Of a DNA stretch of 47,719 bases, positions 1 through 47,719 are shown in pieces. Under the pieces are notes generated by a model. The model ran no database searches. It was not told where the DNA came from and saw only the letters and a program-made list of their open reading frames with translations. The position numbers were made by a program, and so were the translations under genes. The stretch spans positions 1-47,719 of the forward strand of contig PLGM01000401.1 of assembly GCA_003139795.1 (NCBI GenBank), written 5' to 3'. Every line of letters starts with the position of its first letter. The first letter of the stretch is position 1. This stretch comes from Acidobacteriaceae bacterium (lineage in GTDB: Bacteria; Acidobacteriota; Terriglobia; Terriglobales; Acidobacteriaceae).

Positions 1-1052
1 ATGGAGCCGCAGGGAAAGAGCGCGCGGAAGATCTGCTGGAAGCCGACTTCAGCGCGGAGATCGCCGGTGACGGTGGAGGTCATCTGCCACAGAGTGGGAT
101 AACGCTCGACGGCAAATAAGTTTTGTGCCCGAACGGAGCCGAAGTTCGCCAGGCGGCCCAGATCGTTGCGCAATAGATCGACGATCATTATGTTTTCGCT
201 GCGGTTTTTGGGGTCGTTGCCAAGCCAGTCCGCCTGCGCGCGGTCTTCGCGCGTCGTTCGGCCTCTGGGCGCGGTTCCCTTCATGGGCCGTGTGGTGATG
301 CGGCGCTGGCCGCCCCGATTTTCAATGTGGGAGAACAACTCTGGCGAAAAAGAGAGGATGCGGCGGTTGGGCTGCGCATGCAGGAAGGCTGCGTAGGGGA
401 CCGGCTGGCGGCTGAGCAGGCGCTGATAGAGCACGGCGGAGTGTCCCCGGGCATGGACGCGCATGGGAACAGTGAAGTTGAGCTGATAAACGTCACCGGA
501 GCGAATCCACTCGTGGATTTGCTCGATTTGCCGGGCGTATTCCTGTTCTGTGAGGGCAACGACGGCTTCCGGCAGCGGAGCGGTTTTGGGTTCCTGGTCA
601 GGTACGGCGGATGGGAAGGAGGCGAGGGCTGGAGGATCGCCGTCGAGGAAGGCTCCGGTTTGATGATCGAAGAGCCAGGGGCGCTGATAGATGCCAAACC
701 AGGCTAGTGGTTGGGCTAGAGGTTGATCCATAGACTGGCCGCGCGGGGGGGCGACCGTGGGCTCGAAGAAGCTGCCGCACTCGTAGGTAAAATAGCCCGC
801 GGCAAAAAGGCCGTCGGCAACGGCGCTCTCGATCTCCGCGAAGAGGTTGGGGAGGTCCGCGGACTGGTTGGCCACGCAGAGACGCAGAGGATGGGTGAAG
901 AGGCGGGTCAGGGACGCGGATTGGCAGGCAAGGTCAGAGTCAGGGCCTGGGAGGGTAGGGCCAGGGGGAGTGGCGCACTCCAGCAGCACCGTTGCAGGCG
1001 TCTGCTCCACCAGTGCGTAGAGTTCCGCGGGAGGGGAATGCCAGCGGTTCAT
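1..1052 (-). CDS. pabB: Aminodeoxychorismate synthase component I-like (chorismate-binding), 3' end outside window
   Basis: Reading leftward from an ATG at 1052, the frame stays open for about 350 codons to the window edge, so only the N-terminal part is present. Visible chorismate-binding family motifs are SGDVYQLNFT near the middle, PMKGTAPRG and the block ENIMIVDLLRNDLGR. These are typical of PabB/TrpE enzymes; the wording of the DLLRNDLGR block and the N-terminal region fit PabB better than TrpE. PabB aminates chorismate to 4-amino-4-deoxychorismate in folate (p-aminobenzoate) synthesis, in the cytosol with a PabA glutaminase. The gene starts 10 bases after the stop of the Ig-domain gene and may be co-transcribed with it, although the two are functionally unrelated. 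No strong ribosome site is visible. A PabB-PabC fusion cannot be excluded, because the C-terminus is missing. Confidence 0.85.
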   Translation of the reverse strand, partial: MNRWHSPPAELYALVEQTPATVLLECATPPGPTLPGPDSDLACQSASLTRLFTHPLRLCVANQSADLPNLFAEIESAVADGLFAAGYFTYECGSFFEPTVAPPRGQSMDQPLAQPLAWFGIYQRPWLFDHQTGAFLDGDPPALASFPSAVPDQEPKTAPLPEAVVALTEQEYARQIEQIHEWIRSGDVYQLNFTVPMRVHARGHSAVLYQRLLSRQPVPYAAFLHAQPNRRILSFSPELFSHIENRGGQRRITTRPMKGTAPRGRTTREDRAQADWLGNDPKNRSENIMIVDLLRNDLGRLANFGSVRAQNLFAVERYPTLWQMTSTVTGDLRAEVGFQQIFRALFPCGS

Positions 1053-1062
1053 GAAACCAAGA

Positions 1063-2025
1063 TTACTGTACCGTCAGCGCCAGGTCGGTGGATTGGGTAA
1101 TGGCGGTGATGCCGTTGCTGTTCTGTGCGGTGACAAGCACCGTGTAAGTGCCAGCGGGCGTTGGGAGGGGGATGGGCGGACCGTGGTTGTAATAGTTGTA
1201 ACGGGGCGAGCAGGCCGTGGCGCCCAGCATGGTGACCAGTGCAACGAGAGCCAGCAGCACCAGGCGATTGAGCCATGCGCGGCGGCGAGTTCCCCAGGCT
1301 AGTCCGCCCAGGCCAAGCGCTCCGGGAAGCAGAAACGCCCAGGCGACGGGGTTGGAACGGGGAATGGAGGACGTGGGCGGAGTGACTTCCTGCGTAATGA
1401 TGACCATGGAGCTGGTAACCGCGGCGGTAGCGCCGGGCAGGATCTCGATATTTTCCGGGGTAAAGCTGTAGGTGGCCTGATCGGGAAGGCCGGAGCAGGA
1501 GAGCGTGACAAACATGGGAGCCGACAGCGCGGAGCTGTTCTCAGGGGTAACGGAGGCGGTAACGGTTCCCGATTGGCCGGGGGTGAGCGAGAGCGTGGCC
1601 GGAGAGACGGAGACTTGAAAGTCGGGGGTGGTGGTGGTCAGTGCCGGCGCGGCGGCGGGCTGGGAGACTGAGGCCCGGTGGGTGGCGTTGCCGGAATAGA
1701 TAGCCTGGAGGGAGTGATCGCCGGCGGGGAGAGCAAGGACGAGAGTGGCTTGGCCCTGCGAGTTGAGCGCCGCGCCAGCCAGTTGGCGGCCTTGGTCGCT
1801 GAGGACGACGGCGCCGGTGGCGGGAAGACGATCTTCGCCGGTAACGGTGACGGCGACGGTAGCAGTTGTGCGTCCGCCCTGGTCGCGCGTCTCCAATGTC
1901 AGGGTGGTCAGCGTGGCCAGGCCCTGCGTGCTTTGGGCGGCGAGCGCCATCACGGGCATGGCTAACATCGCCAGCGCGATAACCAATCCTGCAACCAACT
2001 CAAGCCGCAGACCGCGGCAGATCAT
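1063..2025 (-). CDS. Exported Ig-like repeat domain protein
   Basis: This gene encodes about 320 residues from the ATG at 2025; an upstream in-frame TTG at 2049 would add 8. A hydrophobic leader ending in an AMLAMPVMALAAQ segment looks like a signal peptide. A bacterial Ig-like (Big_3-type) domain follows, with the recognisable pattern GAVVLSDQGRQLAGAALNSQ and LQAIYSGNATH. A second Ig-like beta domain starts near SVSPATLSLTPGQSG. Two hydrophobic stretches, including one ending in GATACSPRYNYYNHG, lie near the C-terminus before a last short beta segment. Such proteins are abundant on acidobacterial cell surfaces, where Ig modules mediate adhesion or act as spacers. The real substrate is unknown. 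The next gene downstream, pabB, is only 10 bases away. Confidence 0.8.
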   Translation of the reverse strand: MICRGLRLELVAGLVIALAMLAMPVMALAAQSTQGLATLTTLTLETRDQGGRTTATVAVTVTGEDRLPATGAVVLSDQGRQLAGAALNSQGQATLVLALPAGDHSLQAIYSGNATHRASVSQPAAAPALTTTTPDFQVSVSPATLSLTPGQSGTVTASVTPENSSALSAPMFVTLSCSGLPDQATYSFTPENIEILPGATAAVTSSMVIITQEVTPPTSSIPRSNPVAWAFLLPGALGLGGLAWGTRRRAWLNRLVLLALVALVTMLGATACSPRYNYYNHGPPIPLPTPAGTYTVLVTAQNSNGITAITQSTDLALTVQ

Positions 2026-2267
2026 CCCTCTCACGTGCACCAACTCCAAATCTCAAGAAAAAGTCGCGTATGGCCAGGTTGCTGAAGCGTAGAACCCTAT
2101 TGTATCCGGCGGGGGCGCGGCCGGGCTATGCGCGGCCCATTCTTTGGACGGATGGGAGGGGAGAATGGCGTCTGCCTGGCGGTGAACGGAGGAATTGGAA
2201 GCGTGGAAGACCAGCCCTGGTTCCAGGGGTTCAAAGCGCGCTATGCTCTTTGATTGAGGTACACGCC

Positions 2268-3482
2268 ATGACCGAGACCGCTCCACGCCCCCAACTTGCC
2301 CACCTGACTGCCGTTCTTGACGAGTTGCGGGCCAAAGGGACGCACTTCAAGCTGCGCATCCTGGACGACCAGCAGGCGCCGGTATGCCACTACGACGGCA
2401 AGCTGGTGATCAACCTGGCCAGCAACAACTACCTGGGGCTGGCCAACCATCCGAAATTGATTGAAGCGGCGCTGGCGGCGACAAAGGCTTTCGGGGTTGG
2501 GTCGGGCGCGGTGCGGACGATTGCCGGGACCATGCGCATTCACATGGATCTCGAGGAGAAGATCGCGCGCTTCAAGAATGTGGAGGCGTGCGTGGTGTTC
2601 CAGAGCGGATTCACGGCCAACGCGGGGACGGTCAGCTCGATTCTGGGCAAGGACGACTTCATCCTGTCGGACGAGCTGAACCACGCCAGCATCATCGACG
2701 GGGCGCGGCTGTCGCGGGCGAAGATCCTGGTCTTCCGGCACAAGGATGTGGACCACTGCGAGGAGCGGCTGAAGGAAGTGGCCGGGGAGCCGGGGCACAA
2801 GCTGGTGATTACGGACGGCGTGTTCTCAATGGACGGAGACATTGGTCCGGTGGGCAAGCTAGCGGCGCTGGCGGAGAAGTACGGGGCCATCATGATGGTG
2901 GACGACGCGCACGCTTCAGGGGTGCTGGGACGGAATGGGCGGGGGTCGGTGGATCACTTTGGGGCGCACGGCAAAGTGGATGTGCAGGTGGGGACGCTGT
3001 CAAAGGCCATCGGGGCGCTGGGCGGGTATGTGTGCGGAAGCCGGGATCTGATCGACTACCTCTACCACCGGGCGCGGCCGTTTCTGTTTTCGACCTCGCA
3101 TCCACCGGCCGTGGCGGCGACCTGCATTGCGGCGTTCGACATTCTGGAGCAGGAGCCGGAACGGATTGAACGGCTATGGGCCAACACGCGGTACTTTCAG
3201 GGCGAGCTGCGGCGGGCGGGGTTCAACGTGGGCGGGGTGACGACACCGGCGACGGAGACGCCGATTACGCCGGTGATTATCGGCGATGGGCGGAAGACGA
3301 TGGAATTTTCACGGGCGCTGTTCGAGGAGGGCGTGATGGGAACGGGGATTGCGTTTCCGACAGTGCCGGAGGGCAAGGCGCGGATACGGCTGATGCTTAC
3401 CAGCGAGCATACGAAGGAACAGTTGGACCAGGCGCTGGAGACGCTGGAACGGGTGGCTAAGCGGCTGGGGATACTACAATAG
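2268..3482 (+). CDS. kbl: 2-amino-3-ketobutyrate CoA ligase (glycine C-acetyltransferase)
   Basis: This is a PLP-dependent alpha-oxoamine synthase of 404 residues, the usual length of Kbl. The start at 2268 is chosen because GAGGT lies 7 bases upstream and the protein then begins where the family does; the frame itself is open back to 2070. Motifs are SNNYLGLANHP, GSGAVRTIAGTMRIH, SDELNHASIIDGARLS, VDDAHASGVLG and GTLSKAIGALGG, with the PLP lysine at about residue 246, plus RPFLFSTSHPP. By known family function it cleaves 2-amino-3-ketobutyrate with CoA to glycine and acetyl-CoA, the second step of threonine breakdown. No threonine dehydrogenase gene is adjacent. The paralog BioF is a possible alternative, but the sequence follows the Kbl pattern closely. 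It is followed after 6 bases by ruvA. Confidence 0.9.
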   Translation: MTETAPRPQLAHLTAVLDELRAKGTHFKLRILDDQQAPVCHYDGKLVINLASNNYLGLANHPKLIEAALAATKAFGVGSGAVRTIAGTMRIHMDLEEKIARFKNVEACVVFQSGFTANAGTVSSILGKDDFILSDELNHASIIDGARLSRAKILVFRHKDVDHCEERLKEVAGEPGHKLVITDGVFSMDGDIGPVGKLAALAEKYGAIMMVDDAHASGVLGRNGRGSVDHFGAHGKVDVQVGTLSKAIGALGGYVCGSRDLIDYLYHRARPFLFSTSHPPAVAATCIAAFDILEQEPERIERLWANTRYFQGELRRAGFNVGGVTTPATETPITPVIIGDGRKTMEFSRALFEEGVMGTGIAFPTVPEGKARIRLMLTSEHTKEQLDQALETLERVAKRLGILQ

Positions 3483-3488
3483 GGCACC

Positions 3489-4079
3489 ATGATCGCTCAT
3501 CTGCGCGGAAAGCTTATCTACAAGCACCCTGGCCAGGCCATTGTCGAGGCGGGCGGGGTGGGGTACGACGTGACCATCTCGGTGCCGACGTTTACGGCGC
3601 TGCCGAGCGTGGGCGCTGAGGCGGCGCTGCACATTCATACGCAGGTCAGCGAGGATCAGATTGCGCTCTTCGGCTTTCTCGATCGCGAGGAGAAGCGGCT
3701 GTTTGAGCGGCTGATCACAGTGAGCGGCGTGGGGCCGAAACTGGCCATCAAGATTTTGAGCGGGCTGTCGGTGGAGCGCACGGTGCAGGCCATTCGCGGG
3801 CAGGATCATGCGCAACTGGTGCGGATTCCGGGGGTGGGCAAAAAGCTGGCCGAGCGGCTGGTGGTGGAGCTGAAAGACAAGCTGGACGACTTTGCCGTGG
3901 CGCCGGTGCAGACGAGCATGCAGGGAGCGGCGGTGGACGATGTGCTGTCGGCCCTGGTCAACCTGGGCTACCAGAGAGCGGCGGCGGAGAAGGCGATCGG
4001 GCAGGCTGTAGCCAAAGACACTGCGCTTGGAGGCGATTTCGACGGGCTTTTCCGCGCGGCGCTGAAGGTGATCCGGTAG
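3489..4079 (+). CDS. ruvA: Holliday junction branch migration complex subunit RuvA
   Basis: The 196-residue product matches RuvA in length and order. An OB-fold N-terminus starts MIAHLRGKLIYK and includes GVGYDV and the LFGFLDREEKRLFERL segment. Two helix-hairpin-helix motifs follow (VSGVGPKLA and IPGVGKKLAERLV). A flexible linker leads to the small three-helix domain III (ALVNLGYQRAAAEKAI), which contacts RuvB. RuvA tetramers bind Holliday junctions and direct the RuvB motor during recombination repair. ruvB and ruvC are not next to it. The gene begins 6 bases after kbl, so translation probably follows from the same mRNA, and a DUF2461 gene begins 11 bases after it. Confidence 0.95.
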   Translation: MIAHLRGKLIYKHPGQAIVEAGGVGYDVTISVPTFTALPSVGAEAALHIHTQVSEDQIALFGFLDREEKRLFERLITVSGVGPKLAIKILSGLSVERTVQAIRGQDHAQLVRIPGVGKKLAERLVVELKDKLDDFAVAPVQTSMQGAAVDDVLSALVNLGYQRAAAEKAIGQAVAKDTALGGDFDGLFRAALKVIR

Positions 4080-4090
4080 ACTGTCTTCCT

Positions 4091-4900
4091 ATGCCTCGCT
4101 TAGCCAAATCCGCCCCCAAGTCCGCCTCTAAATCCGCCTCCGGATCGACCAAAACCGGAACAGCGCCAACCGCACCCGCCGCGCATCTTCGCCCCGAGGG
4201 GCTCGCCTTTCTCCGCAATCTCGCTCGCCACAACGACCGCGAGTGGTTCACGCCGCGCAAGGCCATCTTCGAGGCAGAGCTGAAAGAGCCGATGCTGGCC
4301 ATAATCCGCAAGGTGACGGAGGCGATGACGGGGTTTGCGCCCAGCTTTCAACGGCCGGCGGAAAAGTGCCTGTTCCGCATCTATCGCGATACGCGGTTCA
4401 GCGCCAACAAGCTGCCCTACAAGACCCACGTGGCGGCGTGGTGGTCGCACCAGGGCCTGGAAAAGACTTCGGGAGCGGGGTACTACTTCCACATCAGCGC
4501 GAAAGAGGTGGTGGTGGCGGCCGGGGCCTATATGCCGGAGAAGGATCAACTGGCGGCGATCCGGCATTGGCTGCTGGAGCACCATCTGGAGCTCAGAAAA
4601 CTACTGCAAAGGCCCAGCGTCCGCAGAACTTTTACGGAGTTTGAGGGGAATGCGCTGACGCGGCCGCCGAAGGGATTTCCCTGCGAACATCCGGCGCTGG
4701 ATTTGATCCAGTGCAGGCAGTGGGGGCTGAGCGCGACGTTGCCGGCAGAGGCGGCGCTGGAGGCAGATTTTGCCGCGACGCTGATTCGGTATTTCCGGCT
4801 GGCGGCGCCGGTGGTGGAGGCGCTGAATACGCCGATCGCGGCGTCGCTTGCGCCCCGGAAAAAGGTGCTGTTCGGGCTGGATAATCGGAGAGTCGTATGA
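4091..4900 (+). CDS. DUF2461 family protein
   Basis: The 269-residue product starts with a low-complexity Lys/Ser/Ala/Thr-rich stretch of about 30 residues and continues into a DUF2461 (TIGR02453-type) domain. Recognisable family features are the opening LAFLRNLARHNDREWFTP, the conserved RIYRDTRFSANKLPYKTH block, the segment GAGYYFHISAKEVVVAAG and the phrase WGLSATLP near the end. The biochemical role of the family is not established. The gene closes the kbl-ruvA cluster with an 11-base spacing, which suggests co-transcription but does not reveal its function. The basic N-terminal extension is probably disordered. Confidence 0.85.
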   Translation: MPRLAKSAPKSASKSASGSTKTGTAPTAPAAHLRPEGLAFLRNLARHNDREWFTPRKAIFEAELKEPMLAIIRKVTEAMTGFAPSFQRPAEKCLFRIYRDTRFSANKLPYKTHVAAWWSHQGLEKTSGAGYYFHISAKEVVVAAGAYMPEKDQLAAIRHWLLEHHLELRKLLQRPSVRRTFTEFEGNALTRPPKGFPCEHPALDLIQCRQWGLSATLPAEAALEADFAATLIRYFRLAAPVVEALNTPIAASLAPRKKVLFGLDNRRVV

Positions 4901-5308
4901 ATGCAGATTCGCACCCATACTCCCGGACAAGCTATGGCCTGTTGGCACTTCTGCTTTTTCGGCCGGTTATTGCGGTGAATTCTTTGCGATTGTGAAATGG
5001 AGTCTCCAACTTCGGTCAAAGCCAGCGCATCTCGAAACCTCTGCTACACCCCTATAACTTCAGCGGCTCCACAAGGCGATTTGAGGTATTGCTCCTTGAG
5101 ATGCTTCAAGAGAAAGTGGCAGAGCTCTTCTGGGGCATCTTCCGCAGTCGGATGCGGCTCCGGGTTGATACCGTTTCGCACAGAGAATGGTCTTCTCACA
5201 CTCATGGCGGTTCCGTGTACCAGAACTATTCGGCCTTAAGGACTGTCAGATGCGGTCGTGACGAGACTACCGCCAACGCAAAAGGACGCCCACCGGTAAC
5301 CCCTGCGG
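4901..5308. other. Intergenic gap after DUF2461 gene
   Basis: This stretch of about 400 bases lies between the plus-strand DUF2461 gene and the minus-strand pentapeptide gene. Its base composition is less GC-rich than the flanks. The only coding signal is a weak 53-codon minus-strand ORF, listed separately. No hairpin with a T-run, tRNA-like sequence or repeat shared with other loci was seen. Confidence 0.4.
5044..5205 (-). pseudogene. Possible small ORF or gene remnant
   Basis: An ATG at 5205 opens 53 codons reading MSVRRPFSVRNGINPEPHPT, then an acidic-to-helical part (AEDAPEELCHFLLKHLKEQY) and a TAG stop at 5044. The composition looks protein-like and differs from the arginine/proline-rich shadow frames. 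The RPFS-x-RNG opening faintly resembles the N-terminus of some short HEPN/AbiJ-type proteins, but this is only an impression. A weak GGAA precedes the start. It could be a small gene, the truncated front of a larger gene, or chance. Confidence 0.25.
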
Positions 5309-5635
5309 CTACTCGTCTTTCGCGTTCAAAGCCCCGTACGCGGCTATCAACTCCGCCACCGGAATCCCGTCGATCGTCATGCCTTCCATCAAGCTGTCCT
5401 CAATGGAAGCTCGCCGCAGGTCCGCCGCGCTGATCTGAAGCCCGGAGAGATTCACGTTGCGTACCCTTAATCCGGAGAGGTTCGCATTTTCGACCTTCGC
5501 CCTTGCCAGGTCCACATCCGTGAATGTTGCGCCTGAGAGATTCACATCCGTGAAGCTCGACCCCGACAGATCCGCCCCCGCGGCCTCAACCCGCCGCTTC
5601 GTCCCGTGTATTTTGATTGTCTCTTCCGAGTCCAT
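5309..5635 (-). CDS. Pentapeptide repeat protein
   Basis: This encodes 108 residues from the ATG at 5635, which has a strong AAGGAGGG about 7 bases upstream; a TTG two codons earlier is less likely. After a short charged N-terminus, residues of about 20-80 form consecutive A(D/N)LXX-type pentapeptides (ADLSG, SSFTD, VNLSG, ATFTD, VDLAR, ANLSG, VNLSG, ADLRR), which should fold as a short right-handed quadrilateral beta helix. The C-terminal part (IDGIPVAELIAAYGAL) is a short helical tail seen in related small proteins. Function is unknown; some pentapeptide proteins bind gyrase, but nothing here points to that. It is transcribed divergently from the sigma factor gene that starts at 5799. Confidence 0.85.
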   Translation of the reverse strand: MDSEETIKIHGTKRRVEAAGADLSGSSFTDVNLSGATFTDVDLARAKVENANLSGLRVRNVNLSGLQISAADLRRASIEDSLMEGMTIDGIPVAELIAAYGALNAKDE

Positions 5636-5798
5636 CCCCAATCCCTCCTTGGCAACCTCAACCGTCCGTCCCGTGCCAGGGCAATTCGCCAGTCCACCCG
5701 AACGCTATCCGCCGTAACCGGAATTCTATGCCGCTCCCCACCAAAATTTCAAAACCCTCCGAACGATTCCCGCTCATCCGCGCTCTTTATGAGTAGCG

Positions 5799-6422
5799 AT
5801 GATGGAATTCCTGCCCGATTCTCTCGACCGAACCGCTTGCGCAACCCCGCCGGCAGATCAGGACCAGGGCCGGGACCATGCACCCGAAACTTCAGCAGAG
5901 CAGCAAGCCCGGCAGCGAACCGCCCTGCAACAGATGGTCGAGCACCACTCTCGATTGGTCTACCGCGTGGCCTATGCCGTGGTCCGGAATCCCGAGGACG
6001 CCGAGGACGTGGTGCAGGAGACTTTCCTGCAACTGCTGCGCGGCTCGCCCAGCCGGATGCTCGACGGCGCCATCGGCGATGAGCGAGGCTACCTCGCCCG
6101 TGCCGCCTGGCGGTTGGCCGTCCGGCGCCATAGCTCCCGAAAGCGGGACCAGCAGCTCGATCGGGAGCTTCCACCCCAGATGGCCTCTCTCGAACCCAAC
6201 CCCGAGCAGTCGGCCATGGAGTCCGAACTCGAAGCCTGGCTCCACGCCTCCATCGACCGGCTTCCTGAAAAGCTTCGCCAGCCGCTCGCCCTGTCTGCCC
6301 TGGGGGAGTTGAAACTGGTCGAAATCGCCGGAATCCTCGGCCTGCCCGATGGAACCGTCCGGCGCAGAATTCACACCGCGCGCCAGATCCTGAGGCGCCA
6401 ATTGGAAAAACGGAAAGGATGA
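5799..6422 (+). CDS. ECF RNA polymerase sigma factor
   Basis: The 207-residue protein has both regions of an extracytoplasmic-function sigma factor. Region 2 is visible in RLVYRVAYAVVRNPEDAEDV followed by VQETFLQLLRG, with the DAEDVVQETF core-binding signature, and then RAAWRLAVRRHSSRKR. Region 4 is a helix-turn-helix near residues 150-205 (LPEKLRQPLALSALGELKLV, IAGILGLPDGTVRRRIHTAR). An N-terminal tail of about 40 residues precedes region 2. The stop overlaps the start of the next gene as ATGA, so the two are translationally coupled, the usual arrangement for a sigma/anti-sigma pair. The exact start is uncertain, because ATGATG gives two options and no strong ribosome site is present. Confidence 0.88.
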   Translation: MMEFLPDSLDRTACATPPADQDQGRDHAPETSAEQQARQRTALQQMVEHHSRLVYRVAYAVVRNPEDAEDVVQETFLQLLRGSPSRMLDGAIGDERGYLARAAWRLAVRRHSSRKRDQQLDRELPPQMASLEPNPEQSAMESELEAWLHASIDRLPEKLRQPLALSALGELKLVEIAGILGLPDGTVRRRIHTARQILRRQLEKRKG

Positions 6423-7057
6423 AGCGCATGAGCGACAGGCCATTGAACTCTGACAACCAGCCTGACAATCTGGACCACCTGGTGGATCGTGCCCTGGCCA
6501 GCTATACGCCCCACGAGGCGCGATATGGGCTGGAACAGCGCATCCTGGCCTCCGTGGCTATCGAAGGCAGCCAAAGCTCGCGCTTTCCGCGCTGGACGCG
6601 AGCCCGGGCATTCGCCGCGCTTCTACTGTTGCTGACAGTTGCGGCAATCCCCGTGTGGATCAAGTCTGGCCGTTGGCGAGTCGCGTTCCAAGTCGCGTCC
6701 ATAGCCCAGCCAGCTCCGCTCGGTCCGGTCGAGCATTCGCCCCAGACCGGGCAGGTTCTTGCGTCGCCCGCGCGGCACATTTTCATTCCTCGTTCACAGC
6801 GGGCTCACGCCGCCGTCCGCCCTCCACCGCAACCGCAGTTTGGTCAATCGCAGCCAACAAAGGAGGAACTCATGCTGGCCCGGTTCGCCGCCAAAGAGCC
6901 TGAGATGATGGCGGCCCTGGTCAAATCGAAGCCCGACCTCGATGCGCCGATTACCATCGCGCCCATTCCCGACGACCCCATCGCTGCCAAACCGATTGAA
7001 ACAGAACCGATCACGGTCGAGCCCATCCAAATCAGTTCACTGAACTCACCCAACTAG
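6419..7057 (+). CDS. Putative membrane anti-sigma factor
   Basis: The start overlaps the sigma factor stop by 4 bases. The 212-residue product has a soluble N-terminus (residues 1-55) with the segment LDHLVDRALASYTPHEARYG, the kind of sequence found in short cytosolic arms of acidobacterial anti-sigma partners. One transmembrane helix follows (ARAFAALLLLLTVAAIPVWI), then an extracytoplasmic domain rich in proline and alanine. Near the end is a repetitive run of PI-containing units (ITIAPIPDDPIAAKPIETEP). No zinc-binding HXXXCXXC motif is present. The role as sigma antagonist is inferred from coupling and topology. An ATG three codons in (6428) is an alternative start. Confidence 0.65.
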   Translation: MKRMSDRPLNSDNQPDNLDHLVDRALASYTPHEARYGLEQRILASVAIEGSQSSRFPRWTRARAFAALLLLLTVAAIPVWIKSGRWRVAFQVASIAQPAPLGPVEHSPQTGQVLASPARHIFIPRSQRAHAAVRPPPQPQFGQSQPTKEELMLARFAAKEPEMMAALVKSKPDLDAPITIAPIPDDPIAAKPIETEPITVEPIQISSLNSPN

Positions 7058-7066
7058 GAGATACCT

Positions 7067-7654
7067 ATGATGAACCCACGATTGATCCTCGCCGCCCTCT
7101 TGCTGGCCACGCCGCTGCTCTACGCGCAGGACGATGCCCAGGAAGCCCAGAAGATCGAGATAAAACTCGTTCCCACAAAGGAAGCCGCTCAACCTCAGAA
7201 GGGACCAGCTCCCCCCCATGAACCGTTCCAAATAACAATCACTTTCAAGAATACGGACGGAAGCAAGACCACAAAGCAAAGAACATATACGTTGGTGGCA
7301 ACCACCGATGCAGACCTTGCGTCATTCCGCGACGACAGCCGTGTTCCAATTAAGACAAGCGCCCTCGATTCCCAAAGCATGCAGCTCAACACGGATGTCG
7401 ATTTTATCAAGTTCAGTAAAGCTGCGGATTCCGTCTATCTAGGCCTGAGGATTTCCACGCAAACTTACGCGGAAGGAGTATCCACGCAGCAGGGGGATCG
7501 GGTGAACATGCATCCGATTACCAATAGCCATCAATACACCGTCACCCCAACGCTGCCCATCGGCAAACTGACCACCGTTTACTCCTCGGCCGACGCGGCC
7601 AACGACACGAAGGAGGAAATTCAAGTGCTGATTCAGCCGCTCAGCGCCAAATAG
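7067..7654 (+). CDS. Exported protein of unknown function
   Basis: The 195-residue product begins with a clear signal peptide (MMNPRLILAALLLATPLLYA, likely cut near AQD). The mature part is beta-rich: an EIKLVPTKEA segment, TITFKNTDGSKTTKQRTYTL, then a block with AADSVYLGLRISTQTYAEG, ending TPTLPIGKLTTVYSSADA and ILIQPLSAK-like strands. No family was recognised. GGAG lies just upstream of the start and the gap from the anti-sigma-like gene is 9 bases, so it is the third gene of this sigma operon. It may be the envelope component that the module monitors, but that is inference. A hairpin terminator follows at 7673. Confidence 0.7.
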   Translation: MMNPRLILAALLLATPLLYAQDDAQEAQKIEIKLVPTKEAAQPQKGPAPPHEPFQITITFKNTDGSKTTKQRTYTLVATTDADLASFRDDSRVPIKTSALDSQSMQLNTDVDFIKFSKAADSVYLGLRISTQTYAEGVSTQQGDRVNMHPITNSHQYTVTPTLPIGKLTTVYSSADAANDTKEEIQVLIQPLSAK

Positions 7655-7672
7655 CTTTTGCCGCAGAAGCAC

Positions 7673-7702
7673 GAAGGGCGTCCGCCGCCGCGGACGCCCT
7701 TC
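7673..7702. terminator. Bidirectional hairpin terminator between convergent sigma operons
   Basis: A perfect 13-bp stem (GAAGGGCGTCCGC paired with GCGGACGCCCTTC) surrounds a 4-base loop. It lies 18 bases after the plus-strand stop at 7654 and 34 bases beyond the minus-strand stop at 7737. There is no long T-run on either side, so termination may be weak or may serve as an mRNA-end stabiliser. Confidence 0.75.
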
Positions 7703-7736
7703 TCGAATCCATTGGTCCCACTGAATTCCTCGAACC

Positions 7737-8954
7737 TCAATTCGGCGCGAGCTGGAGGTCCTCCGGCTTGAAGTTCTTCCGCAACTCGTCCATCTGCTGT
7801 TTCAGCTCATCCATCTGCTTCTGGTCGATCTGAAATTGTTCCGTCTTCAACCGGTCGCGCAGCTCTTCGGCCTGCTTGCGCCACTCCTCCGCCTGCTGCG
7901 AGCTGATCTCCGGCTGCACCATCCCGCCAATCTTGTCCTTGAGCGCCTGCGCCTGATCGCGCAGCGCCCTGGCCGCGGCCTCTTCGTTCTGGGCAAAAAT
8001 CTGCGCGGCATCCGGATCAATCTCCGCCACCACCGGGCAGTCGCCCGAACCGAATAGTCCCTCTGGCTCCAGTTCGCCCTGCTTGTGCTTCGAATCCACC
8101 TGCAGCGTCAGCGTCTGCTGCTTCTTGTCCCGCAGAATGGTCACCTGCACCGGCTTGCCCTGGTTGGCCCGCAGCGCGCGGTCCCAATCCGCAAGCGTGG
8201 TCACCGCGTCGGGGCCCACCTTCAGAATCACGTCGAACGCCTTGAACCCCGCCGTCGCCGCCTCGCTCTTGTGCGCCACCTGCTTCACCATCAGCCCGCT
8301 CGGCACGCCCAGATACTCGGCCATCTGCGAGGTCAGCGGCTCCACCATCGCCCCCACATTCAGCGTGCTGCCGAAAATCGACATGCGGAACATCCCAGGC
8401 AGCGACCCGTCGCCCCCGCCCGCCATCACGCCCATCCCAGGAGCCTGTGCAAACACATCCCCGTCGTTGCCGATCTTGTTCCAGACCTCGTGCTCCATCG
8501 CCCGCCGGTCCGCCAGTTCCACCGCCACCGTCTGCACGTTCCCGTCGCGGCTGATCTCCAGGCTCACCTTCCGCCCCGCCGGAATCTCCTTCAGCATCCT
8601 CCGCAACTGCTCGGCGCCCTCCACATTCTGACCGTTCAGTTGGATCACCACGTCGTTCACCTTCAGCGGGACCTTCCCCGCCGGTGCGTCGTGATCGATC
8701 AGCGTGATCACCGCGCCGCGCACCTCTTTCAGCTTCAGCGCCTGCGCCTTCTCCTGGTCCACGTCCGCAACGTCCACGCCCAGGTAACCCTGCGAACTCG
8801 ACGAGTGCAGCAGCAGCGGGCTTATTCCATCCAGCACCTCCACCATCTGCGTGGCCTGCGCCCTTGCCGCCGGCGGCGCCAAAACCAACCCCGTTCCCGC
8901 GCCCACTAGCACGGCGATTCCAATACTGCGATACTGCCTCAAAAAGTGTTTCAT
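7737..8954 (-). CDS. Exported protein with two PDZ domains and a C-terminal coiled coil
   Basis: The ATG at 8954 is preferred: purine-rich GGGAGAAGAAG precedes it and a signal peptide starts at once (MKHFLRQYRSIGIAVLVGAG, cut near ARA). It yields 405 residues. The first PDZ domain lies around GYLGVDVADVDQEKAQAL, GAVITLIDHDAPA and LKVNDVVIQLNGQ. The second lies around YLGVPSGLMVKQVAHKSEAA, FKAFDVILKVGPDAV and KPVQVTILRDKKQQ. A long charged helical tail (about 310-400: EEAAARALRDQAQALKDKIG, EEWRKQAEELRDRLK) should form a coiled coil. No protease domain or catalytic Ser/His/Asp triad is present, so this is a PDZ-only protein, not DegP or DegS. It sits downstream of an anti-sigma gene by 78 bases, which suggests a role in envelope-stress sensing. 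Confidence 0.8.
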   Translation of the reverse strand: MKHFLRQYRSIGIAVLVGAGTGLVLAPPAARAQATQMVEVLDGISPLLLHSSSSQGYLGVDVADVDQEKAQALKLKEVRGAVITLIDHDAPAGKVPLKVNDVVIQLNGQNVEGAEQLRRMLKEIPAGRKVSLEISRDGNVQTVAVELADRRAMEHEVWNKIGNDGDVFAQAPGMGVMAGGGDGSLPGMFRMSIFGSTLNVGAMVEPLTSQMAEYLGVPSGLMVKQVAHKSEAATAGFKAFDVILKVGPDAVTTLADWDRALRANQGKPVQVTILRDKKQQTLTLQVDSKHKQGELEPEGLFGSGDCPVVAEIDPDAAQIFAQNEEAAARALRDQAQALKDKIGGMVQPEISSQQAEEWRKQAEELRDRLKTEQFQIDQKQMDELKQQMDELRKNFKPEDLQLAPN

Positions 8955-9032
8955 CTCTTCTTCTCCCGCTCTTCCTTTTCCCTTGGCCCGCACTCTTTCA
9001 TGACGATGCGGTCACCGCAAGGTAATACTGCG

Positions 9033-10001
9033 TTATTGAATCTCCGGCACCCGGCTCAAGACCTGTCTCGAAACGGTCCGGATATGAGGATTCTGGTCCG
9101 AATTGGCCACCGTGTGCAGCACCTGCCGCACGCTCGTATCGGCCTCCACCGGCTCCAGTATGCTCACCGCCTCGGTTCTGATCCGCGGGTCGGCGTCGTT
9201 CAGGAGCGCCTCCAGCACCGCGTCCCGCACCCGCACATCCTCGGCAACATAAGGCTCCAATCCCTCCAGCGCCTTCAAACGCACTCCCGCATTCTTGTCA
9301 TAGCGCAGCGCCACCATCAGCGCATCGCGGATCCCCGCCGCCTGGCAACTGTGCCCCGCGCGGCACTCCGCCGCCAGCAAACCCACCGAGTCGTCCCGCA
9401 CCCCCGCCGAAGCCGAGTTCTCACTCGCCAGCATCAGCAACTGCCGGATCGCCGGATCGTCCAGCGACCCCTCCAGCCGCTGCGGCACCACCTGGTTGTA
9501 GCGCACCTCCACCATCTCGCTGTTCGGCTGCCGCACAATGCTTGAGATGTTGGCGATCTCCGCCGCCGCGGGCGCTGCCGCCGGCCTTGCGTTCACGCTC
9601 TGCGTCGAGGCCAGGTGCGCCGTGCGGTTTTGCGCAAACTCATAGCCGCCCAGGCTCCCCGCCCCGGCTCCAACCGCCAGCAACAGGCACGCCGCCACTG
9701 GCGCAGCCTGCACGCTGGCAAAGTTTCTCAGCATCCGCTGGCCCAGCCATTCATACCAGCGCTTGGGAGGCAGCGCATCCAGGGCTTCTTCAAGGCGCAG
9801 CCGCGACCGCGCCACCAGGTTCGCCGAGGGCTCCACCACCGGGTGTGCTCCGGCCAGCACCTTCAGCGCCAGCAGTTGCTCCCGTTCCCGATGGCAGTCC
9901 GGGCAGCCCGTCAGGTGCCGCTCAAGTTCATGCGTCTGCTCGTCGGGCAACTCTCCGTATGCCGCCGTCACGATCCGCTCGTGTGCAAGTTCGCAATTCA
10001 T
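9033..10001 (-). CDS. Anti-sigma factor with zinc-finger N-terminus, one TM helix and HEAT-like repeats
   Basis: The 322-residue product starts with a ZAS-type motif: C3 and then H29-XXX-C33-XX-C36 (HLTGCPDC), the zinc-binding signature of many ECF anti-sigma factors. A transmembrane helix follows at about residues 98-118 (PVAACLLLAVGAGAGSLGGY). The outer part carries HEAT-like helical repeats in the last 130 residues, for example IRDALMVALRYDKNAGVRLK, VRDAVLEALLNDADPRIRTE and VRQVLHTVANSDQNPHIRTV. GGAAGGA precedes the ATG. It lies 79 bases after the sigma gene and 78 bases before the PDZ gene. The HEAT region is a likely protein-binding sensor; its ligand is unknown. Confidence 0.82.
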   Translation of the reverse strand: MNCELAHERIVTAAYGELPDEQTHELERHLTGCPDCHREREQLLALKVLAGAHPVVEPSANLVARSRLRLEEALDALPPKRWYEWLGQRMLRNFASVQAAPVAACLLLAVGAGAGSLGGYEFAQNRTAHLASTQSVNARPAAAPAAAEIANISSIVRQPNSEMVEVRYNQVVPQRLEGSLDDPAIRQLLMLASENSASAGVRDDSVGLLAAECRAGHSCQAAGIRDALMVALRYDKNAGVRLKALEGLEPYVAEDVRVRDAVLEALLNDADPRIRTEAVSILEPVEADTSVRQVLHTVANSDQNPHIRTVSRQVLSRVPEIQ

Positions 10002-10080
10002 CGCTACGTCCTTCCAGCCTCAAAAAAATCCACTCGCGCCAAAAAAATCCGCATCCCGCATGGGAATTGCCAGGGGCGCT

Positions 10081-10818
10081 CTACCGCAACTCCGCCAACT
10101 GTGTTCTCAGCTTCTTCGTCGCCCGGAAAAGCGTATTCTTGGCCGTCTCTTCCGTGGTGTTCAGCATCTCCCCGATCGTCCGCAGCCGCAGGCCCTGGTA
10201 GTGCTTCAGTTCAAAAACCATCCGCTCCCGCGGCGTCAGCTTTTCCAGCGCCGTCTGAATCCTCTGCCCAAGCAGCTTCCGGTCCAGCTCCTTCGCCGGG
10301 TTTGAAAACGACCGCTCGTCCGACACCGAAGCCAGCACATCGATCTCGTCCCCGGAGTGATCCACGATCACCGCGTGGTCCTCGCGGCGCGTCTTCTTTC
10401 GCCGCAGCTGGTCCAGGCAAAGGTTGGTCACAATCCGGTAAATCCACGTATAAAACGAGCACTCGAACCGGAAATTCCCGATATACCGGTAGGCCTTCAA
10501 AAACGCTTCCTGGTAAATATCCTCGGCATCGTGCTCGCTGCCCGTCAGGTGCAGCGCCAGCCGCAGAACCTGGTGCTCATACTGCCGCACCAGCGCGTCG
10601 AACGCCCCCCGCGAACCTGCCTGCGCCTCGCGAATCAGCTCCATCTCCGGCGCGCGCGCCTGCAAGCGCGCGCTCCTCCCGCCGTCCCGGTCCGTTCCGT
10701 CCATTGACGTTGCCGCAGCCATGCCTGGAAGGGATTGTACCTTCCGCACTGCCGGCCAAGCCAGATTTGCCGGGACTGCAACCGGGGAAAGAGGGTAGCT
10801 CACCGCATCCGTTGCCAT
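10081..10818 (-). CDS. ECF RNA polymerase sigma factor, RpoE-like
   Basis: The ATG at 10818 is chosen because AGGA lies just upstream; a GTG at 10854 would add 12 residues. Of 245 residues, about 60 form an N-terminal extension before region 2. Region 2 includes LIREAQAGSRGAFDALVRQY, the SEHDAEDIYQEAFLKAYRYI signature and the promoter-melting helix FYTWIYRIVTNLCLDQLRRK. Region 4 includes LEKLTPRERMVFELKHYQGL, the helix-turn-helix TIGEMLNTTEETAKNTLFRA and the end KLRTQLAELR. It is the first gene of a minus-strand operon with its presumed ZAS anti-sigma factor. It follows the GT39 gene on the same strand, 100 bases away. Confidence 0.92.
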   Translation of the reverse strand: MATDAVSYPLSPVAVPANLAWPAVRKVQSLPGMAAATSMDGTDRDGGRSARLQARAPEMELIREAQAGSRGAFDALVRQYEHQVLRLALHLTGSEHDAEDIYQEAFLKAYRYIGNFRFECSFYTWIYRIVTNLCLDQLRRKKTRREDHAVIVDHSGDEIDVLASVSDERSFSNPAKELDRKLLGQRIQTALEKLTPRERMVFELKHYQGLRLRTIGEMLNTTEETAKNTLFRATKKLRTQLAELR

Positions 10819-10918
10819 CGAATCCTGCTCCGGGGGGTAGGGAATTCTCCGCACTCCAACAGACGCGTTGAGACCGCTTTGGTGAGCAGTCCCGGCCCGC
10901 CTGCTTTTCGGCGATCGC

Positions 10919-12244
10919 TCAGCCCGCCGGCCAAAGCCGTCGCAACCCCGGCAGCGTAAACCCCCAGCGCCCCTCCGCCTGCTGGAACAGGTAGACGATC
11001 AGGATGGCGAAGATCGGCTCCAGCGGGTTGCGAAAGCGCGATCCGGCGGCGATGAAGTAGTAAATGGCCGGCAGCAGAACCACGGCCCACGCGAACAGCC
11101 CCGCCGCGGGAAGCCTGCGCCGCAGCGCCAGCAGCAGACCGAGAATCCCGGTAATGGAGCCAAAACAGTGCGCTGTTTCGCGAACGTTCTCCGCCGCGGC
11201 AGGCCCGGTGGTGTGCGGCACGCTGGCCCAGAACATGTAGAACCGCAGCGCCGCCAGCTTCCAGAAATGCGCCGGATAGGCTCGGGCCCACTTCCACGCC
11301 AACTGGCCGCGCATGCGCACGTAGGCCCGCTCGCCCATCCGGGCATAGAGTTGGTGCTCGGGCGCCGCCTCCATGGTGGGCACCGTCGCTCCCCAGGGAA
11401 AGCCCTCGGACTCCGGCGCCCAGGCCATAGCAGCTTCCGCGCCAAAGTTGCCGCGGGTGGGGATGAAGGCATGAAACACCAGCCAGTTGCGGACCACCCA
11501 GGGCGTGGCCACCGCCCCGCTGATCGCGGCCGCCAGAAGCGCCAGCGCCGCTCCCTTCAGCAGATTTTTCCGCTGTGGCAAGCCGGCAAGAATCCACACT
11601 CCTTGAACCGGAGCCATAAGAAGCAGGCTCGGATTGGTCATTGCGATGGCTCCCCACAGCAATCCGAACAGCGCCCAATCCCGCGCCCGGTGCGCTTCCG
11701 GAGCGCCAGCGCCTGTACCGCGCATCCGCATGCCCAGCACCAGCACCGCGGCAAACAGCATGGTGGAGAGTGACATCTCCCAAACCCACTTCACGCCGTA
11801 CTGCATGATTCCTGGGTAAAGCGCCCACACCCACGCCGCCCAGATCGCGGTGCGCCGCCCCGCCACGCGCGCTCCCATCTCAAACACCAGCGGCACAGTC
11901 AGGGCCTGGAACAGGCTGTTGACGACCATGATCACCCAGGCTGACAGCGCCGAGTAGATGCCGAAGACCTTGAAGACCGCGGCCAGCAGCAGAGTGAACC
12001 CCGGGACCATCCAGGCGGTGGGGCCGGTGTTGCCGCTGAACGGGGAACTGTACCCGTGCCCGCCCGCCACCGAGGCTGCCACCCGGCCTGTCTCCCAGGC
12101 AAACTCGAAGTGGTGATTGACGGCCGTGACGCGATAGGTGTGGGCCAGGGTGATGTAGGCCACCCGCACCAGGAATGCCGTCCAGAAGATCGCCCGCGGC
12201 GCGCGAAAGCGGTCTTCAGAACAAGGCGCGGCTGGCGGGCTCAT
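10919..12244 (-). CDS. Membrane glycosyltransferase, GT39/PMT-like
   Basis: The product is a 441-residue multi-pass membrane protein with about ten hydrophobic segments, such as AIFWTAFLVRVAYITLAHTY, VPGFTLLLAAVFKVFGIYSA, ALFGLLWGAIAMTNPSLLLM and AGLFAWAVVLLPAIYYFIAA. After the first helix a periplasmic loop carries an acidic residue pattern (FEFAWETGRV), where lipid-phosphate-sugar-dependent glycosyltransferases place catalytic acid residues. The late motif SRFRNPLEPIFAILIVYLF is also typical of this superfamily. It probably moves a sugar from a polyprenyl-phosphate donor to a glycan or protein at the outer face of the membrane. Its ATG overlaps the stop of the epimerase gene (ATGA), which fixes the start at 12244. 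Confidence 0.8.
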   Translation of the reverse strand: MSPPAAPCSEDRFRAPRAIFWTAFLVRVAYITLAHTYRVTAVNHHFEFAWETGRVAASVAGGHGYSSPFSGNTGPTAWMVPGFTLLLAAVFKVFGIYSALSAWVIMVVNSLFQALTVPLVFEMGARVAGRRTAIWAAWVWALYPGIMQYGVKWVWEMSLSTMLFAAVLVLGMRMRGTGAGAPEAHRARDWALFGLLWGAIAMTNPSLLLMAPVQGVWILAGLPQRKNLLKGAALALLAAAISGAVATPWVVRNWLVFHAFIPTRGNFGAEAAMAWAPESEGFPWGATVPTMEAAPEHQLYARMGERAYVRMRGQLAWKWARAYPAHFWKLAALRFYMFWASVPHTTGPAAAENVRETAHCFGSITGILGLLLALRRRLPAAGLFAWAVVLLPAIYYFIAAGSRFRNPLEPIFAILIVYLFQQAEGRWGFTLPGLRRLWPAG

Positions 12245-13278
12245 GAAATCCACTTTAATAGGCGCAGAATCCCCATCTCCGCCGCCCGCGAGTGGGCTGA
12301 CACATTCTCCCGCGCCAGAATCTCCTCGCGGTTCTCCGCATAGTACCGGTAAGCCACGGTGAGCATCTCGCTGTTGGTCACCGTCGGCCGCCATCCCATC
12401 GCCTCGCGGATGCGGGTAGTGTCGAAGACGAAATCCTCGGCAATCATCCGGTAGTGATAGGGTCCCAGCGGCGAAATCTTCAGCCTGTGCGCCAGGCGCA
12501 TGGCAGCCAGCGTCGGCCCTTTGGGCAACGACCGGACCCGCGAGCGGCTGCCGGCCTCGGCGATGACGGCCTCGTAGCACTCCCGCAGGCTGGGAACGTT
12601 GTCGCTGCCCACGTGGAATGTGCCTGAACCTGCAAAATCCACTGCCTGCACGCATGCCTGCGCCAAATCGCCTGCATAAATGAACTGGTAGCGGTTGCCG
12701 CCCGAGCCAACCACCCATACCGTCTTGTTCTCGCGAATGAACTCAAACAGAATCGCCAGCAGTCCCAGCCGCCCGCTGTCGATGATCGTGGGGCTGCGCA
12801 GAATCACCACATCCAGCCCGTCCTCAAACTGGTGGAGCAGCTTTTCGCCTTCCAGCTTGGACTCCCCGTAGACCTCTACCGGAGCGGGCGGATCGTCTTC
12901 CCGCACCGGGCGGCCCATGTTGCTGGCCCACAGGCAATTGCTTGAAGTGAACACCAGCTTCCGCACCCCAGCCTCGCGCGCGCACCCGGCAATCACGCCG
13001 GTTCCGTCCACGTTGCTGGTCCACAGCAGTTCGCGGTTCATGCGCCCGTGCGCCAGCATCGCGGCAATATGAAACACGGCGTCGAACTTGTGCGCGGTAA
13101 AGACGGCCCGCATAGCCTCTTCGTCGCGAATGTCTGCCTGCACGCTGGTGAGCGCGGGATGCCGGGCCGTGTCCGGCACCAGGTCCACGCTGACCACCTC
13201 GGCGCCGTCAGCCAGCAGCCTGCTCTTGAGAATGCCGCCAAAGAAGCCGGCCCCGCCGGTAACCAGAAATTTAGCCAT
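12241..13278 (-). CDS. NAD-dependent epimerase/dehydratase (extended SDR)
   Basis: The 345-residue protein starts MAKFLVTGGAGFFGG, the Rossmann glycine motif of extended short-chain dehydrogenases. Other family signs are DIRDEEAMRA (adenine pocket), HIAAMLA, the TSSNCLW segment with the catalytic serine, YGESK with the catalytic Tyr and Lys, and IYAGDLAQA in the later substrate region. Members interconvert nucleotide sugars or act on related substrates; the exact substrate cannot be read from sequence. The stop overlaps the start of the glycosyltransferase gene, so both probably act in synthesis of one surface glycan. Confidence 0.85.
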   Translation of the reverse strand: MAKFLVTGGAGFFGGILKSRLLADGAEVVSVDLVPDTARHPALTSVQADIRDEEAMRAVFTAHKFDAVFHIAAMLAHGRMNRELLWTSNVDGTGVIAGCAREAGVRKLVFTSSNCLWASNMGRPVREDDPPAPVEVYGESKLEGEKLLHQFEDGLDVVILRSPTIIDSGRLGLLAILFEFIRENKTVWVVGSGGNRYQFIYAGDLAQACVQAVDFAGSGTFHVGSDNVPSLRECYEAVIAEAGSRSRVRSLPKGPTLAAMRLAHRLKISPLGPYHYRMIAEDFVFDTTRIREAMGWRPTVTNSEMLTVAYRYYAENREEILARENVSAHSRAAEMGILRLLKWIS

Positions 13279-13418
13279 GGCCGTTCCCGTTCCGCGCCCT
13301 TTCCTTGCCCCCGGACCGCGGCCCGCAAAGGCCGGTCCAATTCGTCCCCATCATAGCATTTTGCGGATAAGCTCCAATCAAATCAATAATTTGAAAGAGG
13401 AAATCCGGGCATGCTTCC

Positions 13419-14060
13419 TCAGCGCTGCGCCGGAACGACATAGAAAAGAATGGCAAAGTAGTGGGCCACGCTGCCGGCCAGCACAAACACATGCCAGGTG
13501 GCGTGGAAGTAGCGCAGCCGGTCCAGTGCAAAGAACACGATCCCCAGCGTGTACGCCAATCCGCCCGCCGCCAGCCACATCACCCCGCGCCAGCCGATCG
13601 CATGGGCCAGTATGCCGGCCGCAAAGGCCCCAAACCAGCCCTGAAACAGGTACACCAATGCCGACGCCACGGCAAAGCGGCCCAGCGCGAAGCTCTTGAA
13701 GATCACCCCGGTCACGGCCAGCGACCATTCAACGCCGAAAATAAACCATCCCAGGGGCCCATGGAGCGAGACCAGCGTGAAAGGCGTGTAGGTGCCGGCA
13801 ATCAGCAGGTAGATGGCCGAGTGGTCCAGCACCTGAAACACGTCCCGCGCCCGCGTCCTCACCAGCGAGTGGTAGAGCGTCGAGCACACGTAAACCAGCA
13901 CCAGCGTAATGCTGAACACGGTGCAGCTCGCCACCAGCCAGGCCGTTCCCCGCATCGACGCGGCAATCAGATAGATGACGCCCGCCACCGCCAGAACCGC
14001 CCCTATTCCGTGCGTGATGGCGTTGGCCAGAATGTCGCCCAGTTTAAGGTGGGTTTCCAC
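13419..14060 (-). CDS. Hemolysin III family (PAQR-type) membrane protein
   Basis: The frame is open farther upstream, but similarity to the family begins at ETHLKLGDILANAITHGIG, so the GTG at 14060 is chosen, giving 213 residues. Seven hydrophobic segments are visible. Conserved PAQR metal-site residues appear as CSTLYHSL (Ser and His after the second helix) and HATWH near the C-terminus (H-X3-H), plus LDHSAIYLLIAGTYTP in the middle. The fold is that of adiponectin receptors and bacterial YqfA/hemolysin III, which probably act as zinc-dependent membrane hydrolases. No true hemolytic role is implied. The ribosome site is weak. It is divergent from the sugar kinase gene at 14282. Confidence 0.85.
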   Translation of the reverse strand: METHLKLGDILANAITHGIGAVLAVAGVIYLIAASMRGTAWLVASCTVFSITLVLVYVCSTLYHSLVRTRARDVFQVLDHSAIYLLIAGTYTPFTLVSLHGPLGWFIFGVEWSLAVTGVIFKSFALGRFAVASALVYLFQGWFGAFAAGILAHAIGWRGVMWLAAGGLAYTLGIVFFALDRLRYFHATWHVFVLAGSVAHYFAILFYVVPAQR

Positions 14061-14281
14061 AGGTTGATGATAAAACGCGCACCGCCCACAGCAACAGAAG
14101 ACGCCTTCTCTCGAATCACCGGCAACGATGGGGAGGGGAGGAGACAATGAGGAATCGCAAGCTGCGGCTGCGACGGATTCCAGGCCACAAGATGCCACGC
14201 TGCCGCGAGCAGCGCCCGCGCGCCGCAAGCAAGCATAGACCGCCTCATCCGCGGCAGTTATGATCCGGAGAGGCTTCGGTT

Positions 14282-15370
14282 ATGAGCAAAGAGCAAAATG
14301 TCGCCGCCGTGGCACGCCAATTTCAAGTCTGCGGCGAATTCTTTGCCGCTACTCCCTACGGCAGCGGCCACATCAACGACACCTGGTGCGCCGTCTTCGA
14401 TCAGGCGGGCGTGCCGGTGCGTTCCATCTTGCAGCGTATCAACACCAACATATTCAGGAACCCCGTCGCCCTCATGGAGAACATCCGGCGCGTGACGGCG
14501 CATCTGGCCGCGCAGGAATCAGGCGAGCCGGACTGCGGCCGGCGCGTTCTCACACTTATTCCCGCGCGCAACGGGCAGGCCTGGCACGTGGATGCGGAGG
14601 GCAACTATTGGCGTGCGTATCGCTTCGTCGAGGGGGCCAGCGCGTATGATGCCGTCGAGTCCACGGAGCAGGCGTTTCAGGCGGCCAAAGCGTTTGGACG
14701 ATTCCAGAAACTGCTCGCCGGCCTGCCCGCGCCCCGATTGCACGATACCATCCCGGACTTTCACCACACCCCGAAGCGATTCATGGCGTTGGAGCAGGCA
14801 ATTGCCGCGGACGTGGCCGGCCGCGACCTCCTGGCCAAGCCGGAGATCGCATTCGCCTTCGCGCATCAATCCATCGCCGGCGTTTTGCTGGATGCAAATC
14901 TGCCGGAGCGCGTCACCCACAACGACACCAAATTCAACAACGTCCTGCTCGACGACGCCACGGGCGAAGGCCTCTGCGTCATTGACCTCGACACCGTCAT
15001 GCCGGGATTGGCGCTTTACGATTTCGGCGACATGGTGCGCACCACGACCAGCCCGGCCCAGGAAGATGAGCGGGATCTCTCCCGTGTGACCATGCAGTTC
15101 CCCATGTTCGAGGCGCTGGCGCGCGGTTATCTCTCCGAGGCCGGCGATTTCCTGACGCACGCGGAGAAGCAACACCTTGTCTTCTCCGGCAAATCGATCG
15201 CGTTCGAGCAAGGTGTCCGGTTCCTCGCCGACTATCTGGCAGGCGACACGTATTACAAGGTGCATCGCGACGGACACAACCTTGACCGTTGCCGGACGCA
15301 GTTCAAACTGGTCGAGTCCATCGAGCACCAGGAGGAAAGAATGGAGCGGCTGGTGGAGTCAATTGAATAG
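14282..15370 (+). CDS. Phosphotransferase, N-acetylhexosamine 1-kinase (NahK)-like
   Basis: The 362-residue product has the length and layout of NahK-type anomeric sugar kinases in the aminoglycoside phosphotransferase (APH) fold. The N-terminal lobe contains YGSGHINDTWC (nucleotide loop) and the ILQRINTNIF strand with its conserved Q/R. The catalytic loop reads VTHNDTKFNNVLLD, with the Asp base and Asn metal ligand. The later VIDLDTVMPGLALYDFGD supplies the magnesium-binding Asp. Family members phosphorylate C1 of N-acetylhexosamines; other sugars are possible. GGAGAGG precedes the ATG. Its neighbours are glycoside hydrolase genes, so it may phosphorylate the monosaccharide they release. Confidence 0.8.
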   Translation: MSKEQNVAAVARQFQVCGEFFAATPYGSGHINDTWCAVFDQAGVPVRSILQRINTNIFRNPVALMENIRRVTAHLAAQESGEPDCGRRVLTLIPARNGQAWHVDAEGNYWRAYRFVEGASAYDAVESTEQAFQAAKAFGRFQKLLAGLPAPRLHDTIPDFHHTPKRFMALEQAIAADVAGRDLLAKPEIAFAFAHQSIAGVLLDANLPERVTHNDTKFNNVLLDDATGEGLCVIDLDTVMPGLALYDFGDMVRTTTSPAQEDERDLSRVTMQFPMFEALARGYLSEAGDFLTHAEKQHLVFSGKSIAFEQGVRFLADYLAGDTYYKVHRDGHNLDRCRTQFKLVESIEHQEERMERLVESIE

Positions 15371-15667
15371 CGATCGGCCTCGAGGAAATCTGTTGCGGAA
15401 TGTCCAATAGCCCAGGCAAACAATGCCGGGCAAGGCAACATTGCAGCTTTCGCTCGCAGTGCTCCAGCGCTCAACCTCGTACTTGCGCGCGAATACCTCC
15501 AGTTTCTCGGGATTGCGGCCGAGAAGCACCGGGTCCGGCAAAATCCGGCGGCCGTCTTGCAACTGAACCCCTCCCTGCCGGCGGATGGCGACGATGGAGC
15601 GTTCCAAATGCTGCTGTGTGCCCATGCGTCCGGTGACTCCATTCATGATGATGCCGACTTTGTCCAC
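15359..15667 (-). pseudogene. Truncated Gfo/Idh/MocA-type oxidoreductase remnant
   Basis: On the minus strand a GTG at 15667, preceded by AAGAGGAGG, opens a frame reading VDKVGIIMNGVTGRMGTQQH. It continues through RSIVAIRRQGG, ILPDPVLLGRNPEKLEVFA and KYEVERWST. This is the start of a Gfo/Idh/MocA subfamily with the GXXGRMG nucleotide loop. After about 70 residues the similarity stops abruptly near 15455, and the frame runs on through unrelated sequence to the stop at 15359. The catalytic domain is missing. The 3' part may have been deleted when this locus was rearranged next to the kinase gene, whose stop it faces. Confidence 0.65.
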
Positions 15668-15897
15668 GGGCCTGAGCCTCCTCTTGCGCCGTGGTCCTTT
15701 TGCACAAGGGCCAATATCGAGCTTCAACCTATCGGATAAAAACGAATTGACACAATCAAAAAGGCGAAGAGAATATACCATAAGCAAAACAAAGCAACAA
15801 TCAGAACTACGAACGAAGAAAGAATGACAAATCATGCAACGTTTTCGCGTCCTCAGCCACGACAGGGGCGAAAAGCGTTTCTTCAAGGAGGAAGCGC
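15371..15897. other. Gap between sugar kinase and GH2 genes
   Basis: About 530 bases. The left two-thirds holds the minus-strand dehydrogenase remnant listed separately. From about 15730 to 15840 the DNA turns clearly A-rich, unlike the flanks, and carries the likely GH2 promoter. No RNA gene was recognised. Confidence 0.5.
15747..15776 (+). promoter_or_regulatory. Candidate promoter for the GH2 operon
   Basis: A perfect TTGACA at 15747 is followed 18 bases later by GAATAT, a poor match to a -10 box, within an unusually A-rich stretch about 120 bases ahead of the GH2 start. The -35 box is convincing; the -10 assignment is weak. Confidence 0.35.
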
Positions 15898-18150
15898 ATG
15901 AATTCACGGCGAGCGATTTTCTGGCTGATGTGTTGCGGCATGGCGATCTTCACTCTATCGGCGGCCGCTGAAAAGGAGCATCGCACCACGCTGTCTTTGG
16001 ATGGCCAGTGGGATGTTGAGGACAGCACCGGCGCCAATGAGATGCCGAAGACCTACCATCACACGACGCCGGTTCCGGGGCTCACACACTCGGCGCTCCC
16101 GGCGTTCCCCGATGTGGATCAGTACCAGACGCGGCAATTGCTCTCCAATCTTGTGGAGCAAGGCCGGTATGACAAAGCGGAGTACGACAAGCTCGGCGAT
16201 GCGCGCGGCATCTCGCACCAGCAGCGAAATTATTTCTGGTACCGGAAGACGTTTCAGGCGCCGGCTCAGGAAGAGGTAGCTCTGCTGAAGGTGAACAAGG
16301 CGCAGTTCAGCGCGGTGGTGTACTTGAACGGCATGCGCATCGGCGAACATGACCCGTGCTTTACCGCCGCTTACTTCGATGTCACGCAAGCGATCCGCTG
16401 GAATGCAATGAACGAGTTAGTCATTCGAATCGGGGCGCATCCGGGCGTGCTGCCGGCCAATGTCTCGCAAGGAACCGACTTCGAAAAGAACCGCTGGACA
16501 CCGGGCATTTATGACGATGTGAGCCTGATGGCGATGAACAATCCGGTGATTTCCACCGTGCAGGTGGCGCCGCAACTGGCGAGTTCGAGCATCCTGGTGC
16601 AGACTGAGCTGCGCAACTACACAGACCACGCGGTGACGGCCACAGTTGAGCAGCAGGCGTTCGAGTGGAAGTCTCGCGCGGCGTCCTCGGCAATAGTCGC
16701 GACGCAGGTTGAAGTGCCTGCCCGCGGCGCGAAAACCGTAACGCAGACTGTCCCCATGCCAAAGGCGCACCTGTGGACTCCCGAGGACCCGTTCCTGTAT
16801 CAGGTGGCTACCAGTACGTCGGGCGACGATGTTACAACGCGTTTTGGAATGCGTGAGTTTCGCTTCGATACGGTAACGCAACGTGCCTACTTGAACGGGC
16901 GGCCGTATTTTCTGCGCGGATCGAACATTACGCTGCACCGCTTTTTCGAAGATCCGGATGTGGGCACGCTCCCCTGGGATGAAGCGTGGCTGCACCGTCT
17001 GCTGGTGGAGATTCCGAAGCAGTTACACTGGAACGCCTTCCGTTTCTGCATCGGCCCGGTGCCCGACCGGTGGCTTGAGATAGCCGACGAGAACGGCTTG
17101 CTGATCCAGAACGAGTACATGGTGTGGGTTGGCCATCCCAGTTGGACCACGTACCAGGGTTCCTACGACACCAAAGAGATGATCGCCGAGTACAGCGAGT
17201 GGATGCGCGACAACTGGAACCATCCCAGCGTGGCCATCTGGGACGCGACCAACGAATCATGGCTGCCGCAGTTTACCAGCACCATCATTCCCGCGGTGCG
17301 AAATCTGGATCTATCGAACCGCCCGTGGGAGAACAGCTACAATTCACCGGCAGGCGCGGACGATCCAGTGGAAGACCATCAATACCTGTTTTACGAAACG
17401 GCCATGGGCGACGCGCCGGCCAAGGGTGGGCAACGTCCGTTCCAGATGACCGATCTGGAGTCGATGATGGGCCCCGCCCCCAGCGGCTCAACCAGCAAGA
17501 CCGGCCACGCCATGATTCTGAATGAGTACGGCTGGCTGTGGCTGAACCGCGATGGCACGCCGACGCTGCTGACGCAGAAACTGTATCCCAGGCTGCTGGG
17601 CGACCGGAATACGACGGAGAACCGCTTCGCGCTGCAAGCCTATTTGCTGGGCGGGGAGACTGAATTCTGGCGGGCCTACCGGCGCTATGCGGGCGTGCTG
17701 CATTTTGTCTACCTGACGGCCAGCGATCCCAAGGCGTTTACGTCCGACCACTTCAGCGACCTGAAGAATCTGAAGTTGGAACCGCATTTCCAGAAGGCGA
17801 TGGAAGAGGCTTTCAATCCTTTGGGCGTGTATTTGAACTTCTGGCAGCCGTCATTGAACACTGCTGAACCGCGTGACTATACGATTGCCATGGTGAACGA
17901 TGAAGACCGGCCGCGGACGGGAAAACTGCGGCTGGTATTCACGGATGCCGCGGGCAAGGAAGCCGCGGCTGAGGAGGAGCCGTTCTCGCTGGCGCCATTG
18001 GGAGCACAATCCTACGCGATGACGCTGAAGGCTCCGGCAGCGCCGGGCGAATACTCGCTGCAGGCGATTGCGACAGCGGAAGATGAGCTCACGCATCCTA
18101 CGATCTCGCGCCGGGATGTTACCGTACGGGCGGCCGCGGCGGAAAAGTGA
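15898..18150 (+). CDS. Exported glycoside hydrolase family 2 enzyme
   Basis: The start has an ideal AGGAGGA about 7 bases upstream. The 750-residue protein begins with a signal peptide (RRAIFWLMCCGMAIFTLSAA). The GH2 domain order follows: a sugar-binding jelly roll (LSLDGQWDVED, FWYRKTFQAP, AVVYLNGMRIGEHD), an Ig-like domain (LWTPEDPFLYQVATST, TRFGMREFRF), and a TIM barrel opening with AYLNGRPYFLRGSNITLHRF. The probable acid/base Glu is E453 in WDATNESW, and the probable nucleophile is E543 in ILNEYGW, a spacing normal for the clan. A beta-sandwich tail ends the protein. Substrate could be a beta-galactoside, -mannoside or -glucuronide. The next gene starts 31 bases later and should be co-transcribed. 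Confidence 0.85.
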   Translation: MNSRRAIFWLMCCGMAIFTLSAAAEKEHRTTLSLDGQWDVEDSTGANEMPKTYHHTTPVPGLTHSALPAFPDVDQYQTRQLLSNLVEQGRYDKAEYDKLGDARGISHQQRNYFWYRKTFQAPAQEEVALLKVNKAQFSAVVYLNGMRIGEHDPCFTAAYFDVTQAIRWNAMNELVIRIGAHPGVLPANVSQGTDFEKNRWTPGIYDDVSLMAMNNPVISTVQVAPQLASSSILVQTELRNYTDHAVTATVEQQAFEWKSRAASSAIVATQVEVPARGAKTVTQTVPMPKAHLWTPEDPFLYQVATSTSGDDVTTRFGMREFRFDTVTQRAYLNGRPYFLRGSNITLHRFFEDPDVGTLPWDEAWLHRLLVEIPKQLHWNAFRFCIGPVPDRWLEIADENGLLIQNEYMVWVGHPSWTTYQGSYDTKEMIAEYSEWMRDNWNHPSVAIWDATNESWLPQFTSTIIPAVRNLDLSNRPWENSYNSPAGADDPVEDHQYLFYETAMGDAPAKGGQRPFQMTDLESMMGPAPSGSTSKTGHAMILNEYGWLWLNRDGTPTLLTQKLYPRLLGDRNTTENRFALQAYLLGGETEFWRAYRRYAGVLHFVYLTASDPKAFTSDHFSDLKNLKLEPHFQKAMEEAFNPLGVYLNFWQPSLNTAEPRDYTIAMVNDEDRPRTGKLRLVFTDAAGKEAAAEEEPFSLAPLGAQSYAMTLKAPAAPGEYSLQAIATAEDELTHPTISRRDVTVRAAAAEK

Positions 18151-18181
18151 CGTGAATAATCCTGATGGCGAGGAGCGGTTG

Positions 18182-20671
18182 ATGATCGATCGCAGAGATT
18201 TCATGAAAACCAGTGCGCTGGTTTCAGTCGGCGGCTTGCTGGGTTACAGTCACGCGCCGGGGCAAATCGCGGGTGGTACGCGAATCGCAATCCGCATGCT
18301 ATCCGCCGATAGTGTAAAGACGCGCCTTGCGGCGCGGGAACTGTCGAGCGGACTGCGCATGTTGAACTCCGCTGATGAAGTGAGACTGACCCGGGAAAGC
18401 GGCGCGGCAATTGAACTGAAACTCACGGTGGATGCCTCGCGCTTCAAAGGTGCTGAAGACTATGAAATCGTCCGCTCAGGTCAGGGCGCCGCTTTCCATG
18501 CTGCCAGCGAACAGGCCTTGCTTTACGCGGTATTCGACTTTCTGGAGCGGCAAGGCGTGGTCTTCGGCATCGACGGCACGACGGCGCCTATCGATCGTGC
18601 TGCTCAATTGCGTCTGCCGGAGCAGGGCCAGTCTTGGACGGCCTCGCCGCGCTTTGCCGTCCGCGGACTTCTGCCCTGGCCCGACTTTCTCAACTGCATC
18701 AGCATCTATAACGATGAGGATTTCAAGGCATATTTCGCGAGCATGTTGCGCATGCGCTTCAATATGTTCGGAATGCATGTTTACACTGAGAACGCTCCCG
18801 GTCCGCAGGCCGAGTCTTACCTTTCGTTTGACTTTGCCGGCAGCGGTCACGGGGCGACGCTTGAAGATACAACCATGACGAGTTGGGGGTATCTTCCCCA
18901 ACGGACTTCGACGTTCAAGATGGGCGGGGCGCGTTTCTTCGACACGGATACTTTCGGGGCCGACGCCACGCGGCTGGGCGCGGACACCTGGGACATTGCG
19001 CGGCGCACAACTGCGATGCTGAGCGCCGCGTTCAGCTTTGCCGGGGCGCTTGGAATCCGCACCGGCATTGGGTTTGAGCCGTATCGGAACCCGGCTGAGA
19101 TCGTTCGCGCGCTGCCGCCTGAGGCCATTTCGCATCCCGGCGGCTTCATGGAGTCACGGACGGCCCGGGATCTTTTGGAGCGCAGGCTGGCCGACCTTCT
19201 GGAGCGCTATCCCATGGTCGATTATGTCTGGCTCTGGGAGGACGAAAACGCTAACTGGGAGGGCCGCGCCAGGAATGTGCCGCTCTCGATTACGCCCTTT
19301 GTTCAGGCCCGTGATTTTCTCAAACAGCATGCACCCGGCAAGCGGTTGGTGCTGGCAGGATGGGGCGGGGTAACTCGCCATTTCGAGTCCTTGCATCAGC
19401 GGCTGCCTGAAGACATTGTTTTCTCGGCATTGAGCGACTCGCTCGGCTGGGACCCGGTCAACGAGGCTTTCGGCAAGCTGGGCGGCCGTGAGCGTTGGCC
19501 GATTCCCTGGATCGAGGATGATCCTTCCATGTGGTTTCCGCAGTTTCGCGCCAGCCGCTTTCAGACGGACATGAAACGGGCGCAGGATTTCGGCTGCCAG
19601 GGAATGCTCGGCATTCATTGGCGCCACCGCATCATCGACCCCACGGCTACCTTTCTGGCCCGTGCCAGTTGGAACGGCGAGCTGACTGCGCCGGCTCACT
19701 ACCACAGTTTCTGCGCGGCACAGGCCTCGGGAGAGCGCGCGGAAAAGCTGGCAACGCTCTTCTACGACTGCGATCACAATCAAGCGATCTCCTCGACGTT
19801 TCTTGGGAGCTATGACATGGCGGGGTACGCCAATCGCATTGAGCTCACCGGCGACTACTCCGAAGCCTTCGACTATGCGGCAACAGAACCCGATCCCGCG
19901 GTTCTATCAACCCAGCGCGCCACCGCCGAACGGTTTCGCCAACTGGCATCGGAGGCCGCGACGGCCCGGGAGCGGGATCGCGTCGGTTACTTCGCGGGCT
20001 TTGTCGGCTTCATGGTTCCCTACTGCGATGCTCTTGAGACAGCGCACCAGCTTGACGCGGTGTTGCGGCGGGCAGTGGAGATGAGAGCCGCGGGCAAGCA
20101 GGATGCAGGGCGCACTGAGGTGGTGCAACACGGCATTCCGCTGTGGCTTGCCATGGCACCGCAGGTGCGAGAGGCCATGATTCAGTTTCAGGGCGTGATT
20201 GCCACGCGCAACGATCAGGGTCAGCTTGCGTCCATGCAAAACAAGTTTGTCCGCATCGCTCTCGAGAGGCTCCGTCTTTCCATCAAGGAGTTTGTCGATG
20301 AGTTGCCGCCGGAAATGGACCATGCTTATGCGGCGGCCATTGCCCCCGAAGCCGGCGCCCGGCCCCGTCTCTTCATTCCCACTCGGCCGTCGCTTATGAG
20401 GCCGGGGGAATCTCTGCGCATCTTCATCGTCGCTCCTGCTCTGGAAGAAGGCGGCGCGGTGAAGTTGCATACGCGCCGCCAGGGCGCGCTACCATGGCAG
20501 ACTTTCACCGCCGTTCACGCAGGCCGCGATGTATATGTCTCGCAACTTGGACCGTTTGATGCAGTGGATGGAACCATCGAGTATTACGCAACGGCAACCG
20601 GCAAGCCCCAGCCACTCTCTGACCCTCCGCAGGCGCCGGTGAACGTGTACACAATGAACCTGTTGGCATGA
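18182..20671 (+). CDS. Tat-exported putative glycoside hydrolase, GH67/GH115-like
   Basis: The ATG at 18182 is chosen because GAGGAG precedes it and a twin-arginine leader follows directly (MIDRRDFMKTSALVSVGGLL). The product has 829 residues. An N-terminal domain (about 45-150: IELKLTVDASRFKGAEDYEI, AASEQALLYAVFDFLERQGV) resembles the small alpha/beta domain that precedes the barrel in GH20 and GH67 enzymes. A large barrel-like region follows, with FAVRGLLPWPDF, RMRFNMFGMHVY, YVWLWEDENANWEGR and ALSDSLGWDPV. An alpha-helical part and a C-terminal beta domain (YVSQLGPFDAVDGTIEYYAT) close it. The exact family was not recognised; acidic residues in the WEDENANWE segment are catalytic candidates. 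It is probably a partner of the GH2 enzyme. Confidence 0.6.
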   Translation: MIDRRDFMKTSALVSVGGLLGYSHAPGQIAGGTRIAIRMLSADSVKTRLAARELSSGLRMLNSADEVRLTRESGAAIELKLTVDASRFKGAEDYEIVRSGQGAAFHAASEQALLYAVFDFLERQGVVFGIDGTTAPIDRAAQLRLPEQGQSWTASPRFAVRGLLPWPDFLNCISIYNDEDFKAYFASMLRMRFNMFGMHVYTENAPGPQAESYLSFDFAGSGHGATLEDTTMTSWGYLPQRTSTFKMGGARFFDTDTFGADATRLGADTWDIARRTTAMLSAAFSFAGALGIRTGIGFEPYRNPAEIVRALPPEAISHPGGFMESRTARDLLERRLADLLERYPMVDYVWLWEDENANWEGRARNVPLSITPFVQARDFLKQHAPGKRLVLAGWGGVTRHFESLHQRLPEDIVFSALSDSLGWDPVNEAFGKLGGRERWPIPWIEDDPSMWFPQFRASRFQTDMKRAQDFGCQGMLGIHWRHRIIDPTATFLARASWNGELTAPAHYHSFCAAQASGERAEKLATLFYDCDHNQAISSTFLGSYDMAGYANRIELTGDYSEAFDYAATEPDPAVLSTQRATAERFRQLASEAATARERDRVGYFAGFVGFMVPYCDALETAHQLDAVLRRAVEMRAAGKQDAGRTEVVQHGIPLWLAMAPQVREAMIQFQGVIATRNDQGQLASMQNKFVRIALERLRLSIKEFVDELPPEMDHAYAAAIAPEAGARPRLFIPTRPSLMRPGESLRIFIVAPALEEGGAVKLHTRRQGALPWQTFTAVHAGRDVYVSQLGPFDAVDGTIEYYATATGKPQPLSDPPQAPVNVYTMNLLA

Positions 20672-20902
20672 CTTGAATTGTCAAAGGGCGTGAACGGTAG
20701 GAAACGCAACGCCGGCAGCCGTTTACGGCTGGCTCTTGAATCCAGTTTCAATCAGGTCGATGAGGCAGTGGATCAGAAACTGATGGGCCTCCTGAATGCA
20801 TGCCGCGGCTTGTTGCACGTTGGCCTGATGAAACTGTTATAGATAAGGTTGCACCGCGACACACGTGCCACTCGATGTGGAAGGAGCGAAGGGACTGTCA
20901 GC

Positions 20903-22585
20903 GTGAGTTGGAATCAAACCTACTTCCTGTTCGGACATGGGCTGGGCTTCTCGGTCCTGCTGGCGGCGTTGCCCATCTTCACGCTGTTGTTTCTGCTCGG
21001 CGTCCTGCGCAAACCGGCATGGATCGCTGGACTTGCGGGCCTTGCCGTCACCATCGTCCTCGCCGTAGGGATCTATCGCATGCCTCCGGTTACCGCCATC
21101 AGCGCGGCCGCAAATGGAGCGGCGTTCGGCCTGTTTCCAATCTCGTGGATTGTGTTCTGGGCGATCGCACTGTTCCGGGTGACATTGGAGACCGGTCAAT
21201 TCGAAATCATCAGGGATTCAATTGGGAGGCTGACCTCCGATTCTCGCCTGCAGGCGCTTTTGATCGCCTTCGCATTCGGCGCATTTCTTGAAGGAGCCGC
21301 TGGATTTGGAACTCCCGTCGCCATAGCGGCCACGATGCTGATCGGCCTCGGCTTTTCGCCCTTCAGCGCCTCCGCTATCTGCCTGCTGGCAAATACCGCG
21401 CCGGTCGCATTCGGCTCGATAGGAATTCCGATCTTCACCCTGGCGGGAACCACCGGCTTGCCTCTCGAGAAGCTGAGCGCGGCGATCGGTCTCATCCTCA
21501 CTCCGATGTGTTTTTTTATTCCCGCCTACCTGATCGTCGCCATTGGAGGCTTTGATTCGCTCTCCGGCATCCTGCTGCCAACCCTGTTGGCCGGCTCGAC
21601 CTTTGCCGTCGTACAGTTTCTAGTCTCCACTTATCTCGGCCCTCAACTTACGGATATTCTGGCCGCGCTCGCGGCCATGGCCGCTCTTGTTCTCTATATT
21701 CGGTTCCTGCATCCAACAAGCACCGGAAAGGAAGCGGTAGCGCCTGGAAATCGTTTTGCCCGCATGACTGCGACGGGCGAAATCGGCTCCGGCTCCGGAC
21801 CGGAGCGCAGGGTTATCCCGGACCATGGGGTCGCTGCGGTTCTCCATGCGTGGATGCCCTATGGAATTCTCGTGATTTGTGTTCTGTTATGGGGATGGGC
21901 TCCTGTTCATGCTGCATTAAACAGATTCACTCTCCTCCTTCCATGGCCCTTTTTGCATGAAGTAGTGCAGCGCATGCCCCCCATAGTCTCTTCGCCTGCG
22001 CCGTATCCCGCGATATTCAACCTGAATTGGCTCTCTGCATCCGGCACGGCCTGCATGATCGCCACATTGCTATCTGCACTTTGCTTGAAGATGAAGCCCC
22101 GGGATTTTGCCCACTTACTGGCTGGAGTGATGCGTCAACTCCGTCTGCCTACGGTCACGGTCGCCTCCGTCCTGGCCATTGCGTTCCTGATGAACTACTG
22201 CGGTGCAACGGCGACGCTCGGACTTGCTTTTTCCGCCACCGGCGCCATGTTTCCCTTTTTCAGCGCTCTGCTGGGTTGGGTTGGAGTGTTTCTCACAGGG
22301 TCGGATACTTCCGCCAATGCCCTTTTCGGCAGCCTGCAGGTTGTGACGGCGAACCGGCTGGGATTCGATCCGGTCTTGATGGCTGCCGCAAACTCATCCG
22401 GCGGGGTGATGGGCAAGATGATCAGCCTGCAAACGATCGCCATCGCTGCGGCTGCTACCGGTCTGTCGCAACCGGACGAGGCGAAGCTTTTCCGGTTCAC
22501 GTTGAAGCACAGCATCCTGCTGGCCAGCATCGTCGGCTGCGTGGCCCTGCTTCTCGCCTATGCATTTCATTTCAGATGGAAATAG
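20903..22585 (+). CDS. lldP: L-lactate permease (LldP/LctP family)
   Basis: The frame is open from a TTG at 20849, but family similarity begins at SWNQTYFLFGHGLG, so the GTG at 20903 is preferred (560 residues, close to the 550 of E. coli LldP). About 13 hydrophobic helices are visible. Family signatures include TGQFEIIRDSIGRL, FGAFLEGAAGFGTPVAIAA, NTAPVAFGSIGIPI, ARMPP-like RMPPIVSSPAPYPAIF, GWVGVFLTGSDTSANALFG and ANSSGGVMGKMIS. It imports lactate or related hydroxy-acids with protons across the inner membrane. No lactate dehydrogenase genes lie nearby. The preceding 230-base gap holds a short minus-strand frame without a start (20723-20840, ending ETGFKSQP), possibly a gene remnant, and a 6-bp hairpin near 20716. 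Confidence 0.88.
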   Translation: MSWNQTYFLFGHGLGFSVLLAALPIFTLLFLLGVLRKPAWIAGLAGLAVTIVLAVGIYRMPPVTAISAAANGAAFGLFPISWIVFWAIALFRVTLETGQFEIIRDSIGRLTSDSRLQALLIAFAFGAFLEGAAGFGTPVAIAATMLIGLGFSPFSASAICLLANTAPVAFGSIGIPIFTLAGTTGLPLEKLSAAIGLILTPMCFFIPAYLIVAIGGFDSLSGILLPTLLAGSTFAVVQFLVSTYLGPQLTDILAALAAMAALVLYIRFLHPTSTGKEAVAPGNRFARMTATGEIGSGSGPERRVIPDHGVAAVLHAWMPYGILVICVLLWGWAPVHAALNRFTLLLPWPFLHEVVQRMPPIVSSPAPYPAIFNLNWLSASGTACMIATLLSALCLKMKPRDFAHLLAGVMRQLRLPTVTVASVLAIAFLMNYCGATATLGLAFSATGAMFPFFSALLGWVGVFLTGSDTSANALFGSLQVVTANRLGFDPVLMAAANSSGGVMGKMISLQTIAIAAAATGLSQPDEAKLFRFTLKHSILLASIVGCVALLLAYAFHFRWK

Positions 22586-22805
22586 AGGTGTTTATAAGCG
22601 CCGGAGCAAAAACAGACCACTGTCTCACTGGATTCCTTTCTCGATCGAATCACAATGGCGAGCGGCTTTTACTTCTACCCCAGCGACGAAGGCCTGTCGC
22701 CGGGGACCCGAAGGAAAAAGGCACTTGGCGGGCTTGCCTTCGAAGTACCTCTACTCTGGTTCCGCTGTAGGGTCTCAAGCTCGGCGCCAGTCTGCTCATC
22801 AGGGG

Positions 22806-23309
22806 CTACGGCCAGTCGTCCCATCGGTCCCCATGGCGCCGCTCACTCCAGCCGAAAGCGCCCTCGAAGTGCACGAACTCCTTCTCTTCCCCCGGCACAA
22901 GGTAAACGCTGAGTATGTCGAAGCGGACGGGCGGGCGAGTCTCCATGGGCAACTGGCGCACGTAATGGCGAGCCAGCCGGTGGAGGGTATTGCGCTTGTG
23001 CCCGTCGACGCGTACCTCGGCGGGGGCAATGTCATGGGCGGTGCGGGTCTTCACTTCGACGAAACACAGCACCGGCCCCTGCCAGGCGATCAGGTCGATA
23101 TCGCCGCGCAAGTTACCCGAGGACCAGCGCCGCGCCACCACCCTGTAGCCCTTGCGCCGCAGATGGAAGAGGGCCGCGGTCTCGCCTTCGATGCCGGTGG
23201 CCAGGTGGGCGGCAAGGCCTGCTTCCTCGCCGCGCCGGCGCGCCACCCATTCCAGCCCGGCCAGTGAACGCTCCAGCAAATCGATCCGCTTCTGCTCCAA
23301 CCATCCCAT
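22806..23309 (-). CDS. yraN: YraN/UPF0102 family endonuclease-like protein
   Basis: The ATG at 23309 gives 167 residues; the frame is open far upstream across the aminotransferase gene, but that part is shadow. After a helical N-terminal extension of about 40 residues comes the family core: GIEGETAALFHLRRKGYRVV, GDIDLIAW and CFVEVKTR, the restriction-endonuclease-like fold with its D and E-X-K residues. A later VRFDILSVYL strand fits the family. The physiological role of YraN is unsettled, although the fold suggests nucleic acid processing. It lies 71 bases after the aminotransferase gene on the same strand and converges with the lactate permease gene across a 220-base gap in which no clear terminator was seen. 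Confidence 0.85.
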   Translation of the reverse strand: MGWLEQKRIDLLERSLAGLEWVARRRGEEAGLAAHLATGIEGETAALFHLRRKGYRVVARRWSSGNLRGDIDLIAWQGPVLCFVEVKTRTAHDIAPAEVRVDGHKRNTLHRLARHYVRQLPMETRPPVRFDILSVYLVPGEEKEFVHFEGAFGWSERRHGDRWDDWP

Positions 23310-23380
23310 GGCAAACCATTCTCGTCCGGATGGGCGAAAGGCGCAAATCCTGCAAAGCGGGGCCGGCGGATTTGTCAAGT

Positions 23381-24775
23381 TCAGGCTGTCGCAACCTCGA
23401 GCGCGGCTGCGTGCTCGTGTTCCTTTTCGACCTGCGTCAGAGCCTCTTCGAGAATGTCGAGGGCGACTGTGGCTTCCTGCTCGCTGACGATGAGCGGGGG
23501 GCAAATGCGCAGTGAGGTTTCGCCGCAACCGAGAATCATCAGGCCGCGCTCGAAGGCCAGGGTTTCCACGCGGTTGCGCAGTGCGGTGGCGGGTTCGCGG
23601 GTAGTCTTGTCCTTCACCAGCTCGATGCCGATCATCAGGCCGCGCCCACGCACATCGCCTACCAGCGGATGGCTTTCCTTCCAGCCGCGCAGGCGCTCGA
23701 GGATAAACTCGCCTACGCGGGCGGCGTTGCCCATCGCCTCGCGCTCGATAATGTCCATGGTGGCCAGCGCCGCGGCGATGGAGACCGGGTTGCCGCCGAA
23801 GGTGGAGGCGTGGGAGCCGGGGACCCAGTCCATGATTTCGGCACGGCTCATGCAAACTCCAAGGGGCATGCCGCTGGCGATGCCCTTGGCCATGCAGACG
23901 ATATCCGGCTCCACGCCGGAGTGTTCGATGGCCCACCACTTGCCGGTGCGGCCGGCGCCACACTGCACCTCGTCTACCACCAGAAGGATGCCGTGGCGGT
24001 TGCAGATAGCGCGCAGTTCGCGAAGGAAGTTGTCGGGCGCAACAACGTAGCCGCCTTCGCCCTGGATAGGCTCGATGAAGACGGCGGCCACCTCTTCGGG
24101 CGGGAGGATAGTCTTGAAGAGCTTTTCCTCGATGTAGCGCGCGCAGCCTAGGCTGAAGGCTTCCTCTTCCTGCGGGCCGCCCGTGCAGCCGCGATAGGCA
24201 TAGGGAAACCGGATGTGGGTTACGCCCGGGACCATGGGCGAGAAGCGGCGCTTCTGCTGGGGTTTGGAGCCAGTGAGCGAGAGTGCGCCCATGGTGCGGC
24301 CATGGAAGGCGCCAAAGAACGAGATCACCTGTTGCCGGCCAGTGTGGTAGCGGGCCAGCTTGAGCGCGCACTCAATGGCTTCAGCGCCGGAGTTGCCGTA
24401 GAAGAACTTGTGCGGGCCAGGCATGGGAGCCACGGCGGAGAGCCGGTCAGCCAGATCGGTCAGAGGCTCGTTGTAGAAGTCCGTTCCGGAGATGTGGATC
24501 AGCTCGGCCGCTTGCTTCTGGATGGCTGCGACTACCTCGGGGTGGCAGTGGCCGGTGGAAACCACGGCAATGCCTGCTGCGAAGTCGAGAAACTCGTTGC
24601 CGTCGACGTCTTCCACACGGATGCCGCGACCGCGCCGGGCCACCAGCGGATAAGAGCGGGTATAACTGGGCGAGATGAGCCGGCTGTCGGCTTCGACGGC
24701 TGCCTGGGCCTTGGGTCCTGGCAGGGGCGGGTGGAGTTTAGGCCCGTATTGCGCGTATAGCTCTTGCTTGGTCAT
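23381..24775 (-). CDS. Class III aminotransferase (4-aminobutyrate/acetylornithine type)
   Basis: The ATG at 24775 has GAGGAG upstream and yields 464 residues. Fold type I, class III features are clear: VEDVDGNEFLDFAAGIAVVS, the FFYGNSGAEAIECALKLAR pocket, AFHGRTMGALSLTGS, EPIQGEGGY, the VVDEVQCGAGRTG segment with the PLP-binding Asp, and the PLP lysine at about 297 in CMAKGIASGMPLG. STFGGNPVS and VRGRGLMIGIEL follow. The pattern fits 4-aminobutyrate aminotransferase (GabT) better than acetylornithine aminotransferase, with transfer from an omega-amine to 2-oxoglutarate, but substrate is not certain. No succinate-semialdehyde dehydrogenase gene is adjacent. Confidence 0.85.
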   Translation of the reverse strand: MTKQELYAQYGPKLHPPLPGPKAQAAVEADSRLISPSYTRSYPLVARRGRGIRVEDVDGNEFLDFAAGIAVVSTGHCHPEVVAAIQKQAAELIHISGTDFYNEPLTDLADRLSAVAPMPGPHKFFYGNSGAEAIECALKLARYHTGRQQVISFFGAFHGRTMGALSLTGSKPQQKRRFSPMVPGVTHIRFPYAYRGCTGGPQEEEAFSLGCARYIEEKLFKTILPPEEVAAVFIEPIQGEGGYVVAPDNFLRELRAICNRHGILLVVDEVQCGAGRTGKWWAIEHSGVEPDIVCMAKGIASGMPLGVCMSRAEIMDWVPGSHASTFGGNPVSIAAALATMDIIEREAMGNAARVGEFILERLRGWKESHPLVGDVRGRGLMIGIELVKDKTTREPATALRNRVETLAFERGLMILGCGETSLRICPPLIVSEQEATVALDILEEALTQVEKEHEHAAALEVATA

Positions 24776-25285
24776 GTTCTTGTCTCCTCGGCAGATTCGA
24801 TGGCGTGGCCGTGAATGCACGGATATTGGTATGCGGCCCGGCCACGGACCCCAGCATGTGGGATCATCCAGTTCTGCTCGCCCGCAAGGGGCGAGAAGAG
24901 GCAGGCGGGTCCGGCGCGGCGGACGGCGGACCGGTATTAATCGCTGGCGAAGAGGCTAGGTCGAGTGCGGGTGGGCAGCACGCGAAGGTGCTTCCGCGGG
25001 CAGATGCTGCGTGCGCGCGACCGCGACCAGCGCCTGTTGGCCGGTGCAAGCAGTCCGTTCGTGGCGTGCCTGTGCATGGGAAACCCGCTGGGCTGAGCAT
25101 AGCACGCACTGCCAGTGCTTTTCCATGACGGACGATCGTCCAGAACCGTCGAAGGTCTCGAGAGCAGGCTCGGCAAGCGCCTTGCGGGGAGCATTGCGGC
25201 TGAAAGGACGGGCAAGGGATTCACTCATTCGCCGCAAGAACTGGGAGGCGGCTGAATCCACACAGGCTAGGATGGAATCATCTCC
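24776..25285. other. Intergenic gap between divergent aminotransferase and EamA genes
   Basis: About 510 bases without a convincing gene. Several short frames of arginine/alanine-rich type cross it on both strands, the longest being minus-strand 24956-25261, but none has recognisable motifs. A 12-bp perfect palindrome (GGACGATCGTCC) lies at 25130-25141 and could be an operator. Promoters for both flanking genes are expected here, but none could be assigned. Confidence 0.4.
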
Positions 25286-26269
25286 ATGGTGGACTCAACA
25301 GCGCAGACAGCCCAACCGGAACAGAGAGCGGCCACAACGGCCTCAATCGTATTGGCGTTTGCCAGCGTCTACTTTTTCTGGGGCTCGACCTATACGGCCA
25401 TTCGCATTGGCGCAGCCGATATGCCGGCGCTGCTGCTGGCGGGGACGCGATTTCTGATTGCCGGTGCGATTCTGCTTGCCTGGTGCCGCTGGCGCCGGCT
25501 GCGCCTCGCCTGGCCTCCGAAGACCATGGCGCTGCTAGGGCTTATCGGGTTGCTGTTGCTGGGCGGTGGCAACGTGGGCCTGGTGTATGCCGAGGAAACG
25601 GTCCCCAGCGGCCTGGCTTCGCTTGTGCTGGCGGTGATTCCGCTGTATGTGGCATTGATCGAGATGATGCTGCCGGGCGGCGAACCCCTGCCGATAAGGG
25701 GCTGGCTGGGCATGGCGCTGGGCTTTGCCGGGCTTGCCGCGCTGGTTTGGCCCTCGCTGCGAAGTGGGTTGGCCGGGGACCGCACGCGCCTGCTGGCCCT
25801 GGGAGTGCTGCTGGCCGGCGCGTTTTCCTGGACCATGGGCAGCATCTTATCCCGGCGCGCGCGGTTGCCGGTAAACAGTTTTGTGGCTGCCGCCTGGCAG
25901 ATGCTGGCAGCGGGCGTCTTCAGTACTGCGCTGGGCACAGTGCTGGGCCAGTGGCCGCAATTCCATCCGACTGCCAGCGCGATCGGGTCGCTGGCGTATC
26001 TGATCACCGGAGGCTCCCTGCTGGGCTACACCGCGTTCATCTACCTCATCGAGCACGTGCCGGTGACCAAGGTATTCTCGTATGCCTATGTGAACCCGGT
26101 GGTTGCAGTGCTCTTGGGAATCTTGCTGCTCCACGAGCGGCCGGAAGCGGCGGAGTTTGCCGGTATGGCTGGAATCGTGGTGGCCGTGTTTATGCTGACC
26201 ACGGCGCAGGTGAAGGCAAAGGGCAAGCCGCGGCCTGTCGAAGAACGCGAACAAATGCCGCCGGATTAA
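25286..26269 (+). CDS. EamA/DMT family transporter
   Basis: The 327-residue protein has ten hydrophobic helices arranged as two EamA (DUF6) repeats. The first repeat opens with the signature VYFFWGSTYTAIRIG and includes RFLIAGAILLAW. The second runs from LLALGVLLAGAFSWTMGSIL to TKVFSYAYVNPVVAVLLGIL, followed by the usual LLHERPEAAEFAG and a last helix. The C-terminus is short and charged. Members export amino acids, nucleosides or other metabolites across the inner membrane; the substrate is unknown. The ribosome site is weak. It converges on the DUF4337 gene, with a hairpin at 26357 between them. Confidence 0.88.
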   Translation: MVDSTAQTAQPEQRAATTASIVLAFASVYFFWGSTYTAIRIGAADMPALLLAGTRFLIAGAILLAWCRWRRLRLAWPPKTMALLGLIGLLLLGGGNVGLVYAEETVPSGLASLVLAVIPLYVALIEMMLPGGEPLPIRGWLGMALGFAGLAALVWPSLRSGLAGDRTRLLALGVLLAGAFSWTMGSILSRRARLPVNSFVAAAWQMLAAGVFSTALGTVLGQWPQFHPTASAIGSLAYLITGGSLLGYTAFIYLIEHVPVTKVFSYAYVNPVVAVLLGILLLHERPEAAEFAGMAGIVVAVFMLTTAQVKAKGKPRPVEEREQMPPD

Positions 26270-26586
26270 AACGGCCAACAAAAGTTCCAGGTTCAAGCCA
26301 TCTCCGTCAAGCTTCGTTCCCTCACGGAGTCGTCGTGGAAGCATCCAAAAATGCGTCCAAAAAACACGCTTTTTGCCCTGAAAAAGCGGGGTTTTGGCAT
26401 AGAATGACAGCCTTCAGCCATACATTCCGCTCCCATTTGATCCCCTGCAGGGCTACCTTCACGAACCTTGGAAAGCCGGCAGCGAGTTTGTCGGCCTATA
26501 GGCCCACACCGGCGGCATGAAACGTGGCCTTTGAGGCATACGTTCACCATCAGGACGGGGTCTTGGGGCAGGTCATTTTCAACGCC
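26270..26586. other. Gap between convergent EamA and DUF4337 genes
   Basis: About 320 bases. It contains the U-rich hairpin at 26357-26397, listed separately. The remaining sequence shows no coding signal with recognisable motifs. Confidence 0.5.
26357..26397. terminator. Candidate bidirectional terminator
   Basis: An 8-bp perfect stem, CGCTTTTT (26367-26374) with AAAAAGCG (26381-26388), encloses the loop GCCCTG. It is flanked by further complementary ends, CCAAAA on the left and TTTTGG on the right, separated by short unpaired runs. Transcripts from either side would meet a U-rich segment after the stem. It lies between the convergent EamA and DUF4337 genes. Confidence 0.55.
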
Positions 26587-27132
26587 CTACTTGAGAAACA
26601 GAACTGAAGCCGCAGAGGCGATCCCAAGCAGGGAGAAGACGATGCCGAGATACCAGTAGATGCGGGTGCGGGTGAGGAGAGTAACCGAAGTGATAACCAG
26701 GCCGATCTCCAGCAGGGCCTCGCCGAGATCGAAGCGGTTGGCGCGGGCCTCGGCCTGCTCGACCTTGGCTTCAAATACCTCGGCCTTTTCCTTGTCGTCT
26801 TTCAGCTCATCGGTCCACTTGGCTTGGTGGTCGGCATAGGACTTGGCGATCTTTTTGGCGGCGTCCTTGTCGGCGATGGTCACCACGCCGAGCAGATCGG
26901 AGGTCAGGGCGGTGTCGTTGGAGCGAATCTTGTGGGCCTGGTATTCGTTCCACTGGTCGCTGGCCTTGGCCTGGTCGAGGATGGCCTCGGTGTGGGTGCG
27001 ATGACCGAGCACCGTGACAACCGCCACCAGCACGGCCAGCACAGCCATGGTAAAGGCGACCGGGCGCAATGTGGATTCGTGCTCGGCGTGCTCGGCTTGT
27101 TCCTGCAACTCCTGGGCTTCATTGGGTTCCAT
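26587..27132 (-). CDS. DUF4337 family membrane protein
   Basis: The 181-residue product has one transmembrane helix near the N-terminus (FTMAVLAVLVAVVTVLG) and two near the C-terminus (LLEIGLVITSVTLLT and YWYLGIVFSLLGIASAASVL). A charged helical domain of about 100 residues lies between (DQWNEYQAHKIRSNDTA, AKKIAKSYADHQAKWTDELK). This arrangement and the DQWNEYQAHKI segment match DUF4337, a family of unknown function. CAGGAG precedes the ATG. It starts 39 bases after the cysS stop on the same strand and may share its transcript. Confidence 0.82.
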   Translation of the reverse strand: MEPNEAQELQEQAEHAEHESTLRPVAFTMAVLAVLVAVVTVLGHRTHTEAILDQAKASDQWNEYQAHKIRSNDTALTSDLLGVVTIADKDAAKKIAKSYADHQAKWTDELKDDKEKAEVFEAKVEQAEARANRFDLGEALLEIGLVITSVTLLTRTRIYWYLGIVFSLLGIASAASVLFLK

Positions 27133-27171
27133 GGGGACGATCTCCTGATTGGTTGGGGTGTGGGGAATGGG

Positions 27172-28650
27172 CTATTTCCGCTTCCAGCGGACGCCGTCTT
27201 TGGAATCTTCTATCACGATGCCCTTCTCCGCTAACTCGTTGCGAATCTGGTCGGCGCGGGCGAAGTTGCGCTGCTTCTTGGCCTGGGTGCGCTGGGCTAC
27301 CAGGGCATCGATGGCTTCATCGGTAAGCGATTGGCGGGCAAGCAGTTCGGGGGCCACGTCGGCAAGGCGGCCGGACTGCGCGGCCCATTCGAGGGCGCGG
27401 CGCGTGGGCTCGGCGTCATGGTCCTCGATCACGTCGAAGACCGCGTCAAAACCGGCCAGAACGGCGAGAATCGCGTCGCGGTCCGCGGCAAAAAGCTGTC
27501 CCTGGTCGATGGACGTGTTGGCGGCGCGGAGGAGGTCGAAGATGGGGGCGCGGGCTTCGGCGGTGTTCAGATCGTTGGCGAGCGCGGCCAGGTAGTCTGC
27601 TTGCGCTGTTTCAGCGGCGGACTGGAGCGCGGGGCTTGCGCCGGGAGGAAAATTGCCCTGGGTGAGGCGCTGGTGGAAGGTCCGCAGCCGCTCGATGGCG
27701 TTGGTGGCTTCAATGAGGCCGTCGAAAGTGAAGTTGAGCTGATGGCGGTAGGGGACCGAAATCAGCGCCATACGAATGGCCGAGGCTTTGTAGCCCTTGA
27801 TGAGCAGGTCGCGGAGGGTAAAGAAGTTGCCCTCGCTCTTGGACATTTTGCGCCCGTCGACGAGCAGGAAGCGGACGTGCATCCAGTGGCGGGCAAAGGG
27901 CTTATGGGTAACGCTCTCGCTCTGGGCAATCTCGTTTTCGTGGTGCGGGAACATCAGGTCCTCGCCACCGGCGTGAAGGTCGAAGCTGTCGCCGAGGTAC
28001 TCCATGGCCATGGCGGAGCACTCGATGTGCCAGCCGGGGCGGCCGCGGCCGATGGCGGTATCCCAGGAGGTTTCGCCGGGTTTGGCGGCTTTCCAGAGGG
28101 CAAAGTCGCGGGCGGAGTCTTTCTCGTACTCGTCCAGATCGACGCGGGCGCCGTCTTCCATGCCGCTCAAGTCCTTTTTGCTCAGCTTTCCGTAGTCGGG
28201 GAAGGCGGCGAGGCGGAAGTACCAGGAGCCGTCTTCGGTCCGATAGGCGGCGCCGGCGGCGGCGAGGCGCTGGATCAGTTCGACCATGCGGGGAATGTGC
28301 TCGGTGGCGCAGGCGATGATCTCGGGGCGCTCCACGCGGAGGGCTTCAAGATCCTCAAAAAAAGCCTCTTCGAAGCGGGCCGTGTACTCGTGGATGGAGA
28401 TGCCGAGGGCGGCGGCGTTGTGGATGATGCGGTCGTCGACGTCGGTGATGTTCATGACGTGGCGGACGGGGGTTCCGGTGAGCTTGAGAAAACGGCGGAG
28501 GACGTCTATCTGCAAGAAGGTACGGAAGTTGCCGATGTGGCCGTAGTCGTAGACAGTGGGGCCGCAGGCGTACATGCGCAGGGCCTTGCCGTCCATGGGG
28601 ACGAGATCGTCGAGTTGTCCGGTAAGGGTGTTGAAGAGGCGGAGGGTCAT
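27172..28650 (-). CDS. cysS: Cysteinyl-tRNA synthetase
   Basis: The ATG at 28650 begins MTLRLFNTLTGQLDDL, where the family normally starts, with AAGGA just upstream; an ATG at 28677 would add 9 residues. The 492-residue length is near the usual 460-490. Class I motifs are present: MYACGPTVYDYGHIGNFRTF with the HIGH-type HIGN and the zinc-binding Cys, GWHIECSAMAMEYLG, HHENEIAQSES and the KMSKS loop (GRKMSKSEGNFFTLRDLL). A helical anticodon-binding region follows, ending KGIVIEDSKDGVRWKRK. It charges tRNA-Cys in the cytosol and is expected to be essential. Confidence 0.97.
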   Translation of the reverse strand: MTLRLFNTLTGQLDDLVPMDGKALRMYACGPTVYDYGHIGNFRTFLQIDVLRRFLKLTGTPVRHVMNITDVDDRIIHNAAALGISIHEYTARFEEAFFEDLEALRVERPEIIACATEHIPRMVELIQRLAAAGAAYRTEDGSWYFRLAAFPDYGKLSKKDLSGMEDGARVDLDEYEKDSARDFALWKAAKPGETSWDTAIGRGRPGWHIECSAMAMEYLGDSFDLHAGGEDLMFPHHENEIAQSESVTHKPFARHWMHVRFLLVDGRKMSKSEGNFFTLRDLLIKGYKASAIRMALISVPYRHQLNFTFDGLIEATNAIERLRTFHQRLTQGNFPPGASPALQSAAETAQADYLAALANDLNTAEARAPIFDLLRAANTSIDQGQLFAADRDAILAVLAGFDAVFDVIEDHDAEPTRRALEWAAQSGRLADVAPELLARQSLTDEAIDALVAQRTQAKKQRNFARADQIRNELAEKGIVIEDSKDGVRWKRK

Positions 28651-28726
28651 CGGTCCTTGGTCGAGCTGCCTGCTCATCAATGCTGGTGAAAACCGGCGTT
28701 TTTTGGGCCCTTTCGATTGTAGCAAG

Positions 28727-28752
28727 ACAGGGATCAGGAATCAGGGATCAGG
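28727..28752. repeat. CAGGGAT-type heptamer repeat, copy 1
   Basis: Tandem near-copies of the heptamer (CAGGGAT, CAGGAAT, CAGGGAT, CAGG) lie upstream of cysS. The same motif family recurs near 29438, 30775, 38591, 39594 and 41335, always at gene ends or between genes. Confidence 0.6.
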
Positions 28753-28853
28753 CGCCTGGAAGACGAAGCTGGTGATCTATGCGCAGGAGATTTTGCGGGA
28801 GTTGACAGAGGAAGAGGCCACGAATCCGGAGGCGAAGCGATCAGACGGTCTGG

Positions 28854-29108
28854 CTACCGCAGGATGCGCCAAACCTGCCAGATGGCGTAGAGGAAGAATG
28901 CCGCTGCTGCTTCCAGGCCAATTGCCATCATGGCGGCTTTCGCGCCCTTGAGGCCTTCCGCAGTCGATATATACAGGCCGTCCGCTTCCCTGGTGAAAGC
29001 AGAGTCTTCGCACAGGGAAGACGCCAATTCGGGCAGGGAACAAGCATCAGTGGTTATAGAGGCTCTAAATTCTTCAACTTCGGCCTGTTTGAGAACTTGG
29101 GTAGCCAC
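28854..29108 (-). CDS. Small membrane-anchored protein of unknown function
   Basis: A GTG at 29108 with AAGGGGGG about 8 bases upstream opens 84 codons. The N-terminal 55 residues are polar and acidic (VLKQAEVEEFRASITTDACS, LPELASSLCEDSAFTREADG). A hydrophobic C-terminal helix follows (AAMMAIGLEAAAAFFLYAIW), ending in a basic VWRILR. The topology suggests a tail-anchored or type III inner-membrane protein. The strong ribosome site and tidy composition support a real gene. No family was recognised. It lies 203 bases ahead of cysS on the same strand. Confidence 0.55.
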   Translation of the reverse strand: MATQVLKQAEVEEFRASITTDACSLPELASSLCEDSAFTREADGLYISTAEGLKGAKAAMMAIGLEAAAAFFLYAIWQVWRILR

Positions 29109-29570
29109 TTTGATTCCCCCCTTCTGAGAGTTTTATCGGCAGAACAATGAGCCTGTTCCAGCTTTTCCCGCCAAACTCTCCGCACGGCGGGTCAAACCCC
29201 CGACTGGAGTTGCACTTTCCCATGGGATACGACGGGGCAATCAGGGGACCAAACGTGAATCCTCATTCAACTCTTTGGGAGCAAGCGCCTTGACCAAAAA
29301 ACGAACCCTTGCCCCGCCACTCCCGATGATGCATTTATTACCCGACCGGGCAAGGATTGGATGTTCTAAGTTGAACAGGATGTAGAAAAATGTTCCGGGG
29401 AAATGGCCGTCGCCCCTTGGGATGGGCATGGTGGGTGACGGGAATCAGGGGCCGTCGCTGGGGAGGGGTAGAGCGGTTCTCCGGTTTTCCCGGCATTCCA
29501 AGCGGCATGCAATGTGAGCTTTTCTTAATGAAAAAACACTTAGCGGATTGGATTCTCCCTGGCGGCAATT

Positions 29571-29594
29571 GGAGACCTGCGCTCAGGATGACAT
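29571..29594 (+). repeat. CTCAGGATGACA element, short copy
   Basis: The sequence around GACCTGCGCTCAGGATGACA shares its right half (GCTCAGGATGACA) with 32851-32867 inside cca. There the left part is expanded by a CGGCTCGCTCCGCTCGCT run. Such strings recur in acidobacterial intergenic DNA as far as recalled; only two copies are in this window. Confidence 0.45.
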
Positions 29595-29656
29595 ACGTGG
29601 AGGGCGCGGCGGGCGATGTGCCGGAATGGCGAAAGACTATAAAGGGCTGTAAATAT

Positions 29657-29714
29657 GGGTATCCCACCCTAGCCGCAAAAATCCGCCGCGGCGGACGGCG
29701 AGGATGGGGCACCC
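29657..29714. repeat. Palindromic intergenic element, copy 1
   Basis: The 58-base element has imperfect terminal inverted repeats (GGGTATCCCACCCTAGCC against the complement of GGCGAGGATGGGGCACCC, 14 of 18 matching). It has a central perfect 14-bp palindrome TCCGCCGCGGCGGA at 29682-29695. A second copy lies at 32707-32766 inside cca. No open transposase is attached. Confidence 0.65.
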
Positions 29715-29837
29715 GGCACCCGGCGGTGAAGCAAGGGGGAGGCGTGGCCTTGCGGGGCGGGCTGGGGCTTTCGATAATCAAGGGTGGGCGTACGCTCAAG
29801 GGGTAAATGCGGGGCGAAGCGGCGGGGGAGGATGGAG

Positions 29838-30818
29838 ATGGAGGACGACAGGGCTTATCCAGTCGAGACCCATCCGGACCAGAGCCATCCGGACCAAACA
29901 CATCCAGTCCAAAGCCATCCGGAGCTGACACATCCGGCCGGGGAGCAGGGAGGACGGGCCGGGCGGCTTGAGGCCTGTCGAAGGGCTTATGCCGATCAGA
30001 TCGCGGAGCAGGCGGGCATTGATCCAGGGAGCGAGATTGCGGCGGCCCTGGCGGCGATTCCACGGGAGCGGTTCGTGGGACCGCCGCCGTGGAACCTTCG
30101 CCCGCCCAGCGGCTACCTTCAAACCGCCGCAAACGATCCGGTGGTGCTGTACCAGGACGTAGTCGTCCCGCTGGGCAGAGGCTGGGGGCTGAACAACGGG
30201 CAGCCGAGCCTGCACGCCATGTGCCTGGCCGCGCTGGCTCCGCAGAAGGGCGAACACGCGCTCCACGTGGGCGCCGGCACAGGCTACTACACGACCATCC
30301 TGGCCATGCTGGTGGGGGAGACGGGGCGGGTGGACGCCTATGAGATCGAGCCGGAGCTGGCGGAGCGGGCGCGGGCGAACCTGAAGGAGTTTGCGCAGGC
30401 GGCGGTGCACTGCCGGAGTGGCGCGGAGGGGCCGCTGCCGGATTGCGACGTGCTGTATGTAAGCGCCGCCGCGGCCGAGCCCCTGGCGGTGTGGCTGGAT
30501 GCGTTGCGGCCGGAGGGGCGGCTGCTGTTTCCGCTGGCAGCGGAAGGGGGTTCCGGCGAGATGCTGCTGGTGACCAGGAAGACAGACGGGACGTATGCGG
30601 CGAGGTTACTGATTTCAGTGCAGTTTGTCCGCTGCGCCGGGGCCCAGGACGAGCAGGCGGGGCGGGCGCTCAACGCGGCGTTTTGGAGGGGAGGCGGGAG
30701 CAAGGTGAGGTGGTTGCACCGCAATGACCAGCCGGACGAGAGCTGCTGGTGCGCGGGGCGGGGGTGGTGGCTGGGGACGGAATCAGGGGCCGGGGACCAG
30801 GGATCGGGAAGGCGATGA
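29838..30818 (+). CDS. Protein-L-isoaspartate O-methyltransferase-like protein
   Basis: The ATG at 29838 is preferred because GGGGGAGG lies 6 bases upstream; an ATG at 29832 is the alternative. The 326-residue protein starts with an unusual stretch of five HP-containing pentapeptides (HPDQS, HPDQT, HPVQS, HPELT, HPAGE). The methyltransferase core follows: RRAYADQIAEQAGIDPGSEI, IPRERFVGPP, the SAM-binding LHVGAGTGYYTTILAMLVG, and VDAYEIEPELAERARANL with the acidic ribose-binding residue. It resembles enzymes that repair isoaspartyl residues in aged proteins, but the VGAGTGYYT loop and the C-terminal part differ from canonical Pcm, so another substrate is possible. The last dozen residues are encoded by a CAGGGA-type repeat. 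Confidence 0.7.
   Translation: MEDDRAYPVETHPDQSHPDQTHPVQSHPELTHPAGEQGGRAGRLEACRRAYADQIAEQAGIDPGSEIAAALAAIPRERFVGPPPWNLRPPSGYLQTAANDPVVLYQDVVVPLGRGWGLNNGQPSLHAMCLAALAPQKGEHALHVGAGTGYYTTILAMLVGETGRVDAYEIEPELAERARANLKEFAQAAVHCRSGAEGPLPDCDVLYVSAAAAEPLAVWLDALRPEGRLLFPLAAEGGSGEMLLVTRKTDGTYAARLLISVQFVRCAGAQDEQAGRALNAAFWRGGGSKVRWLHRNDQPDESCWCAGRGWWLGTESGAGDQGSGRR
30775..30812. repeat. CAGGGA-type heptamer repeat, copy 2, inside the 3' end of a gene
   Basis: The string GGGACGGAATCAGGGGCCGG followed by GGACCAGGGATCGGG overlaps the last codons of the methyltransferase gene. It supplies its GTESGAGDQGSGRR tail. A closely similar GGGAATCAGGGGCC occurs near 29438. Confidence 0.5.
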
Positions 30819-30899
30819 AGGCGGGGGATGGCGGGCTGCTGGGTGGGGCGCCGGCGGAGGTGACGGAGGCGCGGAGCTTCGGATTGTAGAGCCTGCGAA

Positions 30900-32102
30900 T
30901 CATCGTCCGAGGGCGAGGGAGGGATCGGCGGAGAGATCGGGCGGGGCGAAGTCGCGGGCTTCAAGGCGGGGCCAGGCGGCGGCGCCGATCATGGCGGCGT
31001 TGTCGGTGGATAGGGCCAGGGTGGGGAACGAGACGCGGAGGTTGCGGCGGGCGGCTTCCAAGGTGAAGCGGGCGCGGAGTTCGCGGTTGGCGGCGACTCC
31101 GCCGGTGATGAGGATGCGTCGGACGGCGAGGGATTCGGCGGCGGCGAAGGTCTTCTTCATGAGGTCGCCGACGACGGCGTGCTGGAAGCTGGCGATCAGA
31201 TCGAGGGTCTGCCGGTCGCAACAGGAGAGCGCGGCTTCGACGGTGGGGCGGGGGGGGGCGTCGGGCCCGGTAAAGAGGGCTTCGCGGCGGGATTCGGCCT
31301 GGGGGCGGAGGTTGTGGAGTTCGACGTAGCGAAGGACGGCGGTCTTGATGCCGGAGAAGGAAAAGAGGAAATGGGGGTCGAGGTTGGCGATGGGGGCGGT
31401 GCGGGCGGCCTTGGTGCGGGGCGGCTTGCCGGCGAGATGAAGCTTGGGCTTGATTTGAGAGAAGGCGAAGGGGACGGCGAGGGGGTTGCCGTGCTGGGCC
31501 AGGGCGTCGATCCAGGGACCGCCGGGATAGCCGAGGCCGAGGAGCTTGGCGACTTTGTCATAGGCTTCGCCGGCGGCGTCGTCGAGGGTGCGGCCGATGA
31601 GGGCGTAGGTCCAGGAGCCGTTGGCGGGGCGGGCGAGATAGAGGTGGGTGTGGCCGCCGGAGACGACCAGGGCGAGGGCGGGCTCGGGGTCGGCGGGAGG
31701 TTGGCCGTCGGGCTGGGACTCGCGCTCGTTGAGGAGGACGGCGTGGATGTGGCCTTCGAGGTGGTTGACGGCGATGAGGGGGAGATTCCGGGCGAAGGCG
31801 AGGGCTTTGGCGTAGGTGATACCGACAAGGAGGGCTCCGGCGAGACCGGGACCGCTGGTGACGGCGATGGCGTCGAGATCGGCGAGGGTGATGCCGGCTT
31901 GCGCCAGCGCGGCGCGGACGACAGGAACGATGGCGCGGAGATGCTCGCGGCTGGCTAGCTCGGGGACGACGCCGCCGTAACGGGCGTGGGTGGCGATCTG
32001 GGAGGCGACGACGGAGGAGAGAGTGCGGGCTCCGCGCTGGACGACGGCGGCGGCGGTCTCGTCGCAGGAGGATTCGATGGCTAGGATGAGGCCGGCGCTC
32101 AT
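30900..32102 (-). CDS. tsaD: tRNA N6-adenosine threonylcarbamoyltransferase TsaD
   Basis: The product has 400 residues against about 340 for typical TsaD. Motifs of the ASKHA-fold family are intact: LAIESSCDETAAAVV, HARYGGVVPELASREH, GPGLAGALLVGI, VNHLEGHIHA with metal-binding histidines, VVSGGHTHLYL, GLGYPGGPWID, FSFSGIKTAVL, LITGGVAANREL and STDNAAMIGAAAW. Extra length lies in an insertion around PQAESRREALFTGPDAPPRP and in small loops. TsaD adds the threonylcarbamoyl group to A37 of ANN-decoding tRNAs with TsaB and TsaE, which are not in the window. It is divergent from cca, with a GTTAGC repeat in the shared upstream region. Confidence 0.96.
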   Translation of the reverse strand: MSAGLILAIESSCDETAAAVVQRGARTLSSVVASQIATHARYGGVVPELASREHLRAIVPVVRAALAQAGITLADLDAIAVTSGPGLAGALLVGITYAKALAFARNLPLIAVNHLEGHIHAVLLNERESQPDGQPPADPEPALALVVSGGHTHLYLARPANGSWTYALIGRTLDDAAGEAYDKVAKLLGLGYPGGPWIDALAQHGNPLAVPFAFSQIKPKLHLAGKPPRTKAARTAPIANLDPHFLFSFSGIKTAVLRYVELHNLRPQAESRREALFTGPDAPPRPTVEAALSCCDRQTLDLIASFQHAVVGDLMKKTFAAAESLAVRRILITGGVAANRELRARFTLEAARRNLRVSFPTLALSTDNAAMIGAAAWPRLEARDFAPPDLSADPSLALGR

Positions 32103-32137
32103 GGGTTTAGTTTAGCGGCTGGGGTGGGTTGGGTTTG

Positions 32138-32187
32138 GCGAGTTAGCGTCCCGCTGACTCGGGACATAGCGAGTTAGCAGGTTAGCG
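32138..32187. repeat. GTTAGC repeat element, copy A
   Basis: GCGAGTTAGC occurs on both sides of a 6-bp hairpin (GTCCCG at 32148, CGGGAC at 32160), followed by AGGTTAGCGGG. The same layout, GTTAGC units around a short GC-rich stem, recurs near 38633 and, inverted, near 45566. It lies in the shared upstream region of tsaD and cca. Confidence 0.6.
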
Positions 32188-32278
32188 GGGGCGTGGGCGA
32201 GGGAGCGATTGTGGTTTCCCGCTCTTTTGGAGGATGAAACGGAAAGGAAGGGGCGCAGGGTGTTGTGGGCGAGAGAGA

Positions 32279-33865
32279 ATGAGTGGAGATATGTTGACGG
32301 GAACGGGACAGTTCGATGCGGCGCTGCAGGTGGTGGAGAGGCTGCGGGCGGCGGGGTATGAGGCGTACCTGGCGGGGGGATGCGTGCGGGACCTGCTGCT
32401 GGGACGGGAGCCGAAGGATTATGACGTGGCGACGAACGCGACGCCGGAGGTGGTGCTGGGGCTGTTCGAGAGGACGTTTGCGGTGGGGGCGCACTTTGGG
32501 GTGGTGCTGGTCGCGGACGGCGACGGGGAGGGTTATGTGGTGACGGAGGTGGCGACGTTCCGGTCGGATGGGGCTTATTCGGATGGGCGGCATCCGGATG
32601 CAGTGCGGTATACGAAGAGCGCCGAGGAGGATGTGAGAAGGCGGGATTTCACGATCAATGGGCTGCTGCTGGATCCGGAACGGCTTTTCCCTCAGGGGCT
32701 TGAGGGGGCAACCCACCCTAGCCTCAAAGAGTCGCCGCGGCGACACGTGGCGAGGGTGGGGCACCCAAATTTCCAATCGCAAGCCGAATTCCAAGACGCG
32801 GGTTCCCATCCGCACACAGAAGAGCAGCCGCAGGTCCTTCGGCTCGCTCCGCTCGCTCAGGATGACAGTCCTCTATTAGCCGCGCAGTATTTCAGATTGA
32901 GCGCAACCCAACAGAAGCTGCGCTCGGCGGTGATTGATTTTGTGGGCGGGGTTGGGGATTTGGATGCGGGGGTTGTGAGGGCGATCGGGAGGGCGGAGGA
33001 GCGGTTCGAGGAGGATCACCTGAGGATGCTCAGGGGGGTACGGTTCGCGGCGCGGTTTGGATTTGAACTGGAGGCGGGGACGAAGGCCGCGGTGCTGGGG
33101 CTGGCGGGCAGGATCGGGGCGGTGAGCAGGGAGCGGGTCAGGGACGAGCTGACAAAGATGCTGACGGAGGGGCGGGCGCGGAGGGCGTTCGAGCTGCTGG
33201 ATGAGACGGGGCTGCTGAAGGAGGTGCTGCTCGAGGTGGCGCGGATGAAGGGGGTGGAGCAGCCGGCGCAGTTTCATCCGGAGGGGGATGTGTGGGTGCA
33301 TACTTTGCTGCTGCTGGGGCAACTGGAGGCGGGATGCTCGCTGACCCTGGCATGGGGAGCGCTGCTGCACGATGTGGGCAAGCCGCCGACGTTTCGAATG
33401 GCTCCGGACCGGATTCGGTTCGACGGGCACGTGGAGGTGGGCGCGGCGATGGGGGCGGAGATTTGCAGGCGGTTCCGGTTTTCGAATGAGGAGACGCGGC
33501 AGATTGTGGCGCTGATCGGGAACCATATGCGGTTTGCGGATGCGGGGCGGATGAAAGCTTCGACGCTGAAGCGGTTTTTCCGGCTCCCGGGGTTTGAGGA
33601 GCACTTGGCGCTGCACCGGATGGATTGCCTGGCGGCGAGCGGGAACCTGGAGCACTGGGAGCTTGTGCGGGAGCGGTGGCTGGCGATGCCGGAGGAGGCG
33701 GTGCGGCCGCGGCCGCTGATTTCGGGGCGGGAGTTGATTGCGGCGGGGTACGTGCCAGGGGCGGGATTCAAGGAGATGCTCAGGGCGGTTGAAGATGCGC
33801 AACTGGAGGGGACGATCGGGACTCCGGAAGAGGCGTTGCGGCTGGTGAAGGAACGGTACGACTGA
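32279..33865 (+). CDS. cca: CCA tRNA nucleotidyltransferase with repeat-derived insertion
   Basis: The ATG at 32279 gives 528 residues; ATGs at 32234 and 32291 are possible. The head domain has AYLAGGCVRDLLLGREPKDY followed by DVATNATPE, with the catalytic GG and DXD region, and RRRDFTINGLLLDP. The neck follows as EERFEEDHLRMLRGVRFAAR. A C-terminal HD domain holds HTLLLLGQLEAG and ALLHDVGKPPTF. The enzyme adds or repairs the CCA end of tRNAs. Between the RRRDFTINGLLLDP and FVGGVGDLDAGVVRAIG blocks lie about 80 extra residues (about 138-217) of unusual composition, encoded partly by intergenic-type repeats at 32707-32766 and 32830-32867. The frame is kept, so the enzyme may still work. Confidence 0.9.
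   Translation: MSGDMLTGTGQFDAALQVVERLRAAGYEAYLAGGCVRDLLLGREPKDYDVATNATPEVVLGLFERTFAVGAHFGVVLVADGDGEGYVVTEVATFRSDGAYSDGRHPDAVRYTKSAEEDVRRRDFTINGLLLDPERLFPQGLEGATHPSLKESPRRHVARVGHPNFQSQAEFQDAGSHPHTEEQPQVLRLAPLAQDDSPLLAAQYFRLSATQQKLRSAVIDFVGGVGDLDAGVVRAIGRAEERFEEDHLRMLRGVRFAARFGFELEAGTKAAVLGLAGRIGAVSRERVRDELTKMLTEGRARRAFELLDETGLLKEVLLEVARMKGVEQPAQFHPEGDVWVHTLLLLGQLEAGCSLTLAWGALLHDVGKPPTFRMAPDRIRFDGHVEVGAAMGAEICRRFRFSNEETRQIVALIGNHMRFADAGRMKASTLKRFFRLPGFEEHLALHRMDCLAASGNLEHWELVRERWLAMPEEAVRPRPLISGRELIAAGYVPGAGFKEMLRAVEDAQLEGTIGTPEEALRLVKERYD
32707..32766. repeat. Palindromic element, copy 2, inside cca
   Basis: The ends read GGGCAACCCACCCTAGCC and GGCGAGGGTGGGGCACCC, 14 of 18 positions complementary. 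The centre is a perfect 14-bp palindrome GTCGCCGCGGCGAC at 32731-32744. It matches copy 1 (29657-29714) across both ends and the centre, and is translated in frame as part of CCA nucleotidyltransferase. Confidence 0.65.
32830..32867 (+). repeat. CTCAGGATGACA element, long copy, inside cca
   Basis: GCAGGTCCTTCGGCTCGCTC runs into CGCTCGCTCAGGATGACA. It resembles a class of short repeats seen between acidobacterial genes and matches the shorter copy near 29571. It is translated in frame within cca. Confidence 0.5.
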
Positions 33866-34006
33866 AGTGACGCCCCGACACGATCGGTGTCCGCATCGAG
33901 TTCTTTCCGCGACCTGTGAAGCCGCCGGCACCTGTATCCTTGGAGCGAACGCGGCCGACGCACTCAGACAATGGGGAGTCGATTTCACAAAGGCGGAGGA
34001 GACCTG

Positions 34007-34456
34007 ATGATTACTCGCAGAGATTTGTTTGTTGAATTGATCGCAATGGCCGGCACGGCAGGAGCGTTCGCGATTGCAGATCAGACGCCAATCATGGGCT
34101 CTGCCGCATTCGATTGGAATGCGATACCGGCGAAACCGACAGAGGTGGGCTCGGTGCGATCGTTCTTCAAGGCGCGCACTGCAACGCTCGAGGAGCTTGA
34201 GGTCCACGTCACGACGCTTGACCCCGGAAAACAACCGCACCCGCCGCACCGGCATCCGAATGAAGAGATGGTGATCGTGAAGCAGGGAACGGTGGAAGTG
34301 CTGGTGAACGGCGAGTGGAAGCGGGTCGGCCCCGGCTCGGTGATCTTCAATGCGTCGAACCAACTGCACGGGCTAAGAAACGTGGGCTCTGAGCAGGCGA
34401 TTTATCACGTCATCAATTGGAAGACCGCGGCAACGCCAGAAGCGCAGCAGCCGTAA
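34007..34456 (+). CDS. Tat-exported cupin-domain protein
   Basis: The ATG at 34007 is chosen because GGAGGA lies 6 bases upstream and a twin-arginine leader follows (MITRRDLFVELIAMAGTAGA). The 149-residue protein has one cupin barrel: the first metal-binding motif reads QPHPPHRHPNEEMVIVKQG (His-X-His and Glu), and the second part includes GPGSVIFNASNQLHGLRNVG with the last metal-binding His. Small cupins of this kind can be sugar isomerases, lyases or sensors; the reaction is unknown. It is the first of three Tat-leader genes in a row (gaps of 70 and 48 bases), suggesting a common exported pathway. Confidence 0.8.
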   Translation: MITRRDLFVELIAMAGTAGAFAIADQTPIMGSAAFDWNAIPAKPTEVGSVRSFFKARTATLEELEVHVTTLDPGKQPHPPHRHPNEEMVIVKQGTVEVLVNGEWKRVGPGSVIFNASNQLHGLRNVGSEQAIYHVINWKTAATPEAQQP

Positions 34457-34526
34457 GCGAGCGATCACCGCTATGAATCACGCAGCGATGGCAGATAAGG
34501 GACAGTAGGAGCGAGGAGTGGGTTTC

Positions 34527-35702
34527 ATGCAACCAGATCATGTTTGCCGGCGATCTTTTTTGAAGACAATGGGAGCAGCGGGCATGTTGTCGGCTCTGCC
34601 GGAGTCCGCGCTTGGGCTGCACTCCGGGGGTGGATCGATTACCCAGGAGGTTGCCGCGCCGGGAGCCGATACGGAGGCAAAGCCTAAATACTCGATCAAG
34701 TTTGGCGTGATTGGCATGGATCACGCACACATCATGGGCATTACGGCGGCTGTGATTCGCGGCGGCGGGGAGCTGGTTGGCTTCTACTCGGGGCTTCCCA
34801 AGGCGGCGGCCAATTTTCAGAAGATCTATCCCAATGCCCGGCTGGCAAAGAGCGAGGACGAGATACTGAACGACCCTTCGATCCAACTGGTGGCGAGCGC
34901 CGCGATTCCGAATCTGCGCGCGCCGCTTGGGATTCGCGCGATGAAACACGGCAAGGATTTTCTGAGCGACAAGCCCGCGATGACCACGCTGGAACAGTTG
35001 GCCGAGGTGCGCAAGATTTCGGGGGAGACGGGCAGGATGTTTGCCATCATGTACTCCGAGCGGCTGGAGGTGCGCGCGGCCGTGCAGGCCGGCTATCTGG
35101 TGAAGGCGGGAGCCATCGGTAAGGTGGTGCAGACGATTAATATCGCGCCTCACCAGGTGAGCGCCCCGAGCCGTCCCGATTGGTTCTGGGATCCGGTGCA
35201 ATACGGCGGCATATTGTGCGACATCGGATCGCACCAGGCGGACCAGTTTGTTTACTACACCGGCTCGACGACGGCTGACGTCACGGCGTCGCAGATTGCG
35301 AACGTGAATCATCCGAACCATGCCGCGTTTCAGGATTTCGGCGACATGATGCTCCATGGCAACGGCGGAGCGGGGTATGTGCGGGTGGATTGGTTCACTC
35401 CGAATGGCCTGGGCACTTGGGGCGACGGGCGGCTGTTCATTCTGGGGACCGAGGGTTACATCGAGCTGCGCAAGTATCTCGATATCGCCGGCCGGGCGGG
35501 CGGCAACCATCTGTTCATCGTCGACCAGAAGCAGACCCGGTACATCGATTGCGCCAATGTGGCGCTGCCGTTCGGGCCGCAATTGGTGGCCGACATTGTG
35601 AACCGGACTCACGTTGCGCAAGACCAGGAGCAGGCGCTGCTGGCTACCGAACTGGTGTTGAAGGCGCAGAAGAACGCCAAGGTTCTTACCTTCACTGCGT
35701 AG
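34527..35702 (+). CDS. Tat-exported Gfo/Idh/MocA family oxidoreductase
   Basis: The ATG at 34527 has GAGGAG 8 bases upstream; a GTG at 34518 would add three residues. The 391-residue protein starts with a twin-arginine leader (VCRRSFLKTMGAAGMLSALP). The Rossmann domain begins YSIKFGVIGMDHAHIMGITA, where the usual GXGXXG is degenerate, and the EKP motif is replaced by SDKPAMTT. The C-terminal domain holds QYGGILCDIGSHQADQFVYY, the D-X3-H site of the family. Members oxidise or reduce sugars, inositols and related compounds with NAD(P). Export of such a folded enzyme fits Tat, and cofactor is presumably bound before transport. The next gene is a second member. Confidence 0.8.
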   Translation: MQPDHVCRRSFLKTMGAAGMLSALPESALGLHSGGGSITQEVAAPGADTEAKPKYSIKFGVIGMDHAHIMGITAAVIRGGGELVGFYSGLPKAAANFQKIYPNARLAKSEDEILNDPSIQLVASAAIPNLRAPLGIRAMKHGKDFLSDKPAMTTLEQLAEVRKISGETGRMFAIMYSERLEVRAAVQAGYLVKAGAIGKVVQTINIAPHQVSAPSRPDWFWDPVQYGGILCDIGSHQADQFVYYTGSTTADVTASQIANVNHPNHAAFQDFGDMMLHGNGGAGYVRVDWFTPNGLGTWGDGRLFILGTEGYIELRKYLDIAGRAGGNHLFIVDQKQTRYIDCANVALPFGPQLVADIVNRTHVAQDQEQALLATELVLKAQKNAKVLTFTA

Positions 35703-35750
35703 GCAGGGACAAAGAAACAATGTGCCGGAAACCAGCCCGGGGGAAGCGTG

Positions 35751-37136
35751 ATGACTGAAGTGAGTTTGAGCGCAGATTCGTCGCGGAGGACGTTTCTGAA
35801 AATGTCAGTGGGAGCGGCTGCCGCGGCCGGCTTCCCGACCATTGTTCCTTCGAGCGTCCTGGGGCAGAAAGCTCCGAGCAACCGCATCAATGTGGGAGCG
35901 ATCGGAGTGGGCCGCATCTCCCGCGTACACGATCTGCCGGGAATCTGGCAGTTCGACCAGGCGCGGATTGTGGCGGTTTGCGATCTGGACTCAAAGCGCG
36001 TGGAGGCAGGAAAAGCGCTGATTAACGGTTACTACGCCAAGAAGACCGGCAAAGACTATGACGGTGTAACCGGCTACCATAACTACCACGATCTGCTGGC
36101 AAACAAGGATATCGATGCGGTGGTGATCAGCACCCCGGACCACCAACACGCGATTCTGGCAGTGGATGCGGTTCATGCGGGAAAGGACGTATATCTGCAG
36201 AAGCCCGCGTCGCTGACCATTGCCGAGGGGCGCGCCATGAGCAATGCAGTGATGGCGTCGGGGCAGATTCTGCAGGTCGGCTCGCAGCAGAGGTCATGGA
36301 AACAGTTTCACCGGGCGTGCGAGCTGGTGCGGAACGGACGTATCGGCCAGATCAAGCATGTTGAGATCGGGCTGCCGGGGGACCCCAGTGGGCCGGAAGC
36401 GCCGCCCATGCCGGTGCCGCCGAATCTGGATTACGACGCGTGGCTGGGGTCAACGCCGGAGGTCTACTACACCGAGATGCGCGTGCATCCGCAGGAGGGT
36501 TTCGGACGGCCGGGCTGGTTGCGCTGTGAACAGTTTGGCGCCGGCATGATTACCGGATGGGGAGCGCACCATGTGGATACTGCCCATTGGGGCATGAACA
36601 CGGAATACACCGGTCCGGTGGAAGTGTGGGGCACGGCGGAGTTTCCGACGCAAGGACTATGGAACGTGCATGGAAAGTTCCTGACTCATGGTATTTACGC
36701 GAACGGCGTGACCATGGACATCAGCGGCGACTTTCCGAATGGGATCAAGTTCCATGGGGGCGAGGGATGGATTTTCGTGACCAGGGACGCGGAGGTCACG
36801 GCAGACGATCCGGGAGGGAAGCCGGTTACGCTTCAGCCCTTGATGGCGAGCGACCCGAAGATCCTTGACAGCGTGATTGGCCCGGACGAAGTGCACCTTT
36901 ACGAAAGCGCCGACCAGCATGGCAACTGGCTGGAATGCATCCGGACGAGAAAGGCTCCGATCGCGCCAGCCGAACTGGGGCACCGGGCCTGCTCGACCTG
37001 CCTGGTACACCATATTGCGATGAAGACCGGGCGCAGGCTGCATTGGGACCCAGTCAGGGAGCACTTCAAAAACGACGATGAGGCGAACGCCATGTTGTCA
37101 CGTCCGCAGAGGTTTCCCTACATGATGGCGGTTTAA
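35751..37136 (+). CDS. Tat-exported Gfo/Idh/MocA family oxidoreductase, long form
   Basis: The ATG at 35751 has GGGGGAAG upstream and directly follows an in-frame GTG (35748). Of 461 residues, the first 38 are a twin-arginine leader (SSRRTFLKMSVGAAAAAGFP). The Rossmann domain begins INVGAIGVGRISRVHDLPGI and includes AVCDLDSKRVEAGK. STPDHQHAILAVDAVHAGKD and the LQKPASLTIAEG variant of the EKP motif follow. The substrate domain contains GAGMITGWGAHHVDTAHWGM, with the conserved His residues, and ends CSTCLVHHIAMKTGRRLHWD. Long members of this type act on glycans, for example in alpha-N-acetylgalactosaminidase-like or keto-sugar chemistry, but the reaction here is unknown. Confidence 0.82.
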   Translation: MTEVSLSADSSRRTFLKMSVGAAAAAGFPTIVPSSVLGQKAPSNRINVGAIGVGRISRVHDLPGIWQFDQARIVAVCDLDSKRVEAGKALINGYYAKKTGKDYDGVTGYHNYHDLLANKDIDAVVISTPDHQHAILAVDAVHAGKDVYLQKPASLTIAEGRAMSNAVMASGQILQVGSQQRSWKQFHRACELVRNGRIGQIKHVEIGLPGDPSGPEAPPMPVPPNLDYDAWLGSTPEVYYTEMRVHPQEGFGRPGWLRCEQFGAGMITGWGAHHVDTAHWGMNTEYTGPVEVWGTAEFPTQGLWNVHGKFLTHGIYANGVTMDISGDFPNGIKFHGGEGWIFVTRDAEVTADDPGGKPVTLQPLMASDPKILDSVIGPDEVHLYESADQHGNWLECIRTRKAPIAPAELGHRACSTCLVHHIAMKTGRRLHWDPVREHFKNDDEANAMLSRPQRFPYMMAV

Positions 37137-37373
37137 GGCGGTGCTCCTGCCGCAGCTTCTTGACCGGTTCTGCCGTCCGCGGAGACCGTCAAGGGGTTGG
37201 CTGGAGCAGAGTCTGCCGGACCTATGAGCAGATTGTGCCGGGTTGGAGGCATCCCAGCACGCGGCCGGAGAATTGACGGATCGCGTGAGAGTACGTTGCC
37301 GGCGCAGCGAGATTCCTTTGGCAGAACGTGTGCGGCATTGGCTGTGCTGTGCGGCTATGCTGAACTGAGTCCT

Positions 37374-38588
37374 ATGGCCACGGCGCCGCGCCAATTCGAT
37401 GTGATTGTGTTGGGAGCGGGGGCGGCGGGGTTGATGTGCGCGGCGACCGCGGGATTGCGCGGGCGGCGCGTGGCGCTGCTCGAACACAATGGGCAGGCGG
37501 GGCGGAAGATTCTTATCTCCGGGGGCGGGCGGTGCAATTTTACGAATCTGCACTGCGGGCCGGGAAATTTCATCTCTGAAAATCCACATTTTGCGAAGTC
37601 GGCGCTGGCGCTTTATGAGCCAAGGCACTTTATCGAGCTTGTGGAGCGGTATGGGATTCGGTGGCATGAGAAGACGCTGGGACAACTGTTTTGCGACGGG
37701 CCGGCGCGGGCGATTCTGGAGATGCTGCTGGCGGAATGCGAGCGGGGCGGGGTGGAGGTGGTGCTGAACGCGCGGGGGATTCAGGTGGAGGGCGGGGGCG
37801 GCGGCGGGTTCAGAGTGATGTGTTCGGCGGGGGAGTTTGCGGCTGGGGCGCTGGTGGTGGCGACGGGAGGATTGTCGATTCCCAAGCTGGGGGCGACGGG
37901 GCAGGGATATGAGCTGGCGCGGCAATTCGGGCTGGGGGTGGTGGATCCAAGGCCGGCGCTGGTGCCGCTGGTGCTGGGCGGGGATGAGGCGGGCTGGACG
38001 GAGCTGGCGGGGGTGGCGGCGGAGGTGGTGGCGTGGATTGGCGGGGCTCGGGACGCGGGTCGTGGCCGGGCTCGGTTCAGGGAGAAGATGCTGGTGACGC
38101 ATCGGGGGGTGAGCGGGCCGGCGGTGTTGCAGGCGTCTTCGTATTGGCGGCAGGGGGATGAGCTGGTGGTGGATTTTGCGCCGGATCAGGCGGGTGGAGC
38201 GGGGATTCTGGGGCCGTTGATGCTGACGGGGGCAAGGCGGGATTTGGCGGCGTTGAAGCAAGCGCTCAGGGAGGCGTTGCCGCAGAGGCTGGCGGGGTTT
38301 CTGGCGGAAAACGGCGCGCCCCAGGGGTGGGGGAATGCGGCGCTGGAGGCTTGCGAGCGGAGGCTGCACGGGTGGAAGTTGCACCCGGTGGGGACGGAGG
38401 GTTTCGAAAAAGCCGAGGTGACAGCGGGGGGCGTGGGCACGGCGGGCTTGCAGGCGCGGACGATGGAGGCGCGGACGGTTCCGGGGTTGTTTTTCATTGG
38501 GGAAGCAGTGGATGTGACGGGGCAGCTGGGAGGGTTCAACTTCCAGTGGGCGTGGGCTTCGGGGGTGGCGGCGGGGAGGGCGGTGTAG
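37374..38588 (+). CDS. BaiN/HI0933-type FAD-dependent oxidoreductase
   Basis: The ATG at 37374 begins MATAPRQFDVIVLGAGAAGL, so the dinucleotide-binding motif sits at the normal place; the longer open frame from 37197 has no similarity. The 404-residue protein shows the family signatures GRKILISGGGRCNFTNL, YGIRWHEKTLGQLFCDG, LVVATGGLSIPKLGATGQGY, LVTHRGVSGPAVLQASSYW and, at the end, GLFFIGEAVDVTGQLGGFNF. These flavoproteins have poorly known functions; some reduce steroid or bile-acid intermediates or act as RNA-modification-related oxidoreductases. A gap of 237 bases separates it from the oxidoreductase gene; nothing was recognised there. Confidence 0.85.
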   Translation: MATAPRQFDVIVLGAGAAGLMCAATAGLRGRRVALLEHNGQAGRKILISGGGRCNFTNLHCGPGNFISENPHFAKSALALYEPRHFIELVERYGIRWHEKTLGQLFCDGPARAILEMLLAECERGGVEVVLNARGIQVEGGGGGGFRVMCSAGEFAAGALVVATGGLSIPKLGATGQGYELARQFGLGVVDPRPALVPLVLGGDEAGWTELAGVAAEVVAWIGGARDAGRGRARFREKMLVTHRGVSGPAVLQASSYWRQGDELVVDFAPDQAGGAGILGPLMLTGARRDLAALKQALREALPQRLAGFLAENGAPQGWGNAALEACERRLHGWKLHPVGTEGFEKAEVTAGGVGTAGLQARTMEARTVPGLFFIGEAVDVTGQLGGFNFQWAWASGVAAGRAV

Positions 38589-38590
38589 AA

Positions 38591-38616
38591 GCAGGGAACA
38601 GGGAATAGGGAACAGC
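38591..38616. repeat. CAGGGAA-type heptamer repeat, copy 3
   Basis: Three and a half tandem copies (CAGGGAA, CAGGGAA, TAGGGAA, CAG) start 3 bases after the stop of the flavoprotein gene. Confidence 0.65.
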
Positions 38617-38632
38617 GGGTCGGCGGGTTGGG

Positions 38633-38710
38633 GCGTTAGCAAGTTAGCGCTCCTCGGCGCGGGGGCAGCAAGTTAGCGGGTTGGCAAGTTGGCTGGTCAG
38701 CAAGTCAGCG
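38633..38710. repeat. GTTAGC repeat element, copy B
   Basis: GCGTTAGC and AAGTTAGC lie left of a GC-rich imperfect stem (GCTCCTC and GGGGGCAGC). AAGTTAGCGGGTTGGCAAG and AGTCAGC-type variants lie right. It sits between the convergent flavoprotein and cysteine-cluster genes. Confidence 0.55.
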
Positions 38711-38721
38711 GTGGATGGGGG

Positions 38722-39528
38722 CTAATCTTCGGCTGGGGGTTCGGCGGTCGGCGAGGGGGCCCGGGCCTCGCTGAGGCGCTTTACAAATTCGTAGAGGACC
38801 TCGGGGCCGGCGCCGGCGACTGCGTCTCCGGGATGGGCGCCGGCTTTCATCCAGGCAAAGAGGAAAAGAAGCGGTATCCAGCCGCGAGAGTCGTTTTCGA
38901 GCTCGGCGCCGATGCGATTGAGGACGCGGGAAAGATTGAGCGGCAGGTGAACGGGGGCAGCTTGGAGGGTGGTTGGGTCGAAGCAGTGCTGGGGCGGCGA
39001 GGTGACGAGGTATTCGCGGCAGATGAGTGGGCGGATGGGATGAATGGAGCAGGACTCATCCTCGAGGAAGGGACAGGGGATGCGCTGGTAAAGGTATTCG
39101 AGGGCCAGTTGGCGGGCGGAATCGGTTTCGGCGAGCCAGTCTTCGTTGACCATGCGGTCGATGAGGCCGGAGGCGGAGAGTTTGAGGAGCGCCTCATGGA
39201 AGCGTTGGGCGAGTTCCTGCTGGCGTGATTCGGGAAGGGTGCGAATCCAGGCGGTGAGGGCCTCGGCCTCAAAGATGCTGAGGGGGACCATCTGGCGGCA
39301 GCATGCGCCGCAGCCGGCGCGACAGGAGATGGTGCGGCCGACCTCGCTCAACTGGGAGGCGACACCGGCGATGAGGGAGTCGTCAAGGGCCTGAAGGACC
39401 GGCAGGATCTGGGTGAGGTTGGTTTGGCCGGCAGGGACGACCGCGACGGCGGAGAATTTGCCGTCGCCGATGCCGACGGTGAATTCAACTGAAACGGTTT
39501 CCTGATTCATGGGGGGGTGCTCGGCCAT
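38722..39528 (-). CDS. YkgJ-type cysteine cluster protein, paralog 1
   Basis: The start at 39528 aligns with the start of the neighbouring paralog (MAE..Q-ETVSVEFTVGIG); an ATG at 39537 is also in frame. The 268-residue product carries the zinc/iron-chelating YkgJ pattern: SCRAGCGACCRQ (C-X3-C-X2-CC), then CPFLEDESCSIHPIRPLICR and QHCFD. The N-terminal 60 residues are beta-rich and not part of the core family. The C-terminus is helical (GWIPLLFLFAWMKAGAHPGD). Proteins of this group are thought to hold a metal cluster; function is unknown. It is about three-quarters identical by eye to the gene at 39632-40423, which lies just upstream on the same strand. Confidence 0.82.
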   Translation of the reverse strand: MAEHPPMNQETVSVEFTVGIGDGKFSAVAVVPAGQTNLTQILPVLQALDDSLIAGVASQLSEVGRTISCRAGCGACCRQMVPLSIFEAEALTAWIRTLPESRQQELAQRFHEALLKLSASGLIDRMVNEDWLAETDSARQLALEYLYQRIPCPFLEDESCSIHPIRPLICREYLVTSPPQHCFDPTTLQAAPVHLPLNLSRVLNRIGAELENDSRGWIPLLFLFAWMKAGAHPGDAVAGAGPEVLYEFVKRLSEARAPSPTAEPPAED

Positions 39529-39593
39529 AGAGAGCATTGTAGCGAAGCTGCGGGCGCGCGGTGTGAGAGACAGTTATCAGTTTTGGGTGGTGA

Positions 39594-39630
39594 GGGGCCA
39601 GGGACCAGGGACCAGGGACCAGGGAACAGC
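39594..39630. repeat. CAGGGAC-type heptamer repeat, copy 4
   Basis: Four tandem heptamers (CAGGGAC three times, then CAGGGAA) follow GGGGC between the two cysteine-cluster paralogs and abut the stop codon of the second. This is the most regular copy in the window. Confidence 0.7.
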
Positions 39631-39631
39631 C

Positions 39632-40423
39632 TTACTCAGTCGACGGCGAGGGGACGCTGGCATGGCTTAGGCGCTCTATAAAATCGTAGAGAACATGTGG
39701 ACCTTCGCCGGAGACGGCGTCTCCGGGGTGGGCGCCTGCTTTCATCCAGGCAAAGAGGAAGACCAGCGGGATCCAGCCGCGCCGATCATGTTCGACTTCG
39801 GCGCCGATGCCATGGAGGGTGCGGGAAAACTTGAGCGGCAGGTGCACTGTATCGGTCTGAAGGTTCGCCGGATCGAAGCAGTGCTGCGGCGGCGAGGTGA
39901 CGAGATATTCGCGGCAGACGAGCGGGCGAATGGGGTGAATGGAGCAGGACTCGTCCACGAGAAAAGGACAGGGGACGCGTTGGTAAAAGTAATCGAACGC
40001 CAGTTGGCGAGCGGATTCGGTGCCGGCGAGCCAGTCTTCTTTGACGATGCGGTCGATGAGACCGGCGGCGGCGAGCTTGAGGAGAGCCTGGTGGAAGCGT
40101 TGGGCGAGTTCCTGCTGTTGGGATTCGGGGAGGGCTCGAATCCAGGCGGCGAGGGACTCGGCCTCGAAGATGCTGAGGGCGACCAGTTGGCGGCAACAGG
40201 CGCCGCAGCCAGCCTTGCAGGAGACGGCACGGCCAGCCTGGGCTAACTGAGCAGTGACGCCGTCGATGAATGAGCTGTCAAGCGCCTGCAGGACGGGCAG
40301 GATTTGGGTGAGGTTGGTTTGGCCGGCAGGGACCGTGGCGGTGGCGGTGAATTTGCCGTCGCCAATGCCGACTGTGAACTCGACTGATACGGTTTCCTGA
40401 GACATGGAGGATCGCTCGGCCAT
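39632..40423 (-). CDS. YkgJ-type cysteine cluster protein, paralog 2
   Basis: The 263-residue product has the same layout as paralog 1: a beta-rich start (SVEFTVGIGDGKFTATATVP), the SCKAGCGACCRQ cluster, CPFLVDESCSIHPIRPLVCR, QHCFD and a helical end. All cluster cysteines are conserved between the two copies. The few bases upstream of both starts are also similar (CATAG ahead of ATTGTAGCGAA), so the duplicated unit included the start region. The copies are separated by about 100 bases with a heptamer repeat. Whether both are active, or one has drifted in substrate, cannot be told from sequence. Confidence 0.82.
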   Translation of the reverse strand: MAERSSMSQETVSVEFTVGIGDGKFTATATVPAGQTNLTQILPVLQALDSSFIDGVTAQLAQAGRAVSCKAGCGACCRQLVALSIFEAESLAAWIRALPESQQQELAQRFHQALLKLAAAGLIDRIVKEDWLAGTESARQLAFDYFYQRVPCPFLVDESCSIHPIRPLVCREYLVTSPPQHCFDPANLQTDTVHLPLKFSRTLHGIGAEVEHDRRGWIPLVFLFAWMKAGAHPGDAVSGEGPHVLYDFIERLSHASVPSPSTE

Positions 40424-40521
40424 AGAAACAGAATTGTAGCGAAACCGCGGGCGGAGCGTTCGAGGGTGAGTGTGACGGGATTGCCCCGATATGTTCGAGG
40501 GAGTGTCGAGGCCAGGATAGA

Positions 40522-41292
40522 TTACTGCTGGGTTGGCGGAGCGGCGGGTTCCGGCGAAGCGCCTGATTCCGGCGGTGCGCCGGGTTTGGCGGGCGGGGTC
40601 AGGACGAATCCTTTGCGGACGAGGGCGAAGCCTTGCTGGGGGAGTTCGGCCTGGAGGAGCTGGTTTTCGGGGCCGGAAAAGAGGTCGGTTGTGGCGCCGG
40701 CGATGGTGGCGACGAGATGGTGGACGGGGATGGGCTTGCTGTCCAGGGCGCCTTGCTCGTCGGCGTAGGTGGCGAGCTGGATGGGGGTGATGGAGCCGGC
40801 CTGTTTGGGGATGATGGCCCAGAGGCCGCTGTTGTTGTGGGTGACGGCTAGGGCGAGGAGGGTTTCAAGAGCGCCGGGGTCGAAGTCGGGAAGGAAGACG
40901 GCGGCGGGTTGGAGGGGGAGCCGGGTGGTGGAGCTGCGACCGTTGGCGGAGATGTTGAGGAGGAACTGGGCGGCGTCAGGGGCGGCGGTAACGTTGACGG
41001 CGGAGCTGTTGACGGTGGCGCTCAACTGGACGTGGCGGAGGTGGTTGGCCGGAGAAAGCAGCTCAGTTTTGGAGAGGGCGTAGTCAAGGCCCTGCACGGC
41101 GATGCGGACGACGGAGGTGGAGCTGTAGCCATGGGGGGTGGAGACGAAGTTGAAGTTGGCGGTGCCGACGGGCTGACCATGCTGGGCGATGATGAAGCTG
41201 CCGGGTTGGGCGAAGGCGGGGACGGCAGCCATGGCAAGAAGGACTGCGACCAAGGGAACAAGGGCAAATCTGCACAACCGTATCTGCTTCAT
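40522..41292 (-). CDS. Exported protein of unknown function
   Basis: The ATG at 41292 opens directly into a signal peptide (MKQIRLCRFALVPLVAVLLA, cut near AFA-QPG); the frame extends 14 codons farther. The 256-residue product is beta-rich: SFIIAQHGQPVGTANFNFVS, YSSTSVVRIAVQGLDYALSK, VQLSATVNSSAVNVTAAPDA, FLPDFDPGALETLLALAVTH and TPIQLATYADEQGAL. It ends in a proline-rich tail (PPAKPGAPPESGASPEPAAP). No family was recognised with confidence; the pattern of paired strands after a signal peptide fits a periplasmic ligand- or lipid-binding protein. It is transcribed away from the DUF3857 genes. Confidence 0.7.
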   Translation of the reverse strand: MKQIRLCRFALVPLVAVLLAMAAVPAFAQPGSFIIAQHGQPVGTANFNFVSTPHGYSSTSVVRIAVQGLDYALSKTELLSPANHLRHVQLSATVNSSAVNVTAAPDAAQFLLNISANGRSSTTRLPLQPAAVFLPDFDPGALETLLALAVTHNNSGLWAIIPKQAGSITPIQLATYADEQGALDSKPIPVHHLVATIAGATTDLFSGPENQLLQAELPQQGFALVRKGFVLTPPAKPGAPPESGASPEPAAPPTQQ

Positions 41293-41334
41293 CACTACTG
41301 GATTAGACACGAAAATTCGGAAATGGTTGTACAA

Positions 41335-41436
41335 AAGACAGGGAACAGGGGACGGGGATCAGTCGTCAGGGGTCAGTGACCTGTCATCTGCCATCTGCTC
41401 CCTATTTCCTGTTTCCTATCCCGTATTCCCTGTCTT
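41335..41436. repeat. CAGGGA-type repeat, copy 5, with terminal inverted repeats
   Basis: AAGACAGGGAA (41335-41345) and its exact complement TTCCCTGTCTT (41426-41436) bracket about 80 bases. The left interior carries CAGGGGAC and GGTCAG units; the right interior carries inverted TTTCCTG and TATCCCG units. The unit lies between the divergent genes at 41292 and 41484. Confidence 0.6.
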
Positions 41437-41483
41437 GCCCTTTCGGGTTACACTTCATTAGCTCTCAAGCACAGGCAAAACTC

Positions 41484-43460
41484 ATGCGGACTCATACGTT
41501 CCTGCGTTCCACGCTCCTGCTCCTCGCCATCTCCTCACCGGCCCTCGTTCGCGCCCAGTTCCAACAGCCCACCGCCGAAGAACTCAAGATGACCGCCGAT
41601 CCCAAAGCCCCGGGAGCCGCCGCCGTCTACCTTTACCGCGAGGAGACAACCGACGATTCGCTCCATTTCCAGACCTACTACGAGCGCATCAAGGTTCTAA
41701 CCGAGAAGGGTAAAGAGCAGGCGACGATTCGCATCCCCTACGAGCGCGGAGAGTTCAAGGTAAACGACATCAAGGGCCGCACCATCCATTCCGACGGAAC
41801 CATCATCCCCCTCACCACCAAGCCAAGCGACCTGATGGAGGTCAAGACCAATGCCCGCCAGGTGAATCAGATGGTCTTCACTCTTCCCAGCGTCGAAGTC
41901 GGCAGCATCATCGAATATCGTCTTCAGATCGACTACAGCGACACCATCGTCTCGTCCCCTACTTGGGAACTCCAGAAACCCTTCTTGGTCCACAAGGCCC
42001 ACTACTTTTTCAATCCCGAGAGCTCCGGCGGGCATTACATTACCAACAACCGGGGTCAGACCCTCGATCGGATCATGTGGATCACCAGCGGAGTCCCACT
42101 CGAAACGGTGGCTCATGATGGTAGGGGACGCTTCACCGTCGATGTTGCCGATATCCCGGCCACTCCCAGCGATGACTGGATGCCGCCCCTCAACACCCTG
42201 AAGTGGCGTGTCGAGTTCTACTACACCTACGCCCGTTCCGGCGTTGATTTCTGGGATTCCGAGGGCAAGCGCTGGGCCAAGGATGCCGAACACTTCACCA
42301 ACCCTTCCGGCCAGCTGAAGAATGCCGCCTCCCAGATCGTCTCTCCCGCGGATTCCGATGAACAGAAGGCTCGCAAAATCTATGCCGCGGTCATGAAGCT
42401 CGATAACACCCGGTTCACCCGCAGAAAATCCGAGGCCGAGCGCAAAGCCGGGAAGCTGAAGGCCATCAAGGATGCCGAGGACGTGTGGAAACAACAGAGC
42501 GGCTCGGACGACGAGATCACCCTCCTCTATGTTGCCTTGGCCCGTGCAGCAGGATTGAAGGTTTGGCCCATGCAGGTCACCGACCGCGGCCGCGCCATCT
42601 TCGATCCCCGTTTTTTGAGCGTCAGCCAGTTAGACGACTACATCGCAATTGTCGAGATTGGCGGTAAAGAGGTCTACATCGACCCGGGTCAGAGAATGTG
42701 TCCCTTCGGTACCTTGAATTGGAAGCACGCTCTCGCCTCCGGATTCCGGCTTACAGAAAAGGACGCCACCCTTGCAACAACTCCCGCCGGGACTTACAAG
42801 AATGCGGTTGTCCAGCGCATCGCAGATCTCACCATCGATCCCTCAGGAGCAGTCAATGGAACCGTTCGCTTTGTGATGATTGGTCCCGACGCCGTCCACT
42901 GGCGGCAACTTACTCTCGAAAACGATCAGGAAGAGGTCAAGAAGCAATTCAACGAATCCATGCAGGACCAGTTTCCCGACGGCGTTCAGGCCGACTTCGA
43001 CCACTTCCTCGGCCTCGATGATTACGAAGTCAATCTCGTCGGCGTCATCAAGGTAAACGGCAACATCGGCACCGCAACGGGCAAGCACTTCTTCCTGCCC
43101 GGCCTCTTCTTTGAATCGCGCGCCAAACACCCCTTCGTCGCGCAAGACGAGCGTCTTACTCCGGTCGATGTTCGCTACGCCAAGATGGAACAGGATGACG
43201 TCACGTATCGCCTGCCGCCCGGGTTCAACGTCGAAAGCGCCCCGCAAACCGCCAATGCTGCATGGCAAGATCACGCCCTGCTCAAAATAGGCTCTCAATC
43301 AACAGCAGACAGTGTAAGAGTCGTGCGGACCCTGGCCTACAACTTCACGCTGCTTGACCCCAAGGACTACCAGAACCTCCATGACTTCTACCAGAAGGTA
43401 GCCACCGCCGATCAACAGCAACTCGTCCTCACACGCGCACCCGTCGCAAAAGGAAACTGA
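41484..43460 (+). CDS. Exported DUF3857 protein with degenerate transglutaminase domain
   Basis: The ATG at 41484 begins a signal peptide (MRTHTFLRSTLLLLAISSPA, cut near VRA-QFQ); the longer frame from 41376 reads repeat sequence. The 658-residue product has a DUF3857 domain at about 45-230 (YERIKVLTEKGKEQATIRIP, SVEVGSIIEYRLQIDYSDTI) and a transglutaminase-like region at about 290-420. In that region the usual GDCKDK-type motif reads GSDDEITLLYVALARAAGLK, without the catalytic Cys. The His position reads LDDYIAIVEIGG, and only YIDPGQ keeps the Asp. The domain is therefore probably inactive. A beta-rich C-terminal half follows. The gene starts a pair with another DUF3857 gene 2 bases downstream. 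Confidence 0.82.
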   Translation: MRTHTFLRSTLLLLAISSPALVRAQFQQPTAEELKMTADPKAPGAAAVYLYREETTDDSLHFQTYYERIKVLTEKGKEQATIRIPYERGEFKVNDIKGRTIHSDGTIIPLTTKPSDLMEVKTNARQVNQMVFTLPSVEVGSIIEYRLQIDYSDTIVSSPTWELQKPFLVHKAHYFFNPESSGGHYITNNRGQTLDRIMWITSGVPLETVAHDGRGRFTVDVADIPATPSDDWMPPLNTLKWRVEFYYTYARSGVDFWDSEGKRWAKDAEHFTNPSGQLKNAASQIVSPADSDEQKARKIYAAVMKLDNTRFTRRKSEAERKAGKLKAIKDAEDVWKQQSGSDDEITLLYVALARAAGLKVWPMQVTDRGRAIFDPRFLSVSQLDDYIAIVEIGGKEVYIDPGQRMCPFGTLNWKHALASGFRLTEKDATLATTPAGTYKNAVVQRIADLTIDPSGAVNGTVRFVMIGPDAVHWRQLTLENDQEEVKKQFNESMQDQFPDGVQADFDHFLGLDDYEVNLVGVIKVNGNIGTATGKHFFLPGLFFESRAKHPFVAQDERLTPVDVRYAKMEQDDVTYRLPPGFNVESAPQTANAAWQDHALLKIGSQSTADSVRVVRTLAYNFTLLDPKDYQNLHDFYQKVATADQQQLVLTRAPVAKGN

Positions 43461-43462
43461 TC

Positions 43463-45454
43463 ATGCGGAATCCGCTTTCTTCTAAATCTCTCCCCGCCCG
43501 CCTTCTCGTGGCCGCTCTCCTTGTCTATGCCTGCAGGACAGGCCATGCCGGCCTCTTCGGCAAGTCCCAGACCCCGCCCCAGTGGGGCCTTGACGCTTCA
43601 AAAACCCACACCCCCGATTACGCCAAGGACGCCGCCGCCATCATCCTCTTCGATGAGTACGTCGAAACCGTTGATGCCAATGGCCGCGCCGTCGAGCGCG
43701 AGCGCGAGGCCATTCGCATCCTCAAGTCGCAGGGCCGTGGCAATACGTGTGAGGTCAACTACGACGTGGACGAGAAGATCAACTACTTCCGCGTCTGGAC
43801 CATCGCTGCCGACGAAAAGCAGTACCAGGCCCAGGATACCGATTTCACCGAAGAAGGCGACACCAGCGTCCCCATCATGCTCTCCACCCGCAAATATCGC
43901 ATCGCCCACCCTCCCGCGGTCGATGTGGGCGCCACCATCATCTGCGAATCTGAGGAACTCATGGAGCCCTATCTCCAGGAGAAGGTCTGGTCCATCCAGA
44001 ACGGCATTCCCATAGCCTTCCAGGCTCTCGAAATCGACCTGCCCGCGGGCCGCGCTCACACCCAGTCCTGGCACAATTCGAAACCGTTCCAGCCGGTCGA
44101 AGTCGCTCCCAACCACTGGCGCTGGGAGCTCAAGGACATGCCCGCGCTCACCCTCCGCGATATTCCCTCCCGCCCGGAGTGGGCCGCCATCGCTGCCCGC
44201 ATGTCCGTCCAATGGGGCGATGCCGCCGTCGAGGGAAATGACAACCAGTGGCGCGCCATCGGCCAGTGGGTCACCACCCTTGAAGCGGACCGCCCTGCCC
44301 CATCCCCTGAAATCGCCGCCCAGGTGCAGACCCTCATCGCCGGTGCCCCCGACTTCTACGCCAAACTCACCCCCATTACCGATTTCATTCAGAAAAACAT
44401 CCGCTATTTTGTCGTACTCCGTGGCATCGGCGGCCTGCAGGCAAATCACGCCGCCGACATCTTCCACAACAAATACGGCGACTGCAAAGACAAGACCACC
44501 CTGCTCATCTCCATGCTCCAGGTGGCCGGCATCAACGCCTTCTACGTCCCTGTGGACGACCGCCGCGGCATCGTCGACCCCGCTGATCCATCCCTCTTCG
44601 GCAACCACATGATTACCGCCATCGAGATTCCCCCCGACGTCCAGGACCCGCGCCTCATGGCCATCGTCAAAGCCAAAGACGGAAAGCGCTACCTCATCTT
44701 CGACCCCACTGACGAGCGCACCCCGGTTGGAAATCTGCGCTCCGCCCTCCAAGACAGCTACGGCACGCTGGCCGCCGGTCCCGCCAGCCAGATCATCGCC
44801 CTCCCCGTGCTCGCCCCCGACGCCAATGGCACCGAACGCAAAGGCGTCTTCACCATCTCGCCCGACGGCACCTTGACCGGCTCCGTCGATACCTCCCACT
44901 CCGGTCCCGAAGGCGCCGAACTGCGCACCATCCTCAAATACTCCGATGAAAAGGAGCGCCGTGAGTCTTTGGAGACAGCCGTCGCCCACGACTTGCCCGG
45001 TGTCGTGCTCAACTCCTTCCAGTTCGTTCAGCCCGCCGCCCTCGACAAGCCGCTTGAACTCCACTACAAGCTCACCGAGGCGCAGTACGCGCACCAGGCT
45101 GGCACGTTCCTCCTTGTCCGCCCTCGCGTAGTCGGCACCCACGTTTTGCCCTTCGACGACAAGCCCCGCACCGTCCCCATCGACCTCACCGCCACCGGCC
45201 GCTGGCACGACTCCTACGACATCGCTCTCCCCCCCGGCTACGTCGTCGATGAGACCCCAGACCCCGTCGACGCCGATCTCGATTTCGCCAGCTACCACTC
45301 CGCCATCACCGCAAAGGACAACCACCTCCACTAGGAGCGCGAGTACATCGTCCGCCAGGTCCAGATTCCAGCCGACAAAGCTGCCTCCTTCCGCAAACTG
45401 GAAAGCGCCATCCTCTCCGACGAAAAAGGCACCGCCGTCCTCAAAAAGCAATAG
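43463..45454 (+). pseudogene. Exported DUF3857/transglutaminase-like protein interrupted by in-frame TAG
   Basis: The ATG at 43463 follows the previous stop by 2 bases. The product has a signal peptide (ARLLVAALLVYACRTGHAGL), a DUF3857 domain (residues about 50-240, INYFRVWTIAADEKQYQAQD) and a transglutaminase domain with its triad: Cys in KYGDCKDKTTLLISML, His in FGNHMITAIEI and Asp in YLIFDPTDERTPVGN. The frame meets TAG at 45332-45334 after 623 residues (ITAKDNHLH). The same frame then continues for 39 codons, EREYIVRQVQIPADKAASFR through AILSDEKGTAVLKKQ, to a TAG at 45452. The residues after the stop look like the normal end of the family, where Tyr would fit at the stop (TAC or TAT to TAG). 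It may be a recent nonsense mutation, a sequencing error or a tolerated truncation. Confidence 0.75.
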
Positions 45455-45565
45455 AGGAATCCCTTTCCAGCCCTCACCCAACCGCACACGCGTGCGTCCC
45501 TTTGCGTCAGCCTTTCGAGAGAAATCTTCCGCATGTGCGGGAAGCGACAAACCTCGCCAACCCTG

Positions 45566-46837
<1,272 letters not shown>

Positions 46838-47000
46838 ATAACTCAGGCCCGAACCCATTCCTGCCTGCTCCACGTTGCATTTCCAGGCAACCCTGAGGCC
46901 ATTTCTCCGATTTTGCTTCACAAAGAGTGCAAGTCGAGGCCTATACTGCGTTTAGAGCGAGGCTTCCACCCCGATTCCGGTGCCCCTCCTCATCGTCCCC

Positions 47001-47522
47001 ATGGTCACGCAGCTCTCCCACAACCGCGCCTCCAACACGCCAGCGATCCCCGACCGTCTCTACTTCAAGATTGGCGACGTCGCCCGCATCTGCGGCCTTG
47101 AGACCTACGTCCTGCGCTTTTGGGAGACGCAGTTTCCCCACCTCAAACCCAACAAGAGCGGAACCGGCCAGCGCCTTTACCGCCGCCGCGATGTCGAACT
47201 GGTTCTCGAGATCCAGCGCCTGGTCCACGCCGAGGGATACACGCTCGCCGGCGCCCGTCAGGCTCTTGACCAGCTCCACCGTCGCCCCGCACCCCAGCAA
47301 GACCCTAAACAGGAACCCCCACCCGGCTCTCAGTCCCGCCTGTCGCTCTTGGCTGCCGACTCCGGCCAGAGCCTCGATGCCGTCGCCGCAACCATCGGCC
47401 ACGTCCGCGCCGAACTGCGCGAGATTGCCGGTCTGCTGGCCGCGCCGGTTCCACGCCCGCCGCGCCGCCGCACTCATCTGGCCGCCGTGCCCAACCTCTC
47501 CGATTCGCTCTTCCCCTCTTAG
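47001..47522 (+). CDS. MerR family transcriptional regulator
   Basis: The ATG at 47001 yields 173 residues; a GTG at 46980 would add 7. The MerR DNA-binding domain starts at about residue 20 with FKIGDVARICGLETYVLRFW, followed by the wing segment KSGTGQRLYRRRDVELVLEI and a helix (RLVHAEGYTLAGARQALDQL). The C-terminal half is proline-rich and helical, without metal-binding cysteines, so the inducer is unknown. A TATACT at 46942 with TTCACA 19 bases earlier is a possible promoter, but this is weak. No partner gene is visible before the window ends; 47523-47719 shows no coding or structural signal. Confidence 0.85.
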   Translation: MVTQLSHNRASNTPAIPDRLYFKIGDVARICGLETYVLRFWETQFPHLKPNKSGTGQRLYRRRDVELVLEIQRLVHAEGYTLAGARQALDQLHRRPAPQQDPKQEPPPGSQSRLSLLAADSGQSLDAVAATIGHVRAELREIAGLLAAPVPRPPRRRTHLAAVPNLSDSLFPS

Positions 47523-47719
47523 AACCTCCTCGCAAGCAGCTGTTTCCGGCGGTTGTCGCCCCGGCCTCGGCCACCGTCTCGCACGCAACGGCCTTCGTCA
47601 ATCCCCGCCAGGCATCTTCGCGCCAACACTCTCCATCCCCACCCCGTGTCCAGGGCTGAATCCGGTTTTCGTCGGGCGCGGATCCTTTGTCCTTCAACTA
47701 TTGATTCGGTCCACAACTA

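Follow-up and report, generated by a model that had tools for sequence, protein, structure and literature searches.

A single loop of the cca gene appears to have been colonised repeatedly, and in frame, by different families of dispersed repeats in Acidobacteriaceae, and intergenic repeats would in this way become stretches of protein. The window (the whole 47,719-nt stretch of DNA analysed, contig PLGM01000401.1) holds a cca gene for which the initial annotation had reported an extra block of repeat DNA. This block was confirmed, and the finding was extended to relatives and to other genes.

The expanded loop of cca and its repeats

The features of the window on which the analysis rests are the following.

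32276..33865 (+): cca, class II tRNA nucleotidyltransferase; 529 aa if translation starts with the ATG at 32276, a further in-frame ATG lying at 32234
32678..32923 (+): expanded loop, codons 135-216, 82 aa, largely repeat DNA; 8 codons in the closest empty relatives
32684..32700 (+): remnant of E3 (TTCCCTCAGGGG type), 17 bases matching the start of family E3 at 94%, E 0.004
32706..32770 (+): E1, imperfect palindrome CCCACCC...GGGTGGGGCACCC, with matches in the genome; single-strand minimum free energy -36.0 kcal/mol (RNA parameters)
32819..32872 (+): E2 (CAGGATGACA element), with CTCAGGATGACA at 32856-32867 and matches in the genome
29657..29714 (+): E1 copy, intergenic, between ORFs resembling a cysteinyl-tRNA synthetase and a methyltransferase (identities assigned by eye)
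29582..29593 (+): 12-base E2 core (CTCAGGATGACA)

CCA enzymes finish the ends of tRNAs. The reading frame of the window cca is intact, and its product matches the Pfam families PolyA_pol (PF01743, E 1e-30), PolyA_pol_RNAbd (PF12627) and HD (PF01966). A PDB search with this protein returned CCA-adding enzymes (E 2e-45), which were also the best Foldseek matches of its predicted fold. The head and RNA-binding domains and the modelled fold are those of a class II tRNA nucleotidyltransferase, for which the addition of CCA, as opposed to CC or A, is a prediction only. The NCBIfam score of the protein (231.5) is below the curated cut-off of 290. Because two relatives with an empty loop fall below it too (235.5 and 230.2), the insert is not the reason for the low score, and this explanation was dropped. 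Another protein of the same genome (L314:366-2711, -, 782 aa) also has a class II nucleotidyltransferase head domain and weakly resembles A-adding tRNA nucleotidyltransferases.

The loop starts after ...TINGLLLDP (P134) and ends before S217AVIDFVGG, in the head domain of the enzyme. When the insertion limits were set by alignment with relatives, the 82 codons stood against 8 in the closest empty ones (L045 and L080), a net increase by 74 aa (222 bp); in the solved enzyme 6ibp the site is occupied by five residues (160-164, read from the alignment). The initial annotation had counted about 80 extra residues between two conserved blocks that normally stand close together in CCA enzymes, and both statements hold: the anchors are 114 residues apart here and 34-54 in uninserted named relatives, a spacing which means that the same residues are not present in relatives at many taxonomic distances. 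The palindrome that had been placed at 32707-32766 and matched to 29657 corresponds to E1, which is 82% identical to the 29657-29714 copy over 61 bases in one comparison and 84% over 37 bases in another. The copy of the second element claimed at 29571 was upheld in part. The E2 family itself is real, but only its 12-base core lies there, at 29582-29593, a match that a BLAST search at E 1e-3 missed. Longer E3 elements occupy the same loop in two relatives (L042 and L058). For the loop segments 32771-32818 (48 bases) and 32873-32923 (51 bases) no repeat match was found in the stretches searched. Dispersed repeats of the CAGGGAACAGGGA/CAGGGATCAGGAA type (families D2, D3 and D15) were also observed in the window, at 28728-28752, 38592-38616, 39592-39630 and 41339-41384.

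The enzyme remains under purifying selection. Over alignable codons, dN and dS were 0.082 and 0.41 between the window cca and the empty L045, 0.063 and 0.58 between L044 and L080, and 0.073 and 1.15 between L043 and L078; dN/dS was 0.06-0.22 in eight pairs, in seven of which one or both genes were filled; four of these seven compared a filled with an empty gene. In an AlphaFold2 model built with 70 sequences the mean pLDDT was 89.7, and residues 154-194 were below 50. The insert would not be wholly disordered, since a helix modelled at 199-218 (pLDDT about 60-80 at its start) joins its end; every ten-residue block past 210 reached a pLDDT of at least 95. Half of the insert is predicted to be disordered, and the remaining fold is predicted with confidence. 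The suggestion of a new loop near the active-site head was correct as to the head domain but not as to newness: the loop is an existing turn between two short strands that was enlarged several times. That intergenic-type repeats lie within cca without breaking the frame is borne out by the existence of empty relatives, the dispersal of the elements and the purifying selection on the enzyme, and the interpretation first given to the block is supported.

To follow both elements through the source genome (6.3 Mb, 412 contigs, 4.56% contamination) and count their coding copies, as the initial annotation had proposed, we searched it with 32690-32930. Among 124 candidates 40 places were scored, 39 of them non-self: 27 of the palindrome (E1) type and 12 of the CAGGATGACA (E2) type, one of which (C376) was not recovered in a later BLAST check of the loci. 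Matches extended over 55-57 bases at 91-93% identity, the best non-self match having 93% identity and an E value of 7e-17. In the BLAST check, which covered 34 loci and the window, 30 of 39 non-self E1/E2 matches had no frame open for 60 codons on both sides; the other nine, the 29657 copy and eight matches at seven loci, lay in frames open for at least 60 codons both ways. E1 and E2 are dispersed repeats, and most of their copies are located outside long open frames.

The families recur beyond the source genome. Of 59 same-genus genomes, 46 contain a common 16-base form of the E2 end, which has 12 copies in the source genome, and the reversed-letter control was absent from all 59; the E2 copy in the window cca differs from this form in the first two bases and is outside those 12. 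E1 was present, at least in part, in 26 of the 59 genomes, many of the matches covering only an arm of 21-26 bases. E3 was scored at 40-44 places per genome in six relatives, and E4, which is related to E3 in the opposite orientation, at 17-45 places per genome in four. The dispersal of the palindrome E6 (see below) was looked at in the genome of L120 only.

The same loop in relatives

Usable cca genes were obtained from 46 of the 59 same-genus genomes (source included) and amounted to 48 loci; nine of the other 13 genomes gave no match and four gave fragments or weak matches only. The loop was 28-82 aa long at 16 loci and 8-21 aa at 32. At all 48 loci the gap was a multiple of three with no stop codon, and both halves of the gene were in one frame. 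Five element queries were compared by BLAST with 18 filled loops (the 16 loci together with L084 and L120), and elements were recognised in 16 of them. Three of these loops (L009, L042 and L066) were the source of the E1/E2, E3 and E4 queries and match by construction, which leaves 13 of the 15 others; L046 had supplied the E5 query, and some other loop matches were weak (E 0.001-0.009).

E1 occurred in the loops of L009, L046, L054 and L063, and as a 14-base core in L040; E2 in L009, L040, L041, L044, L047 and L084; and E3 or E4 in L009, L039, L041-L044, L058, L066, L069, L081 and L084. The candidate repeat family E5 was present in L039, L046 and L054, in the last two within or beside E1, as further or nested elements. 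One of the two loops missed by the BLAST queries (L048) contains, by eye, a decayed E1, and the other, from the isolate Acidicapsa dinghuensis (L120), has 21 other matches in its own genome, 14 of them to the palindrome half. Tandem repeats were seen in the loops of L042 and L043, and an LFPQG-like loop start is common to L009, L041, L042, L044, L048 and L058. Compared with the uninserted L010, insertions of at least 8 aa inside the enzyme were confined to reference positions 81 and 135-144, C-terminal tails apart. The turn at position 81 has 38 and 28 extra residues in the sister rows L054 and L058, and 19 in L045.

Two assemblies held two different cca loci each, G152 (L039 and L080, one filled and one empty) and G183 (L058 and L081), perhaps owing to strain mixture or contamination. 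A same-genus genome that is 97% complete (G199) gave no cca match at E 1e-3. The nearest named relatives include Acidobacteriaceae metagenome-assembled genomes (MAGs) from bog and fen, and the wider set of records comes from bogs, fens and soils.

The independence of the insertions was assessed on a tree of 61 CCA proteins from whose alignment the loop had been left out; L061 (anchor pattern missed), L019 (no protein cut) and L081 (not put in) are not part of it. Presence or absence of the insert changed 10 times on this tree, in comparison to an average of 15 with shuffled labels, and the starred branches alone force at least six changes. Sister rows differed in state (filled L043 against empty L078, and filled L044 against empty L080) or in content (E1 plus E5 in L054 and E3 in L058). 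To judge from these proteins, the tree shows that the same turn was filled several times independently. The events are unevenly spread, because 11 of the 17 filled rows belong to one clade of 18 rows; those outside it are L040, L041, L043, L063, L084 and L120. As the tree cannot separate gain from loss, this clustering and the shared LFPQG-like start imply that some inserts may have arisen by replacement inside an old E3 insert.

Repeats within other genes

Copies of E1 and E2 were examined in 34 loci and in the window. Seven proteins encoded by long open frames over these elements were tested, and three of them had Pfam domains flanking or spanning the element: aspartate carbamoyltransferase (pyrB, E2), an HpnG-like phosphorylase (E1) and the Lhr helicase (E1). 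The other four frames, which lacked a Pfam match, were regarded as shadow frames. The tally of E1/E2 coding inserts does not include two further frames, in L183 and L174, or the long minus-strand frame over the 29657 copy. In the source genome, cca, the phosphorylase gene and lhr share a single reading frame of E1 (.HPS.KN...ARVG.P). Two of the four matches of the cca protein in its own genome consisted of the E1 peptide alone (C25 and C297); caution is needed, as repeat-derived peptides can pass for protein similarity.

For E3, 30 loci of 42 matches were examined, and at five a long open frame ran over the element. Domains were found on both sides of it in uvrC, hemW, rarA and an Fe-S/CCG oxidoreductase of the source genome; at the fifth locus, purF, it lies only ahead of the conserved region. 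The N-terminal stretches before purF (L286) and a ribonucleotide reductase (L268) were not counted, their start codons being uncertain. Three proteins could be set against solved structures: residues 268 to 387 of RarA correspond to 223 to 235 of 3pvs, 528 to 586 of UvrC to 79 to 77 of 3c65, and 191 to 225 of PyrB to 143 to 144 of 3r7d; the structure alignment of HemW ends at residue 298, ahead of the insert. Elements in frame inside conserved genes with empty homologues were thus found in cca, pyrB and the HpnG-like phosphorylase, and for RarA, UvrC and PyrB by comparison with structures. The uvrC gene (L288:513-2720, +) has two separate in-frame E3-type stretches, one of which falls in the RNase H endonuclease domain, with about 58 extra residues relative to 3c65. 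In rarA (L313:628-2415, +) about 107 extra residues relative to 3pvs, with E3-type repeats, separate the AAA and C-terminal domains.

The linker loop of pyrB (L174:1469-2626, -, and L202-L210) was observed as a second recurrent site. Of 30 loci, 20 had a loop of 14 residues and nine a loop of 30-52, with 23 residues in the remaining one. The E2 end, reversed with respect to cca, was present in L202, L203, L206, L208 and L209, in two reading phases; no copy was seen in the loops of L205 and L207, and L210 has, by eye, the palindrome E6 (CCAGGTC...GACCTGG). The phosphorylase loop, read in 26 loci, had 10-18 residues in 21 and 27-57 in five, and inspection by eye placed E1 in L232 and L233, an E4-like element in L235 and E6 in L236, and left the loop of L234 unassigned. 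These counts refer to the 30 best loci of each search, which favours query-like loops, and the pattern was unmatched in 4 of the 30 phosphorylase loci. Each of the filled pyrB loops (L202-L210), the 23-residue loop of L211 and the filled phosphorylase loops (L232-L236) lies in one open frame extending at least 113 codons before and at least 141 codons after the motif used; the single-TGA flags of some matches fall outside the loops.

Origin of the inserts and comparison with known systems

Taken together, the sequences make it very probable that small dispersed repeats became stacked in a tolerant turn of the head domain of the CCA enzyme through insertion filtered by selection, and that they are translated, as the open frame suggests. 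The elements would be inserted into this turn by a process without choice of frame, and selection would follow. Insertions that break the gene would be lost, and those that are in frame, free of stops and in exposed turns would persist as nearly neutral flexible loops. A loop once enlarged could then accept further or nested elements, such as the three in the window cca. Coding adaptation of E1 was rejected, because 18 E1 copies were open in 4.17 of the six frames in comparison to 4.76 in shuffles.

The source genome contains three Y1 transposase (Y1_Tnp) loci. Near them, no match to E1 or E2 had an E value below 0.05, only a 15-base E3-like stretch being seen in L200, and RAYT-driven mobility of E1 is unsupported at these three loci (of which L201 is the end of a contig). 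A Y1 (RAYT-like) transposase gene at L200:2216-2950 lies amid its own hairpin repeats (GGGGCCTTCAGGCCCC type), the form of which is similar to that of the E3 hairpins. No target-site duplication was recognised by eye between filled and empty cca loops.

The explanation that competes most seriously with repeated insertion, although we regard it as unlikely, is a single ancestral insertion followed by divergence, deletion in some lineages and overwriting by gene conversion from intergenic copies. The LFPQG-like start of six loops and the concentration of 11 of the 17 filled rows in one clade are in its favour, and part of the variety may indeed be replacement in an old E3 insert. However, the starred branches demand their six or more changes, six filled rows lie outside the clade, and E2 is read in two phases in pyrB. 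Recruitment of the insert for a function, such as enzyme regulation or tRNA contact, would fit with its presence in many species and its freedom from stops, but is improbable: different families occupy the same place and the predicted order of residues 154-194 is low, so there is little common content for selection to keep.

Growth of an ordinary length-variable loop by slippage, with the likeness to repeats arising by convergence of GC-rich palindromes, has a very small probability. It could draw on the tandem repeats of L042 and L043 and on the range of 8-21 aa even among the 32 short loci, yet it does not account for genome matches of 55-57 bases with E values down to 7e-17, for a 16-base E2 family core without control matches, or for different families in different relatives. 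As the sole cause it was rejected on the dispersed matches of E1, E2, E3 and E4. Hardly any weight can be given to contigs misjoined at repeats during assembly or binning, even though the source genome is fragmented into 412 contigs with 4.56% contamination and most relatives are MAGs. Misjoins would not preserve the frame in 48 of 48 loci, both flanks come from one gene, and filled loops are present in the isolate A. dinghuensis and in two assemblies, G153 and G158, that have about 20 contigs; frame retention and the isolate led us to reject a chimera.

Repeated insertion into a tolerant turn resembles several known systems. Rickettsia palindromic elements (RPE) are dispersed palindromes that occur intergenically and also, in frame, within conserved genes unrelated to one another, and the RPE-bearing gmk enzyme was shown to be translated and active (PMC10969869, PMC2229807); according to the reference list of PMC2229807, translated palindromes in Rickettsia were first reported in 2000. 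The Acidobacteriaceae elements, too, are dispersed repeats within and between genes, E1 and E2 both being present outside genes, a likeness of description. However, the present elements belong to another phylum with bog, fen and soil sources and to several families at once, and the same loops of the same genes are filled by different families, with nested elements. Wolbachia protein-coding palindromic repeats are reportedly translated inside genes as well, whereas their host is an endosymbiont of another phylum.

REPs of the GTAG and CGTC families occur inside ORFs of Opitutus terrae, Thauera, Xanthomonas (recB) and others, and many of the REP-bearing ORFs described are DNA synthesis or repair genes, the excinuclease ABC proteins, uvrA and uvrB being named (PMC3733652). 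E1 is likewise a short palindrome within ORFs, but the ends of its 18 aligned copies have, by eye, no GTAG or CGTC tag, and unlike REPs with their RAYT (REPtron), E1 and E2 are not beside a Y1 transposase in the source genome. Different REPs are reported at about the same site in recB of X. campestris and X. oryzae (PMC3733652), so the filling of a shared site has a precedent. In the sections of that source bearing on them, Acidobacteria are mentioned for tyrosine transposases only. Intragenic MITEs (ERIC, YPAL and others) are small non-autonomous elements that form in-frame fusions (PMC10969869, PMC2229807), as do the small elements described here, E1 being an imperfect palindrome; MITEs have terminal inverted repeats with target-site duplication, and by eye no such duplication was recognised between filled and empty cca loops. 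No report of in-frame repeats in Acidobacteriota genes was found in the open-access literature searched. The features that look new are the host phylum, the multiplicity of families and the recurrent occupation of particular loops in three genes.

On balance, surface loops in Acidobacteriaceae probably capture non-coding repeats across the proteome as an ongoing process that yields new protein sequence, in which several families would re-colonise loops of core enzymes (cca, pyrB and the HpnG-like phosphorylase) and also sit in genes for DNA repair and other housekeeping tasks (uvrC, rarA, lhr and hemW). If the repeats do keep re-colonising the same loops, close relatives could be compared as natural replicate insertion experiments. 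The translated palindromes of Rickettsia could be taken for a quirk of reduced intracellular genomes, and the same kind is seen here in bacteria from soil and peat whose genomes span several megabases. At one loop these bacteria offer a comparative set of empty sites, several families, different reading phases and nested elements. It should therefore be testable whether the inserts are neutral passengers, how new protein segments originate from non-coding DNA, and which loops tolerate 20-80 extra residues.
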